A DNA stretch of 51,419 nucleotides, from positions 1 to 51,419 of the forward strand of contig JAAENP010000057.1 in NCBI GenBank assembly GCA_024224155.1, in the 5' to 3' direction. The first letter of the stretch is position 1. Every line of letters starts with the position of its first letter. Of this stretch, positions 1 to 51,419 are shown in pieces. The position numbers and the translations under genes are program-made. The DNA is from a bacterium. GTDB lineage: Bacteria > Acidobacteriota > Thermoanaerobaculia > Multivoradales > JAHEKO01. The notes below the pieces were generated by a model. The model searched no databases and had not been told where the DNA came from. It saw nothing but the letters and a program-made list of their open reading frames with translations.

Positions 1-2040
1 GAGGTCGTGCAGTTCCTGGCCGATCAGGGGCTTCCCAACGAGAACGCCCCGATCGACCGCACCAACGACGGCGATGCTTACCTCGCCAAGGTCGACTTCC
101 AGGCCTCGGACCGGAATCTCTTGACCCTGCGTTGGGCCTATCACTACTCGCGGCAGGAGAACGGCACCTTCGACGTGCCTTCCTGGGGCGTGAGCTCCAA
201 TGCGGTGGAGCTTGACTATGCCCACGGCTACACCGGCTCGTTCATCAGCACGATCTCGGATACAATGCTCAACGAAGTCCGCGTCCAGTACGCCAAGGAG
301 TGGCGGCCGCGGCCCTACGAGGGTCCGAACATCCCGGGTCAGGACCGGCCCTTCCCGGACACCGCCTTCGACTTCGTTGGCGGCTACCGCATCGGCATGC
401 CGTTCTTTATTCCGGTCATCTACGACGACGAGCGCCAGCAGCTCAACGAGAACGTCTCGTTCCTGAAGGGCAACCATGCCTACAAGGCCGGCCTCGAGTA
501 CAACGACGTGGTCTCGTCGCAGACCTTTATTGGCTTTGCCAACGGTCTCTACAAGTTCAGCTCGTTTGACGGATTCAGAAACTACGTCGAGCTCGGTCCC
601 GGCTATGGGGATTGCTCAGGCGGCGGTACGACCGTCACCGGGACATGCCCGGACGGCGAAACCTTCTCCGGTCCGCTCCTGCTCTTCCTCCAGCAGGCCG
701 GCGTCGGCGGCTTGACGGTGGAAGAGGCCGGCACCCAGGACATCGGTCAGACCGAAACCGCGTTGTTTTTTCAAGACACCTGGAAGCCCAACGCGAACAT
801 GACCTTCGATCTGGGCCTGCGCTGGGAGATGCTCGACAATCCCAGTCCGATCACGCCGGCGAGCGAGGTCTTTTTCGCGCCCTTCTTCGGCCAGACCCGG
901 GACTCGCTGTTAGGGCCGCTGGAGTTCCCTTCGGACGGCACCATTCCCGACGACAACGAGCAGATCCAGCCCCGTTTCGCCATGGCCTGGACGCCCAAGG
1001 GCAGCACCGACTCGGTCATTCGCTTCAACTCGGGGATCTACCACGCCCGGATTCCGGCGCTGGCCCTGGCCTCGACGCGGTCCACCGATGGTTCGCGGGG
1101 ACAGACGCTCTTCGCGAACAGCTCCTTCCGGCCGCCGACCTGGCCCAATCTGCTACCCGAAGGTGAGGCCGGAGACCCCTTCTTCCCCAATGTCTACGTC
1201 TTCGACAAGGACTGGCAGACGCCGCGCACCTGGTCGACCGCCCTTTCCTGGGAGAAGGAGATCAAACCGTCCTACGCCCTGCTGGTCAAGGCCAACTACG
1301 CCAAGACCGATCACATCACCCGCTGGATCAACAACAACGACCCGGTCCTCGGCTGCCCCTGGTCTTCCGGTCTGGGAGCCGATGGCTCGAACGGCATCAA
1401 CTGTGCCCAGAGTGAAGGCCTTTGGACGGTCTCGTCGACCGCCAAGAGCCGCTACTACGGCGTCACGGTAGGCATCAACAAGCGTATGTCCAACAAGCTG
1501 GCGTTCCAGGCCTATTACACCAACTCCGAGGACAAGTCGGACGACGACAACGAGCGCGATCCGTTCACCATCCGCTACGCCAACATCTCGGATCTGGACG
1601 CCGAGTTCAGTCTCTCCGACCGCCACCAGCGCAACCGTTTCAACGCCTGGCTGCTCTGGCAGGGACCGGTCGACGTCAACGTGCGCGCGACCTTTCTCGA
1701 CGCGCAGCCGGCGGACATCAACCCGGACGGCACGCCGGTCAACGGCTCTCCGCCGAGCGCGAGTCGTTGTATCGGCGACTGCACCGTCGGCGGCGAGGTG
1801 TTCCGGCGCAATCAGGGCGAGAAGGACAACGAGTTCTCGACCGTCGACGTTCGGCTGTCGAAGGACTTCGAGGTCGGCAACACCACCGTGCAGCCGATCT
1901 TCGAGATCTTCAACCTCCTCGACGAGGCGAACTTCCTGATTCCCGAGACCACCTCACTCATCTTCAACTTCGATGGCACCGTGCGCAGTGGCGCCGGCGA
2001 GCCGCGGAAGTTCCAGGTCGGCGTGAGAGTGTTGTTCTAG
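1..2040 (+). CDS. TonB-dependent receptor, Oar/OmpA-like, C-terminal part (5' truncated by window edge)
   Basis: The reading frame is open from base 1, so the gene begins upstream of the window; about 679 residues are visible. The sequence is a long run of amphipathic beta-strands rich in Tyr, Phe, Asn and Asp, and it ends with an aromatic C-terminal strand (QVGVRVLF), as expected for an outer-membrane beta-barrel. Segments such as TALFFQDTWKPN and LTFDLGLRWE-type strands are typical of the large Oar-like receptors of Acidobacteriota and Myxococcota, which carry an N-terminal carboxypeptidase-regulatory-like domain and plug (not visible here). The role would be energised uptake of a large substrate across the outer membrane. 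The substrate cannot be inferred. A strong terminator follows about 60 bases after the stop, so nothing downstream is co-transcribed. Confidence 0.85.
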   Translation, partial: EVVQFLADQGLPNENAPIDRTNDGDAYLAKVDFQASDRNLLTLRWAYHYSRQENGTFDVPSWGVSSNAVELDYAHGYTGSFISTISDTMLNEVRVQYAKEWRPRPYEGPNIPGQDRPFPDTAFDFVGGYRIGMPFFIPVIYDDERQQLNENVSFLKGNHAYKAGLEYNDVVSSQTFIGFANGLYKFSSFDGFRNYVELGPGYGDCSGGGTTVTGTCPDGETFSGPLLLFLQQAGVGGLTVEEAGTQDIGQTETALFFQDTWKPNANMTFDLGLRWEMLDNPSPITPASEVFFAPFFGQTRDSLLGPLEFPSDGTIPDDNEQIQPRFAMAWTPKGSTDSVIRFNSGIYHARIPALALASTRSTDGSRGQTLFANSSFRPPTWPNLLPEGEAGDPFFPNVYVFDKDWQTPRTWSTALSWEKEIKPSYALLVKANYAKTDHITRWINNNDPVLGCPWSSGLGADGSNGINCAQSEGLWTVSSTAKSRYYGVTVGINKRMSNKLAFQAYYTNSEDKSDDDNERDPFTIRYANISDLDAEFSLSDRHQRNRFNAWLLWQGPVDVNVRATFLDAQPADINPDGTPVNGSPPSASRCIGDCTVGGEVFRRNQGEKDNEFSTVDVRLSKDFEVGNTTVQPIFEIFNLLDEANFLIPETTSLIFNFDGTVRSGAGEPRKFQVGVRVLF

Positions 2041-2054
2041 TCTCTCCATCCCAA

Positions 2055-2130
2055 CGCCGGGCTTCGGAGGAGCGAAGCCCGGCGCCTTACAAACACGAGC
2101 GCCGCCGGGGGAACCGGCGGCGCTTTTCTT
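2055..2130 (+). terminator. Two consecutive hairpins; the second is a rho-independent terminator
   Basis: A 12-bp perfect inverted repeat (CGCCGGGCTTCG / CGAAGCCCGGCG, 2055-2084, loop 6) is followed by a 10-bp perfect hairpin (GCGCCGCCGG / CCGGCGGCGC, 2099-2123, loop GGGAA) and then TTTTCTT (2124-2130). The second hairpin plus T-tract is a classical intrinsic terminator for the receptor gene. In the opposite direction there is no T-tract. Confidence 0.85.
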
Positions 2131-2133
2131 GTC

Positions 2134-2199
2134 GGGGACACCAGTCCTTGGTGCTCACGCAAAACCAGTCGGGAGGGGACACCAACGGATGGTGTCCTC
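2134..2199. repeat. Pair of REP-like imperfect palindromes between convergent genes
   Basis: Two short palindromes lie between the receptor terminator and the ppk1 stop. One is GGACACCA-gtcct-TGGTG (2136-2153). The other is GGACACCA-ACGGA-TGGTGTCC (2177-2197, perfect 8-bp arms). They share the GGGGACACCA arm and are about 41 bp apart, like a pair of repetitive extragenic palindromes. The second could also act as a weak terminator for ppk1 on the minus strand, but it has no T-tract. No transposase is nearby. Confidence 0.4.
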
Positions 2200-2205
2200 G
2201 ATTTC

Positions 2206-4380
2206 CTAGACCTCAAGCGCGGCGGGCTCGTCGACTCGAGCCATATCCTTTTCCGGCTCCGCGGGGCTTGGCGGTCGCGAGCGCGCCCGTTCGATGAAGA
2301 TCTCCTGGGCGGCTCGCCGGGGCTCACCGGAGGGCGGCTGCCGGCGCCGGTACTTGCCGTCGGGATCGGCGTCCCACGCCGAGGCGTTGTCGCTCGCGTA
2401 CACGTCGAGGATCTCCAGCAGCTCGCGCCGGATGGTCGGATCCACGACCGGCGTGATGGTCTCGACCCTGCGGCTCAAGTTGCGCTTCATCCAGTCGGCC
2501 GAGCCTATGAAGTAGGCTGGATCCCCACCATTGGCGAAGCGGTAGATCCTGCTGTGCTCCAGGAAGCGACCGATCACGCTGAAAACGCGGATGTTCTCCG
2601 ACAGGCCCGGCACCCCCGGGCGCAGACAGCACAGGCCCCGGACGTTGATCTCGATGGGAACCCCCGCTTGGCTGGCGCGATACAGCTCCTGAATCGTTTC
2701 CTTGTCCTGAAGCTGGTTGACCTTGGCGCGAATCCCGGCCTCGCGCCCGGTGCGAGCGTGCTCGGCCTCCTGCCGGATGAGCTCCACGAAGCGACGGCGC
2801 ATCGTCACCGGCGCCACCAAGAGCCGCTGGTACTCGACACGGTGTGTCGCGCCGGTGAGCTCGTTGAAAACCTCCGCCATGTCGGCACAGATCTCGGGCT
2901 CGCAAGTCAGGATGCCGAGATCCTCGTAGATTCTCGCCGTGCCGGTGTGGTAATTGCCGGTACCGACGTGCGCGCAGCGTCGTATCTGGCCACCCTCCTC
3001 GCGAACAACCAGTGGGCCCTTGACGTGGGTGTTGAGTTTCTCGACTCCGTAAGCGACGTGAACGCCTTCGTCCTCCAGAAACCGCCCCCAGGCGATATTC
3101 GGCGCTTCGTCGAAGCGAGCCGTGATCTCGACGAGCACCGCCACCTGCTTGCCACGCCGCGCGGCTTCGGCCAGCGCTTGCACGATGGGCGAGTCCTTGC
3201 TCGTTCGGTAGATAGTCAGCTTGATAGCCAGGGTCGCGGCGTCCACCGCGGCCGACTCGATGAAGCGCAGAACCGAGGTGTCGAAGCTATGGTAGGGGTG
3301 ATGGCACAAGATGTCGCCCCGCCGGATCTCGTCGAAGATGGCTTGCGGCGCTTGCGGCAGGGCTTTGAGGCGTGCATGGGTTCTGGGTTTGTGGGGAGGG
3401 AGCTTCAAGTGCGGCCGATTGCCGCATTCGAGGTCCAGCAGATTGCTCAGCCGCAGCAGGGTTCGCGAGCGATAGAGATCGTCGTCGTCGATCCCGAGCT
3501 GGCTGACCAGCCACTGACAAAGGTCGGGGGGCGTTTCGGAGTCGACCTCGAGCCGGACGGTGCCCGCGAAGCGTCGCGCCTTGAGCTCCTTCGACACCAG
3601 CCGAATGATGCTGCCGGGCTCTCGGAGGGCCTCTTCCGAGGTCAGATCGCGCGACGCATCCGGCTCGCCCTGGGCGCCGCGCGTCACCCGGAACCGATAG
3701 ACCGATTCCGGAGGCGTGGTTGGAAAGAGCAGATCGAGATTGGCGGCGATGATCTCCTCGAGGGGCGTGTAGCCCACTCCGCCCTCGAGCGGCACCCACC
3801 GGGGCCGATTGTCGGGGACCTTGATGCGCACGAACCGCAGGCCTCTGCCTTCTTCGAGGGGTAGTCTTGCCGCAAGGTTCAGGGCGTCGTTGCTGATGAA
3901 CGGAAAGGGATGCTCGGCGTCGACCGCGAGCGGCGTGAGAATCGGCAGCACGGAGTGCTCGAAGTACTCGCGCAACGGCGCCCTCGCCGTCTCGTCGAGC
4001 TCCGCCCACGCGAGAATCGGAAGATCCTCCCGAGCCAGCGCCGGCCGGACGTTCTGTTCGAGGACGCGTTCCAGGATGTCGCTTTGATCGAGGATCTCGG
4101 CACGGCAGGCGACGAGCTCCTCCTCGGCAAGACGGCCGTCCAGCGAGCGCTTCTCCGGCCACATTCGCATCTTGCGCTTGATTCCGCTCATGCGCTTCAT
4201 GAAGAACTCGTCGTGCAGCATGCCCATGATGCCGGCGAACTTGATGCGCTCGAAAAGCGGCAGCTCGCGGTCCTCGGCCAGCGCCAGAACCCGACGCGCA
4301 AAGGCGAGCCAGCTCAGCTCGCGATCGAAGAAGGCCCTGGGTGAATCGACAGGAATCGTGGATTCATGTGGCTCGGCCAT
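2206..4380 (-). CDS. ppk1: Polyphosphate kinase 1
   Basis: PPK1 reversibly makes polyphosphate from ATP. The product is 724 residues, close to the family norm of about 690-720. It begins with the typical RELSWLAFARRVL segment. The autophosphorylated His lies in the CAHVGTGNYHTGTARIYEDLG region, and the second conserved His in GRFLEHSRIYRF, followed by FIGSADWMKRNLSRRVE. All landmarks are in the right order, so the enzyme looks intact. I prefer the ATG at 4380: it has a GAGGG about 9 bases upstream and leaves a normal short N-terminus. An in-frame ATG at 4431 would add 17 residues with no ribosome binding site. The gene stands alone and is divergent from the CDF-like gene. Confidence 0.95.
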   Translation of the reverse strand: MAEPHESTIPVDSPRAFFDRELSWLAFARRVLALAEDRELPLFERIKFAGIMGMLHDEFFMKRMSGIKRKMRMWPEKRSLDGRLAEEELVACRAEILDQSDILERVLEQNVRPALAREDLPILAWAELDETARAPLREYFEHSVLPILTPLAVDAEHPFPFISNDALNLAARLPLEEGRGLRFVRIKVPDNRPRWVPLEGGVGYTPLEEIIAANLDLLFPTTPPESVYRFRVTRGAQGEPDASRDLTSEEALREPGSIIRLVSKELKARRFAGTVRLEVDSETPPDLCQWLVSQLGIDDDDLYRSRTLLRLSNLLDLECGNRPHLKLPPHKPRTHARLKALPQAPQAIFDEIRRGDILCHHPYHSFDTSVLRFIESAAVDAATLAIKLTIYRTSKDSPIVQALAEAARRGKQVAVLVEITARFDEAPNIAWGRFLEDEGVHVAYGVEKLNTHVKGPLVVREEGGQIRRCAHVGTGNYHTGTARIYEDLGILTCEPEICADMAEVFNELTGATHRVEYQRLLVAPVTMRRRFVELIRQEAEHARTGREAGIRAKVNQLQDKETIQELYRASQAGVPIEINVRGLCCLRPGVPGLSENIRVFSVIGRFLEHSRIYRFANGGDPAYFIGSADWMKRNLSRRVETITPVVDPTIRRELLEILDVYASDNASAWDADPDGKYRRRQPPSGEPRRAAQEIFIERARSRPPSPAEPEKDMARVDEPAALEV

Positions 4381-4541
4381 GGCTTTCAGCCCTCGGTGCC
4401 TGGGCGCGATGCGACGCTCGAAGAACTCCATTCTAACCGAGATGGGTGGGGGGGCCTGCTGTTTGGCTGGACCTAGTGCTCACGCCGAGCGAGAGCCATC
4501 CGGTGAGCGGGCCTCTCGGTCCTGCTACGCTAGCTGCGGCC

Positions 4542-5180
4542 ATGGTCGTGGGCGCTCCAGCACTCGAAGACCGGCCGGCTTTGCTCCGGCGCGGCCGGCG
4601 GCTGGAGTTTCTGACCATCGGCTGGAACTTCATCGAGGCGATCGTATCGGTAGGCGCCGGCCTTCTGGCCGGCAGCGTTTCGCTGATCGGCTTCGGCATT
4701 GATTCGGTGATCGAGAGCCTCTCCGGAGCGGTGCTTCTCTGGCGGCTGGGCCACGATGACGACCGGCACGAAGGCCACGCTCGCAGACTCGTGGCGGTCA
4801 CGTTCTTTCTCCTCGCCGCGTACGTCGGCATCGGCTCGGCCAGGGCTCTGATCACCAACCGGCCGCCCGATGCGAGTGTTTTGGGAATCGTCATAGCCGC
4901 CCTTTCGCTCATTGTCATGCCGGTGTTGGCGCGAGCCAAGCGCGCGGTCGCCCTGCGGATTTCGAGCTCGGCCCTGGTCTCCGATTCCCGCCAGACCGAT
5001 CTGTGCGCGGTTCTCTCGGCGATCCTGCTGGTGGGGTTGGCGCTCAACGCCTTGTTGGGTTGGTGGTGGGCCGATCCGGTGGCGGGTCTTTCGATGGTGC
5101 CGATCATCGCCTGGGAGGGCTGTCGCGCCTGGCGCGGCGAAGAGTGCGGCGACTGTCATCCGGTCGAACTGAGGAGCTGA
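4542..5180 (+). CDS. CDF-like cation transporter, membrane domain only
   Basis: The product is about 212 residues from the ATG at 4542 (an upstream in-frame ATG at 4446 would overlap the ppk1 promoter region). It has five or six hydrophobic segments and resembles the transmembrane domain of cation diffusion facilitators: an IDSVIES segment occupies the place of the TM2 metal motif and DSRQTDLCAVLS that of the TM5 DxxxD motif. The usual C-terminal cytoplasmic domain is missing; the protein ends in a short Cys/His tail (EECGDCHP). Such short CDF-like proteins are often annotated only as cation transporters. Metal specificity cannot be read. The stop overlaps the start of the next gene (TGATG), implying coupling. 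Confidence 0.7.
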   Translation: MVVGAPALEDRPALLRRGRRLEFLTIGWNFIEAIVSVGAGLLAGSVSLIGFGIDSVIESLSGAVLLWRLGHDDDRHEGHARRLVAVTFFLLAAYVGIGSARALITNRPPDASVLGIVIAALSLIVMPVLARAKRAVALRISSSALVSDSRQTDLCAVLSAILLVGLALNALLGWWWADPVAGLSMVPIIAWEGCRAWRGEECGDCHPVELRS

Positions 5181-5953
5181 TGGCGCCGGTAACGCTGATC
5201 GCGCTGCTAGCATTTCTGCTCATCGTCGGTCTCCTACTGTTCTTGCGCTGGGGGATGAACTGGGGTTCGGCTCGGGCGGAGCATGAACTCGAGATGCCGG
5301 GCGACGAGTATCTCGGCGGTGGGCCAGCGGCTCGGGTCGTGATGACGCGCGCGATCGCGATCGAGGCCGAGCCCGAGATCGTGTGGCCCTGGCTGGCCCA
5401 GCTCGGTCGCGGCGCGGGCTGGTACAGCTACGATCGATTGGACAACGGCGGCCGGACCTCGGCCGAGCACATCGTCTCCTGGATCCCCGCTCCCGCAATA
5501 GGCGATGCCACGCCCACCGGCTACCTGCGCCATATCGAGCCCGGCCGCTCTCTCGTTTGGTGGGCCGAGGGGGCGCGGTTCGCCGGCGCCACGACCCGAT
5601 TGGTGGTGGACATTCAGCTGACGCCCGATGGTGGAACCTCGCGGCTCGTGATCCGGATGTCCGCAGACGCCAAAGGGCTGACGGCTCCGCTCGCCCTGCT
5701 GGCGTTCCGGGTGATTGACAGCATCATGGCGCGACGCCAGCTGCTGGGGATTCGCGGGCGAGTCGAGCGTCACGGGGCTCGCTCGAGTGATCCCGAGCGC
5801 CCCGAAACCGGCGCGCCGGACCAGTATCAGTTCTACGAGGCGATCTATGCTTCGGGCGAACTAGCCGGGTTGCGGGGCAAGGAGCACGCGCAGCGATGGC
5901 GCACAGCGGCCATCGATGATGGCGTTGTCCTCGTCGCCGCAGAGGATTCCTAG
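5180..5953 (+). CDS. SRPBCC-fold membrane-anchored protein
   Basis: The start is the ATG at 5180 with GAGGAG at 5171-5176; it shares one base with the preceding stop. The 257-residue product has one N-terminal membrane helix (residues about 3-23). A START/Bet v1-like (SRPBCC) domain follows, recognisable from the EPEIVWPWLAQLGRGAGWYS motif and YLRHIEPGRSLVWW. These domains bind hydrophobic ligands; no catalytic residues are evident and no ligand can be named. Tight coupling to the CDF-like gene suggests the two are made together, but a shared function is only an inference. Confidence 0.7.
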   Translation: MAPVTLIALLAFLLIVGLLLFLRWGMNWGSARAEHELEMPGDEYLGGGPAARVVMTRAIAIEAEPEIVWPWLAQLGRGAGWYSYDRLDNGGRTSAEHIVSWIPAPAIGDATPTGYLRHIEPGRSLVWWAEGARFAGATTRLVVDIQLTPDGGTSRLVIRMSADAKGLTAPLALLAFRVIDSIMARRQLLGIRGRVERHGARSSDPERPETGAPDQYQFYEAIYASGELAGLRGKEHAQRWRTAAIDDGVVLVAAEDS

Positions 5954-5994
5954 GCGCTCGCGCCTGAGAGCTCGCACCTGCCTCTGAAGAGGCT

Positions 5995-6852
<858 letters not shown>

Positions 6853-6937
6853 CGAGAATCTCCTCATTTCGATTCGGGTCGTCTCCCGGCAGTTTCTAAC
6901 AGCCGGTTGTCGAAGAGTCCAGACCCCGAGATTGTCG

Positions 6938-8728
6938 CTACCGCGAGCCCAACTGGACGAGCCGATCCTCTTGGAGAGACCTGGCTGTATCCGCGTCGAC
7001 GTAGTCGCTGTGGCAAGAGGCCCTGCCCTCGGAGGCACTGTCGCCGATCATGACTTCCTGTGTCCGGCCGGCCATGGCGTGGATCTCCTCGGGCGAGAGC
7101 ACGCCTCGCTGCTCGAGGATCTGCCGCTGCTCGGGAGTGAGCGGTGCGCTTTGCCGGGCTTCTTCCCAGGCATACTCGTCGTCCTTGCCTGAGGCGAACT
7201 CCTGGATCTCCTTCGAGATCCGAACACTGCACCAGTCGTGACCGCACATGGCGCAGAAGTCGGTGTCGACGGCCAAGTCCTCGTCGTGTAAAGCGCGGGC
7301 GGTATCGGTATCGAAGGCCAGCTCGAAATGGCGGTCCCAGTTGAGAGCCGCGCGCGCTTTGGTGAGCTCGTCGTCCCAGTCGCGGCTGCCGGGGATTCCC
7401 AATGCCACGTCCGCGGCGTGGGCCGCGATCTTGTAGGCAACGCAGCCTTGTTTGACGTCGTTCTTCTTCGGCAGTCCCAGATGCTCCTTGGGCGTGACAT
7501 AGCAGAGCATCGCGGCGCCATGATAGGCGGCCGCGGTTGCCCCGATCGCCGACGTGATGTGGTCGTAGCCGGGGAAAACGTCGGTGACCAGGGGGCCGAG
7601 CACGTAGAACGGCGCACCGTGGCAAAGCGTACGCTCGAGCTTCATGTTGTACTCGATCTGATCGAAGGGGACGTGCCCGGGACCCTCGATCATCACCTGG
7701 ACGCCGTGGCTCCACGCGCGCTCGGTGAGCTCACCCAGAATCTCCAGCTCGGCCAGCTGGGCCGCGTCGGTGGCATCGGCCAGGCCACCCGGCCTCAAGC
7801 CGTCACCGATCGAGAATGACACGTCGTACCGGCGCATGATCTCGCAGATCTCGGCCCAGGGAGCATACGGGGGGTTCTCTCGGCCGTGCACGAGCATCCA
7901 CTTGGCAAGTAGTGAGCCGCCGCGCGAGACGATGCCGATCAGGCGATTCTTGACCAACGGCAGGTGACGCTTAACGACGCCCGCATGAATGGTGAAGTAG
8001 TCGACGCCCTGGCGAGCCTGGTGTTCGAGAGTCTCCAGGATGATCTCGGGCGACAGGTCTTCGAGGCGGCGGCCGATGATCATCGAGTAGATCGGAACGG
8101 TGCCGATCGGCACCGTCGAGTTGCGGAGAATCGCGTCCCGGCAAGCATCTAGATCGCCTCCGGTCGAGAGATCCATTACCGTATCCGCGCCCCACCGCTC
8201 GGCCCAGCGGAGTTTTTCGACCTCATCCTCGGTGCCCGACGAAACCGGAGAAGCGCCCATGTTGGCGTTGATCTTGGTACGGCTGGCGCGCCCGATCGCC
8301 ATGGCGTCGAGCCGGTGGCCGAGGTGCACCTTGTTCGCGGGGATGATCATCCGACCCGCCGCGACTTCGTTGCGAACCTGGTCCGGCGTCAGGTGCCCCT
8401 CGCGCTCGGCGACTCGCGCCATCCCGGCTGTGACGATGCCGAGTCGGGCGTGCTCGAGCTGCGTGATGGGCTCGAAGCCCTCGGGAGCCGTAGCTCGAAT
8501 CGAGCCGCCCCGTCGCTCGACGCTCCAGCCCTCGGGGAGGAAGTCCCAGGCGGTCCTGGTCGACGGTGGCGGCATCCCGGGGGTGTCCGGGGAGGCGAAC
8601 GTGAGCGGCCCCCCGATGTCGGGCGCGAGCGCAAACGAACCGGGCGTGGTGCCCTCGGCGGTGCTGGAAGGGTTGGGGGCGCCGAAGAGCGGGAGTTGGA
8701 TCTGACTTTCACGTCGGTTCGATGTCAT
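6938..8728 (-). CDS. thiC: Phosphomethylpyrimidine synthase ThiC
   Basis: ThiC is the radical-SAM enzyme that converts aminoimidazole ribotide to HMP phosphate for thiamine synthesis. The 596-residue product has the family landmarks: GANMGASPVSSGTEDEVEKL, GTVPIY, FTIHAGV, RGGSLLAKWM, EGPGHVPFDQ and, near the C-terminus, the CAMCGHDWC motif (CX2CX4C) that binds the 4Fe-4S cluster. The start ATG at 8728 has a strong AAGGAGG five bases upstream. A TPP riboswitch lies in the leader, so expression should fall when thiamine pyrophosphate is plentiful. No other thiamine gene is adjacent. Confidence 0.97.
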   Translation of the reverse strand: MTSNRRESQIQLPLFGAPNPSSTAEGTTPGSFALAPDIGGPLTFASPDTPGMPPPSTRTAWDFLPEGWSVERRGGSIRATAPEGFEPITQLEHARLGIVTAGMARVAEREGHLTPDQVRNEVAAGRMIIPANKVHLGHRLDAMAIGRASRTKINANMGASPVSSGTEDEVEKLRWAERWGADTVMDLSTGGDLDACRDAILRNSTVPIGTVPIYSMIIGRRLEDLSPEIILETLEHQARQGVDYFTIHAGVVKRHLPLVKNRLIGIVSRGGSLLAKWMLVHGRENPPYAPWAEICEIMRRYDVSFSIGDGLRPGGLADATDAAQLAELEILGELTERAWSHGVQVMIEGPGHVPFDQIEYNMKLERTLCHGAPFYVLGPLVTDVFPGYDHITSAIGATAAAYHGAAMLCYVTPKEHLGLPKKNDVKQGCVAYKIAAHAADVALGIPGSRDWDDELTKARAALNWDRHFELAFDTDTARALHDEDLAVDTDFCAMCGHDWCSVRISKEIQEFASGKDDEYAWEEARQSAPLTPEQRQILEQRGVLSPEEIHAMAGRTQEVMIGDSASEGRASCHSDYVDADTARSLQEDRLVQLGSR

Positions 8729-8773
8729 GGCCCCTCCTTCTGGGTGCCAGGCTCGACCGACCTCGGAGTGTGA

Positions 8774-8861
8774 GTCGCAGTCCCTCCGCCGGTGCGAACC
8801 GGATCAGGTTCGACGGGTCCGTCTCAGCTTCGCCGGACAATGACGTTGCACCCCGTGCGAC
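8774..8861 (-). promoter_or_regulatory. TPP riboswitch (THI element) upstream of thiC
   Basis: Read on the minus strand, the conserved blocks occur in order: a P1 arm GTCGCA (8856-8861), GGGGTGC, GCTGAGA, ACCCGTCGAACCTGATCCGG, CACCGGCGGAGGGA, and the closing P1 arm TGCGAC (8774-8779). This matches the thi-box consensus. A TATACT hexamer on the minus strand at 8870-8875 is a plausible -10 element, which would start transcription right at the 5' edge of the riboswitch. About 45 bases separate P1 from the thiC start. There is no T-tract, so control is more likely at translation initiation than by termination. Confidence 0.95.
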
Positions 8862-8875
8862 CGCAGCGGAGTATA

Positions 8876-9122
8876 CACGGCAACTGCAGCCCTATTTCGT
8901 CGGTGGTCCGCACGTCTAACGGTCTCTGCACCTAGCAGCCGTTCGGCTGGGCGCGTGGGCGGCGGTCGGGCCTTTGCCTGCGCCATCGGCGATGGCTGCG
9001 CGCAAACCGTTGATTGCCTTCGAGATGCCGAGTCCCCCGCTGCGGTGCGGGCAAATCGCTTGACCTCGCCTCCCCCTCCAGTCGCCACGCCGGATCCTCG
9101 CATCGCCTCAAACGGCTTTGCG
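8876..9122. other. Intergenic region without a recognisable gene; two small hairpins
   Basis: Between the thiC promoter and repeat copy A I find no credible gene. CAGCCG-TT-CGGCTG (8936-8949) and GCCATC-GGC-GATGGC (8982-8996) are small perfect inverted repeats. CGGCTTTGC / GCAAGGCCG around 9112-9134 forms a hairpin at the boundary of the repeat. Long minus-strand open frames through here are GC-driven and share no family features. Confidence 0.4.
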
Positions 9123-9353
9123 CCCGGCAAGGCCGAGACCGGCTTCTTCTTCGACAGTCACTCGGGAGGCGCTGGAGACAGCCGATTCGGCAGAGCAGCA
9201 GGCCAGGGGGCTCGCCGCAAGCGCACGCGAGATCGAATCGGAGGCATCGGTCGGTTTGCGCGTAGCGGCGCGCAGCCGAGGGCCTGACCGCCGCAGGTCT
9301 CCTTGCCCGAGGCGTCCCCTGGCCGCTGCTCTGGCAATCGGCGTCTCTGCGCG
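9123..9353 (+). repeat. Structured dispersed repeat, copy A
   Basis: This stretch of about 231 bp matches 38795-39028 on the opposite strand. Identical blocks occur in the same order: CCGGCAAGGCCGAGACCGGC at one end, AGGGGGCTCGCCGCAAGCGC in the middle, a 29-bp identical block at 9257-9285 (beginning GCGCGTAGCGG), and CCCGAGGCG followed by CCCCTGGCCG. Long inverted arms CAGAGCAGCAGGCCAGGGG (9190-9208) and CCCCTGGCCGCTGCTCTG (9315-9332) pair almost perfectly. The element lies just past the 3' end of the DEAD-box gene. It has no transposase and no conserved start codon; function unknown. Confidence 0.85.
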
Positions 9354-9371
9354 GGCAAAGGCCAGAAAGCC

Positions 9372-10595
9372 TTACAGCAGCCTCCGGCGGCGGATTTTGC
9401 GGCCGCGGATCGTGGTCTTGCGCTCGACGTACGGCTCGACCCCGGGCGCCGCGCAGCGCGGCAGCGGTCTGCCTAGTGCGCGCTCGATCATGGCGATCTC
9501 TTCCTTGTGCTTCCACGTCGCGATCGTCGATGCGATGCCCTCGGCGTCACCTCGCGCCGTCCGGCCCGCGCGGTGCACGTACTCCTCGACGTTCTCCGGA
9601 ATGCCGTAGTTGATGATGTGCTCGATTACCGGAATGTCGATTCCACGGGCTGCGACGTTGGTGGCAAGCAGGATCCGGTTCTTGCCCGAGCGCAGGCTGG
9701 CCAGGGCCTCGACGCGCTGACCTTGACTGCGGTCCGAGTGCATGCGGTCGACTCTGTGACCTTCCTGTTTGAGCTGCTTGTAGGCCCACTCGGCGTCGAC
9801 CTTGCGGCGCAGGAAGACGAGAGTGCTGCCCTGCTCCTGCTCCAGGAGGCCCATCAGGCATGCCCGCATGTTCTCGGGCTGCACCAGATAGAGGCGATGC
9901 TCGATGCCTTCGGCGGTGCGGCCGTCGGGGCGGAAGTCGACCTGCTCCGGCTCGCGCATGAAGCGCCGGGCGATTCGGTCGATCTGGGCCGGCATGGTGG
10001 CGGAGAACATCATGGTCTGACGCTGCGCCGGCAGGAGTTCGAGTACTCTCAGGATCTGGGGCAAGAACCCGAGATCCAGCATGTGGTCGGCTTCGTCCAG
10101 CACCAGGTACTCGACCCGGTCGATGTAGGCGGTGCGGCGCCCGACGTGATCGAGCAGACGCCCCGGCGTGGCCACGATGACGTCCGGCTTGGTCCTCAGC
10201 TTGCTGATCTGGGGGTCCATCCGGACACCGCCGATCAGACACACCGAGGTGAAGCCGGTGGTCGGCTCCAGGACGTCGAGAAAGGACTTGGTCTGCATGG
10301 CGATCTCGCGTGTCGGGCACAGCACCAGAGCCCGCGTGCCCCGGTTTGGCGCGAGACGCTCGACCATGGGAAGACAGAACGCCGCGGTCTTCCCGGAGCC
10401 CGTCTGCGCCAGCCCGATCAGGTCGGCGCCCTCGAGAGCACGCGGCAGAACTTCGGCTTGAATCGGCGTGGGATTGTAGAAGGCGATCTCGCGCAGGGCG
10501 TCGGTAAGCCGGAGGCTCAAGCCGAGATCGGAGAAGGACTTGTCGGCAGTGACAACGTTGTCTTGAGGTAATCCACCCGTGAACATCGCGGGCAT
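9372..10595 (-). CDS. DEAD-box ATP-dependent RNA helicase
   Basis: An RNA helicase of the RhlE/DeaD group, about 407 residues from the ATG at 10595 (a second ATG at 10586 is equally possible; neither has a clear ribosome binding site). Motifs in order: Q motif FYNPTPIQAEVLP, motif I AQTGSGKT, Ia PTREIA, GG, TPGRL, II DEAD, III SAT, IV STLVFLRRK, V TNVAARGID and VI HRAGRTARG. A basic tail (RGRKIRRRRLL) follows. Likely roles are ribosome assembly or mRNA turnover. The start lies 18 bases after the stop of the upstream lipoprotein hydrolase, so the two may share a transcript. Repeat copy A sits just beyond its 3' end. Confidence 0.92.
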   Translation of the reverse strand: MPAMFTGGLPQDNVVTADKSFSDLGLSLRLTDALREIAFYNPTPIQAEVLPRALEGADLIGLAQTGSGKTAAFCLPMVERLAPNRGTRALVLCPTREIAMQTKSFLDVLEPTTGFTSVCLIGGVRMDPQISKLRTKPDVIVATPGRLLDHVGRRTAYIDRVEYLVLDEADHMLDLGFLPQILRVLELLPAQRQTMMFSATMPAQIDRIARRFMREPEQVDFRPDGRTAEGIEHRLYLVQPENMRACLMGLLEQEQGSTLVFLRRKVDAEWAYKQLKQEGHRVDRMHSDRSQGQRVEALASLRSGKNRILLATNVAARGIDIPVIEHIINYGIPENVEEYVHRAGRTARGDAEGIASTIATWKHKEEIAMIERALGRPLPRCAAPGVEPYVERKTTIRGRKIRRRRLL

Positions 10596-10612
10596 TCTAG
10601 CGGAACGCCGGC

Positions 10613-11620
10613 TCAACGGGTTCGGGCCGGGTCCACTCCGGAAACGGCGGAGTCGACCTCGGCGAAAAACGGCAGAACTTCGGCGACCAGTTCGTCGGGC
10701 TTCTCCTCCATCGGAATATGCCCGCATTCGGTGATCTCGATGAAGCGCGCGTCGGGGAACCTGCCGATGGCCTTGCGGGCACCCTCGGATGGGATGAGCA
10801 CGTCATGCGAGCCCCAGATCGCGAGCGTGGGCTGTCCGAGGGTCTCGTAGCGAAGATCGTCGAACCTCTCATCCGAAGGGGCCGGAGCGGTGAGACCGAC
10901 GTAGGCCCGTGTCACCCCTTCGACTCGCACGCGCTCCAAGTAGGAGGCGATGAGCTCGTCGGTCACGGCCCGGTCGTCGTAGAAAGAACGCCGTAGCGAG
11001 CGGCGCACGAACGAAGGTCGGAGGAACGCGCGTACCAGTGGCGGAGCAAACGGTCGCCTGCCGAAGATGTGCCGGCGCTTGTCGCTGTACACGGGTACCG
11101 TGCTCCCTACCAGCACCATCGAGCGAACCTTGTCCGGCTCGAGATGAGCCAGGCTCATGACCAGACCGCCGCCATAGGAGTGCCCGACGAAGTGAGCCGA
11201 CGGCCAGCCGAAATGGTCAACCACGGCCGAGAGCACATCGACCTGGCCGGTGCGCGAGTAATGATTCTTGCCCTTGGGCCTCTCGGTGAGACCGAAGCCG
11301 ACCAGGTCGAGCGCAACGACCTGATGGCGCTCGGCGAGAGCCGGGAGAACGTGGCGCCAGGAGTAGCTGGAAGCACCGTAGCCGTGCACCAGGACGACGG
11401 GGCTCCCCGTGCCGGGTTCACCGAGGGTCTCGACGTAGATGCGGGCTCCTTCGACTTCGACGAAACTGCCGCTGCCCAGCCGTTCGACGAGGTCATCGTA
11501 GGCCGGCAGTGAAGCACAGGCACCCAGGGCAACAGCGGCAAGCAAAGCCGTGAGGGCAAGGTGCCAAGAGGCTGCAGCGTTTCTGAAGGCGGCTCGAGTC
11601 CAGGCCGGTCCTCGGTGCAT
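10613..11620 (-). CDS. Alpha/beta hydrolase, predicted lipoprotein
   Basis: A 335-residue alpha/beta-fold hydrolase. I place the start at the ATG at 11620 because it yields a clear export signal ending in the lipobox LGAC (residues about 26-29). The fold motifs are VLVHGYGASSYSW (oxyanion region), nucleophile Ser in GHSYGGG, Asp in IWGSHDVLIP and His in ECGHIPMEEKP. This is the arrangement of epoxide hydrolase / C-C hydrolase-like enzymes; substrate unknown. A helical cap lies between about residues 190 and 260. It is divergent from another alpha/beta hydrolase gene and upstream of the DEAD-box gene. Confidence 0.85.
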   Translation of the reverse strand: MHRGPAWTRAAFRNAAASWHLALTALLAAVALGACASLPAYDDLVERLGSGSFVEVEGARIYVETLGEPGTGSPVVLVHGYGASSYSWRHVLPALAERHQVVALDLVGFGLTERPKGKNHYSRTGQVDVLSAVVDHFGWPSAHFVGHSYGGGLVMSLAHLEPDKVRSMVLVGSTVPVYSDKRRHIFGRRPFAPPLVRAFLRPSFVRRSLRRSFYDDRAVTDELIASYLERVRVEGVTRAYVGLTAPAPSDERFDDLRYETLGQPTLAIWGSHDVLIPSEGARKAIGRFPDARFIEITECGHIPMEEKPDELVAEVLPFFAEVDSAVSGVDPARTR

Positions 11621-11712
11621 GAGGCGGATCCTGGCACATTTGGAGCAGGTTCGAGATGGGGGTATGGTTCGCGTCGAACGGCGTTGACAAGCGAGGGCCG
11701 AGTTCCACCGAG

Positions 11713-12495
11713 ATGGATAAGCTGCATCAGATTCCTGCGAACGGACAAGATGCCGAGCTGGTGGCTCGCGTCGGTTCCGGCGCAGAGGGTGCGACGACGA
11801 TCCTCTATCTTCACGGCTTCGGCTCCAGTCAAAACGGTGAGAAGGCCGAGTTCTTTCGCCAGCGAGCCGAAAGCGCCGGATTCGGATTCGTCTCGTTGGA
11901 TCTTCAGGGCCACGGGGTTTCCGGAGGCTCCATGCGCGGCCTGACGTTGAGTCGTTGTCTACGTGACGTCGAGCGAGCTCGCCGAGAGCTACCGTCACTT
12001 CGCCAGGAGGTGTCGCTGATCGGATCTTCGATGGGCGCCCTCGTGGCGCTCTGGCACGCGGCGCTCGCGCGATCTCCGGCTTCGGCGGCGGTGCGATCGC
12101 TCGCACTCATCGCGCCCGCTCTGGGCCTCGAGAGGACGCTCGCCGATGCGCTCGGGCCCAAAGGCATGGCGGACTGGCAGCGAGGCGGCGTTCTCGAGGT
12201 GACCAACGAGTTGGGCACTTTCGAGCTGGATTGGGAGTTCGTCGCCGATCTGGAGCGCTATCCGAGCTCGAGGCTCGCGTCGCTTCACACCACCCCGGCT
12301 TTGATCTTCCAGGGCAAGCTCGACGACCGGGTCTCTTGGCGAGAGGTGGCGGCGTTTGCGCAGGCCACTCCCGAGCTGACGCGGCTCGAGCTTCTCGAAG
12401 ACGGCGATCACCGGCTGATCGATCGCATGGATTGGATCTGGTCCGAGACGGCGCGGTTTCTGAACGCTGCAACCTCGCCCGCCTCTGCCACGTAG
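11713..12495 (+). CDS. Alpha/beta hydrolase, YqiA/serine aminopeptidase-like
   Basis: A cytoplasmic alpha/beta hydrolase of about 260 residues from the ATG at 11713; an upstream in-frame ATG (11656) would add 19 residues of unlikely sequence. It shows ILYLHGFGSSQNGEKAEFF, the short N-terminal pattern of YqiA-like esterases, then nucleophile Ser in GSSMGA, Asp in FQGKLDDRV and His in EDGDHRL. No signal peptide is visible. The natural ester is unknown. It is divergent from the lipoprotein hydrolase and is followed 20 bases later by a small lipoprotein gene on the same strand. Confidence 0.82.
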   Translation: MDKLHQIPANGQDAELVARVGSGAEGATTILYLHGFGSSQNGEKAEFFRQRAESAGFGFVSLDLQGHGVSGGSMRGLTLSRCLRDVERARRELPSLRQEVSLIGSSMGALVALWHAALARSPASAAVRSLALIAPALGLERTLADALGPKGMADWQRGGVLEVTNELGTFELDWEFVADLERYPSSRLASLHTTPALIFQGKLDDRVSWREVAAFAQATPELTRLELLEDGDHRLIDRMDWIWSETARFLNAATSPASAT

Positions 12496-12515
12496 AATAG
12501 AAGGCCGGAAGGCTG

Positions 12516-12854
12516 ATGAGGTTCAAGAGGCGAGTTTCGACCATGATTGCAGGCATTCTGCTGGTTCTGATGGCGATCGGCTGCGACGCTCCGGCAGACT
12601 CCGCGGGTGTCGCTACGATCGAGCAGACGTTCGTAGATGCGACTGTGGTCGAGTCGAGCGAGGCCGAGGATGCGGAGCAGGGGTTGGTTGCCGAGGAAGC
12701 CGCGTCGGCAGCGTCGTCAGAGAGCGCCTTCGGTGAAGTCGGCGAGGTCGACGATCCGTTCGCCGCGATCGGTCCGGCTTTCTCGGGATTAGGATTTCAA
12801 ACTCATAGCTCGGCTTGCGACCCGTTCGAAGACGAGTACGGAACCTGCCTGTGA
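12516..12854 (+). CDS. Small acidic lipoprotein, unknown function
   Basis: A 112-residue product with a convincing lipoprotein signal (MIAGILLVLMAIGC, lipobox AIGC at residues about 20-23), preceded by GGAAGG at the ribosome binding site. The mature part is very acidic and Ala/Ser/Glu-rich, with almost no predicted secondary structure, and ends in a short Cys pair (CDPFEDEYGTC). I do not recognise a family. It is 24 bases upstream of a secreted PDZ protein, so the two are probably co-transcribed envelope proteins. Confidence 0.6.
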   Translation: MRFKRRVSTMIAGILLVLMAIGCDAPADSAGVATIEQTFVDATVVESSEAEDAEQGLVAEEAASAASSESAFGEVGEVDDPFAAIGPAFSGLGFQTHSSACDPFEDEYGTCL

Positions 12855-12878
12855 TGGGTTCCGCTGGAGGCTGACACA

Positions 12879-13391
12879 ATGCGTACGACCCGAAAAATCA
12901 CTCCGTTCCTTCTCGCCGCGCTCGTTGTGGTGCCTGCCTGGGCCGGGGACGATGATCCCGACCACGAGAAGAAAAGATGTACGGCCGATGCGGGCGTCTG
13001 CGTTCGTGGAATGGTGGAGAAGCTCAGCCAGAAGGGCTGGATCGGAATCGAATGGAATGATGAGGATGAGATCCCTGTGCTGACGCAAGTCGTCGCGGGC
13101 AGTCCCGCGGAGGCGGCCGGGCTCAGCCGTGGCGACACGGTGCTGGCATTCAACGGGGTCAGCACTTCGGCGGGTGAAGAGGCCGTGTGGGCCGAAGCCA
13201 AGAAATCCCTGGTGCCCGGCAAGACCATCACTCTTACGATCGAGCGGGCCGGACAGAAGAAGGAGGTGGACGTGCACCTGGTTGCCCTACCGCGTCACGT
13301 CATGGCCCAGTGGATCGGGAATCACATGCTCGAGCACCACGTTGCCGAAAAGGACGAGGAACGGGAGGAAGCCGAGGCTCCTCGGCCCTGA
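12879..13391 (+). CDS. Secreted single-PDZ-domain protein
   Basis: A 170-residue exported protein. Residues 1-23 form a signal peptide ending in AWA. One PDZ domain follows at about residues 45-135, with GWIGIEWNDE as the first strand, TQVVAGSPAEAAGLSRGDTV as the binding-groove segment and ITLTIERAGQKKEVDVHL at the end. There is no protease domain, so it would act as a peptide-binding or adaptor module in the periplasm. The C-terminal tail is Glu/Ala-rich and probably disordered. GGAGG lies upstream of the ATG. It follows the small lipoprotein gene. Confidence 0.75.
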   Translation: MRTTRKITPFLLAALVVVPAWAGDDDPDHEKKRCTADAGVCVRGMVEKLSQKGWIGIEWNDEDEIPVLTQVVAGSPAEAAGLSRGDTVLAFNGVSTSAGEEAVWAEAKKSLVPGKTITLTIERAGQKKEVDVHLVALPRHVMAQWIGNHMLEHHVAEKDEEREEAEAPRP

Positions 13392-13460
13392 GCGCGATCC
13401 CTCGAAAGTAGCGGGTTGGCTACTCTGGGATGGCTGGCTCCGATTGAGTCGCGCCGGTGA

Positions 13461-13498
13461 GATCTCTCCGGGAGCGAAGAGAGGCTCCCTGCGAGATC
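13461..13498. other. Extended two-stem inverted repeat downstream of the PDZ gene
   Basis: GATCTC-TCC-GGGAGC-(8-base loop)-GCTCCC-TGC-GAGATC gives two 6-bp perfect stems separated by a 3x3 internal loop. It stands 70 bases past the PDZ stop and about 115 bases before the convergent ACT-domain gene. There is no T-tract on either side, so a simple intrinsic terminator is unlikely. It may protect the 3' end of a transcript. The rest of 13392-13613 holds nothing I can assign. Confidence 0.45.
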
Positions 13499-13613
13499 CA
13501 CGCGGCGCTCCCTTCAGCCGCGGATCGGCGGAGCCATTGCAGAGGCCGACCTCCGCTTGCCCTTGAGCGAAGCGAAAAGTGTCGACCGTCTCAACTACAG
13601 CGAAGAGAGCGCC

Positions 13614-14042
13614 TCAATCACCGCCCGAGCCCAGCCTGTTCACGTTGCGCTCTCGGTTCTCTCGTCGGATGCGGTGGCCGGCGGCTTCCAGACCGGCCGC
13701 CGCCGTGGCCAGCTTGTCCTCACGAACGAGCAGGTAGTCGGTGTCGAAGGTCGAGAAAACGAACACGCTGACACCGGCTCTACAAAGGGGCGCGGTGAGT
13801 GAGCTCAGAACCCCGACCTCGGCGAAATCGAGGGGTCCCGCTACTTCCAGACACTTCCAGGGGCCGTTGGAGCGCACCGAATCGGGGACCCTGTCTTCGT
13901 CGCACAGTACGGAAAGCTCGCTCGGAGTCCGGGCGATGCAGGTGATCTCGCCCTTGACCCAGTCCGGAACCGTCGCCTCGGGCTCGAGCCGAACGATCGC
14001 ATAGCGGCCGCGAAGCAGCTTCAGCTCGAGCGGCCGAGTCAT
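13614..14042 (-). CDS. ACT-domain protein (COG3603-like)
   Basis: A 142-residue protein whose best start is the ATG at 14042; that ATG overlaps the stop of the upstream membrane-protein gene (ATGA), indicating translational coupling. The sequence GRYAIVRLEPEATVPDW, then TPSELSVLCDEDRVP, CLEVAGPLDFAEVGVLSSLTAPL and GVSVFVFSTFDTDYLLVRED is characteristic of the tandem-ACT proteins grouped in COG3603. These bind small ligands such as amino acids; no ligand has been shown for this group that I can cite. Coupling to a glycosyltransferase-like gene is not explained. Confidence 0.8.
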   Translation of the reverse strand: MTRPLELKLLRGRYAIVRLEPEATVPDWVKGEITCIARTPSELSVLCDEDRVPDSVRSNGPWKCLEVAGPLDFAEVGVLSSLTAPLCRAGVSVFVFSTFDTDYLLVREDKLATAAAGLEAAGHRIRRENRERNVNRLGSGGD

Positions 14043-16159
14043 GGCAGTGGTACCGAGGGCTGCTGAGCTCGACGGCGGCCGATCCACGGCACTCCCAGAT
14101 CGGTCAGAGCGGCGACCTCGAATGAGCCTTCGCGCAGGAGCCAGTCACTCTCGGGCGTCGGCTGCCAGAGTCCCACGACCAAGCTGACCGAAGACGCTTC
14201 GAGGTGGGCGAGCCAGGCCTCCGGCTCGGCTCGGGCGTAGCGCTCGCGGGCGCTCAGCTCGAGCTCGTTGGGAACGGTCGATGTCGGGAGGTGCATCAGT
14301 CGGTTCTGAAGTCGCGAGCCCAAGAGCGGGTAGAAGAACTGGTTGTGTCCAACCTGGTCTCTGCCGACGGTCACGCCGATGCGTTTCTCCTCCGGTGTGT
14401 CGAGCATCTGCCAGAGCGATGCGGCGGTGGCGAAGGTCGGGTGTATGGGATGGGCATCGAAGGCACCGAGCCCCGGCGCCGTTTCCCGGTAGATCGGATA
14501 GCGAGCCCGTCCGCGAATGGTGTCCCAGGCGCTCAGAGACAAAACACCTGTCAGGACAAGCAGGCCCACGCGTGTGCGCGCGCGCAGGGTCCGAGCGGCG
14601 AAGGTCTGAAGCGCAAAGGTGGCCAGGGCGCAGACCACGACCACGCCGGCGATCTGAAGCGATGGCTCGACCATCGCTTCAGACCAGCCGATGGGGAAGA
14701 AGTGAAACGTCGCGGCCAGCAGTGACGCGCTCAGAGCGAGTCGAGCGCTCCATCCGGGCAGCAGCGTGGCGCACAGAGCGATCGGAGCGAAGGCCGGCAG
14801 GATATGCCGTCCGAGGACACCGATCCAGACCGTTCGGAGTGCGAGGTTGCCAGCCGACAGGACGAAGGGGATCGTGATGACGGCACCGGCGAGGCAGAGC
14901 AAAACGGGCAGGCGCCGATCACTCCGGTTCAGGGAAAGGCCGACGCCGAGGAGCGCGGCGGCGCCGAGAATGGCTCCCCCAACGCCGAAGTTCATATGCC
15001 CTTCGCCGGGGGCTCCCGACCAGAACAACCGCAAGAAACCCGGCCACCCGGCGCCGGTAAGAACCGCGGGTGAAAACACCTGTCCGGAAAACAGCTCCGC
15101 GAGCTCCTGGTGAAACGGGAGCCGAAGCAGGGGAGCCTTGATCGGGTAGAACGGCGATCCGGTCCGGATCCAGGTCCAGACATACCCGACACAGGGCAGC
15201 AAGAGGGCCGCGCCGAAAGATGGGTAGACGGTCCTGGCCAGTCGCCCGCGATGGCGCCAAGCGGTCGCGGCGATCGCTAGCATCACCGGAGCGGCAAGCA
15301 AGACGCTGCTCGTCTTGGTCGCGATAGCCAATCCCAAGGCGGCGAGGCCGAGAACGCCGTTGGCGGGTGCCGGATCTCTCAGGAACATCAGCGCGTGGGT
15401 GATCGCGAGCAGGATAAAGAGAACTACGAGGTTGTCGACATAGTTCGCGGTCATGAAAACGAGCACGGTGGGCAGAGCGGCGAGGGCCGCTCCTCCGAGC
15501 CAGGCAGTCCGGTTCGGCGCTCCGAGAAGCCGGGCCAGCCGCGCACCGGCGATCCCGACCGCCAGCCAGACGGCAAAACCGAAAACGCCGAGCAGCAAGT
15601 CGCCGCGAAAGGGCAGCATCACCCAAGCGAACAGGATCTCGCCGCCGGCGGGAAACCAGCGGTAGTAGGTCCAGGCGTCCGGGAAATCCGGCAGGGCGAG
15701 GGATCCGGACTGAATCCAAAACGCCGCCTTGGGCAGGTGCATGGTCATCGCGTCCCAGGCCATCGGCGGCGCCGCCATGCCCTTGATCAGGCGAGCCAGG
15801 GCAATACCGGCGACCGGCAGGGCGGCCCAGAGCCACGGGTCGCGCAGCTCGGGCCCGCGAAGAGAGACTCCGTTCAGGACCTGCCGCGGGGTCCTGCTCT
15901 TCGGCGCCAGAGCGGCTGCGGTCAGCCCGGTAATCAGCATTCCACCGGCGGCGATCCAGACTCGAAAGGCTCCCAGACCGGCGAGCAGGAAAAAGAACAC
16001 CACACTCAGCCAGCAGATCACCAGTGCGCCGTCGAGGGTTCGCTCGAGGGCGCCCCCGCGTCGAAGCGACCGGGTCGCCTGCAGCCACAGGGCTGCGGCG
16101 AGGCCGAGCGCCGCGAGCGCAACGACAGCCAGGAAGACGTCTAGTATCCGGTCGCTCAC
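14039..16159 (-). CDS. Polytopic membrane protein, GT39/GT-C-like glycosyltransferase candidate
   Basis: A 706-residue integral membrane protein starting with GTG at 16159. It has about 13 hydrophobic helices in residues 1-540 and a soluble C-terminal part. An early loop (PPMAWDAMTMHLPKAAFWIQ) contains the D-x-x-x-x-H-type pattern seen near the first periplasmic loop of GT-C/ArnT-like enzymes, where an acidic residue is catalytic. TKTSSVLLAAP and RHILPAFAPI also fit this class. The donor would be a polyprenyl-phosphate sugar, but neither donor nor acceptor can be inferred. Its stop overlaps the ACT gene start. Confidence 0.65.
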   Translation of the reverse strand: MSDRILDVFLAVVALAALGLAAALWLQATRSLRRGGALERTLDGALVICWLSVVFFFLLAGLGAFRVWIAAGGMLITGLTAAALAPKSRTPRQVLNGVSLRGPELRDPWLWAALPVAGIALARLIKGMAAPPMAWDAMTMHLPKAAFWIQSGSLALPDFPDAWTYYRWFPAGGEILFAWVMLPFRGDLLLGVFGFAVWLAVGIAGARLARLLGAPNRTAWLGGAALAALPTVLVFMTANYVDNLVVLFILLAITHALMFLRDPAPANGVLGLAALGLAIATKTSSVLLAAPVMLAIAATAWRHRGRLARTVYPSFGAALLLPCVGYVWTWIRTGSPFYPIKAPLLRLPFHQELAELFSGQVFSPAVLTGAGWPGFLRLFWSGAPGEGHMNFGVGGAILGAAALLGVGLSLNRSDRRLPVLLCLAGAVITIPFVLSAGNLALRTVWIGVLGRHILPAFAPIALCATLLPGWSARLALSASLLAATFHFFPIGWSEAMVEPSLQIAGVVVVCALATFALQTFAARTLRARTRVGLLVLTGVLSLSAWDTIRGRARYPIYRETAPGLGAFDAHPIHPTFATAASLWQMLDTPEEKRIGVTVGRDQVGHNQFFYPLLGSRLQNRLMHLPTSTVPNELELSARERYARAEPEAWLAHLEASSVSLVVGLWQPTPESDWLLREGSFEVAALTDLGVPWIGRRRAQQPSVPLP

Positions 16160-16293
16160 GGCTGATTCTTGGTCAACGGATGCGGCTCTCTGCGGAAACC
16201 GGTTGCGCCTGCCATCGGCGCTCTTCCATAATGATCGCCGGAGTTTAGCAGGGCCCGGCGGGCCCGACTTCGGGTCTCGAGGGCCCCTGTTCG

Positions 16294-17154
16294 ATGCGCC
16301 GAAGACTACTTTTCCTCTGCACTCACAACAGCGCGCGCTCTCAGATGGCGGAGGGGCTGTTGCGTCACGAGGCGGGCGATCGTTTCGAGACTCACAGCGC
16401 TGGAACGATTGCGACCACGGTTCGTCCAGAGGCGAGGACAGTCATGAGCGAGATCGGGATCGATCTCTCGGGCCAAGAATCGAAAACTCTGGATCGGTTC
16501 CTATACGAGCCATTCGACCTCGTGGTCACGGTCTGCGATCAGGCAAACGCTGCGTGTCCGGACTTTCCGAATGCCAGGGAGCGATTCCACTGGTCGATTC
16601 CGGATCCGGCGGGGATCCAAGGTTCCGAGGAGGAGAGACTGGCTGCGTTTCGCTCCGCCCGTCTCGACCTCGAGGGGCGCATTAGAGCCGAGATCCTCGA
16701 GCCGGCGGCCGGCACGGCACGGCTCGAGCACTACCGAAAACTCGAGCAGATGTACCTTTCGGCTCCCACCAACGCTCACTACCAACCGGGAATCGAGATC
16801 AGCCAGGCTGCGGCTCGAGTCACCATCGACGTCCGGTCCGAGTTTCACCACGCCGCCGGCGGCGTCCATGGCTCGGTCTACTTCAAGGCGCTTGACGATG
16901 CCTGCTTCTTCGCCGCCAACTCGGTGGTCGAAGACGTTTTCGTCCTCACGAGTCAGTTCAATATCCAATTGGTTCGACCGATCTCCGAGGGCCGCTTGAT
17001 CGCCGCCGGGCGGGTGCTGCACTCGGGCAGATCGTCCCAGATCGTTCGGGGTGAGCTCCACGACGAGTCGGGGAACCTGCTTGCCGTGGGCCAGGGAACT
17101 TTTATCAGAAGCGGTGACCGACTCACGTCCGAGATGGGATATCGATTACCGTGA
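16294..17154 (+). CDS. Fusion: thioredoxin-type arsenate reductase + hotdog (PaaI-like) thioesterase
   Basis: The 286-residue product has two domains. Residues 1-135 are an LMW-phosphatase-fold arsenate reductase: P-loop CTHNSARS (Cys9, Arg15), general-acid loop IPDPAG, and redox cysteines Cys81 and Cys88 in TVCDQANAACP. The 9/81/88 triad is that of thioredoxin-coupled ArsC (compare 10/82/89 in S. aureus ArsC). Residues about 145-280 are a 4HBT/PaaI-type hotdog domain with HHAAGGVHGSVYFKALDDAC, where acyl-CoA thioesterases carry the helix and catalytic acid, and SQFNIQLVRPISEGRL. The frame is continuous with no stop or slip between domains. The start is ATG with no clear ribosome binding site. 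It overlaps the next gene by four bases (GTGA). Confidence 0.85.
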   Translation: MRRRLLFLCTHNSARSQMAEGLLRHEAGDRFETHSAGTIATTVRPEARTVMSEIGIDLSGQESKTLDRFLYEPFDLVVTVCDQANAACPDFPNARERFHWSIPDPAGIQGSEEERLAAFRSARLDLEGRIRAEILEPAAGTARLEHYRKLEQMYLSAPTNAHYQPGIEISQAAARVTIDVRSEFHHAAGGVHGSVYFKALDDACFFAANSVVEDVFVLTSQFNIQLVRPISEGRLIAAGRVLHSGRSSQIVRGELHDESGNLLAVGQGTFIRSGDRLTSEMGYRLP

Positions 17155-17900
17155 AGCTCAGAATACTCACGTACAACATCCACCGGGCGATTGGCGTCGA
17201 TCGCTCGTTCCGACCTCAGAGAATCGCCGAGATTCTGGCTCACCATGATGCCGACCTGGTGCTCTTGCAGGAAGTCGACGACGGCGTTCCGAGATCCCGG
17301 AATATGGATCTGGCTCGCGAGCTGGCCGAGGAGCTCGGCTACCCGCATCGGGCGGTTGGTCACAATGTCAGTTTGCGCAAGGGCCGGTACGGCAATGCAA
17401 CCCTGTCGAGATACCCGATCGAGCGTGAGCGCAACATCGACCTGACCATCAGGCGTAAGAAGCGTCGCGGCTGCCAGCACACCACGCTTCGAGTCGAGAA
17501 GATCCGTGGGCATCCGCACAGGCTCGAGGTCTTCAACCTGCACCTCGGTCTTTCGGCAAGAGAGAGGCAGCAACAGATCGGCTTGCTGGCAAGCTCGAAA
17601 GAGTTCGCTGTCCTCGGTCACGACACGGCGTGCATCGTGGGCGGCGATTTCAATGATTGGCGATCGTTGCTCAGGCCGTTCTTCGTCGACGTCCTCGATT
17701 TTGACTGCGCCACCGAGGGTTTGACCCGTCGCGGCCGGAGCCCGATTCGTACCTATCCGTCGTTCTCGCCCCGGGGAGCACTGGACCGTCTCTACTTTCG
17801 TGGATCGATCAGGAGATTGATGGCCCGGAGATGTCGGCTCCGAGCCTCGAAAGTCGCGAGCGACCATCTACCGATCATCGCCGAGTTCGAGCTGCACTAG
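17151..17900 (+). CDS. Endonuclease/exonuclease/phosphatase (EEP) family hydrolase
   Basis: A 249-residue metal-dependent phosphodiesterase-fold protein starting with GTG at 17151 inside the previous stop. Motifs: LTYNIHRAIG (metal Asn), LLQEVDDG (metal Glu), NLHLGLS (His), VGGDFNDW (Asp, Asn) and ASDHLPIIAEFEL (catalytic Asp-His). All key residues are present. Relatives include nucleases, sphingomyelinase-like enzymes and phosphatidylinositol phosphatases, so the substrate remains open. Translational coupling to the ArsC-thioesterase fusion suggests a shared task, possibly lipid or acyl metabolism. The 3' end overlaps the convergent selenoprotein candidate by 26 bases. Confidence 0.85.
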   Translation: MKLRILTYNIHRAIGVDRSFRPQRIAEILAHHDADLVLLQEVDDGVPRSRNMDLARELAEELGYPHRAVGHNVSLRKGRYGNATLSRYPIERERNIDLTIRRKKRRGCQHTTLRVEKIRGHPHRLEVFNLHLGLSARERQQQIGLLASSKEFAVLGHDTACIVGGDFNDWRSLLRPFFVDVLDFDCATEGLTRRGRSPIRTYPSFSPRGALDRLYFRGSIRRLMARRCRLRASKVASDHLPIIAEFELH

Positions 17901-18231
17901 GGCGCTGGCCCAGGAGATCGGCCAGGGCTTGCTGGTTGAATCCCACCAGGAGAGTGTCGTCGACCTGGAGCAGAGGTGCACGGAACTTGCCCGTGGGCCC
18001 CTTGAGATCGTCGGGGCGAGCTTGGCCACCGGCAATCTCGACGATCTTGCGGCCCCGGCAGACGATGACCCGTGCCGCCGAGCTCAGAATGACGTCGACG
18101 TCGGCTGCGCCGAGAGGATCGACGCGAGACGAGCGCTCGATTCGAGGCTCGCAGCCTGAGGCTCTCAGCACCTCACGGGTGCGCTCGCAGCTCTGTCAGG
18201 ACGGACGGAAGTAGAAAAGCCCGACTTTCAT
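17875..18231 (-). CDS. Probable selenoprotein, ArsC/Spx/glutaredoxin-like, with in-frame UGA (UxxC)
   Basis: Reading from the ATG at 18231 gives MKVGLFYFRPS, then TGA at 18196-18198 (codon 12), then QSCERTREVLRASGCEPR and an uninterrupted thioredoxin-like fold ending at 17875: 118 residues if UGA is decoded. Aligned with Spx/ArsC proteins (YTSPSCTSCRKAKAWL), the UGA falls exactly on the first, reactive Cys of CxxC, giving U-Q-S-C. The C-terminal half (KGPTGKFRAPLLQVDDTLLVGFN) is the cis-Pro/substrate side of the fold. A small hairpin lies 18 bases after the UGA. A conventional start downstream (GTG 18171) would remove strand 1 and the active site. It is divergent from the YtxJ-type gene. Confidence 0.75.
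18168..18182 (-). promoter_or_regulatory. Candidate bacterial SECIS hairpin for the UGA at 18196-18198
   Basis: On the minus strand GCACC-CGTGA-GGTGC forms a 5-bp stem with a pentaloop whose second base is G. Eighteen bases separate the UGA from the loop. Bacterial SECIS elements typically have a small apical loop with G in the first two positions and lie about 16-37 bases after the UGA. The stem is short, and lower-stem pairing is imperfect, so this is supportive rather than decisive. Confidence 0.5.
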
Positions 18232-18347
18232 TTCTGGCCTGACATTGTATGCCGGCCGTTGTTCCGAGGGGCCGGCCTTTGTATGATTACGCCTCCGAGT
18301 CGAGCCGCCGGCTTGACTCAAGCCACCTACAAAGAAGGATAGCCGCC

Positions 18348-18728
18348 ATGGCCGACGCCCAGGAGCTCAGCCGCATCACCACGCTTGCACAACTTGACGA
18401 TCTTCTGGCCGCCTCTTCTGAGCGACTCGTCTGGATTTTCAAGCACAGTCTCATCTGCGGTACTTCGGCCGGCGCCTGGCGTGAGTTCGAGAAGTTTGCC
18501 GCCAGGCAGGCGGACCGGACCACGATCGGAGTGATCGAGATCCAACGGGCCCGGGAGGTCTCGAGAGAGGTCGAAGCGCGTACCGGCCTTCGCCACCAGT
18601 CGCCCCAGGTTCTGGCGATTCGAAGCGGCCGCCCGGTTTGGCACGCGAGCCACTGGGAGATCACCGAGCGGGCTCTGGACGAGGCCGAAGAGATCCACGC
18701 CGAGCTCGAGACCGCGAATCAGGCCTAG
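18348..18728 (+). CDS. YtxJ/BrxC-type monothiol bacilliredoxin family protein
   Basis: A 126-residue thioredoxin-fold protein starting at the ATG at 18348 with AAGGAT eight bases upstream. The single conserved Cys lies in FKHSLICGTSAGA, matching the FKHSxxCxxS signature of the bacillithiol-associated YtxJ family. The cis-Pro side is HQSPQVLAIRSGRPVWHASH. It would reduce or carry mixed disulfides with a low-molecular-weight thiol such as bacillithiol. It is divergent from the candidate selenoprotein (116 bp between starts), so both could share a regulatory region. This strengthens a thiol-redox theme. Confidence 0.85.
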   Translation: MADAQELSRITTLAQLDDLLAASSERLVWIFKHSLICGTSAGAWREFEKFAARQADRTTIGVIEIQRAREVSREVEARTGLRHQSPQVLAIRSGRPVWHASHWEITERALDEAEEIHAELETANQA

Positions 18729-18744
18729 CGCGTCGCCAATCGCA

Positions 18745-19674
18745 GTGCAACTCATTCCGTTCATTCTGACCGGCGTCCTGGTTCTGGCTGGCGCCGCCGG
18801 CACGGGGCCCTCGGCAGATGGTTCCGGTGGCGCTCCTTCGGTGGCCACGCTGGTTGGCGAAGGACGGTTGGACGAGCTCCAACAGACCATCCACGAGGGA
18901 CTGCCACCGGAGGCCGGCCTCATGGCCGCCGTGCGCCACGACTCCGAGGACGCTCTGCGTTTGGTCCTGCAACTCGGAGCGGATCCCAAGGGGCTGCAAG
19001 CTTCGCGGGCCTTGCTGCGGGCTCGGCGCCAGGGCCTCGATCGAACGGCCCGGATCTTGACCGAAGCGGGGGCGAATCTCGAGGGTAGGGATCCCTATGG
19101 AAGGACGCTGCTGATTCTGGCGCTTGAGGAGGAGCCCGTTTCTCGGGTCCAGGCCATCGCATCCGCGGGGGCCGACGTCAACGCCACATCCAACGTCGGC
19201 ACGACCGCGCTGATGGCGGCGGTCGTCAGTGGGTGGCCCCGGAAGGTGAAGACGCTGCTCAGATCAGGTGCCGACATCGAGGCCGAAGATCGAGACGGAT
19301 GGACGGCTCTGTCTTGGGCTGTACGGATGGAGGCGATCGATATCATGCGTCTGCTGCTCGCGCGCGGCGCGGATCCGGACCACGTCGACCGTCTGGGCTG
19401 GACGCCGCTGCTTCTCGCCAGTGCCCAGGCAAACCCGGCGGTGGTTCACGAGTTGTTGGCCCGGGGCGCGAGTCCGAATCTCAAAACGCCAACGGTGGGC
19501 ACGCCCCTGATCCGGGCGGTTCATGGAGGCGACCCCGAGGTTCTCCGGCAGCTGCTTGTCTTCGGTGCCGATCGCCGGCCGCTCTATGGCGGCCGCAATG
19601 CATTCGGTTGGGCGAAGTCTCTCGGCCGGAGCGAGCTTGCCCAGATGCTCGAATGGCGGGGGCCCAAGCGGTGA
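18745..19674 (+). CDS. Exported ankyrin-repeat protein
   Basis: A 309-residue protein starting at GTG 18745, 16 bases after the YtxJ-type stop. Residues 1-18 form a signal-like hydrophobic segment, so it is probably periplasmic. Seven or so ankyrin repeats follow, with the typical G-A-D/N-x-x and T-A/P-L signatures (SAGADVNATSNVGTTALMAA, SGADIEAEDRDGWTALSWA, RGADPDHVDRLGWTPLLLA). The first repeats are more degenerate. Ankyrin stacks are protein-binding modules; the partner is unknown. The stop overlaps the start of the SGNH gene (GTGA), so they are coupled. Confidence 0.8.
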   Translation: MQLIPFILTGVLVLAGAAGTGPSADGSGGAPSVATLVGEGRLDELQQTIHEGLPPEAGLMAAVRHDSEDALRLVLQLGADPKGLQASRALLRARRQGLDRTARILTEAGANLEGRDPYGRTLLILALEEEPVSRVQAIASAGADVNATSNVGTTALMAAVVSGWPRKVKTLLRSGADIEAEDRDGWTALSWAVRMEAIDIMRLLLARGADPDHVDRLGWTPLLLASAQANPAVVHELLARGASPNLKTPTVGTPLIRAVHGGDPEVLRQLLVFGADRRPLYGGRNAFGWAKSLGRSELAQMLEWRGPKR

Positions 19675-20651
19675 GAGCACGTCTTTTCAAACTCCTGCTG
19701 CTTCTGGCCGGCGTCGCCCTCGCGCTGATCGTGGCCGAGCATGGACTGAGGCTCATGGGCTGGGAGTACAAGCCCCTGAGCGTCCATGTGCGGGATCGAG
19801 AGGATGCCCGTGGTTTCCATTTGTTCGACGACGACCACTTCGTCTACGATCCGCGGCTGCTTTGGCGACCCAAGGCGAGCTTTGGAGTGTTCAATTCGCA
19901 GGGCTTCCGCGGCCCCGAAGTCTCGCGCCGTCGGTCGGAGGGGGAACTCCGGATCGTCACGGTCGGTGATTCCAACACACTGGGATGGGCGGGCGAAAAC
20001 GGCGCCAATTGGCCCGAAGCACTTGGCCAGAGGTTGACGTCGATGGGTACAAGGGTCACGGTGGTCAACGCCGGTGTCTGGGGCTACTCCTCGGCGCAGG
20101 GCCTCGAGCGGCTCGAAGAGGTCTTGCCGTATCAGCCGGACCTCGTGCTGGTCAGCTTCGGAGCGAACGATGCCCACAGGGTCAGCCGCTCGGACCGGGA
20201 ATTCGCCGAGGCCTCACAGTGGCTTCGTCGCATCACGCGCTGGCTCACGCACTTCCGGCTCGGCCAGCTGGCGGCCGTGAGCGTGCGCGGCGATTCCCCG
20301 ACCGGGGAGCTCAATCCCCGAGTGCCGCTCGACAAGTACCGCCAGAACCTGACACAGATGTCCGTCATGATCAGGTCGACCGGCGCGGAGCCGGTCTTCC
20401 TGACCAGGCCGTTCACAGGATCGATCAACGATCCGCTGGTATGGAAGAACTTCGCCTTCGACTACAACGCGGCGACGGTAGAGATCGCCGCTCAGCAGGC
20501 GGCGATGGTCGTCGACCTCTACAGCTACTTCAAGGGCCGCCCGGAGTTCTTCAGCGACGAGTCACACTTCACCGCCGACGGCCATCGGTTGGCGGCCGCG
20601 ATCGTCGCCGATCATCTGAAGCCGTATCTCGGCGATCTCAAGCGAGAGTAA
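19671..20651 (+). CDS. Membrane-anchored SGNH/GDSL hydrolase
   Basis: A 326-residue protein starting at GTG 19671, which overlaps the ankyrin stop. An N-terminal membrane helix (residues about 5-24) anchors it with the catalytic part outside. SGNH blocks are present: block I TVGDSNTLGW (Ser), block II Gly near NAGVWGYSS, block III SFGANDAHR (Asn) and block V DESHFTADGH (Asp, His). Such enzymes commonly esterify or de-esterify surface polysaccharides, although AlgX/DltD-like relatives also exist. The 3' end overlaps the convergent cysQ gene by 14 bases. Confidence 0.82.
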   Translation: MRARLFKLLLLLAGVALALIVAEHGLRLMGWEYKPLSVHVRDREDARGFHLFDDDHFVYDPRLLWRPKASFGVFNSQGFRGPEVSRRRSEGELRIVTVGDSNTLGWAGENGANWPEALGQRLTSMGTRVTVVNAGVWGYSSAQGLERLEEVLPYQPDLVLVSFGANDAHRVSRSDREFAEASQWLRRITRWLTHFRLGQLAAVSVRGDSPTGELNPRVPLDKYRQNLTQMSVMIRSTGAEPVFLTRPFTGSINDPLVWKNFAFDYNAATVEIAAQQAAMVVDLYSYFKGRPEFFSDESHFTADGHRLAAAIVADHLKPYLGDLKRE

Positions 20652-21414
20652 ACGTTTCATCCTCGAAGAGACCGTCGGTGCCAGCGCCGAGTGCCGCCAG
20701 ACCCGGTAGCTTGAGATCGGCGCGGTTGAACGTCGGTTCACCCTGCCCGGGAATGAAAACCCGTCCCCCGGCCGCGTTGACCAGCGCCGTGCCGGCCGCG
20801 ACGTCCCACTCGTGCTTGGGTACGAGGGTCCATGTCGCGTCGACCAGACCGGCGGCGACCAGCCCCATCTTGAGAGCGACCGATCCCATCGGCCGGAGCT
20901 CCCAGCTGCGCTGCTCGTACTGAGCCCACTCGCCCCGCCTGATTTCACTCCGGCTGGCCAGGACCACCGTGTCTTCCGGCGCGGTCGTTCCCCGAGGCGA
21001 GACCGGGTCTCCGTTCAGGGTGACCCCGGTTTCGAGCGACCCGATGATCTTCTGCTTCCTCGACGGACTCAGGATTCCGCCGGCCACTGCCTGGCCGTCG
21101 ACGACGAAACCCACCGACACGCACCATTCCGGAATCCCTTGAACGAACTCGCGAGTTCCGTCGATCGGATCGACCACCCACAGACGACGGCTCGTTACTC
21201 GCGCCGGATCGTCCTTGGTCTCCTCGGAGAGCCAGGCCTCGCCGGCACGGGGCAGAACTCGAAGCAGCGCCTCGTTCACCGCCAGATCGGCTTCGGTGAC
21301 GGGGTCGTTTCCTGCCTTGAGTGTCGCCTCTATCTGACCGGCGGTGAAGTTCTCGAGCACGCCCGCGGCCTCATCGAGGGCGCTGCTGATGCGATTCAGG
21401 ATCTCCGAGCTCAA
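20638..21414 (-). CDS. cysQ: 3'(2'),5'-bisphosphate nucleotidase, CysQ-like inositol monophosphatase family
   Basis: A metal-dependent phosphatase of 258 residues. Its motifs are the FIG superfamily ones: GNDPVTEADLAVN, SEETKDD, WVVDPIDGTREFVQGIPEW and, late, HEWDVAAGTALVNAAGG. It most likely converts PAP to AMP, clearing the by-product of sulfotransferases. I start it at TTG 21414, which overlaps the sat-cysC stop (TTGA); the in-frame sequence further upstream reads through another gene in the wrong frame. Coupling to PAPS synthesis makes the CysQ role more likely than inositol phosphatase. Confidence 0.88.
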   Translation of the reverse strand: MSSEILNRISSALDEAAGVLENFTAGQIEATLKAGNDPVTEADLAVNEALLRVLPRAGEAWLSEETKDDPARVTSRRLWVVDPIDGTREFVQGIPEWCVSVGFVVDGQAVAGGILSPSRKQKIIGSLETGVTLNGDPVSPRGTTAPEDTVVLASRSEIRRGEWAQYEQRSWELRPMGSVALKMGLVAAGLVDATWTLVPKHEWDVAAGTALVNAAGGRVFIPGQGEPTFNRADLKLPGLAALGAGTDGLFEDETFTLA

Positions 21415-23132
21415 GCGTGGTCCTCGTGAGGACCGTCCAGGAAACCCTCCTGACGAAGGTGGTCGACGATCTTCTGCGCCGCGCGCTCGGCGGTGAGCTC
21501 GCCGGTATCGATCACTACCTCGGCAGATTCCGGCACCTCGTACGGGTCGTCGATGCCCGTGAACTCCTTGATCAGGCCCGCTCGCGCTTTGGCATAGAGA
21601 CCCTTGCGGTCGCGAGTTTCGCAGACTTCGAGAGGCGTGGAGACGTGAACCTCGATGAAGCCACCGTGGTGCTCTATCAACTCGCGAACGCGTCGCCGCG
21701 TGCTCGAGTAGGGAGCGATCGGTGCGCATACCGCCGCGCCGCGATTCTTGGTGATCTCGCTGGCCACGAACCCGATGCGCTGGATGTTGAGGTCGCGATG
21801 CTCTTTTGAGAAACCCAGCTCGCTCGAGAGGTTCTTGCGGACGATGTCGCCGTCGAGAAGGGTCACGGGGCGGTCGTCCATTTCCATCAACTTCGCGATC
21901 AGGATCTGGGCCACGGTCGACTTGCCCGAGCCCGAGAGCCCGGTGAAAAACACGGTGTAGCCCTGCCGCAATCTGGGTGGGAATCGGCGCCTCAGGGCGT
22001 CGATCACCTCGGGATAGGAGAACCACTCCGGAATGTCGGCGCCCTCGCGGAGCCGACGGCGCAGCTCGGTACCCGAAAGATCGAGGATCTTCTCGTCCTC
22101 TTTCACCTCGGGTCGCGGCAAGTACTCTCCACGGTTCTCGGAATAGACGACCTCCTGGAAGGGAACCAGCTCGATCCCGGACTCCTCCGAGTGCTTTGCA
22201 ACCAGCTCCTGGGCGTCGTAGGGCCCGTAGAAGGAATTGCCGTCGCGGTCGCGCGGCCCGGCGTGGTCTCGTCCGACGATGAAATGAGTACAGCCGTAAT
22301 TGCGCCGGATCAGCGCGTGCCAGAGCGCCTCGCGAGGTCCACCCATACGCATGGCCAGGGGCAGCAGGCTCAGCGCCGCCATCTGGGGCGGCAGCTGGGC
22401 AACAACGGCCTCGTAACAGCGAACCCGGGAGAAATAGTCCACGTCTCCCGGGCTGGTGCGACCCACCACGGGATGAATGAGAATCTTGGCGCCCTTGTCG
22501 AGGGCCGCTCGACGGGTGAGCTCGACGTGAGCTCGGTGCATCGGATTGCGGGTCTGGAAGGCCACGATCCGGTCCCAGCCGCGTCGCTCGAACTCCGCGC
22601 GCAGTTGCTCCGGCGTGTGGCGATGATGGCGATAGGTGTGGTGTGGTGGCAGCTCCAGACCTTCCAGCTTGCCGCCGACGTAGATCGGGTGAGTCTCCTG
22701 CATGAGCTGGAACACGCCGGGGTGATCTTCGTTGTCGGTTCCGAATACGGCTACCGCTTCGGCTCGCCGGTCGGGTGTCCAGATGTCCTCGATGGTCAGG
22801 ATCGCCAGCACCATGCCCTCGGGATGGCGCAGCGCGACCCGATCTCCCGGTGAGAGGGTTGTGGCGAAGTCCTCGGTGACATCGAGCATGATCGGCATCG
22901 GCCACAGGGCGCCGTTGGCAAGCCGAAGGTCACTGCAAACACTCTCGTAATCGGCCTTGGAGAGATAGCCGGATAGGGGGGAGAAGGCGCCGTTGAGCAG
23001 CAGCTCGCTGTCCCAGATCTGGCGGAAGTTCAGATCCCACGAGGGAAGGCGAACTGCTTCCTTCTTGAGTTCGGTAATGCGATCGTCGTCGACGAGCAAT
23101 GGGCGAAGTTCATGTGTTGCGACAGATGTCAT
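21411..23132 (-). CDS. sat-cysC: Bifunctional sulfate adenylyltransferase / adenylylsulfate kinase
   Basis: A 573-residue fusion that makes APS and then PAPS from sulfate. The N-terminal sulfurylase (about 1-390) has QTRNPMHRAH, where ATP sulfurylases bind the phosphates, and GRDHAGPRDRDG. The C-terminal APS kinase (about 395-573) has the P-loop GLSGSGKST, then LDGDIVRKNLSSELGFSKEHR and GLYAKARAG. The kinase domain looks active rather than a regulatory remnant. The ATG at 23132 follows GGAAAG; a TTG at 23144 would add four residues. It is translationally coupled to cysQ. No sulfotransferase or reductase gene is in the window. Confidence 0.95.
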   Translation of the reverse strand: MTSVATHELRPLLVDDDRITELKKEAVRLPSWDLNFRQIWDSELLLNGAFSPLSGYLSKADYESVCSDLRLANGALWPMPIMLDVTEDFATTLSPGDRVALRHPEGMVLAILTIEDIWTPDRRAEAVAVFGTDNEDHPGVFQLMQETHPIYVGGKLEGLELPPHHTYRHHRHTPEQLRAEFERRGWDRIVAFQTRNPMHRAHVELTRRAALDKGAKILIHPVVGRTSPGDVDYFSRVRCYEAVVAQLPPQMAALSLLPLAMRMGGPREALWHALIRRNYGCTHFIVGRDHAGPRDRDGNSFYGPYDAQELVAKHSEESGIELVPFQEVVYSENRGEYLPRPEVKEDEKILDLSGTELRRRLREGADIPEWFSYPEVIDALRRRFPPRLRQGYTVFFTGLSGSGKSTVAQILIAKLMEMDDRPVTLLDGDIVRKNLSSELGFSKEHRDLNIQRIGFVASEITKNRGAAVCAPIAPYSSTRRRVRELIEHHGGFIEVHVSTPLEVCETRDRKGLYAKARAGLIKEFTGIDDPYEVPESAEVVIDTGELTAERAAQKIVDHLRQEGFLDGPHEDHA

Positions 23133-23228
23133 CTTTCTTTCCAACCTGAGTTGTTTTTGAGGAGTGTTGGTCCGCGCGAGGCGGTCCGATGAAGCCGCAA
23201 TATAGCAGGAATGCGTGAGAAGGTCAGG

Positions 23229-24242
23229 CTAGCGGGGAGGTGTCGAGACGCGTAGAAGCTCGGCCCGGGCCTCGCTCCGAACCTCGAAGGCGCCGAGATC
23301 TGCCGGCAGAAGCGCCCACGAGACCGACTCTAGATCCACCGCGCCGCGTCGGGAGGAGATCGTGGCGGTTCCCGAAAGCGCTCCCCAGATCTCGAAGGTC
23401 GAGCCGTCGCACTCGGCTCGGTAGCCGGCGGTGTCCAGGCGCAGCCTCTCGGTGCGGAAGTAGGGGCAGTCCACCAGAAGCTCCCGGGTGGCGGCGCCGG
23501 CCTCCAGTTGCTCCGGCTCGACCGTGCCCGGCCGTACCGACTCGAAGTTCGTGACTTCGAGGGCTCGCTCGAGACGAAGCGATCGACCTTGGTCCGAGGA
23601 GTCCTGTCGGCCCCAGTCGTATACGCGGTAGGTGACGTCGCTGGTCTGCTGGATTTCGGCCAGCACCAGCCCTGGCCCGATTGCGTGAACGGTGCCCGCC
23701 GGAACGAAGAAGACGTCACCTTGCCGGGCGGGCACGCGCTGGAGCAGTGTCTCGAGCTCGTCCCGCTCTAGAGCCTCGGCCAGAGCCCCGATGTTGGTGG
23801 GTCGATCGAATCCCAGGATGATCTCGGCGTCCGGAGCAGCGTGCAACACCACCCACATTTCGGTCTTGCCGAGATCGTCTTCGTGTTTGCGGGCGTAGGC
23901 ATCGCCGGGATGCACCTGTACCGAGAGCCATTCGTTGGCGTCCAGAAGCTTGATCAGAAGTGGAAAGCGATCTCGGTCTACGGCGGACCGATTGCGGCTT
24001 CCGACCAGCCGGGGCCCGTAGGCGCGCAACAGCTCACGAATCGTCGCTCCCTCCCAGGCGCCCCCGGTTACGGCGGTCTCTCCGTTGGGATGATCGGAGA
24101 TTTCCCAGCTCTCGGCGATGGTCCCCTCGGGGAGGTTGCGTCCGAGCAGCCGCTCGAGATCGCGACCTCCCCAGACATAGTCCTTGAGCACCGGTCGAAA
24201 CCGCAAGGGTCCGAGAGGAGCGAGTTCTATTCCGGTCGCCAT
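23229..24242 (-). CDS. manA: Mannose-6-phosphate isomerase, class I
   Basis: Interconverts fructose-6-phosphate and mannose-6-phosphate, feeding GDP-mannose synthesis. The 337-residue length matches the short Bacillus-type class. The zinc/active-site motifs are VQVHPGDAYARKHE, GKTEMWVVLHA and PAGTVHAIGPGLVLAEIQQT, followed by TYRVYDWGRQD. The C-terminal cupin part ends normally. About 100 bases separate it from sat-cysC on the same strand. gmd, 3 kb away, would use GDP-mannose, so this enzyme may support the same sugar pathway. Confidence 0.93.
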   Translation of the reverse strand: MATGIELAPLGPLRFRPVLKDYVWGGRDLERLLGRNLPEGTIAESWEISDHPNGETAVTGGAWEGATIRELLRAYGPRLVGSRNRSAVDRDRFPLLIKLLDANEWLSVQVHPGDAYARKHEDDLGKTEMWVVLHAAPDAEIILGFDRPTNIGALAEALERDELETLLQRVPARQGDVFFVPAGTVHAIGPGLVLAEIQQTSDVTYRVYDWGRQDSSDQGRSLRLERALEVTNFESVRPGTVEPEQLEAGAATRELLVDCPYFRTERLRLDTAGYRAECDGSTFEIWGALSGTATISSRRGAVDLESVSWALLPADLGAFEVRSEARAELLRVSTPPR

Positions 24243-24565
24243 CGAGCGGCCAGCAGGCTAGCACAAGCTGCCGGTTGCGTTTGGCTGTCTGGTTGTGTGT
24301 TAATCTTTCAGGCGGTGCGTTTGCAGCCTTTCATCGCCTCCACCGGCCCGCACCCTGTGCCGGTATCGACCTATCCTCTTGCCGATGCGTTCCCGGCCGT
24401 GCCGGCGAACGCTCCCGCATGAAGCAACCGGCTTTGAACTTGTCGTGAGGCTGCAGCCGTCTGAGAGACGGGACGCCGATTCTGGAATCGGCGGAGGGCA
24501 ATCGTGGCAGACGCGCGCGATCGCGGTGTCTGACGTGCATCTGACGGATCGAAAGGAGCAGGATC
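24243..24565 (+). other. infC leader / intergenic region with one strong hairpin
   Basis: This is about 320 bases between divergent manA and infC. I see no coding region. CGCCGATT-CTGG-AATCGGCG (24474-24493) is an 8-bp perfect hairpin about 70 bases before infC, followed by no T-tract. The stretch AAAGGAG at 24553-24559 is the infC ribosome binding site. A promoter could not be fixed with confidence. thrS, usually upstream of infC, is absent. Confidence 0.45.
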
Positions 24566-25222
24566 ATACCTAGAGGAAAACGATTTCGAAGGCCACCGGT
24601 TCCGGTGGATCGAACTCGGGTCAATCACCATATTCGGAAGAGCCCGGTTCGGTTGATTGACCATGATGGAACTCAGGTCGGCGTAGTCCCGGTCGAAGAG
24701 GCCAGGAAACGAGCCGAAGCGGTGGGCCTGGATCTCGTAGAGGTGGGAGCCAACGCGGATCCGCCCGTCGTCAAGATTCTCGACTGGGGCAAGCTCAAGT
24801 ACGAGCGCGAGAAGCAAGCTCGCGAGGCACGCAAGAAGACCCACACGATCGAAGTCAAAGAGGTCAAGTACCGGCCCAATATCGACAAGCACGACATGGA
24901 GCGCAAGACGGACCGTGTCATGGGCTTCCTGCGCAAGGGCAAGAAAGTCAAAGTGACCGTTTTCTTCCGCTATCGCCAACTGCGCAGGCCGGAGCTGGGC
25001 GCCGAGATTCTCGACTTCCTGACCCAGACCGTCGAGGGACTGGGCGTGGTCGAGTCCCGCACCAAGCTGGAATCCCGGCGAATGGTGATGGTGATCGCAC
25101 CGGTGGCGCAGGACAAGCGGGAGGCGGCCGCCAAGACCAAGCAGAAAGCGGAGTCCTCCGAGGCCGACAAGAAGGCGGCGAAGCCGGCCTCGGACGAGTC
25201 AGGGAAAGAACCGTCGGTCTAG
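24566..25222 (+). CDS. infC: Translation initiation factor IF-3 with non-canonical start
   Basis: IF-3 of about 218 residues. Recognisable blocks: RVNHHIRKSPVRLIDHDGTQ, GLDLVEVGANADPPVVKILD, KYEREKQAREARKK and the C-domain VKVTVFFRYRQLRRPELG. A Lys/Ala-rich tail of about 40 residues follows. The first ATG/GTG/TTG in frame is GTG 24605, but that would delete the conserved PRGKRFRR stretch, which matches the E. coli N-terminus (MKGGKR). Upstream, only ATA (24566) or ATC (24563) can serve, placed correctly after AAAGGAG; an in-frame stop lies at 24542. IF-3 autoregulates by rejecting such starts. rpmI and rplT do not follow. Confidence 0.9.
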   Translation: MPRGKRFRRPPVPVDRTRVNHHIRKSPVRLIDHDGTQVGVVPVEEARKRAEAVGLDLVEVGANADPPVVKILDWGKLKYEREKQAREARKKTHTIEVKEVKYRPNIDKHDMERKTDRVMGFLRKGKKVKVTVFFRYRQLRRPELGAEILDFLTQTVEGLGVVESRTKLESRRMVMVIAPVAQDKREAAAKTKQKAESSEADKKAAKPASDESGKEPSV

Positions 25223-25232
25223 CCCGGTCCCT

Positions 25233-26123
25233 TCAGGTCAATAGCGCGTCCAGGACCTTCTTCAGCAGACCGCCCAGGCCGGCTTGAGGAGTATCGAAGG
25301 GCGACGACGAGGCGGGCCAGGAAGTCTGAGCGGGGCGCCGGGCTTCCGCCTGGTTGCGAATGAGCTCCTGCTTCTGAGCCTGTGCGAGGCCGCCGTCTCG
25401 GATCCAGCTCAGAATGCGCGCCAGCTCGCCCATGTCGAACCAAACCCCATGCTTCGTGCAGACGTCCACGATGACTCCGCTGCGTTGGCCATAGTTGCGG
25501 CGGTTCATCAGCTTATTGCAGTCCGGGCAGGGACGGTACAGCGGCTTCAGGGCGTTGCCCAACTCGACTCTGTCCCTTGAAGTCGAGGTTCGCTCGGGCG
25601 TCCAGTCGAGGGCGCGCTCGCGCGCCTTTTCTTCCAAATGCTGGAACGCGGGTCCGCCTAGCCAGAGGCCGGCACAACGCGGGCATTCAAGGATGGTGAG
25701 GCGTTCTTCTCCCAGGGCACGGCTGCTGAGTCGGTGCTCAGAGCCACAGGCCGGGCAGCCGGCCTCGACGGTTTCTCCGGCCGTGCCCTGCGGTGCGATC
25801 GGCAGGGCGCAGGCATGGCAGTAACGGGCCTCGCGGCTGATCCGCGCGGCGCAACCCGGGCAGATGGTGTCGAGATCCTGCTCGCGGAGAGTGAAATGCG
25901 AACCGCAGAACTGGCACGAGCGCGCCTCGTGCAGTCGCGGCGCTCCGCACGCGGAGCATCTCACCACCGCCGATTCGTGGGGTCGGGGCTCCCGGACTTC
26001 GATGACCTCGCCGCAGACACAGTGGAAGCGGCTCCCGCCTTCGTGCCCCGAGGCGTCGAACTGGCGCAGACAAGAGACACACGCTACGAGATGGCGGAGC
26101 CTGGCTGGTTCGGTCATAGGCAT
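25233..26123 (-). CDS. Multi-zinc-ribbon protein with TFIIB-type zinc finger
   Basis: A 296-residue cytoplasmic protein with about five Cys-pair knuckles in residues 15-180 (CVSCLRQF, HCVCGE, CSACGAP, CQFCGS, CPGCAARI, CHACALP, CPACGSE, CPRCAGLW). A zf-TFIIB-like ribbon (CPDCNKLMNRRNY ... CTKHGVWFDMGEL) follows near residues 200-240. The Gln/Ala/Pro-rich tail ends in a short Leu-rich helix (LGGLLKKVLDALLT). The pattern suggests nucleic-acid or protein binding, without identifiable enzyme activity. ATGs at 26123 and 26117 are both possible. It is convergent with infC and divergent from the next gene. Confidence 0.7.
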   Translation of the reverse strand: MPMTEPARLRHLVACVSCLRQFDASGHEGGSRFHCVCGEVIEVREPRPHESAVVRCSACGAPRLHEARSCQFCGSHFTLREQDLDTICPGCAARISREARYCHACALPIAPQGTAGETVEAGCPACGSEHRLSSRALGEERLTILECPRCAGLWLGGPAFQHLEEKARERALDWTPERTSTSRDRVELGNALKPLYRPCPDCNKLMNRRNYGQRSGVIVDVCTKHGVWFDMGELARILSWIRDGGLAQAQKQELIRNQAEARRPAQTSWPASSSPFDTPQAGLGGLLKKVLDALLT

Positions 26124-26180
26124 TGAGAGTACGATGGGTCCGATGGGTCGAATTCTATGCAGGGAAGGGCCTCGCAGGGT

Positions 26181-26843
26181 ATGAAAAAGCTCATTGGCTA
26201 TTCTCTGGTGTTCTTGCTCGGCGTTGGCGCGACGCTGGGCTTCTTGGCCTGGCGGGAGAGAGCGCGGGCGCGGGGCCGTGATGCGGTATCGGTACTCGAT
26301 GTCTCGGCGGCCAGGAAGACTCGTGAAGAGCTGGTCACCCGGGTAAATCGAGCGCGCCAGCGAGACGGCGTCTCACATATCGTCCTGAGCGAGACCGATC
26401 TCGCGGCTCTGGCCACCTCGGCGATTGCCGAGCACCCGCGGGGCAAGGAGATCATCCAGGTCGTGCGAGAGTTGCGCACCGACATCGAGGTGAACTCGCT
26501 CGAGCTGGGTGTCTCGGTCGACGTGAGCGCTCTCGAGCGGAGCGGTCTTCTCGAGGCCGAGATGCTCGAGCGAGTACTCGACATCTTGCCGATTCTGCGC
26601 GGCAGAAACCTCTACATCGGGTTTCGCGGCGTGCCGGGGGCCGCCGATGGCAAGATCACATTGGTCGAGGACCTGGAGGTCGCTCTCGGCTTCCTGACCC
26701 TGCCGGTCGATGATGTTGCCGAGAGGCTCGGGCTGTTCGGCGACGCGGTGTACTCGAGCCTGGAGTTCGACCTCGGCGGGTTCGAGGTCGAAGAGGTCCA
26801 GGCCGGGAAAGACAAGGTCACCCTCGAGGTGCGCGCCAGGTGA
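26181..26843 (+). CDS. Membrane-anchored protein of unknown function
   Basis: I prefer the ATG at 26181, which directly precedes a membrane helix (KKLIGYSLVFLLGVGATLGFLAW), over the ATG at 26157. The product is 220 residues: one N-terminal anchor, then a soluble domain with alternating beta pattern (DIEVNSLELGVSVDVSAL, NLYIGFRGVPGAADGKITL, SLEFDLGGFEVEEVQAGKD). The arrangement recalls lipid- or ligand-binding domains of cell-envelope proteins, but I cannot assign it to a family. It is convergent with gmd, which ends 14 bases away. Confidence 0.6.
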   Translation: MKKLIGYSLVFLLGVGATLGFLAWRERARARGRDAVSVLDVSAARKTREELVTRVNRARQRDGVSHIVLSETDLAALATSAIAEHPRGKEIIQVVRELRTDIEVNSLELGVSVDVSALERSGLLEAEMLERVLDILPILRGRNLYIGFRGVPGAADGKITLVEDLEVALGFLTLPVDDVAERLGLFGDAVYSSLEFDLGGFEVEEVQAGKDKVTLEVRAR

Positions 26844-26857
26844 CTCCCGGCGCGCGC

Positions 26858-27931
26858 CTAGGCCGGCGCGGCGCTGGGGGAGAGCCGGTTGCTGGCGGCG
26901 CGCAGATCGGCATCCGCCATCAGTCGCACGAGCTCTTCGAACGTGACCTTGGGCTCCCAGCCGAGATTGTTCTTGGCGAGGCTGGCGTCACCCAGGAGCA
27001 GGTCCACCTCCGAGGGCCGGAAGTAGCGCGGATCGATACGCACTAGAGTCCTGCCGTCGGCGGCAACGCCCTCCTCGGCCAGGCCTTCGCCTCGCCAGGA
27101 GAGCGGCAGACCAACGTGCGCGAACGCGTGTTCGCAGAACTCGCGCACCGAGTGAGTCTCGCCGGTCGCTATCACGTAGTCCAGGGGCTCATCGGCCTGG
27201 AGCATCATCCACATGGCCTTGACGTAGTCCTCGGCGTACCCCCAATCACGCCGAGCGTCGAGATTGCCCAGCGACACGGACTCCTGGAGGCCGTGGCGAA
27301 TGCGGGCGGCCGCCAGCGTGATCTTGCGAGTGACGAAAGTGTCACCGCGTCGTGGAGACTCGTGGTTGAAGAGGATGCCGCTGACAGCGAACAATCCATA
27401 GGATTGGCGATAATTGCGCACGATGTGGTGGCCAAACACTTTGGCCGCGGCGTAGGGGCTCTGCGGTCGAAGGGGTGTCGATTCCGTCTGGGGGGTCTCG
27501 AAGACCTTGCCGAACATCTCGGACGAAGAGGCCTGATAGAAGCGCGTGCCCGAGCCCAGATCCCGGATCGCCTCGAGCAAACGGACGACACCCAGGCCGG
27601 TGACGTCTCCGGTGTACTCCGGAACGTCGAACGACACCTTGACGTGGGATTGGGCCGCGAGGTTGTAGATCTCATCGGGACGGATGTTGCGGAGAGCTCG
27701 GTACAGCGACGAGGCGTCGCCGAGGTCTCCGTCGACCAGATGAAAGCGACCGCCGGTTTGATCCGCGGTTTCTGAGATGTGATCGATTCGAGTCGTAGTG
27801 CTGATCGAAGCGCGGCGGATGAGACCCCAGACCTCATAGCCCTTGGCGAGCAGCAACTCCGCCAGGTAGGAGCCGTCTTGCCCGGTAATACCGGTGATCA
27901 GCGCTTTTTGTCGGTCGGATTCTGATTGCAT
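26858..27931 (-). CDS. gmd: GDP-mannose 4,6-dehydratase
   Basis: Converts GDP-mannose to GDP-4-keto-6-deoxymannose, precursor of GDP-fucose, GDP-rhamnose and related sugars. The 357-residue product is an extended [16 protein letters not shown] (NAD(P) binding), [13 protein letters not shown], catalytic QASSSEMFG (Ser/Thr-Glu) and SPYAAAK (Tyr-Lys), then [19 protein letters not shown] and [14 protein letters not shown]. All are Gmd signatures and intact. No epimerase/reductase partner lies beside it. It is 58 bases after the molybdenum hydroxylase operon on the same strand but probably separate. Confidence 0.95.
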
Positions 27932-27989
27932 GAGCTGGCCTGCCCGCGGGAACGCAAGAAAGAAGTCTACTGCATGGAAGACGCCCGAC

Positions 27990-29030
27990 CTAGAGGTGCG
28001 GTGGCGGTGGGCGATCGTGCGGAAGCGCCGCCGCTTCGCACAGCGCCGCCTCCGCGTAGCGCTCGACCATGATGCCGCGCCACTGCGTCTTGAAGTCGGT
28101 GTTGTCCATCGGCGTCGCGGCTTTGCGGGCCGCGCGCGCCGCGGCGCGAATCAGATCGAGGTCGAGTTTGTGCCCGGTGAGCGCCTCGGCGGCGAGGGGG
28201 ACATCGAGCGGTCGCGAAGCGACCGACCCGAGGACGACTCTGGCTTTCTCAACGACGTCCTCATCACCAAGCCACAGGGCCACGGCGACCGACAGGACGG
28301 CGAAATCGATCGAGCCTCGGCGGCGGAGCTTCCAGAAGGCGGTCCGGCAGTTGCCCGGGCTCTCGGCACTGCTCTTCGCCGGGACCTTGATCTCGGTCAG
28401 GATCTCGCCCGGGCGAATCGTCAGATAGTGAATGCCGTCGTTTTCATAGAGCTCGTTCAAAGGGATCTCGCGTCCGCCGTTCTCCGAGCGTAGGACCACC
28501 GTGGCTTCGAGGGCGGTCAGCATTGGAGCGGTGTCGGAGGCGGAGTGGGCCCAGCAGGTCGGCGAGCCCGGGGCCACCCAGCAAACCGTCCCCGCCTCCT
28601 TCAGGCAGTAGTCAATCGATCTGCGCCATTCCTCGGTCTGGTTGTAGTAGGTGCAGCGCGTATCCAGGCAGAGGTTACCCCCCAGGGTGGCCATGTTGCG
28701 CAGGGGCGGCGAGGAGATCGACGCCGTTGCGCGAGCCAGTGCGGGATAGAGCTCGGTTACGGGGCGCGCTCGAGTCAAATCGTCGAGCAGGCTGGTGGCG
28801 CCGATCGAAAGGCCGGCGCCGTTGCCGTTGAGGCCCGAGACCCCGCGCAGCTCGGCGATCTTCATCAGCGAGATTACGGCCGAGGCGTGCTGGTGCCGTC
28901 GCTTCATGTTCGGCCACAGGTCGGTTCCTCCCGCCACCAGGCGAACCGAGGGCCCCTCGCCCGAGATTATTGCCAGCGCCTCGTCGAGGGTCGGCGGTTG
29001 GTGGAAGCGGAAGGGTGGTAGTCGAAGCAT
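27990..29030 (-). CDS. hcrB: Molybdenum hydroxylase FAD subunit, 4-hydroxybenzoyl-CoA reductase beta-like
   Basis: A 346-residue FAD-binding subunit of the xanthine oxidase family: [12 protein letters not shown] and [12 protein letters not shown] are the FAD-contact motifs. It has an insertion at residues 121-160 with Cys126, Cys142, Cys150 and Cys159. The spacing (16, 8, 9) matches what I recall for the cysteines that hold the extra 4Fe-4S cluster in HcrB of 4-hydroxybenzoyl-CoA reductase, and is absent from ordinary CoxM-type subunits. [11 protein letters not shown] is likewise HcrB-like. Role: electron transfer to or from the Mo centre. It follows the large subunit by 21 bases. The true substrate is not proved. 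Confidence 0.85.
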
Positions 29031-29051
29031 GAGTGATCGGGGGCACTTGGC

Positions 29052-31631
29052 CTAGTCGGTGGTCAGCTTGCCGTGTTTCTTGAGAGCTTCTTCGCGCTCG
29101 GTCATCGTGCCGGACGCCGAGCGCATGCCTGAGCGCAGCTTGTGCTTGACGTCGTCGATGGCCCGGCCGTCGCCGCCCTGCTCCGGCGTCGGAACGTGTA
29201 GGGTGGCGCCGAAATCGATCTCGGGAAACCCGGAGGGACCGAAGCGAGGCGCTCTGCCGCGGGCCTTGGCGGCTAGCGCGCGCAGGATCATGTGCGGCTG
29301 GATCGGAACCTGATCCACACGCACGCCGACGGCATCAAAGACGGCGTTGGCGAGCGCCGGCATCACCGGCAGCAGGGGTCCTTGGCCTACCTCCTTGGCG
29401 CCGTAGGGGCCCTCCGGATCCGGATCCTCGATCAAATAGCTGGTCACCGGTGGCATCTCGAGAAAGGTAGGACTCTTGTACTCGAGCATCGACGGATGTT
29501 TGTGAACCAGGGCCGAGGAGTACTTGGGTGGCAGTCGGCGGTAGGCCTGTTCTTCCATCATGGCCTCGCCCAGGCCCATGTAGACCGAGCCCTCGACCTG
29601 CCCCAGAACCAGAACCGGGTTCAGGGAGCGTCCGATATCGTGAGCGATCCAGACGTGTAGCGGACGGTAGAGCCCGGTCTGAGCATCGACTTCGACCTCG
29701 ATCGCGCAGGCGCTATAGGAGTAGGTCGGCGACGGGCCGACGCCGGCGCCCCGGTATTTCCCGGGAGAGCGGGGGGGGATGTAGGAACCGACCGTCGAGA
29801 GCGTGCCGAACTTGGCCTCGGCGGCGACACAGGCCTCGGGGAAGCTCATCCCGGTGTCCGGATTGGCGCTGTCGAACACCCGGCCCTCCGAGAACACCAG
29901 GCGCTCCGAGGCGATCTCCAGATGCTCGGCAACCGCTTCGGCGAGCAGAGCCCGCGCGCGCTCGGCGGCTTCCAGGGCCGCGTTGCCGGCCATCAAGGTC
30001 ACCCGTGAGGAATAGCTGCCGAGATCGACCGGGGTGAAGCCGGTGTCCGCGACGCACAGCCGGATGTCGGCCAGCTCGACGCCCAGCGTCTCGGCCGTTA
30101 TCGCCGCCAGCACCGAGTCCGAGCCCTGGCCGATCTCGGCCTGGCCGCAATAGACGGCGACGCTTCCCGAGCGGTCGAGCAGCAGCTGAACGCCCGATTG
30201 CGGCATGTGGTTCCAGTAGATCGGAAGCCCGGCCCCGCAGAGATAGGAGCCGCAGGCCAGGCCCAGGCCGCGACCTTCCGGCAGCTTGCCGTAGCGCTTC
30301 TTCCACTCGCTGCCCTCGACCACGGCTTCGATGCAGCGACGAAGACCGATGGTGCCGAGTTTGAGCCAGTTGGCGGTGATGTGGCCGGGCTCCTCGAGGT
30401 TCCGAAGCCGCAGCTCGGCTGGATCGAGTCGCAGACGCTCGGCGGCCTTGTCGAGTTGCACCTCCCAGCCGAAGCGGGGCTGGGGCGTGCCGTGCCCGCG
30501 CTTCGGTCCGCAGGGCGACTTGTTGGTGAAGACCCGAACACCGTCGAATCGGTAGGCGGGCAGCTTGTAGGTGACCGTCTGCAACGCTCCGGTGTAGTAG
30601 GTCGACGCGACTCCGTAGCTGCCGTAGGCACCACCGTCGAGCGCGGTCTTGAGATGCTGGCCGAGGATTCGGCCGTCCTCGGAGAAGCCCGTTCTCATCG
30701 ACATCAGGACCGGATGTCGCCCGCGGTGACAGTAGAAGACCTCTTCGCGAGTGAGCGCGATCTTGACCGGCCGCCCGAGCTGGAGAGCCATCTTGGCGGC
30801 TGCGATCTCGTGGTTGAAGGGATCGCTCTTGCCACCGAAACCGCCTCCGTTCGAGCATGCGACCACGCGGATTCGTGAAGCCGGTAGATCGAGAACACGC
30901 GCCAGGGCGCGATGGACGTAGTGCGGAGTCTGGGTCGACGAGTAGAGCGTGATCCGGTCTTCGTCTTCCGGTACGGCAACCGCGGCGTGCTGCTCCATCG
31001 GCAGATGCGTGTTGCCTTCGTAGAAGAAGGTGTCGTCGAGCACCAGGTCGGCGCCCTCCAGCGCGTCGGCCACCGGGCCGAACTCCATCGAGACGGCTTT
31101 GTGAATGTTGCCGCCCTCTTTCGGGTATTCGTGGATCCTGGGCTCCGGCGTCGACAGGGCCTCGTTCAAGGTGGTGATCGTCGCGAGCTCTTCGTAGTCG
31201 ATCTCGACCGCCAGGGCGGCGTCGGCGGCGGCGTCCTCGGTCGTGGCGGCCACCGCAGCCACCGGATCGCCTACCATTCGAACCTTGTCCGGGCAGAGTG
31301 CGTGCTCGTCCTGGGATACCGGCAGAATGCCGAACGGCTCCGGCATGTCGGCGCCGGTGATTGATCCGAGAAAGCCCTCGACCTCGCGGGCTTTCGTGAA
31401 GTCGATGCCGCGAATGAAGGCGTGCGGAACGGTCGAGCGCACGAGCTTCATGAAACACATCCGCGGAAATGCCAGATCGTCGGCGAACCTCGTTGCGCCG
31501 GTGACCTTGGCGCGGCCATCGACCCGGCGGAAGGGCCGGCCGATGTAGCTGGAGTCGCGCTCCGAGCTCGGTTTCAAATCCGGTTTCGGTCTCGGAGGAG
31601 GCGGCGCTGTGCGCGCCGGCTCGCTAGCCAT
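29052..31631 (-). CDS. hcrA: Molybdenum hydroxylase large subunit, 4-hydroxybenzoyl-CoA reductase alpha-like
   Basis: The 859-residue catalytic subunit carries the molybdopterin centre. I start it at the ATG at 31631, with GGGAG upstream, overlapping the iron-sulfur subunit gene by 8 bases; an upstream in-frame start would merge into that gene's other frame. Residues 1-45 are Pro-rich and dispensable-looking. Landmarks: GRAKVTGATRFADDL, CSNGGGFGGKSD (Mo pterin loop), PKRGHGTPQPRFGWE, GQAEIGQGSDSV and PYGAKEVGQGP, whose Glu is the general base of the family. The C-terminal extension (about 50 residues) is longer than usual. Confidence 0.85.
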   Translation of the reverse strand: MASEPARTAPPPPRPKPDLKPSSERDSSYIGRPFRRVDGRAKVTGATRFADDLAFPRMCFMKLVRSTVPHAFIRGIDFTKAREVEGFLGSITGADMPEPFGILPVSQDEHALCPDKVRMVGDPVAAVAATTEDAAADAALAVEIDYEELATITTLNEALSTPEPRIHEYPKEGGNIHKAVSMEFGPVADALEGADLVLDDTFFYEGNTHLPMEQHAAVAVPEDEDRITLYSSTQTPHYVHRALARVLDLPASRIRVVACSNGGGFGGKSDPFNHEIAAAKMALQLGRPVKIALTREEVFYCHRGRHPVLMSMRTGFSEDGRILGQHLKTALDGGAYGSYGVASTYYTGALQTVTYKLPAYRFDGVRVFTNKSPCGPKRGHGTPQPRFGWEVQLDKAAERLRLDPAELRLRNLEEPGHITANWLKLGTIGLRRCIEAVVEGSEWKKRYGKLPEGRGLGLACGSYLCGAGLPIYWNHMPQSGVQLLLDRSGSVAVYCGQAEIGQGSDSVLAAITAETLGVELADIRLCVADTGFTPVDLGSYSSRVTLMAGNAALEAAERARALLAEAVAEHLEIASERLVFSEGRVFDSANPDTGMSFPEACVAAEAKFGTLSTVGSYIPPRSPGKYRGAGVGPSPTYSYSACAIEVEVDAQTGLYRPLHVWIAHDIGRSLNPVLVLGQVEGSVYMGLGEAMMEEQAYRRLPPKYSSALVHKHPSMLEYKSPTFLEMPPVTSYLIEDPDPEGPYGAKEVGQGPLLPVMPALANAVFDAVGVRVDQVPIQPHMILRALAAKARGRAPRFGPSGFPEIDFGATLHVPTPEQGGDGRAIDDVKHKLRSGMRSASGTMTEREEALKKHGKLTTD

Positions 31632-32247
31632 CGTGGGTCTCCCGAGCTCGAAGCGGGAGGTTCGGTTTCGGGGAGGGCGGCGACCCGTGCGACCTTTTCT
31701 TCGCTGCCGAACCCGGCTCCGGCTCCCCGTAGAGCACATGTTGCGGCGCTACGGCGTCTTCGCCGCGCATTCTGGAGGCCGCCCACTCGACGCCTTCGAC
31801 GATCTTGTGGTACCCAGTGCATCGGCAGAGATTGCCGGCCAGTGCCTGCTCGATGTCCTGGCGCCCGGCGTGCGGTCGCTCGGCGAGGAGCGCCTTCGCG
31901 GCCATCAGGATGCCCGGTGTGCAGTAGCCGCATTGAGCGGCGTTCAGATCGGCCAGAGCGGTTTGCAGTGGATGGAGCTCGTTGCCATCGGCGAGCCCTT
32001 CGACCGTTTCGATGGATTTGCCCTCCATCTCGGCGGTCAGGACCAGACACGAAAGCACCGGCCGACCGTCGACGAGAACCGCGCAGGTGCCGCATTCGCC
32101 CAACTCGCAGCCATGCTTGGTCCCGGTCAGGCCGCACTCTTCCCGCAACACTTCGAGGAGTGTGTGATGGGTCGGAAACGCCACGGCTCGCCGCTCGCCG
32201 TTGATTTCGAGAACCAGCGATGTGTGGCCGTCTAGTGGCTCGGGCAT
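31624..32247 (-). CDS. hcrC: Molybdenum hydroxylase 2x[2Fe-2S] subunit, 4-hydroxybenzoyl-CoA reductase gamma-like
   Basis: A 207-residue iron-sulfur subunit. The plant-type ferredoxin cluster is in CELGECGTCAVLVDG ... VLSC (residues about 47-67). The second cluster is in AQCGYCTPGILMAAKALL ... GNLCRCTGYHKIVEG. Both are complete. A Pro/Arg-rich tail of about 40 residues follows, not usual for the family. The start ATG lies within the 3' end of the tetR gene (16-base overlap) and its own 3' end overlaps the large subunit, so tetR-C-A-B reads as one transcript. Confidence 0.88.
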   Translation of the reverse strand: MPEPLDGHTSLVLEINGERRAVAFPTHHTLLEVLREECGLTGTKHGCELGECGTCAVLVDGRPVLSCLVLTAEMEGKSIETVEGLADGNELHPLQTALADLNAAQCGYCTPGILMAAKALLAERPHAGRQDIEQALAGNLCRCTGYHKIVEGVEWAASRMRGEDAVAPQHVLYGEPEPGSAAKKRSHGSPPSPKPNLPLRARETHDG

Positions 32248-32903
32248 TCGTCCCTCTGAGTTTCAGGGCCAGGAGGGCCAGGAGAGCCCGCGGAGCACGG
32301 CAGCATCAGCCCACCGACCAGGAGGTCGGCGAACTCTGAGCCGATCTCGGCCGCGCTCTTCTTGCCGTCCCGTCGGAACCACTTCACCGTCCAATTCAGA
32401 GCTCCGAGAATGGCCAGAGTCGCGGAGTCGGAATCGACGTCGCGAAAGACACCAGAAGCCACGCCCTCATCGATGATCTGTCGAATCGCGTGCTCGTAGT
32501 CGTCCCGAAGCTCGACGATCCTGCCGTGCCATTCTTCGGAGAGAGCTTCCACCTCGAGGTGGGCGAGGGAGCCGGGCGTGGTCTCGTTCAGGAGCTCGAC
32601 ATGGCCGACGATGAGATGTCGCAAGCGCTGGTCGGCGCCGACGTCGAGCGTGCGTGTTTTCTTGACCAGGGTCCGCAGGCCCGCGAGAGCGTCTTCCTGG
32701 CAAAAGGCCAGGAGCTCTTCCTTGTTCTTGAAGTAGTAGTAGAGGTTGCCGACGTGCATCCCCAGCTCGGAAGCAATGTCGCGCATGCCGGTGGCATGGA
32801 GGCCCTTGCTGCGGAACACCGTCGACGCCGCGGCGAGGATCTCGCGCTTGCGGTCGGCGGCGCGAAGCGTCGTGGGAGAGCTCTCGGCAGCAATTTGAAC
32901 CAT
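32232..32903 (-). CDS. TetR-family regulator of the molybdenum hydroxylase operon
   Basis: A 223-residue repressor. The helix-turn-helix is at residues about 20-66 (KREILAAASTVFRSKGLHATGMRDIASELGMHVGNLYYYFKNKEEL, shown here only as the segment from KREIL to KEEL). The C-terminal ligand-binding domain is of the KstR2/PaaR type, which often senses acyl-CoA esters. It is the first gene of the tetR-hcrCAB-like operon. A perfect inverted repeat overlaps its own start codon, so autorepression is likely, with the aromatic acyl-CoA substrate as inferred inducer. Its tail is Pro/Gly-rich because it overlaps the next gene. Confidence 0.88.
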   Translation of the reverse strand: MVQIAAESSPTTLRAADRKREILAAASTVFRSKGLHATGMRDIASELGMHVGNLYYYFKNKEELLAFCQEDALAGLRTLVKKTRTLDVGADQRLRHLIVGHVELLNETTPGSLAHLEVEALSEEWHGRIVELRDDYEHAIRQIIDEGVASGVFRDVDSDSATLAILGALNWTVKWFRRDGKKSAAEIGSEFADLLVGGLMLPCSAGSPGPPGPETQRDECPSH

Positions 32904-32938
32904 TGTTCAAATTCTATCCGACCAGCTACGGGTGTCAA
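32893..32938 (-). promoter_or_regulatory. Promoter, TetR operator and start codon compressed in 46 bp
   Basis: On the minus strand: -35 TTGACA (32933-32938), 16-base spacer, -10 TAGAAT (32911-32916), then the inverted repeat ATTTGAAC-AATG-GTTCAAAT (32893-32912). The repeat has perfect 8-bp arms, overlaps the -10 and contains the ATG at 32901-32903. The expected transcription start, about 7 bases after the -10, is within one to three bases of the ATG. The message would therefore be leaderless or nearly so, and a TetR dimer on the palindrome would block RNA polymerase. Confidence 0.75.
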
Positions 32939-33133
32939 GGCTGAAGGTTGGCGATGTTCGAGCCGAGGGTCGACCGGCGTCGGAGCTCTCTCGGGACACG
33001 GATCGGCGATTCTGGCGACACTCTTGTCAATTGCGCGGGGCGCGCTCGGAATCGGCATTTCCGAACCGGCGAGCGAGAACGGCCAGAAGGCTCCAATAGC
33101 GATTGCCAGGATCGGGATATTGCGTTTGGGCAT
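32939..33133 (-). pseudogene. Gene-start remnant with ribosome binding site and signal-like N-terminus
   Basis: Past the second TetR gene, GAGAGGAGA precedes an ATG at 33133 that opens MPKRNIPILAIAIGAFWPFS, a signal- or membrane-helix-like start. The frame stays open but soon becomes low-complexity and runs through the tetR/hcrC promoter and into tetR in the wrong frame. This looks like the truncated 5' end of a membrane or exported gene, perhaps once controlled by the second TetR. No family is recognisable. The rest of 32940-33239 holds nothing else I can name. Confidence 0.3.
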
Positions 33134-33239
33134 TTCCGGGTCTCCTCTCACCTGTGAATACGCGATCGTCGATCGGGAGCGGCCAGATGTTGTGGTGCCG
33201 CGCCAGAGAGTGCGTCTTCCCCGATGGGGTGAGCCGCGG

Positions 33240-33797
33240 CTACGTGCCGAGCAGATCCTGGATCGCAGGTCCCAACTCGCCGAGGTCGAGCTCGGGATCG
33301 AGCGCTTTGTGGAGCGCGAGGCCCTGAAGCAAGGCCACGATCAGGCGGCCGCTGCCCTCGGGGCGCCCGGTCCCGAGCGCTTCGTCGACCGCCCGAACGG
33401 CGCTCTCGAGTCCGGGTCCGAGCGACGTCGCCACCTCTGGCGACTTCAAGGCTCGGCTCCAGAGATGGAGATCGAGACGCAGGCCGTCGGAAGCCGCCTC
33501 GGAGTCTAGGTCGGCTGCGAGCCGGGTGACGGCGTCGGCCAGCGCCTTCCGGCTCGATGCCGATTCCAGTCGGCCGAAGAATGTCCGAATCTGAGCCTGT
33601 CGCTGTTCGGCAAGTGCGCCGAGGATCTGTTCCTTGCTGTCGAAATAGCGATAAATAGCTCCCGGGCTGAGGTTCGCCGCGCGGCAGATATCGCGCATGG
33701 TCGTGCCCTGGATTCCGTTGCGGCTTACGCAGCGCTGGGCCGCGGCCAGAATGCCCCGGCGCCTCGCTTCGAGGTACTGAGCGGGGACCTTGGGCAT
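33240..33797 (-). CDS. TetR-family transcriptional regulator
   Basis: A 185-residue regulator. The DNA-binding region is residues about 9-55 (RRGILAAAQRCVSRNGIQG, then TMRDICRAANLSPGAIYRYF). The C-terminal domain (LHLWSRALKSPEVA ... ALDEALGTGRPEGSGRL) is of the TetR_C type often found beside transporters. The target is unknown; the only downstream item on the strand is the gene-start remnant. It begins 22 bases after the yjbQ stop, so the two are probably co-transcribed. Confidence 0.85.
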   Translation of the reverse strand: MPKVPAQYLEARRRGILAAAQRCVSRNGIQGTTMRDICRAANLSPGAIYRYFDSKEQILGALAEQRQAQIRTFFGRLESASSRKALADAVTRLAADLDSEAASDGLRLDLHLWSRALKSPEVATSLGPGLESAVRAVDEALGTGRPEGSGRLIVALLQGLALHKALDPELDLGELGPAIQDLLGT

Positions 33798-33819
33798 TGT
33801 CGAAGAAGCTCCGGTCGGG

Positions 33820-34227
33820 TCAGGTCGACAGATGGATCACCAGGCGACGGCGCTTGGGAGTGGTTCGGTGTTCCCACAGGAAGACGCCCTGCCAGGTGCC
33901 CAACACGAGCCTGCTGTCGGAGACCGGTATGGCCAGTGACGATGCCGTCAGGACGCCCTTGATGTGCGATGGCATGTCATCGGGACCTTCTTGGGTATGG
34001 GTGTAGAGCCGGTCGTTCTCGGGAACGGCTCGCTCGATCCAGGCCTGGAGGTCCCGGGTGACGGCGGGATCGGCGTTTTCCTGGATCACCAGGCTGGCGG
34101 AGGTGTGCTGGACGAATACCGTGCACAACCCCTCGTCGAGTCCGGATTCGGTCACCGCTTCTTGAACCACGGAGGTGATTTCGACCAGACCTTTGCCCGG
34201 GGTGCCTATTTCACGCCGAACGAGCAT
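33820..34227 (-). CDS. yjbQ: YjbQ/UPF0047 family protein
   Basis: A 135-residue single-domain protein. Family signatures are VFVQHTSASLVIQENADP and, at the end, LVLGTWQGVFLWEHR, which contain the conserved His residues of the putative active site. E. coli YjbQ shows weak thiamine-phosphate synthase activity, which is why databases call this family secondary thiamine-phosphate synthase; the physiological role is uncertain. No thiamine gene is adjacent (thiC is 25 kb away). It is upstream of the second tetR gene. Confidence 0.92.
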   Translation of the reverse strand: MLVRREIGTPGKGLVEITSVVQEAVTESGLDEGLCTVFVQHTSASLVIQENADPAVTRDLQAWIERAVPENDRLYTHTQEGPDDMPSHIKGVLTASSLAIPVSDSRLVLGTWQGVFLWEHRTTPKRRRLVIHLST

Positions 34228-34312
34228 GGCAGAGGTTTACCGATCTCGAGGCCAGATGCAAGCAGTGGAGAGAAGCGGATCGGCGATCTATTGACGCATG
34301 GGCATTTGTCAA

Positions 34313-34324
34313 AAACGGCCGTTT
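34313..34324. promoter_or_regulatory. Perfect 12-bp palindrome in the kinase upstream region
   Basis: AAACGGCCGTTT lies about 120 bases before the receiver-kinase gene, between divergent yjbQ and the kinase. A spaced TTGAC...GTCAA inverted repeat sits just upstream (34291-34311). It may be an operator. No clear -35/-10 pair could be aligned with it. The remainder of 34228-34442 shows no gene. Confidence 0.3.
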
Positions 34325-34442
34325 GTGCGACCTTTGGCCGACACGAACGACAGTGTAAGCGCAACGATATCTGGGAGTTGAAGAAGCGCTTCACTGAACC
34401 AATGCCCGAGGTGTATCGGGCTGGTCCTTCCGAGATTCGCCC

Positions 34443-35966
34443 GTGAGCCGCCCGAGAATTCTCCTCATCGACGAGGACAGTCAGGATCGCGCGCTGGCCG
34501 TTTTGGTGCTTGCGCGCGATCTGGAAAAGCCCGCGATCGTCGAGGTGGGCACGGCCAACGAGTTCACCGTAGCGGTTTCCCGAGGCGCCTACGACGTCGT
34601 CGTCACCGAGCAGAGCCTCAGCTGGTCGGAAGACATCGACGTTATCGAGACGCTCCGCGAAAGCCGCTCGGACGTGCCGATTCTGGTGTTCACCAAGACG
34701 CCCGAGGTCGAGACGGCGGTGCGCGCCATGCGCGCGGGCGTCTTCGAGTACATCGTCAAGTCGTCGAAGGGTTTCCTGATACTCGGTAGTGCCGTGCGGG
34801 AGGCGCTGGAACGGGTCGAGACCGAGCACCAGATCGCGCGCAGCGAGCCATGGTTGCAGACGCTTCTGGACCGGGCCAACGTCGGAGTCTTTCGCTCGAC
34901 GCTCGACGAGCGCCTGATCGAGGCCAACCCGGCCGTGCTCCGCCTGCTTGGCGTCGGTTCGCTCAAGGAAGCCCTTGAAGTCGATCTGCCGACACACTTT
35001 CTCGGAACCGAAGGCGGCCGGGCGGACCTGCTGCAGCGCCTGAACAGCGAGGGCGAGCTGCAGGCGCGGGTGGTCGAGCTCGAACGTCCCGACGGAACCA
35101 AGGTTTGGCTGAACCTGACCGAAGTACTGCTCCTCGACGTCGACGGAGACATCGTGGTCGACGTTCTGATTCATGACATTTCGCATCTGCAGCAAGGTGC
35201 GGGTGGGCTCCAGGTCCGACTCCAGGAGCTCGAGCGATCGAACGAAGATCTCTCGAGCTTTGCCTCGATGGCGGCGCACGAGCTGAAGGCGCCTCTGAGG
35301 ACGGTCGGCAAGTACACCGAGCTTCTGAAGGCCGATCTGGCGGGCGATCTTCCACAGAAGGCAAAGGAGTCTTTGGAGTTCGTGCACGAGGGGGCTCGAA
35401 ACATGCAGCGCCTGGTCGATGGACTCCTCGAGTTCTCGCGGGTGAGCGCCGAGTGGCGGGGTTTCCAGGCCTGCGACTGCAATACCCTCGTCAACCGTGC
35501 GCTCCGCTCTCTGCAGCCTTTGATCGAGGAGAGCGGCGCGATGGTGCGCAGGCAGGGCCTGCCGACCATTCTGGGCGACGCCGACGAGCTCGAGCACGTC
35601 TTCCAGAACCTGCTGTCGAACGCCCTGAAGTTCCGGAGCGAGAAAACCCCGGAGATTTCGATCTCGGTCAACCGGGAAGAGGAGAGTTACGTTTTCTCGG
35701 TTCAGGACAACGGCATCGGTATCGATCCCCGGGATGGCGAGAGGATTTTCAAGGTTTTTTCCCGCTTGCACCCCGACCGCCCGGGCTCCGGAATCGGCCT
35801 GGCTCTGTGCCGAAGAATCGTGGAGAGACACGGAGGCCGAATCTGGGTAGAATCTAGTCCCGGTGGAGGAGCGGTTTTTTCTTTTGCGATCCCCATTAAT
35901 GGAGATCGGTCGGATGAGCCCGGTCAGACGAATCTCGTGAAACGGACGACGGTGAAGAAGGCATGA
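34443..35966 (+). CDS. Hybrid receiver-PAS-histidine kinase with Glu at the phospho-acceptor position
   Basis: The 507-residue product starts at GTG 34443. Residues 1-125 are a receiver domain: acidic pair Asp10/Glu11, Thr84 and Lys106 are kept, but the phospho-acceptor position (VVVTEQSLS) is Glu56 instead of Asp. A PAS-like domain is at about 135-250. A HisKA/HATPase module follows: H-box SMAAHELKAPLRT (His279), N-box NLLSNALKF, G1 DNGIGID and G2 GSGIGLA, all intact. No membrane segment is present, so it is a soluble kinase. The stop overlaps the next gene's ATG (ATGA), predicting coupled synthesis with the GGDEF-EAL protein. Confidence 0.9.
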   Translation: MSRPRILLIDEDSQDRALAVLVLARDLEKPAIVEVGTANEFTVAVSRGAYDVVVTEQSLSWSEDIDVIETLRESRSDVPILVFTKTPEVETAVRAMRAGVFEYIVKSSKGFLILGSAVREALERVETEHQIARSEPWLQTLLDRANVGVFRSTLDERLIEANPAVLRLLGVGSLKEALEVDLPTHFLGTEGGRADLLQRLNSEGELQARVVELERPDGTKVWLNLTEVLLLDVDGDIVVDVLIHDISHLQQGAGGLQVRLQELERSNEDLSSFASMAAHELKAPLRTVGKYTELLKADLAGDLPQKAKESLEFVHEGARNMQRLVDGLLEFSRVSAEWRGFQACDCNTLVNRALRSLQPLIEESGAMVRRQGLPTILGDADELEHVFQNLLSNALKFRSEKTPEISISVNREEESYVFSVQDNGIGIDPRDGERIFKVFSRLHPDRPGSGIGLALCRRIVERHGGRIWVESSPGGGAVFSFAIPINGDRSDEPGQTNLVKRTTVKKA

Positions 35967-38077
35967 CTCCGGATCCGATCAGGATCCTACTCATCGAAGA
36001 CAACCCGGCCGACGCCACGCTCGTCGAACGCTACCTCGGCCAGAGCTCGCAGGAATCGGAGTTCAGAGTCGAGTGGGCGAATCGCGTCGCCGATGGGCGG
36101 AATCGACTGAGACAGGGCGGTCATGACCTCGTGCTGCTCGACCTTTCGTTGCCCGATAGCGACGGCGCCGAAACCTACGAGACCGTACTGTCGGATGCAG
36201 GCACTGTGCCGGTAGTCGTGATGACCGGGCAGAATGACAGCGATCAGGCTCTGCGAGCGGTTCGTGAAGGGGCGCAGGACTATCTGGTCAAGGACCGGGT
36301 TGACGCCGACATCCTGGTGCGCTCGATCCGCTACGCCATCGAGCGCAAGCGCGTCGAAGAACAGCTCCGCATCAGTGAAGAGAGATACTCGCTCGCCGTA
36401 ACCGGCGCCAAAGATGGGGTCTGGGATTGGGATCTGCGGACCGAGTCGATCTACTTCTCAGACCGCTGGAAGAGCATGCTGGGCTGGGACCCGGAAGACA
36501 TCGGCGAGGAGATCGATGCCTGGCTCTCGCGGGTCCATCCCGGAGATCTCCCGGCGCTCAAGCAGCGGCTGTCCGATCATCTGTCGGGCGCTACGCCCCA
36601 CTTCGAGAGCGAGCACCGGATCTTGGAGAAGGGCGGCACCTACCGCTGGGTTCTGGCGCGCGGGCTGGCGGTTTCTGACGATTCCGGCCGAGTCACCCGG
36701 GTAGCGGGGTCGCTCACCGACATCCACGATCGCAAAATGACCGAAGAGCAGCTGCTCCACGACGCGATGCACGACGGATTGACTCAGTTGCCCAATTCGG
36801 CGCTGTTTCAGGACCGCCTGCAGGTGGCGATCGCGCAGGCGGAGCGGCGCCCCAACTACCTGTTCGCCGTGCTGTTCTTCGATCTCGATCGCTTCAAGGT
36901 CATCAACGACAGTCTCGGCCACTCCGTCGGCGACCGTCTGCTGGTAGCGATCGCGCGCCGGTTGCTTTCCTTTCTACGACCGGGCGACACCGTGGCGCGG
37001 CTGGGGGGAGACGAGTTCGCGATTCTCGCCAACGACATCGACGACCCGAGCGATGCCACGCGGATCGCCGAGCGCATTCAGGAGGAGCTCAGCCGGCCGT
37101 TCGATCTCGGGGGCCACGAGGTATTCACCGGAGCCAGCATCGGGATTGCCATGAGCTCCAGCGGATACAAGAGTCCCCAGGAGGTTCTGCGTGACGCGGA
37201 TATCGCCATGTATCGGGCGAAGTCGCACGGTGGCAAACACCATGCTGTCTTCGATCTGAGCATGCATCAGCGAGCGGTCGAGCTTCTGCAGTTGGAGACG
37301 GACTTGCGACGCGCGGTGGCCGGAGGCGAATTCGTTACCCATTACCAGCCGATCGTCGATCTCAACGGGGGCCGCATCAAAGGGTTCGAAGCTCTGGTTC
37401 GTTGGCGCCACCCTGAACGCGGGCTGGTCTATCCGAAGGAATTCATTTCGGTGGCGGAGGAGACCGGCATGATCGTGCCGCTGGGCTGGTCGGTGATCCG
37501 CGAGGCCTGCAAGCAGATGTCGAAGTGGCGGGAGGGCGCGCCCGAGCAGGACCTCGCTTTGAGCGTCAACCTGTCGCCGCGTCAGTTCGCTCAGCCGGAT
37601 CTGATCGACCGGTTGCTCGAGGTTCTTCAAGAGACCGGAATGGACCCCTCGAAGTTGCGTCTCGAGATCATCGAGAGCCTGATCATGGACGACGCCGAGA
37701 GCGCGATCGCGAAGCTCGGAAAGCTGAGGGATCTCGGTCTTCAGCTCCATCTCGATGACTTTGGCACCGGCTATTCATCGCTCAGCTATCTCCATAAGCT
37801 GCCGACGCATACGGTCAAGATCGACCGGTCCTTCGTGAAGCGCATGAGCGGAGCCGAAGGTCGCGACGAGATTATCGAGACGATCGTGTCGCTGGCGCGA
37901 GGTCTGGGCATGCACGTCGCGGCGGAAGGGCTCGAAACACCGCACCAGTTCCGCAAACTCAGGCAGCTGGAGTGCGAGTACGGCCAGGGCTACTACTTCT
38001 CGCGGCCGCTCGACGGCGAGCAGGCGCAGCTGCTGATCGATCAGAAACCGCGCTGGCGACTGTCCGCTCGAAGCTAA
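35963..38077 (+). CDS. Receiver-PAS-GGDEF-EAL c-di-GMP signalling protein
   Basis: A 704-residue response regulator. The receiver (about 6-125) has Asp60 in LVLLDLSLP and Lys110. The PAS domain (about 139-258) ends in LTDIHDRK. The GGDEF domain has an intact active site GGDEF (348-352) and an inhibitory I-site RPGD (339-342). The EAL domain has EAL at 476-478, NLSPRQF, and DDFGTGYSSLSYL, so phosphodiesterase residues are present. Both enzymatic halves look competent; phosphorylation may switch the balance. The ATG is inside the stop of the kinase gene, which is the obvious cognate partner. Confidence 0.93.
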   Translation: MTPDPIRILLIEDNPADATLVERYLGQSSQESEFRVEWANRVADGRNRLRQGGHDLVLLDLSLPDSDGAETYETVLSDAGTVPVVVMTGQNDSDQALRAVREGAQDYLVKDRVDADILVRSIRYAIERKRVEEQLRISEERYSLAVTGAKDGVWDWDLRTESIYFSDRWKSMLGWDPEDIGEEIDAWLSRVHPGDLPALKQRLSDHLSGATPHFESEHRILEKGGTYRWVLARGLAVSDDSGRVTRVAGSLTDIHDRKMTEEQLLHDAMHDGLTQLPNSALFQDRLQVAIAQAERRPNYLFAVLFFDLDRFKVINDSLGHSVGDRLLVAIARRLLSFLRPGDTVARLGGDEFAILANDIDDPSDATRIAERIQEELSRPFDLGGHEVFTGASIGIAMSSSGYKSPQEVLRDADIAMYRAKSHGGKHHAVFDLSMHQRAVELLQLETDLRRAVAGGEFVTHYQPIVDLNGGRIKGFEALVRWRHPERGLVYPKEFISVAEETGMIVPLGWSVIREACKQMSKWREGAPEQDLALSVNLSPRQFAQPDLIDRLLEVLQETGMDPSKLRLEIIESLIMDDAESAIAKLGKLRDLGLQLHLDDFGTGYSSLSYLHKLPTHTVKIDRSFVKRMSGAEGRDEIIETIVSLARGLGMHVAAEGLETPHQFRKLRQLECEYGQGYYFSRPLDGEQAQLLIDQKPRWRLSARS

Positions 38078-38104
38078 GAAAAGCCCGCCCATGTTGGGCG
38101 GGCT
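38074..38104 (-). terminator. Rho-independent terminator of hsp20
   Basis: On the minus strand AGCCCGCCC-AACAT-GGGCGGGCT (38082-38104) forms a 9-bp perfect stem followed by TTTTCTTAG. It ends the hsp20 transcript, about 25 bases past its stop. The stem could also terminate the GGDEF-EAL gene in the other direction, though without a T-tract. It overlaps the last codon of that gene. Confidence 0.85.
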
Positions 38105-38128
38105 CCGGCTTCGAAAACCAGTCGATAC

Positions 38129-38584
38129 TCAGCTGATCTCGATCTTGCGCGGCTTGGTCTTTTCGGTCTTCGGAACCGTGACTGTCAAGACGCCATCACC
38201 GTACTTCGCTCCGACTTTGTCGTTGTCGACCTCGTGAGGCAGCGTAAAGCTGCGGGTGAAGCGACCGTAGGAGCGCTCGATCCGGCGGAACTCGGCCTTG
38301 TTCTCCTCGTTCTCGAAGCGGCGCTCGCCGGTGAGAGTGAGCACGTTGTCTTCGAGGGTGATCGATACGTCGTCCTTGGTGAGACCCGGCAGCTCGGCCG
38401 TGAAGACGAAGCTCTCGTCGGTCTCGCGGACGTCGACCGCGGGGACCCAGCCGTCGCGCGCACCACCGAGGCCGGTCAGCAGGCTGCGCCGGAAGGGCTC
38501 GTCGCCGAAGAACTGATCCAGACTACGGAAGAACGGGTCGGCGAAGAAGTCGGTGGGTCGGCGGGTCAAATAGGCTTTGGTCAT
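38129..38584 (-). CDS. Hsp20/alpha-crystallin small heat-shock protein
   Basis: A 151-residue small heat-shock protein, an ATP-independent holdase. The N-terminal arm (FFADPFFRSLDQFFGDEPF) is aromatic-rich. The alpha-crystallin domain runs from about residue 45 (VDVRETDESFVFTAELPGL) through NVLTLTGER to YGDGVLTVTVPK; the C-terminal I-E-I tail contributes to oligomer assembly. AGGGAGG lies eight bases before the ATG at 38584. It is convergent with the c-di-GMP gene and has a palindrome in its leader. Confidence 0.94.
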   Translation of the reverse strand: MTKAYLTRRPTDFFADPFFRSLDQFFGDEPFRRSLLTGLGGARDGWVPAVDVRETDESFVFTAELPGLTKDDVSITLEDNVLTLTGERRFENEENKAEFRRIERSYGRFTRSFTLPHEVDNDKVGAKYGDGVLTVTVPKTEKTKPRKIEIS

Positions 38585-38639
38585 TCTGATACCTCCCTTG
38601 GGTTGATTGGGGCTCTTCAGGCGCGGATTGCCGCGCTTT

Positions 38640-38660
38640 CCTTAGTGTTTAACGCTAAGG
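38640..38660. promoter_or_regulatory. 21-bp near-perfect palindrome upstream of hsp20
   Basis: CCTTAGTGTTTAACGCTAAGG is symmetric about T38650 with one T/G mismatch per half. It lies 56 bases upstream of the hsp20 start. The spacing CTTAG-N-GTT recalls CIRCE and HAIR heat-shock operators (arms around a short gap) but matches neither consensus. A second CTTAGTC half-site occurs further upstream on the minus strand (about 38705-38711). It is a reasonable candidate operator for a heat-shock repressor. Confidence 0.45.
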
Positions 38661-38794
38661 TTCTGAGGGTTATTCCCGGAAAGCACATCAATTTGAGTCG
38701 TTAGGACTAAGATTATGGTCCTTTGATGCAAATGCTCAGCGCCCTCAACCGGTCGCCGCGGACTACGTTGAGGGAAATCGGAAGATGTATCTCG

Positions 38795-39028
38795 GGTCGC
38801 GCTTCGGCGCCGATCGGCAGAGCAGCCGGCCAGGGGCCGCCTCGGGCTTCTCAGCCTGCATGCGCCAGGCCCTCGGCTGCGCGCCGCTACGCGCATGCCG
38901 ATGGTGGCCTTCGTGCCGGATTGCCGAGCGCTTGCGGCGAGCCCCCTGGGCGGCTGCCCGCCGAATCGGCTGGCCTCAGCGCGTCTCCAGTGACCCTCGA
39001 TAAGAAGAGCCGGTCTCGGCCTTGCCGG
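38795..39028 (-). repeat. Structured dispersed repeat, copy B
   Basis: This is the inverted counterpart of 9123-9353. Read on the minus strand it starts CCGGCAAGGCCGAGACCGGC, continues with GCCGATTCGGC, AGGGGGCTCGCCGCAAGCGC and the long identical block, and ends after CCCCTGGCCGGCTGCTCTG. The arms GCAGCCGCCCAGGGG and CCCCTGGCCGGCTGC pair 14 of 15. It sits just past the clpB stop, and its first bases form half of the clpB terminator. The remaining 38661-38794 shows no gene. Confidence 0.85.
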
Positions 39029-39046
39029 CAAGGCCGAAACCGGCTC
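39007..39046 (-). terminator. 20-bp-stem hairpin, clpB terminator
   Basis: On the minus strand GAGCCGGTTTCGGCCTTGCC is followed immediately by GGCAAGGCCGAGACCGGCTC, a nearly perfect 20-bp inverted repeat (one mismatch), then TTCTTAT. It lies 25 bases beyond the clpB stop. Its distal half is shared with repeat copies A and B. Confidence 0.75.
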
Positions 39047-39070
39047 TCCTCCAGAGCAGTTTCCCCGATG

Positions 39071-41698
<2,628 letters not shown>

Positions 41699-41709
41699 GG
41701 CCTAGACCT

Positions 41710-42720
41710 CTAGCTTTGACCTCTGGGGTTGAACTCGGAGTCCTTCGCCAGTTGCTCGAAGAGCTCGCGATCGCGATCGGTGAGCTCGGTGGGCACCATG
41801 ATCTTGATCTCGCCGAAGAGATCGCCATTGACGCCGTTCTTTTTCGGGAAGCCCTTGCCTTTCAGTCGCACCTTGCGCCCCGAGGAGGAGCCGGCGGGGA
41901 TCTTGACGGTGACTTCGCCGTCGAGCGTCCTGATCTTGGCCTGGCCGCCGAGCGCCGCCTCCCAGGGCGTGATCGGGATGATCGTGTGCAGGTTCGAGTC
42001 GTCGAGCCGAAAGTCGGGATGGGGCAGGATCTCGACGGTCAGGTAGAGATCGCCGCGCCCGCCGCCGGCGCCACTGCCGCCGGTGCCCCCCTGCCCGGCG
42101 AGTCGGATCTTCTGCCCCGGGCGAATCCCCTTCGGTATGGAAACTCGCAGAGTCCGCTGCTTGCCGGTCGCCGGGTCGGTGACCCTGATCTGTCGCTTGC
42201 CGCCGCGCCCGGCTTCTTCGATCGACAACGAGATCTTGGTCTCGTAGTCGCGGCTTCCTTGGGACGCCTGGGGCCGGGCGTTCCAGGCAGCTCCCGCGCC
42301 GCCCGGAGCCCCTCCGCCGAACAGGGTCTCGAAGAACGAGCTGAAGCCGCCGTCTCCGGCTCCTCGGCCCCCGAGATCGCCGAAGTCGAAGCGGACGCTT
42401 CGGCCCTGCCCTCCGGGGCCGCCAAAGCCCGCGCCGCCGAAGCCGAACTGGGAGAAGATGTCTTCGAAACCGGGTGGCGGCGAGCCGGTTCGCTGGGCCT
42501 GCTTCCAGGCCGAGCCGAACTGGTCGTACTTCTGCCGCTTTTCGGGATCCTTCAGGACTTCGTAGGCCTCGTTGATCTCCTTGAACTTCGCCTCGGTCTC
42601 GGGATCCTTGTTGATGTCCGGGTGGTACTTGCGCGCGAGCTTCCGGTACGACTTCTGGATCTCGTCCTGCGAAGCCTTCTTTCCGACTCCCAAGGTCTTG
42701 TAGTAGTCGTGGTAGTTCAA
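41710..42720 (-). CDS. cbpA: DnaJ-class co-chaperone, CbpA type
   Basis: A 336-residue Hsp40. The J domain (residues 1-70) has the HPD tripeptide in RKYHPDINKD. A Gly/Phe-rich linker (about 75-140) follows, then the two beta-barrel C-terminal substrate-binding domains (ISLSIEEAGRGGKRQI, GDLYLTVEILPHPDF). There is no CxxCxGxG zinc finger, placing it in the CbpA rather than DnaJ class. The start is TTG at 42720 with GGGGGAA upstream; a rare start may limit output. It is the promoter-proximal gene of cbpA-clpB. Confidence 0.93.
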   Translation of the reverse strand: MNYHDYYKTLGVGKKASQDEIQKSYRKLARKYHPDINKDPETEAKFKEINEAYEVLKDPEKRQKYDQFGSAWKQAQRTGSPPPGFEDIFSQFGFGGAGFGGPGGQGRSVRFDFGDLGGRGAGDGGFSSFFETLFGGGAPGGAGAAWNARPQASQGSRDYETKISLSIEEAGRGGKRQIRVTDPATGKQRTLRVSIPKGIRPGQKIRLAGQGGTGGSGAGGGRGDLYLTVEILPHPDFRLDDSNLHTIIPITPWEAALGGQAKIRTLDGEVTVKIPAGSSSGRKVRLKGKGFPKKNGVNGDLFGEIKIMVPTELTDRDRELFEQLAKDSEFNPRGQS

Positions 42721-42953
42721 GCGAAGTTCCCCCGGTCAGCCCGACGCAGCCGAGCCGCGACCGTTTTGAGGCCTATTGTGCCCGATAGGGCCCCAGATCT
42801 TAGTCTGAAGCCCTCATATTCTTAAACCCGGAGCCGCTGGGTTTCATTCCCGGAAGATGTTCTCTGGGCTCGGACGACCAGCGACAAGCCTAGCGCTAGA
42901 CGAATCGCCCGGGCGCCACCCGAATAGGTGGCCCGACGCGTCTGATCTTTCCA
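42721..42953. other. Divergent intergenic region of cbpA and the methyltransferase gene
   Basis: The 233 bases contain no gene. CTAGCGCTAG (42890-42899) is a perfect 10-bp palindrome and GCCACC-CGAATA-GGTGGC (42915-42932) a 6-bp hairpin, both on the methyltransferase side. I could not identify a convincing promoter or heat-shock operator here; the palindrome of hsp20 is not repeated. Confidence 0.35.
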
Positions 42954-43877
42954 ATGCTAGGCTACTGCGTCGTCGGAGCGACACGCTCAGCCTTCTCGGG
43001 CGGCGTTGGTGAGAAGTCGACTGGAAACGTGCGCGACGCTCGAACGGAGTCACCAGCAGCATGCGCGGAGGAGAGCCGCGCGCAGCATCGCGCCGACTAC
43101 CATCGGTTCTGGTCCGATATCGGTTCCAACTTTCCGGACCTCGGTGGCGCCGAGAGCACGGCGTACTACCTGGAGAACGAGATCCGCCTCTTCGAGGAGA
43201 ATCTGCCCGAGCTCGAGGGTAAGACGGTCTTCAAAACAGACCTTTGGGACGAGGCCAAGAACACGAGGATCCTGCGCTGGGCCGTCACCGAAGGCGCCCA
43301 CGCCTTCGGTATCGATCTGTCCACACCCGTCGTCGAGCAGGCTCGGCGGGAGTTCGATAGACACGGGCTCCGGCTTGCAGCCGCGACCGCGGATGTTCGA
43401 GCGATCCCGTTTCGCGATGCCTGCTTCGACGCCGTCTATTCGATGGGCACGGTCGAGCACTTTGCCGAGACCGAAGAAGCCCTGGGCGAGATCTACCGCG
43501 TTCTCAAACCCGGCGGCCGCGCGATCATCGGAGTGCCCAACCGATGGGATCCGTTTCTACGACCGTTGTTGGTTGCGGTTCTGTATCGCCTCGGGCTCTA
43601 CGGCTACGGCTTCGAGAAGTCCTACTCGCCGCGCGGGCTACGGCAGATGCTCGAGCGCGTCGGCTTCACGGTGATCGCGACAACCGGGATCCTGCTCATT
43701 CCCGGCTGGCTACGGATGTTGGATCTCGCCGTTCACACTTGGCTGCGATCCTTTTCACGGCTCACCGCGGTACTGGTCAAGCCGTTCAGGTGGCTGTATC
43801 GCCGCTTCAGGGCTCTGCGGCGGCATGGCTACCTGCTCGTGATGATCACTACGAAGGTCGAGGCCGGAAATGACTAG
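42954..43877 (+). CDS. Class I SAM-dependent methyltransferase
   Basis: A methyltransferase of up to 307 residues; the first about 40 residues look unstructured, so the start may be later (for example GTG 43029). SAM-binding landmarks: GAHAFGIDLSTPVVEQARR (motif I-like, degenerate because the loop reads VTEGAHAFGID), RAIPFRDACFDAVYSMGTVEHF and RVLKPGGRAIIGVPN. The pattern is methyltransferase type 11. The hydrophobic/basic C-terminus may touch membranes. Acceptor unknown. It is convergent with speD. Confidence 0.8.
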   Translation: MLGYCVVGATRSAFSGGVGEKSTGNVRDARTESPAACAEESRAQHRADYHRFWSDIGSNFPDLGGAESTAYYLENEIRLFEENLPELEGKTVFKTDLWDEAKNTRILRWAVTEGAHAFGIDLSTPVVEQARREFDRHGLRLAAATADVRAIPFRDACFDAVYSMGTVEHFAETEEALGEIYRVLKPGGRAIIGVPNRWDPFLRPLLVAVLYRLGLYGYGFEKSYSPRGLRQMLERVGFTVIATTGILLIPGWLRMLDLAVHTWLRSFSRLTAVLVKPFRWLYRRFRALRRHGYLLVMITTKVEAGND

Positions 43878-43884
43878 CGGGCAC

Positions 43885-44271
43885 TCACGCGGACCGGATT
43901 GCCGCCGAGACCGGATCTTCCAGGTGGAGCTCTCGCCAGGTCGCAGAGTCGTCGGCAAAGCAGAACGCGGTGAGACTCTCGACCAGCTTCGCCGCCTTGG
44001 CGGCGTTCGAGTCCCGATAGTCGCAAACGTGCAGGTCGATCGTGGCGTAGCCCTCTTGAGCCCAGTGGTGGAGCACCAGATGCGACTCCGCCAGCACCCA
44101 GACGGCGGTCAGGCCGCCGTTTTCGAACTCGACCAGTCGGTGTCCCACAACCTCGAGCTCGGCGCGACGGACCAGCGCCGCAACCGCGCCTATCAAGCCG
44201 CTCGAGTCACCGACCGCCTCGATGAAGCCTCGGGAGACCGGCCCTTTGCCGACGAAGTGGTGTGATGTCAT
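43885..44271 (-). CDS. speD: S-adenosylmethionine decarboxylase proenzyme
   Basis: A 128-residue proenzyme of the small bacterial class. The self-cleavage site is the Glu-Ser pair in AESHLVLHHW, producing the pyruvoyl group on the Ser. The following EGYATIDLHVCDYRDSNAAK carries the catalytic Cys/His set. Decarboxylated SAM is the aminopropyl donor for spermidine. No spermidine synthase gene is next to it. Start ATG at 44271; it is 12 bases from the membrane-protein stop on the same strand. Confidence 0.9.
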   Translation of the reverse strand: MTSHHFVGKGPVSRGFIEAVGDSSGLIGAVAALVRRAELEVVGHRLVEFENGGLTAVWVLAESHLVLHHWAQEGYATIDLHVCDYRDSNAAKAAKLVESLTAFCFADDSATWRELHLEDPVSAAIRSA

Positions 44272-44283
44272 CGAAGCCGCATC

Positions 44284-46188
44284 TTACTCCCGGTCGGTGT
44301 CGAACGACCAGTGCAAGTCCCAGAGGGCGACGGTTAGTGCCCGCCGGTCGAGGTTGCCGAGCACCTCATCGGCCACGGTCGCCGGTTGTCGCGCACTGAG
44401 CTCGATGACGTGAGCGGCGGGAGCGAGCTCGAACGGCCCTATCGAGTGCGTGCCGAGCGCGGTACCGACTTCGATGACCGCGATCGGGTTTCTGTCCAGG
44501 CTCACGTCCAGCGTACGGGGCTCGGCAAAGCCGTGCAGCTCCAACTCGAGCTCCACGCTCAGAGTTTCGGTGGTGGTATTGGTCACGGTCAGCGATCCGT
44601 GTTGGCTCATCCAGCGATAGGTACGGTCCCCCTTGTACTCGCGCCAATGGAAACCGTCCGAAAGACTTGTCAAGAGCCGCAGCCCAGGCCGGTCGTCGAC
44701 CGCGAACAGGAAGGCATCGTCAAAGGTACCGACCGCTGTAAGCCCCTCGGGCGAAGCGTGACCCGAAAGCCAGTGACCGAAGGGACTCGGTCGTCGCACC
44801 AGCAGATGGCTGAAGCCCCGCTGCGCGAGCCCCGCGATGAATCCGGGATCGGCGCAGTCTTCGATGCCCGTGGGCGTCGAGATATCGGGCGCGAAGCGAA
44901 GGAAGAACGTAAGCTCCGCGCCACTTCCGGACGGCACGCAGTCCAGGGCTCGCACGGGCTCGGTCTGGTGCGCCAGCCAGCGGTGGGCGGATGTCGGCAG
45001 TACCTCTCGCCAGCGGAATGGCGGCAGCGGCGTCAGCTCGAGCAGCGTGAACGCGACCAGCGCGGTCGCCGAGAGCCTGGCGGCGGGCGAACGGCTGCGG
45101 GCCAGCCGTGCGGCTCCAATCGCCCCCAGGATCGCCAGCGCTAGAAATACCACCAACCCGAACCGCGCGTAGGCCCGGAACATGGGCAAGACCTCGTAGA
45201 TCAGAGCCGAGGGTGCCAGCAACGATGACCAACCCTCGTTTGCCGATGGCGCCAGCGAGAACCAGAAGGCGCCTCCCGCCGCGAGAACCAGAGCCGGGGC
45301 GGCGGCGAGGCCAGTAGCGCGGCTGCCTCGAAGGTACTCCACCAAGGCCACGGTGCTGAGCAGTAGAAGACCGGCGCCGACCGTGACCTGCTGCTCGAGC
45401 AGTCCGTCGAGCGCCTGCCCGGCCCAGAGGTCGCGGGTCCAGGAGCCGAAAAGCGGATGCTCGACCGGCGGCACCAGGTAACTCCACCAGCGTGCACCGT
45501 AGAGCAGGAGATCTTCACGGGGAAACCCGAGGGCACTCGGGTTCACGAGCACCGTCGGCGCGGTGAGTGCGAGGTGCGTCACTGCTGCAATACCGAGCGC
45601 CGCCAGCGTTGCTAGCGTCGTCGCGAGATTGCGAGCCCACGGCCGCCGCTCAAGCGCGCGTCCCAGGCAGAGCCCGAGGAGCACGAATGGCGTCACCACG
45701 GCCGCGATCAGGCCGTAGTAGTAGCTGGACAGCACGACGAGAGCTGTCGCCAAGGCCAGCAGCAGCGCCCGCGGCAGGCTCCACCGTTCAAAGCACAGCC
45801 ACAGTGCCAGCAGATAGAGGGGCAGCCATTGGGTCTGGGAACCGTGCGCGTGGTAAGCGGATTGGGCGACGTGAAAAGGAGCGAAGCCGTATAGGAGACC
45901 GGCCAGCCAGGCCGCCGGCCGGGAGGCGGCGAGACGAAACGCCAGCAGGTAGGCAAGAAGAGCGGCCAGGGGAAAGCTCGCGAGCACCACGATGTTGAGC
46001 GCTCGGATGCCGTCTCCGGTGACCCCGGCAACGGCGGCGCCCAGATAGTCGGTCGCCGGCTGGGTGAAGAGGCTCCACCCGCGTGGATTCTCGAACTGGT
46101 AGGCGACGATGAAAGGGTCGGCGTGCCGTCCGACGATCTCCGATCCGAAGAGTCGCGAGCCAGGGTCGCGCAACACCGGCGCGGCCAT
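44284..46188 (-). CDS. Polytopic membrane protein, GT-C/YfhO-like
   Basis: A membrane protein of at least 634 residues with about 11 predicted helices and a soluble C-terminal part. ENPRGWSLFTQPATDYLG and the loop pattern resemble GT-C or YfhO-like transferases; no catalytic residue can be fixed. The annotated ATG at 46188 has no ribosome binding site and cuts into the first hydrophobic stretch. In-frame translation continues 25 codons upstream to ATT 46263, directly after AGGAG, adding PLRWPEWLRGAGGIFVVATG. I therefore suspect the gene starts there. It follows the DsbA-like gene without a gap. Confidence 0.6.
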   Translation of the reverse strand: MAAPVLRDPGSRLFGSEIVGRHADPFIVAYQFENPRGWSLFTQPATDYLGAAVAGVTGDGIRALNIVVLASFPLAALLAYLLAFRLAASRPAAWLAGLLYGFAPFHVAQSAYHAHGSQTQWLPLYLLALWLCFERWSLPRALLLALATALVVLSSYYYGLIAAVVTPFVLLGLCLGRALERRPWARNLATTLATLAALGIAAVTHLALTAPTVLVNPSALGFPREDLLLYGARWWSYLVPPVEHPLFGSWTRDLWAGQALDGLLEQQVTVGAGLLLLSTVALVEYLRGSRATGLAAAPALVLAAGGAFWFSLAPSANEGWSSLLAPSALIYEVLPMFRAYARFGLVVFLALAILGAIGAARLARSRSPAARLSATALVAFTLLELTPLPPFRWREVLPTSAHRWLAHQTEPVRALDCVPSGSGAELTFFLRFAPDISTPTGIEDCADPGFIAGLAQRGFSHLLVRRPSPFGHWLSGHASPEGLTAVGTFDDAFLFAVDDRPGLRLLTSLSDGFHWREYKGDRTYRWMSQHGSLTVTNTTTETLSVELELELHGFAEPRTLDVSLDRNPIAVIEVGTALGTHSIGPFELAPAAHVIELSARQPATVADEVLGNLDRRALTVALWDLHWSFDTDRE

Positions 46189-46264
46189 GAGCAGGGTGAG
46201 ACCGGTCGCGACAACGAAGATGCCACCGGCTCCGCGCAGCCACTCGGGCCACCGTAACGGAATA

Positions 46265-47086
46265 CTAGCTCCTGGCCTCTTCGGGGATCGGCAGGTTGAG
46301 ACGCGTCAACTCCTCGTTAATGAGCTTGGCGAAACCGCTGAAGGGCTGGGCCCCTCGCAGGTAGCGGCCGTTGACGAAGAAGGCCGGTGTCCCGGTCAGC
46401 TGCATCGACCGAGCCTCTGCCGTGTCCTCGTCCACGGTCTTCTTGTTGCTGAGATCCTTGAAGTCCTGTTCGAACTTGGCGACGTCGAGGCCGAGGTCTC
46501 GAGCATGTTGAACCAGCTGGTCGTACTTCACGTTCTTTTGGTCGGCGAAGAGCTTGTCGTGGTATTCCCAGAACTTGTTCTGCTTGTGCGCGGCTTCCGA
46601 CGCCACATGGGCCGCCGGCGCTGCCGGGTGGAGTGACGGCAGCGGGAAATGCTTCCAGACTACTCGTACGTTGCCGCCGTAGACCTCTTGGATTCGTTCG
46701 AGCGTCGGATTCACGCGCGAGCAGAACGGGCACTGAAAATCCGAGAACTCGGCAATCGTGATGGGTGCGCTGGACGGCCCCTTTACCGGGGAGCCCGAGG
46801 TTTTGATCGGATAGACCCGGTTCGGATCGGGCCCTCGTCGCGCGGGTTGTGCCGCCGGCGCCGCCTGTGCCGGAGCCTGTATCGGGCCCGAACTCTTGAG
46901 CGCGGCGACTCGATCGTCGATCTCTCCGAGCTCGTTCTGGAGCGCATCGAGAGAGCGCATGTTCGTAAACGAGATCATGAGTACGACCACGATCCCCGCC
47001 AGCGTCGCCAGACCGATGGCGTCAACGCCGGATTGCGGTGCGGGAGGTGGTGCCGGTCTAGGTGTTTGTGGTTTGTTCTTGGCCAT
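46265..47086 (-). CDS. DsbA-family thiol-disulfide oxidoreductase, membrane-anchored
   Basis: A 273-residue protein: Pro-rich cytosolic start, a membrane helix at about 24-42, a coiled linker, then a thioredoxin_4/DsbA domain. The active site is CPFC (Cys119, Cys122) in FSDFQCPFCSR, and the cis-Pro loop is GTPAFFVNG. HFPLPSLHPAAPAAHVA is typical of DsbA/DsbG-like periplasmic oxidoreductases. It likely forms or isomerises disulfides in exported proteins, which would suit the Cys-rich secreted protein 3 kb away (inference). It starts 6 bases after the vWA gene. Confidence 0.88.
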   Translation of the reverse strand: MAKNKPQTPRPAPPPAPQSGVDAIGLATLAGIVVVLMISFTNMRSLDALQNELGEIDDRVAALKSSGPIQAPAQAAPAAQPARRGPDPNRVYPIKTSGSPVKGPSSAPITIAEFSDFQCPFCSRVNPTLERIQEVYGGNVRVVWKHFPLPSLHPAAPAAHVASEAAHKQNKFWEYHDKLFADQKNVKYDQLVQHARDLGLDVAKFEQDFKDLSNKKTVDEDTAEARSMQLTGTPAFFVNGRYLRGAQPFSGFAKLINEELTRLNLPIPEEARS

Positions 47087-47092
47087 TGCCAG

Positions 47093-48232
47093 TCACTCCT
47101 CGGGAAAGTCGAAGCCATTCTCGCGGGCCTGTTCGCGAATCGTCCCGCGCACCACCTCGTCGAACGATCTCGGATTGCGGGCTCCGAAGGCGGCCGTTCG
47201 GTTCGCGACCGCGCGCCGCCGCTCGATTCCCAGCTCGGCGATACGTTGCCGCAGCTCCAGCCGGGCCTCTCGCATCTCATCTACGTAGAGAAAACGCTCC
47301 TCGGTCGTCATTCCGCTCATCTCTCGAGGGAGCTCGCGAACCGCAATCGAGGCCAGGTCGACGCGGCCTTGATCCACGGAGTTGACCAGGTCCCAATCGG
47401 GCGAGTAGAGCGGACTCGCTTTGGTCATGGCCCGGGTCGCGGCCACCGCGGCGCCGAGGCTGGAGGCGTTTTCGTCCTCCTTGGCGAGGCTCCTGCGCCA
47501 GGCCTTGCCCTCCTTGCCGACGGGGATGTAGGTTTTGTTCATCAGGGCTCCGAGCTCGCTCAGGCTGTTGTCGAACCTGGTCGGCACCACGACCGTCGGA
47601 GTCGTGTGATCGATCGCGGTGAACTGTCCATCGGCCAGCTGCGCCATCTCGCGCCAGCTGGCGGCGTCGGCGTGGTCGGGCTGTCCGCAGAAGATCGCGC
47701 TGAGCAGGATGTTTCGCTCTCGGGCCGCCTCGCTCATCTCGCGGAAGTCGACGTCGAGCTCTTGATCCGCCGACTCGTTGCCAGCAACAAAGAGGAGCTT
47801 GAGAGCGTTCTCGGATTCGGACCATTCCAGCCGCTCCAGCGCGGTCTGAATGGCCCTTCCGACGTATTCGTTGGCGCCTCGGCTCTCGAGAGCGAACAGC
47901 CGCTCCGAAACCAGATCCAAGTCGGCGGTCAGGCCGGTTTCGATACGTCCCCATCCGTCGGCCGGGCTGCCCGTCTGATTGCCGTAGGTGAGGATCGCGA
48001 CCCGCAAGTTCGGTGTCGGCTCGGCCTCCGCCAGATCATTGATGATCTCCCAGATTTTGATCCGAGTGGAGTCGATCAACCCCCTCATGGTGCCGCTGGT
48101 GTCCAACGAGATCACCAGGTCGATCGGTTCTCCTTGCGGTGCGACCGAAGCCGAGAGAGCCGCCTCTGAGATCAGGCACGCCCCTGCCAAGAGGAGCGCG
48201 ATTCCAATTCCTGGCAGCTGACGCGCGATCAT
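47093..48232 (-). CDS. Exported von Willebrand factor type A domain protein
   Basis: The 379-residue protein has a signal peptide (residues about 1-28). A vWA domain follows from about residue 37: LVISLDTSGTM supplies the MIDAS motif (DxSxT variant), and LLFVAGNESADQELD a later metal-loop residue. A helical C-terminal half (REARLELRQRIAELGIERRR) comes after. The domain likely mediates metal-dependent protein contacts in the periplasm. The organisation vWA, DsbA-like, membrane protein on one strand with minimal gaps suggests an operon. Confidence 0.85.
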   Translation of the reverse strand: MIARQLPGIGIALLLAGACLISEAALSASVAPQGEPIDLVISLDTSGTMRGLIDSTRIKIWEIINDLAEAEPTPNLRVAILTYGNQTGSPADGWGRIETGLTADLDLVSERLFALESRGANEYVGRAIQTALERLEWSESENALKLLFVAGNESADQELDVDFREMSEAARERNILLSAIFCGQPDHADAASWREMAQLADGQFTAIDHTTPTVVVPTRFDNSLSELGALMNKTYIPVGKEGKAWRRSLAKEDENASSLGAAVAATRAMTKASPLYSPDWDLVNSVDQGRVDLASIAVRELPREMSGMTTEERFLYVDEMREARLELRQRIAELGIERRRAVANRTAAFGARNPRSFDEVVRGTIREQARENGFDFPEE

Positions 48233-48308
48233 CTCAGACTATTCCAGGGGGGCGGTACGCGTCTCGGCATTTGCATACGTACGTTACCCACGCGGCGCCT
48301 ACCCTACA

Positions 48309-49793
48309 TCACGAGGACTTCGAAGAGCTCTCTCCGGAAGCCTGTTGGCGTACCGCGACGGATTCGGCGGCGCTGTCTACCGCTCGGCCGATTCGGGGAC
48401 GGGCCGTGAACCAAATCAGCAGCAGTGGCACTGCGATCGACATGGCGCGAATGGCCGCGATGGGAAGTTCTACGCCAGTATGAATAGCCAACTCGCCGAG
48501 AAGAATGACTTCACCTCCTTGTAGCAGCGCGAGTATGCCCACTCCCAGCGCGAGACGGTGGTCGCGAAACGGCCGAACCAACGCAACCCACATTGCCGCG
48601 AAGAGTGCGAACTGAAACGCCGGCATCAAAGAGACAACCCCTTGAACATCGGTGTAAGTATGCCCCAGGTGGAAAGACTCCAGCCGCTGGGCCGCGGGCC
48701 AGAGCCAAACCCGCCCCAATACACCGACAACAACTCCGGCGGTCGTGCCGGTCACAAGGGCTCGAATCGCGAGCAGGCTCTTTGAGCTCGAGCCCTGCTC
48801 AGCCGGAAGGCGGTAGGCCGTCCAGATGACGATCGCGGCGGCCGTAAGCACCTGGTAGAAGGCGTGAATGGCGATTGCGTAGGAACCGACGATCGTGGCG
48901 GGGATCGCCAGTATCAGCAAACGGGCGCTTCCCAGGAAGACAAAGAGCGGTAGCGCTGCCAGACTTGCTAGGGCTTTCTGGCCGGAGGAGACTGGCAGGA
49001 AGAGAGCCGCGGCCAGGTAGACCGGCAGGAGCGGCGTCACGACACAGGCCGGAGTCACGAGCCACGCTCCGTGGGGGGTCGTCAGCAAATTGTCTGCGAC
49101 CTCGACCTCAACTCCCAGGGTCTTCATGAACGCCGCGGCGACAAGCGTCGACCAGCGAGCGATCTCCAGAACCACAGTGCTCCTCATCAACCAGGGAGCC
49201 AGGAGGAAGAACAGAAGTACGAAGAGGCAAAGCACGCCCAGGAACTGCAAGGTATTCTGCGGCGGAAACGAGCTTCTCTCCTCCGGGGGAATCGACGTTC
49301 CCTCCTGCGACCGGAGCGAAGAGCCCATCCAGATGAACACATATCCGGCGGCGACTGCGATCAAGAGCGCCGGCCAAAGGTAAATGTGGAGGAAAGAGAA
49401 GACATCGCCCTGATCGGCGACCATCGAGAGCGAGCCGATTCGAACCAGGTTGAGGAGGAGAATGATCCCCAGGCCCAACGCGCAGCCCAGGATCCTTCTT
49501 CGCCAACGCACCGGAAAGGCCAGTATCGCGCCCAGGACCAGCGCCATCGGATCCGCCCCCGTGCAGCTGAGCCCGACGAACACCGAGCTTGGCTCGGTGC
49601 CGGCCAGTGTGCACGCGATGCGGCCCTGAAGCCCGGAAAAAGGGAGCAGAACGTTGACCTGAACCCAGGGAATCCGGACGACCGCAAAGAGTGCCAGCAC
49701 CCAGAGCGAAGCCCTGAATACGAACGCGACGCCTGAGTTCCGACCGAGAAGTGGCCCGGATGTGCGCGAGTCGCCGGACGCTGATTCTCCCAT
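48309..49793 (-). CDS. Exosortase-family membrane protein with duplicated catalytic triad
   Basis: From the ATG at 49793 the product is 494 residues; a longer in-frame extension to 50351 is rejected because it is Arg/Ser-rich and overlaps the divergent gene. It has two exosortase-like halves. Half 1: Cys77 in VGLSCTGADP, Arg118 in LLNLVRIGSL, His136 in FSFLHIYLW. Half 2: Cys250 in VTPACVVTPL, Arg291 in FLGSARLLIL, His310 in AIAIHAFYQVL. The Cys-Arg spacing is 41 in both halves and Arg-His 18 and 19. About 13 membrane helices in total. Exosortases cleave C-terminal sorting signals of exported proteins. Confidence 0.75.
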   Translation of the reverse strand: MGESASGDSRTSGPLLGRNSGVAFVFRASLWVLALFAVVRIPWVQVNVLLPFSGLQGRIACTLAGTEPSSVFVGLSCTGADPMALVLGAILAFPVRWRRRILGCALGLGIILLLNLVRIGSLSMVADQGDVFSFLHIYLWPALLIAVAAGYVFIWMGSSLRSQEGTSIPPEERSSFPPQNTLQFLGVLCLFVLLFFLLAPWLMRSTVVLEIARWSTLVAAAFMKTLGVEVEVADNLLTTPHGAWLVTPACVVTPLLPVYLAAALFLPVSSGQKALASLAALPLFVFLGSARLLILAIPATIVGSYAIAIHAFYQVLTAAAIVIWTAYRLPAEQGSSSKSLLAIRALVTGTTAGVVVGVLGRVWLWPAAQRLESFHLGHTYTDVQGVVSLMPAFQFALFAAMWVALVRPFRDHRLALGVGILALLQGGEVILLGELAIHTGVELPIAAIRAMSIAVPLLLIWFTARPRIGRAVDSAAESVAVRQQASGESSSKSS

Positions 49794-50172
49794 TCTTGCT
49801 CGACTCCGGGACGTTCGAGCGGGTGTGCCCTCTCCCGCTGCGAGCCGGAAGTATAGCCCTCGATCCGTCGATCGGCGGCTGTTTGACTCCCTCCAGGGAC
49901 TTGGCGTAAGGTGTTTTGTATTGTAAGTAAGCCGTCGGGGATGGAGGCTCCCGGCGGTGGAGAGGAGTTCGGTGGGGCGGAACAGGCTCGAGGGAGACCC
50001 CCCGTGGCGCCGGGTCAGCGAGTGCCCTCCCGCAAGCGGGCCATTCTCCAATATAGACGCTCTTCGATGGGTTGCTGACGGTCTCCTGACGGTCGTTGTG
50101 ATTGGATTGACTTCCTGTAGAAGTCTTTGGAGACAAGGATATTTCCGTGAACCGGAGTCAGTGAGGGCTGTG
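49794..50172. other. Structured 380-bp divergent intergenic region
   Basis: No gene is visible. CCCGGCG (49950-49956) can pair with CGCCGGG (50008-50014), enclosing a G-rich segment; CCCGCAAGCGGG (50029-50040) is a small hairpin. CTGACGGTC occurs twice as a direct repeat (50075-50083 and 50086-50094), with an 11-bp period, 12 bp before a TTGACT (50107-50112) that may be a -35. No good -10 was found. GAGGG at 50164-50168 is the ribosome binding site for the + strand gene. Confidence 0.5.
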
Positions 50173-51419
50173 ATGTCTAGAAGCAAAGGTTGCTGTAGTT
50201 CCCGACCTCTGAGTCGAGCGATGCGCGCGGAGCAAACGACCGGCAGGACGGCGGCCATGGGGCTGGTGCTGGGCGTGCTCTTGCTGGGCAGCGCTCCGGC
50301 CGTGTGGGCCCAGTGCAACTCGGATCTGACGCTGGTGCTGAGCAACAACATCGGCTTGATCGTGGGCGAGGTCGAGACCGTTACGCTGATTGTGGATAAC
50401 CAGTCTCCCCAGCTTGCCCAGGAGTTCGAGACCGTCTTCTACCGGCCGAACTGCGAGATGGTGGATGCGAGCAAGGATCCGGACGACCCGCTCTCTTGCG
50501 ACCCCTTGGAGGATGGCTTCGGGGGCGTCCAGCGTCCGTTCAACGTGACCGCTTCATCACTGCGTCCAGAAACCACCTGCCCCGGGGTCGTGTTGACCGA
50601 CTTTGCGGTGGGCGGGATACCCGGACCGGCGAGCATCGAATTCACGTTTCCGAGCCAGCCGGGAGGGGTTCTGACCCTGGGTCCGCAAAGCAGCTGCCAG
50701 ATCGTCTTCCAGCTCGAGGTCGCAAATTTTCCGGAGGACTTCCCGGCCGATTTCATCGTCCGTCAAATTGCTGGACAGGCCGGGTCCTGTGTCGACAGCC
50801 CGCTGGGCTCGCAGTCCAAGGATACGGCGGGGACGACCTTCGGCCTGCCGTTTTGCGGCGCCTCGGTGGACAAGCAGGTTTCGTGCGATGGCGGCCTTAC
50901 CTGGCACGATGTCGATCCCAACCTGGGCGACGAAATCCCAGACGGTGTGGCCGAGGGCTGTATCGGCTGGGACGACCCGAATAGTCCTCCCGAGGTCAGG
51001 GTTCGTTACTTTGCTCGGAATCTCTCCACCAACAATTTCGAATCAGGCAATGACCTGACGTCGTGCAGTCTCTCTGATAGCAATCCGGCGGTTCTCGGAG
51101 CACCGATCGACATCGGCACGTTGGTCAGCGGTGTGGACTTCTCATTCGAGACCGAGCTGCTGGAGTGCAACGCGGCGTTGGAGCTCAACGAGCCGAACAC
51201 GGCGACGCTGGACTGCATCTGCCCGGCCGACGTGGGGCAGAACATCCCGATCCAGAGGACTGACGAGGCCGACATCGAATGCCAGGCCCCGGCGCTGGAG
51301 GTGAGCAAGGAGTGCACGGCGGAGCTGGATCCCGACACCGGTGACTTCATCTACACGGTGACCGCGACGAACCCGGCGAATCCGAGCGGGGCGACCCTGA
51401 ATAACTGTGTCTTGACCGA
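50173..51419 (+). CDS. Secreted Cys-rich protein with DUF11-like repeat, 3' truncated by window edge
   Basis: The frame from the ATG at 50173 (GAGGG five bases before it; in-frame GTG at 50161/50170 and ATG at 50221 also possible) stays open to the window end, 415+ residues. The signal peptide has hydrophobic core MGLVLGVLLLGSAPAVWA, cleaved near AQC. The mature part is acidic with many Cys in pairs. A repeat of DUF11 type appears at the end (APALEVSKECTAELDPDTGD followed by FIYTVTATNP). Such repeats occur in large adhesive surface proteins. It is a plausible substrate of the divergent exosortase-like protein, but its C-terminus, where a sorting signal would be, is outside the window. Confidence 0.8.
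   Translation, partial: MSRSKGCCSSRPLSRAMRAEQTTGRTAAMGLVLGVLLLGSAPAVWAQCNSDLTLVLSNNIGLIVGEVETVTLIVDNQSPQLAQEFETVFYRPNCEMVDASKDPDDPLSCDPLEDGFGGVQRPFNVTASSLRPETTCPGVVLTDFAVGGIPGPASIEFTFPSQPGGVLTLGPQSSCQIVFQLEVANFPEDFPADFIVRQIAGQAGSCVDSPLGSQSKDTAGTTFGLPFCGASVDKQVSCDGGLTWHDVDPNLGDEIPDGVAEGCIGWDDPNSPPEVRVRYFARNLSTNNFESGNDLTSCSLSDSNPAVLGAPIDIGTLVSGVDFSFETELLECNAALELNEPNTATLDCICPADVGQNIPIQRTDEADIECQAPALEVSKECTAELDPDTGDFIYTVTATNPANPSGATLNNCVLT

Follow-up and report, generated by a model that had tools for sequence, protein, structure and literature searches.

The locus and its neighbouring genes

The window analysed here is a stretch of 51,419 nucleotides that makes up the whole of contig C57 in a 5.7 Mb draft genome, and it carries a two-domain exosortase gene close to one end. 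On the minus strand, positions 48309-49793 form a single uninterrupted frame of 494 codons encoding a membrane protein of 494 residues; the stop codon is at 48309-48311, and a GGAG motif resembling a ribosome-binding site lies 10 bases 5' of the ATG. The protein had been described, in a sequence-only reading, as a tandem-duplicated exosortase with two Cys/Arg/His triads. We found the triads exactly as described there (C77/R118/H136 and C250/R291/H310, with spacings of 41 and 18 residues in the first half and 41 and 19 in the second), and the Arg residue does stand in a different context in each half, NLVR in the first and GSAR in the second. The features of the protein and of the genes around it are listed in Table 1.

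Table 1. Features of the two-domain exosortase gene and its surroundings, in window positions.
Feature	Position	Strand	Evidence
Class I methyltransferase (Methyltransf_11), conserved partner	42954..43877	+	Homologues in most of 31 two-domain neighbourhoods
S-adenosylmethionine decarboxylase-like protein, conserved partner	43885..44271	-	PF02675 56.5 bits; in most of 31 neighbourhoods
STT3-like (GT-C type) membrane protein, conserved partner	44284..46188	-	Weak, sub-threshold STT3 match; homologue in roughly half of 31 neighbourhoods
DsbA/thioredoxin-like protein	46265..47086	- (as exosortase)	Next to exosortase solely within the genus and in a single nearby genome
Exported protein with von Willebrand A domain, immediately downstream of exosortase	47093..48232	-	Adjoins exosortase in three genomes from the genus
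Two-domain exosortase gene, 494 aa	48309..49793	-	Open frame; same-length homologues in 6 family genomes and 30 of another class
Third conserved membrane region, residues 336-466	48396..48788	-	Asp382, Gln384, Arg449 and Pro456 invariant 32/32
Exosortase domain 2, residues 178-332, divergent	48798..49262	-	PF09721 26.5 bits alone (cut-off 25.7); profile E 5e-13; in register with domain 1
His310, domain 2	48864..48866	-	Invariant 32/32
Arg291, domain 2	48921..48923	-	Invariant 32/32; missing from one deleted copy (L065)
Cys250, domain 2	49044..49046	-	Invariant 32/32
Exosortase domain 1, residues 20-162, XrtH-like	49308..49736	-	TIGR04177 63.8 bits; TIGR04178 47.7 bits (cut-off 23)
His136, domain 1	49386..49388	-	Invariant 32/32
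Arg118, domain 1	49440..49442	-	Invariant 32/32
Cys77, putative domain 1 nucleophile	49563..49565	-	Invariant 32/32
Exported DUF11/DUF7507-type repeat protein, start only, divergent from exosortase, cut by contig end	49957..51419	+	Open frame; full-length homologue in L003

Three of the neighbouring genes, those for the methyltransferase, the AdoMet decarboxylase-like protein and the STT3-like protein, recur near two-domain exosortases from two classes; all of them are present in the window (42954-46188). In two genomes (G004 and G578; L036:4743-6959 and L102:7634-9853) the methyltransferase shares one frame with the two-domain exosortase, as a fusion at the C-terminus of the latter. The AdoMet decarboxylase-like protein retains an ESH...H...C pattern, which is known from active AdoMet decarboxylases. 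Conservation of the DsbA-like and von Willebrand A genes (46265-48232) is limited to the genus and its near relatives. Neither the linked gene cassette nor the third membrane region had been noticed in the earlier reading.

Two exosortase domains in one protein

When domain 1 was scanned alone it matched the exosortase/archaeosortase signature TIGR04178 at 47.7 bits, well over the cut-off of 23, which places it in the superfamily. Its best single family was XrtH (TIGR04177), at 63.8 bits under a cut-off of 86; matches to Exosortase X (NF046081; 47.2 bits, cut-off 170) and XrtM (TIGR04300; 47.3 bits, cut-off 125) likewise fell below threshold. Domain 2 of the window protein, again scanned alone, reached 26.5 bits on PF09721, above the cut-off of 25.7, and gave a weak EpsH-type match (TIGR02602, 18-19 bits, below cut-off). 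Two results count against the reading of the gene that we prefer below: domain 2 scored only 10.8-14.9 bits on TIGR04178, short of 23, and the whole protein reached 23.1 bits on PF09721, slightly under 25.7. For the whole protein, the sole signature above cut-off was the general one-domain exosortase/archaeosortase one. In three relatives, TIGR04178 cleared the cut-off on either half: G537 (49.4 and 28.4 bits), G561 (45.5 and 24.2 bits) and G536 (31.9 and 23.0 bits). Scored separately by HMM, both halves, and not one of them only, are therefore recognised as exosortase.

Comparison of one half with the other by BLASTP gave no in-register match, and profile methods were required. In a profile-profile alignment of the halves, each triad residue of one half was superposed on its counterpart in the other (94% probability, P ~1e-7). 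A profile of domain 2 matched 36 single-domain exosortases, with a best E of 5e-13, and matched no non-exosortase among 3,039 neighbouring frames. An alignment made without supervision from 17 first and 17 second halves together with 50 single-domain exosortases likewise put the triad residues in the same three columns. We conclude that both halves are homologous exosortase domains, in register and with conserved triads. The BLASTP result would fit a chance match between hydrophobic sequences, but that explanation, to which we give almost no credence, is contradicted by the in-register profile alignment, by the curated signature on both halves in relatives and by the 36 exosortases against zero unrelated frames that the domain 2 profile retrieved.

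The two-domain form recurred when relatives were surveyed: the same protein was found in 6 of the 18 genomes of the window's own family and in 30 of the 193 genomes searched from another Acidobacteriota class. Among the families of the window's class that were searched, the full-length form was absent outside its own family; it is present in further families of the phylum. No relatives of the protein were seen in the plasmids and viral contigs searched, and a wider scan of genome contigs, which used the single window protein as query rather than a full-length profile, matched one relative. Three irregular copies were also seen. In one (L065, G570:C33) an in-frame deletion of ~50 residues takes out Arg291, so that site 2 was either lost naturally or misassembled; in another (L066, G637:C11) a frameshift, real or produced by assembly, puts the two domains into separate overlapping frames; and the third (L038:8603-9139, G002:C104) is a remnant second copy, comprising only the first ~80 residues, on the opposite strand beside a methyltransferase gene.

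Across 32 full-length proteins, with a median pairwise identity of 39%, just 23 positions are invariant and these include all six triad residues. The earlier suggestion that the second half has diverged holds across the family. It lacks the Asn three positions before the Arg and the Gly after the Cys, both of which are kept in domain 1, and its Cys is followed by V/I-x-T-P, not S/T-G. This context is itself conserved, as C-(V/I/L)-x-T-(P/A) against C-(S/T)-G in the first half. The two-domain form, which recurs in dozens of Acidobacteria, is a real, conserved and new version of a known enzyme family. In the literature searched, outside of which many subscription papers lie, we found no earlier description of two-domain exosortases, and we claim no priority.

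Origin, third membrane region and predicted topology

In a tree of the domains the first halves grouped as a clade with support 99 and the second halves as a separate one with support 100, with branches of 1.03 changes per column for domain 1 and 2.07 for domain 2. A tree in which the halves are sisters was 1.6 log units worse and was neither preferred nor rejected (p-AU 0.4), so that duplication and fusion are indistinguishable and, judged from the sequences, a fusion of two exosortases would be as possible as an internal duplication. What stands of the tandem-duplicated exosortase first proposed is therefore the pair of complete domains, given the HMM scores, the profile alignment and the family-wide conservation, whereas the duplication itself is left undecided by the trees. 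One version of the fusion reading goes further and holds that two already different exosortases were joined, so that the halves recognise two different signals. We regard it as possible, though somewhat short of probable. Domain 1 lies nearer than domain 2 to XrtH/XrtX-like single-domain proteins in the tree, with weak support, and the best NCBIfam matches of the two halves are not the same; however, the sister-halves tree is worse by a mere 1.6 log units, and long branches meet at the point in question, which makes the placement unsafe.

The region that follows domain 2 (residues ~336-466) had no significant match in Pfam or NCBIfam. It was also considered as a third, degenerate exosortase repeat, an idea that profile alignment did not support (<1% probability). 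For structure prediction, a first model from 6 sequences was poor (pLDDT 67.5) and was replaced by an AlphaFold2 model from 12 sequences, which is nearly all-helical with a mean pLDDT of 78.6. The modelled helix order is common to both halves: two helices, the Cys loop, a short helix, the long Arg helix and a helix starting near the His. In the third region the model gives a helix order like that of the exosortase domains, and the invariant residues lie in loops free of Lys/Arg or at helix starts; this region may bind the acceptor or stabilise the pair of domains. The Cys- and His-bearing loops are devoid of Lys/Arg, which is present in most of the alternate loops; this positive-inside pattern would fit a position of both triads on the outer side of the membrane.

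Searches of solved structures brought up no relative. By sequence there was none, the weak acetylcholine-receptor rows being due to chance; Foldseek with the model gave no hit down to an E of 0.001, and the Z values from VIA-align 2 were only middling (best 6.6), which says little for a helical bundle.

Sorting signals and the proposed working of the protein

Proteins with the IPTL-CTERM signal (TIGR04174) accompany the two-domain exosortase. In the second class they were found above cut-off in 11 of the 30 genomes with the protein and in 2 of the 163 without it (Fisher P 1.3e-8, a value that ignores shared ancestry), and in the window's own family in 4 of 6 with it and 0 of 12 without it (P 0.005, with the same disregard of ancestry). 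The two-domain protein is the only TIGR04178 match in 5 of the 6 own-family genomes that carry it. Near the exosortase, 10 of 31 neighbourhoods have a gene whose product ends in a VPTL motif, a hydrophobic helix and arginines, for example VPTLPQWGALLLAAGLLGLGYLRLRRRARAE, and the VPTL-tailed neighbours that we scanned were ice-binding-like exported proteins. It can be seen that the pairing with IPTL-CTERM proteins expected of XrtH is present here as both co-occurrence and adjacency, and that there are partner proteins with the C-terminal motif-helix-Arg signal that is expected across the superfamily.

Other observations, besides the altered Cys and Arg contexts of domain 2, count against our preferred reading. 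In 19 of the 30 second-class genomes with the protein there was no IPTL match above cut-off, a figure to be taken with the fact that the IPTL-CTERM model misses variants such as VPALP or VPTLPQV. The window's own genome has one IPTL-CTERM match above cut-off, on C293, a different contig from that of the exosortase, and it also encodes a single-domain exosortase on C22, next to a signal-bearing gene that goes with it. The latter locus (L106, C22:9000-21632) has a gene ending VPDLSTLGLLLVLGAILAIGLYSRRRRGEAGGR followed by the single-domain exosortase, and is a second sorting pair. As for the repeat protein that is cut by the contig end in the window, its full-length counterpart in a genome of the same genus (L003, G002) adjoins the exosortase, is without a C-terminal sorting tail and is followed by a VPTL-tailed gene.

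Domain 1 resembles XrtH both as its best family match and in the class of sorting signal found in neighbouring genes and genomes. XrtH differs, apart from the score of 63.8 bits against a cut-off of 86, in being a single-domain protein with a model of 158 positions, whereas the 494 residues here include another exosortase domain as well as the third membrane region. With the wider superfamily (TIGR04178, PF09721) the protein shares the Cys/Arg/His triad, a predicted helical membrane fold and co-occurring C-terminal sorting signals, but proteins of the families described so far carry a single triad and the window protein has two. Exosortase A/EpsH (TIGR02602), to which domain 2 is weakly similar, likewise has a single triad, and its signal is PEP-CTERM.

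Taken together, we consider it likely that the gene encodes an XrtH-like, IPTL-CTERM-sorting two-domain exosortase, in which the second catalytic domain has diverged and the third membrane module is conserved; its topology, chemistry, domain 2 activity and division of labour are what we infer. Exported proteins whose C-terminal end combines a VPTL/IPTL motif with a membrane helix and an arginine cluster would be held in the inner membrane after secretion, and the active sites would lie on the outer side of this membrane. The canonical half, domain 1, would cut the sorting signal with Cys77, helped by Arg118 and His136, and would form a thioester with the new C terminus before handing it to an acceptor. 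Domain 2 would add another working thiol site to this process, serving a second acyl-transfer step or a second specificity. Its own Cys/Arg/His are under the same strict conservation; domain 2 is most likely such a working site and not a dead half, and we lean towards the site being catalytic.

Alternatively, domain 1 is the enzyme and domain 2 a non-catalytic partner (a substrate clamp, an internal-dimer scaffold or a regulator) that keeps its triad for structure or binding. The CxG and NxxR contexts that mark canonical exosortases are missing from domain 2, its branch is far longer, and its mean column identity is lower than that of domain 1 (65% against 72%). However, all three of its polar triad residues are invariant in the 32 proteins, and pseudo-enzymes commonly lose their catalytic residues. 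We judge a non-catalytic domain 2 unlikely.

A more elaborate proposal builds on archaeosortase A (TIGR04125), for which it has been proposed that a Cys thioester is resolved by the amine of the lipid archaetidylethanolamine (PMC7157517). That enzyme would share its catalytic logic with the two-domain exosortase, but it is single-domain, archaeal and has a different signal. By analogy with this thioester/amine model, the linked cassette might supply an amine acceptor for the exosortase. The protein would then be a two-site relay sortase, in which cleavage of the VPTL signal falls to domain 1, and domain 2 takes over the product or completes its transfer to an amine-bearing acceptor made by the cassette. 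Here the AdoMet decarboxylase would yield decarboxylated AdoMet as an aminopropyl donor for the methyltransferase-fold enzyme, and the STT3-like protein would act on a lipid or glycan carrier. We think this relay improbable. The literature searched contained nothing on XrtH or on a link to AdoMet decarboxylase.

The two-domain architecture escapes NCBIfam and Pfam, whose models cover one domain. For bacterial exosortases, the target to which substrates are attached and the transfer step are poorly known. A natural form with two intact triads lets single-site mutants separate cleavage from transfer in one protein, and the cassette of AdoMet decarboxylase, methyltransferase and STT3-like protein provides candidate genes for the exosortase acceptor. 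If the relay were true, the genes linked to this exosortase would mark out its acceptor pathway.
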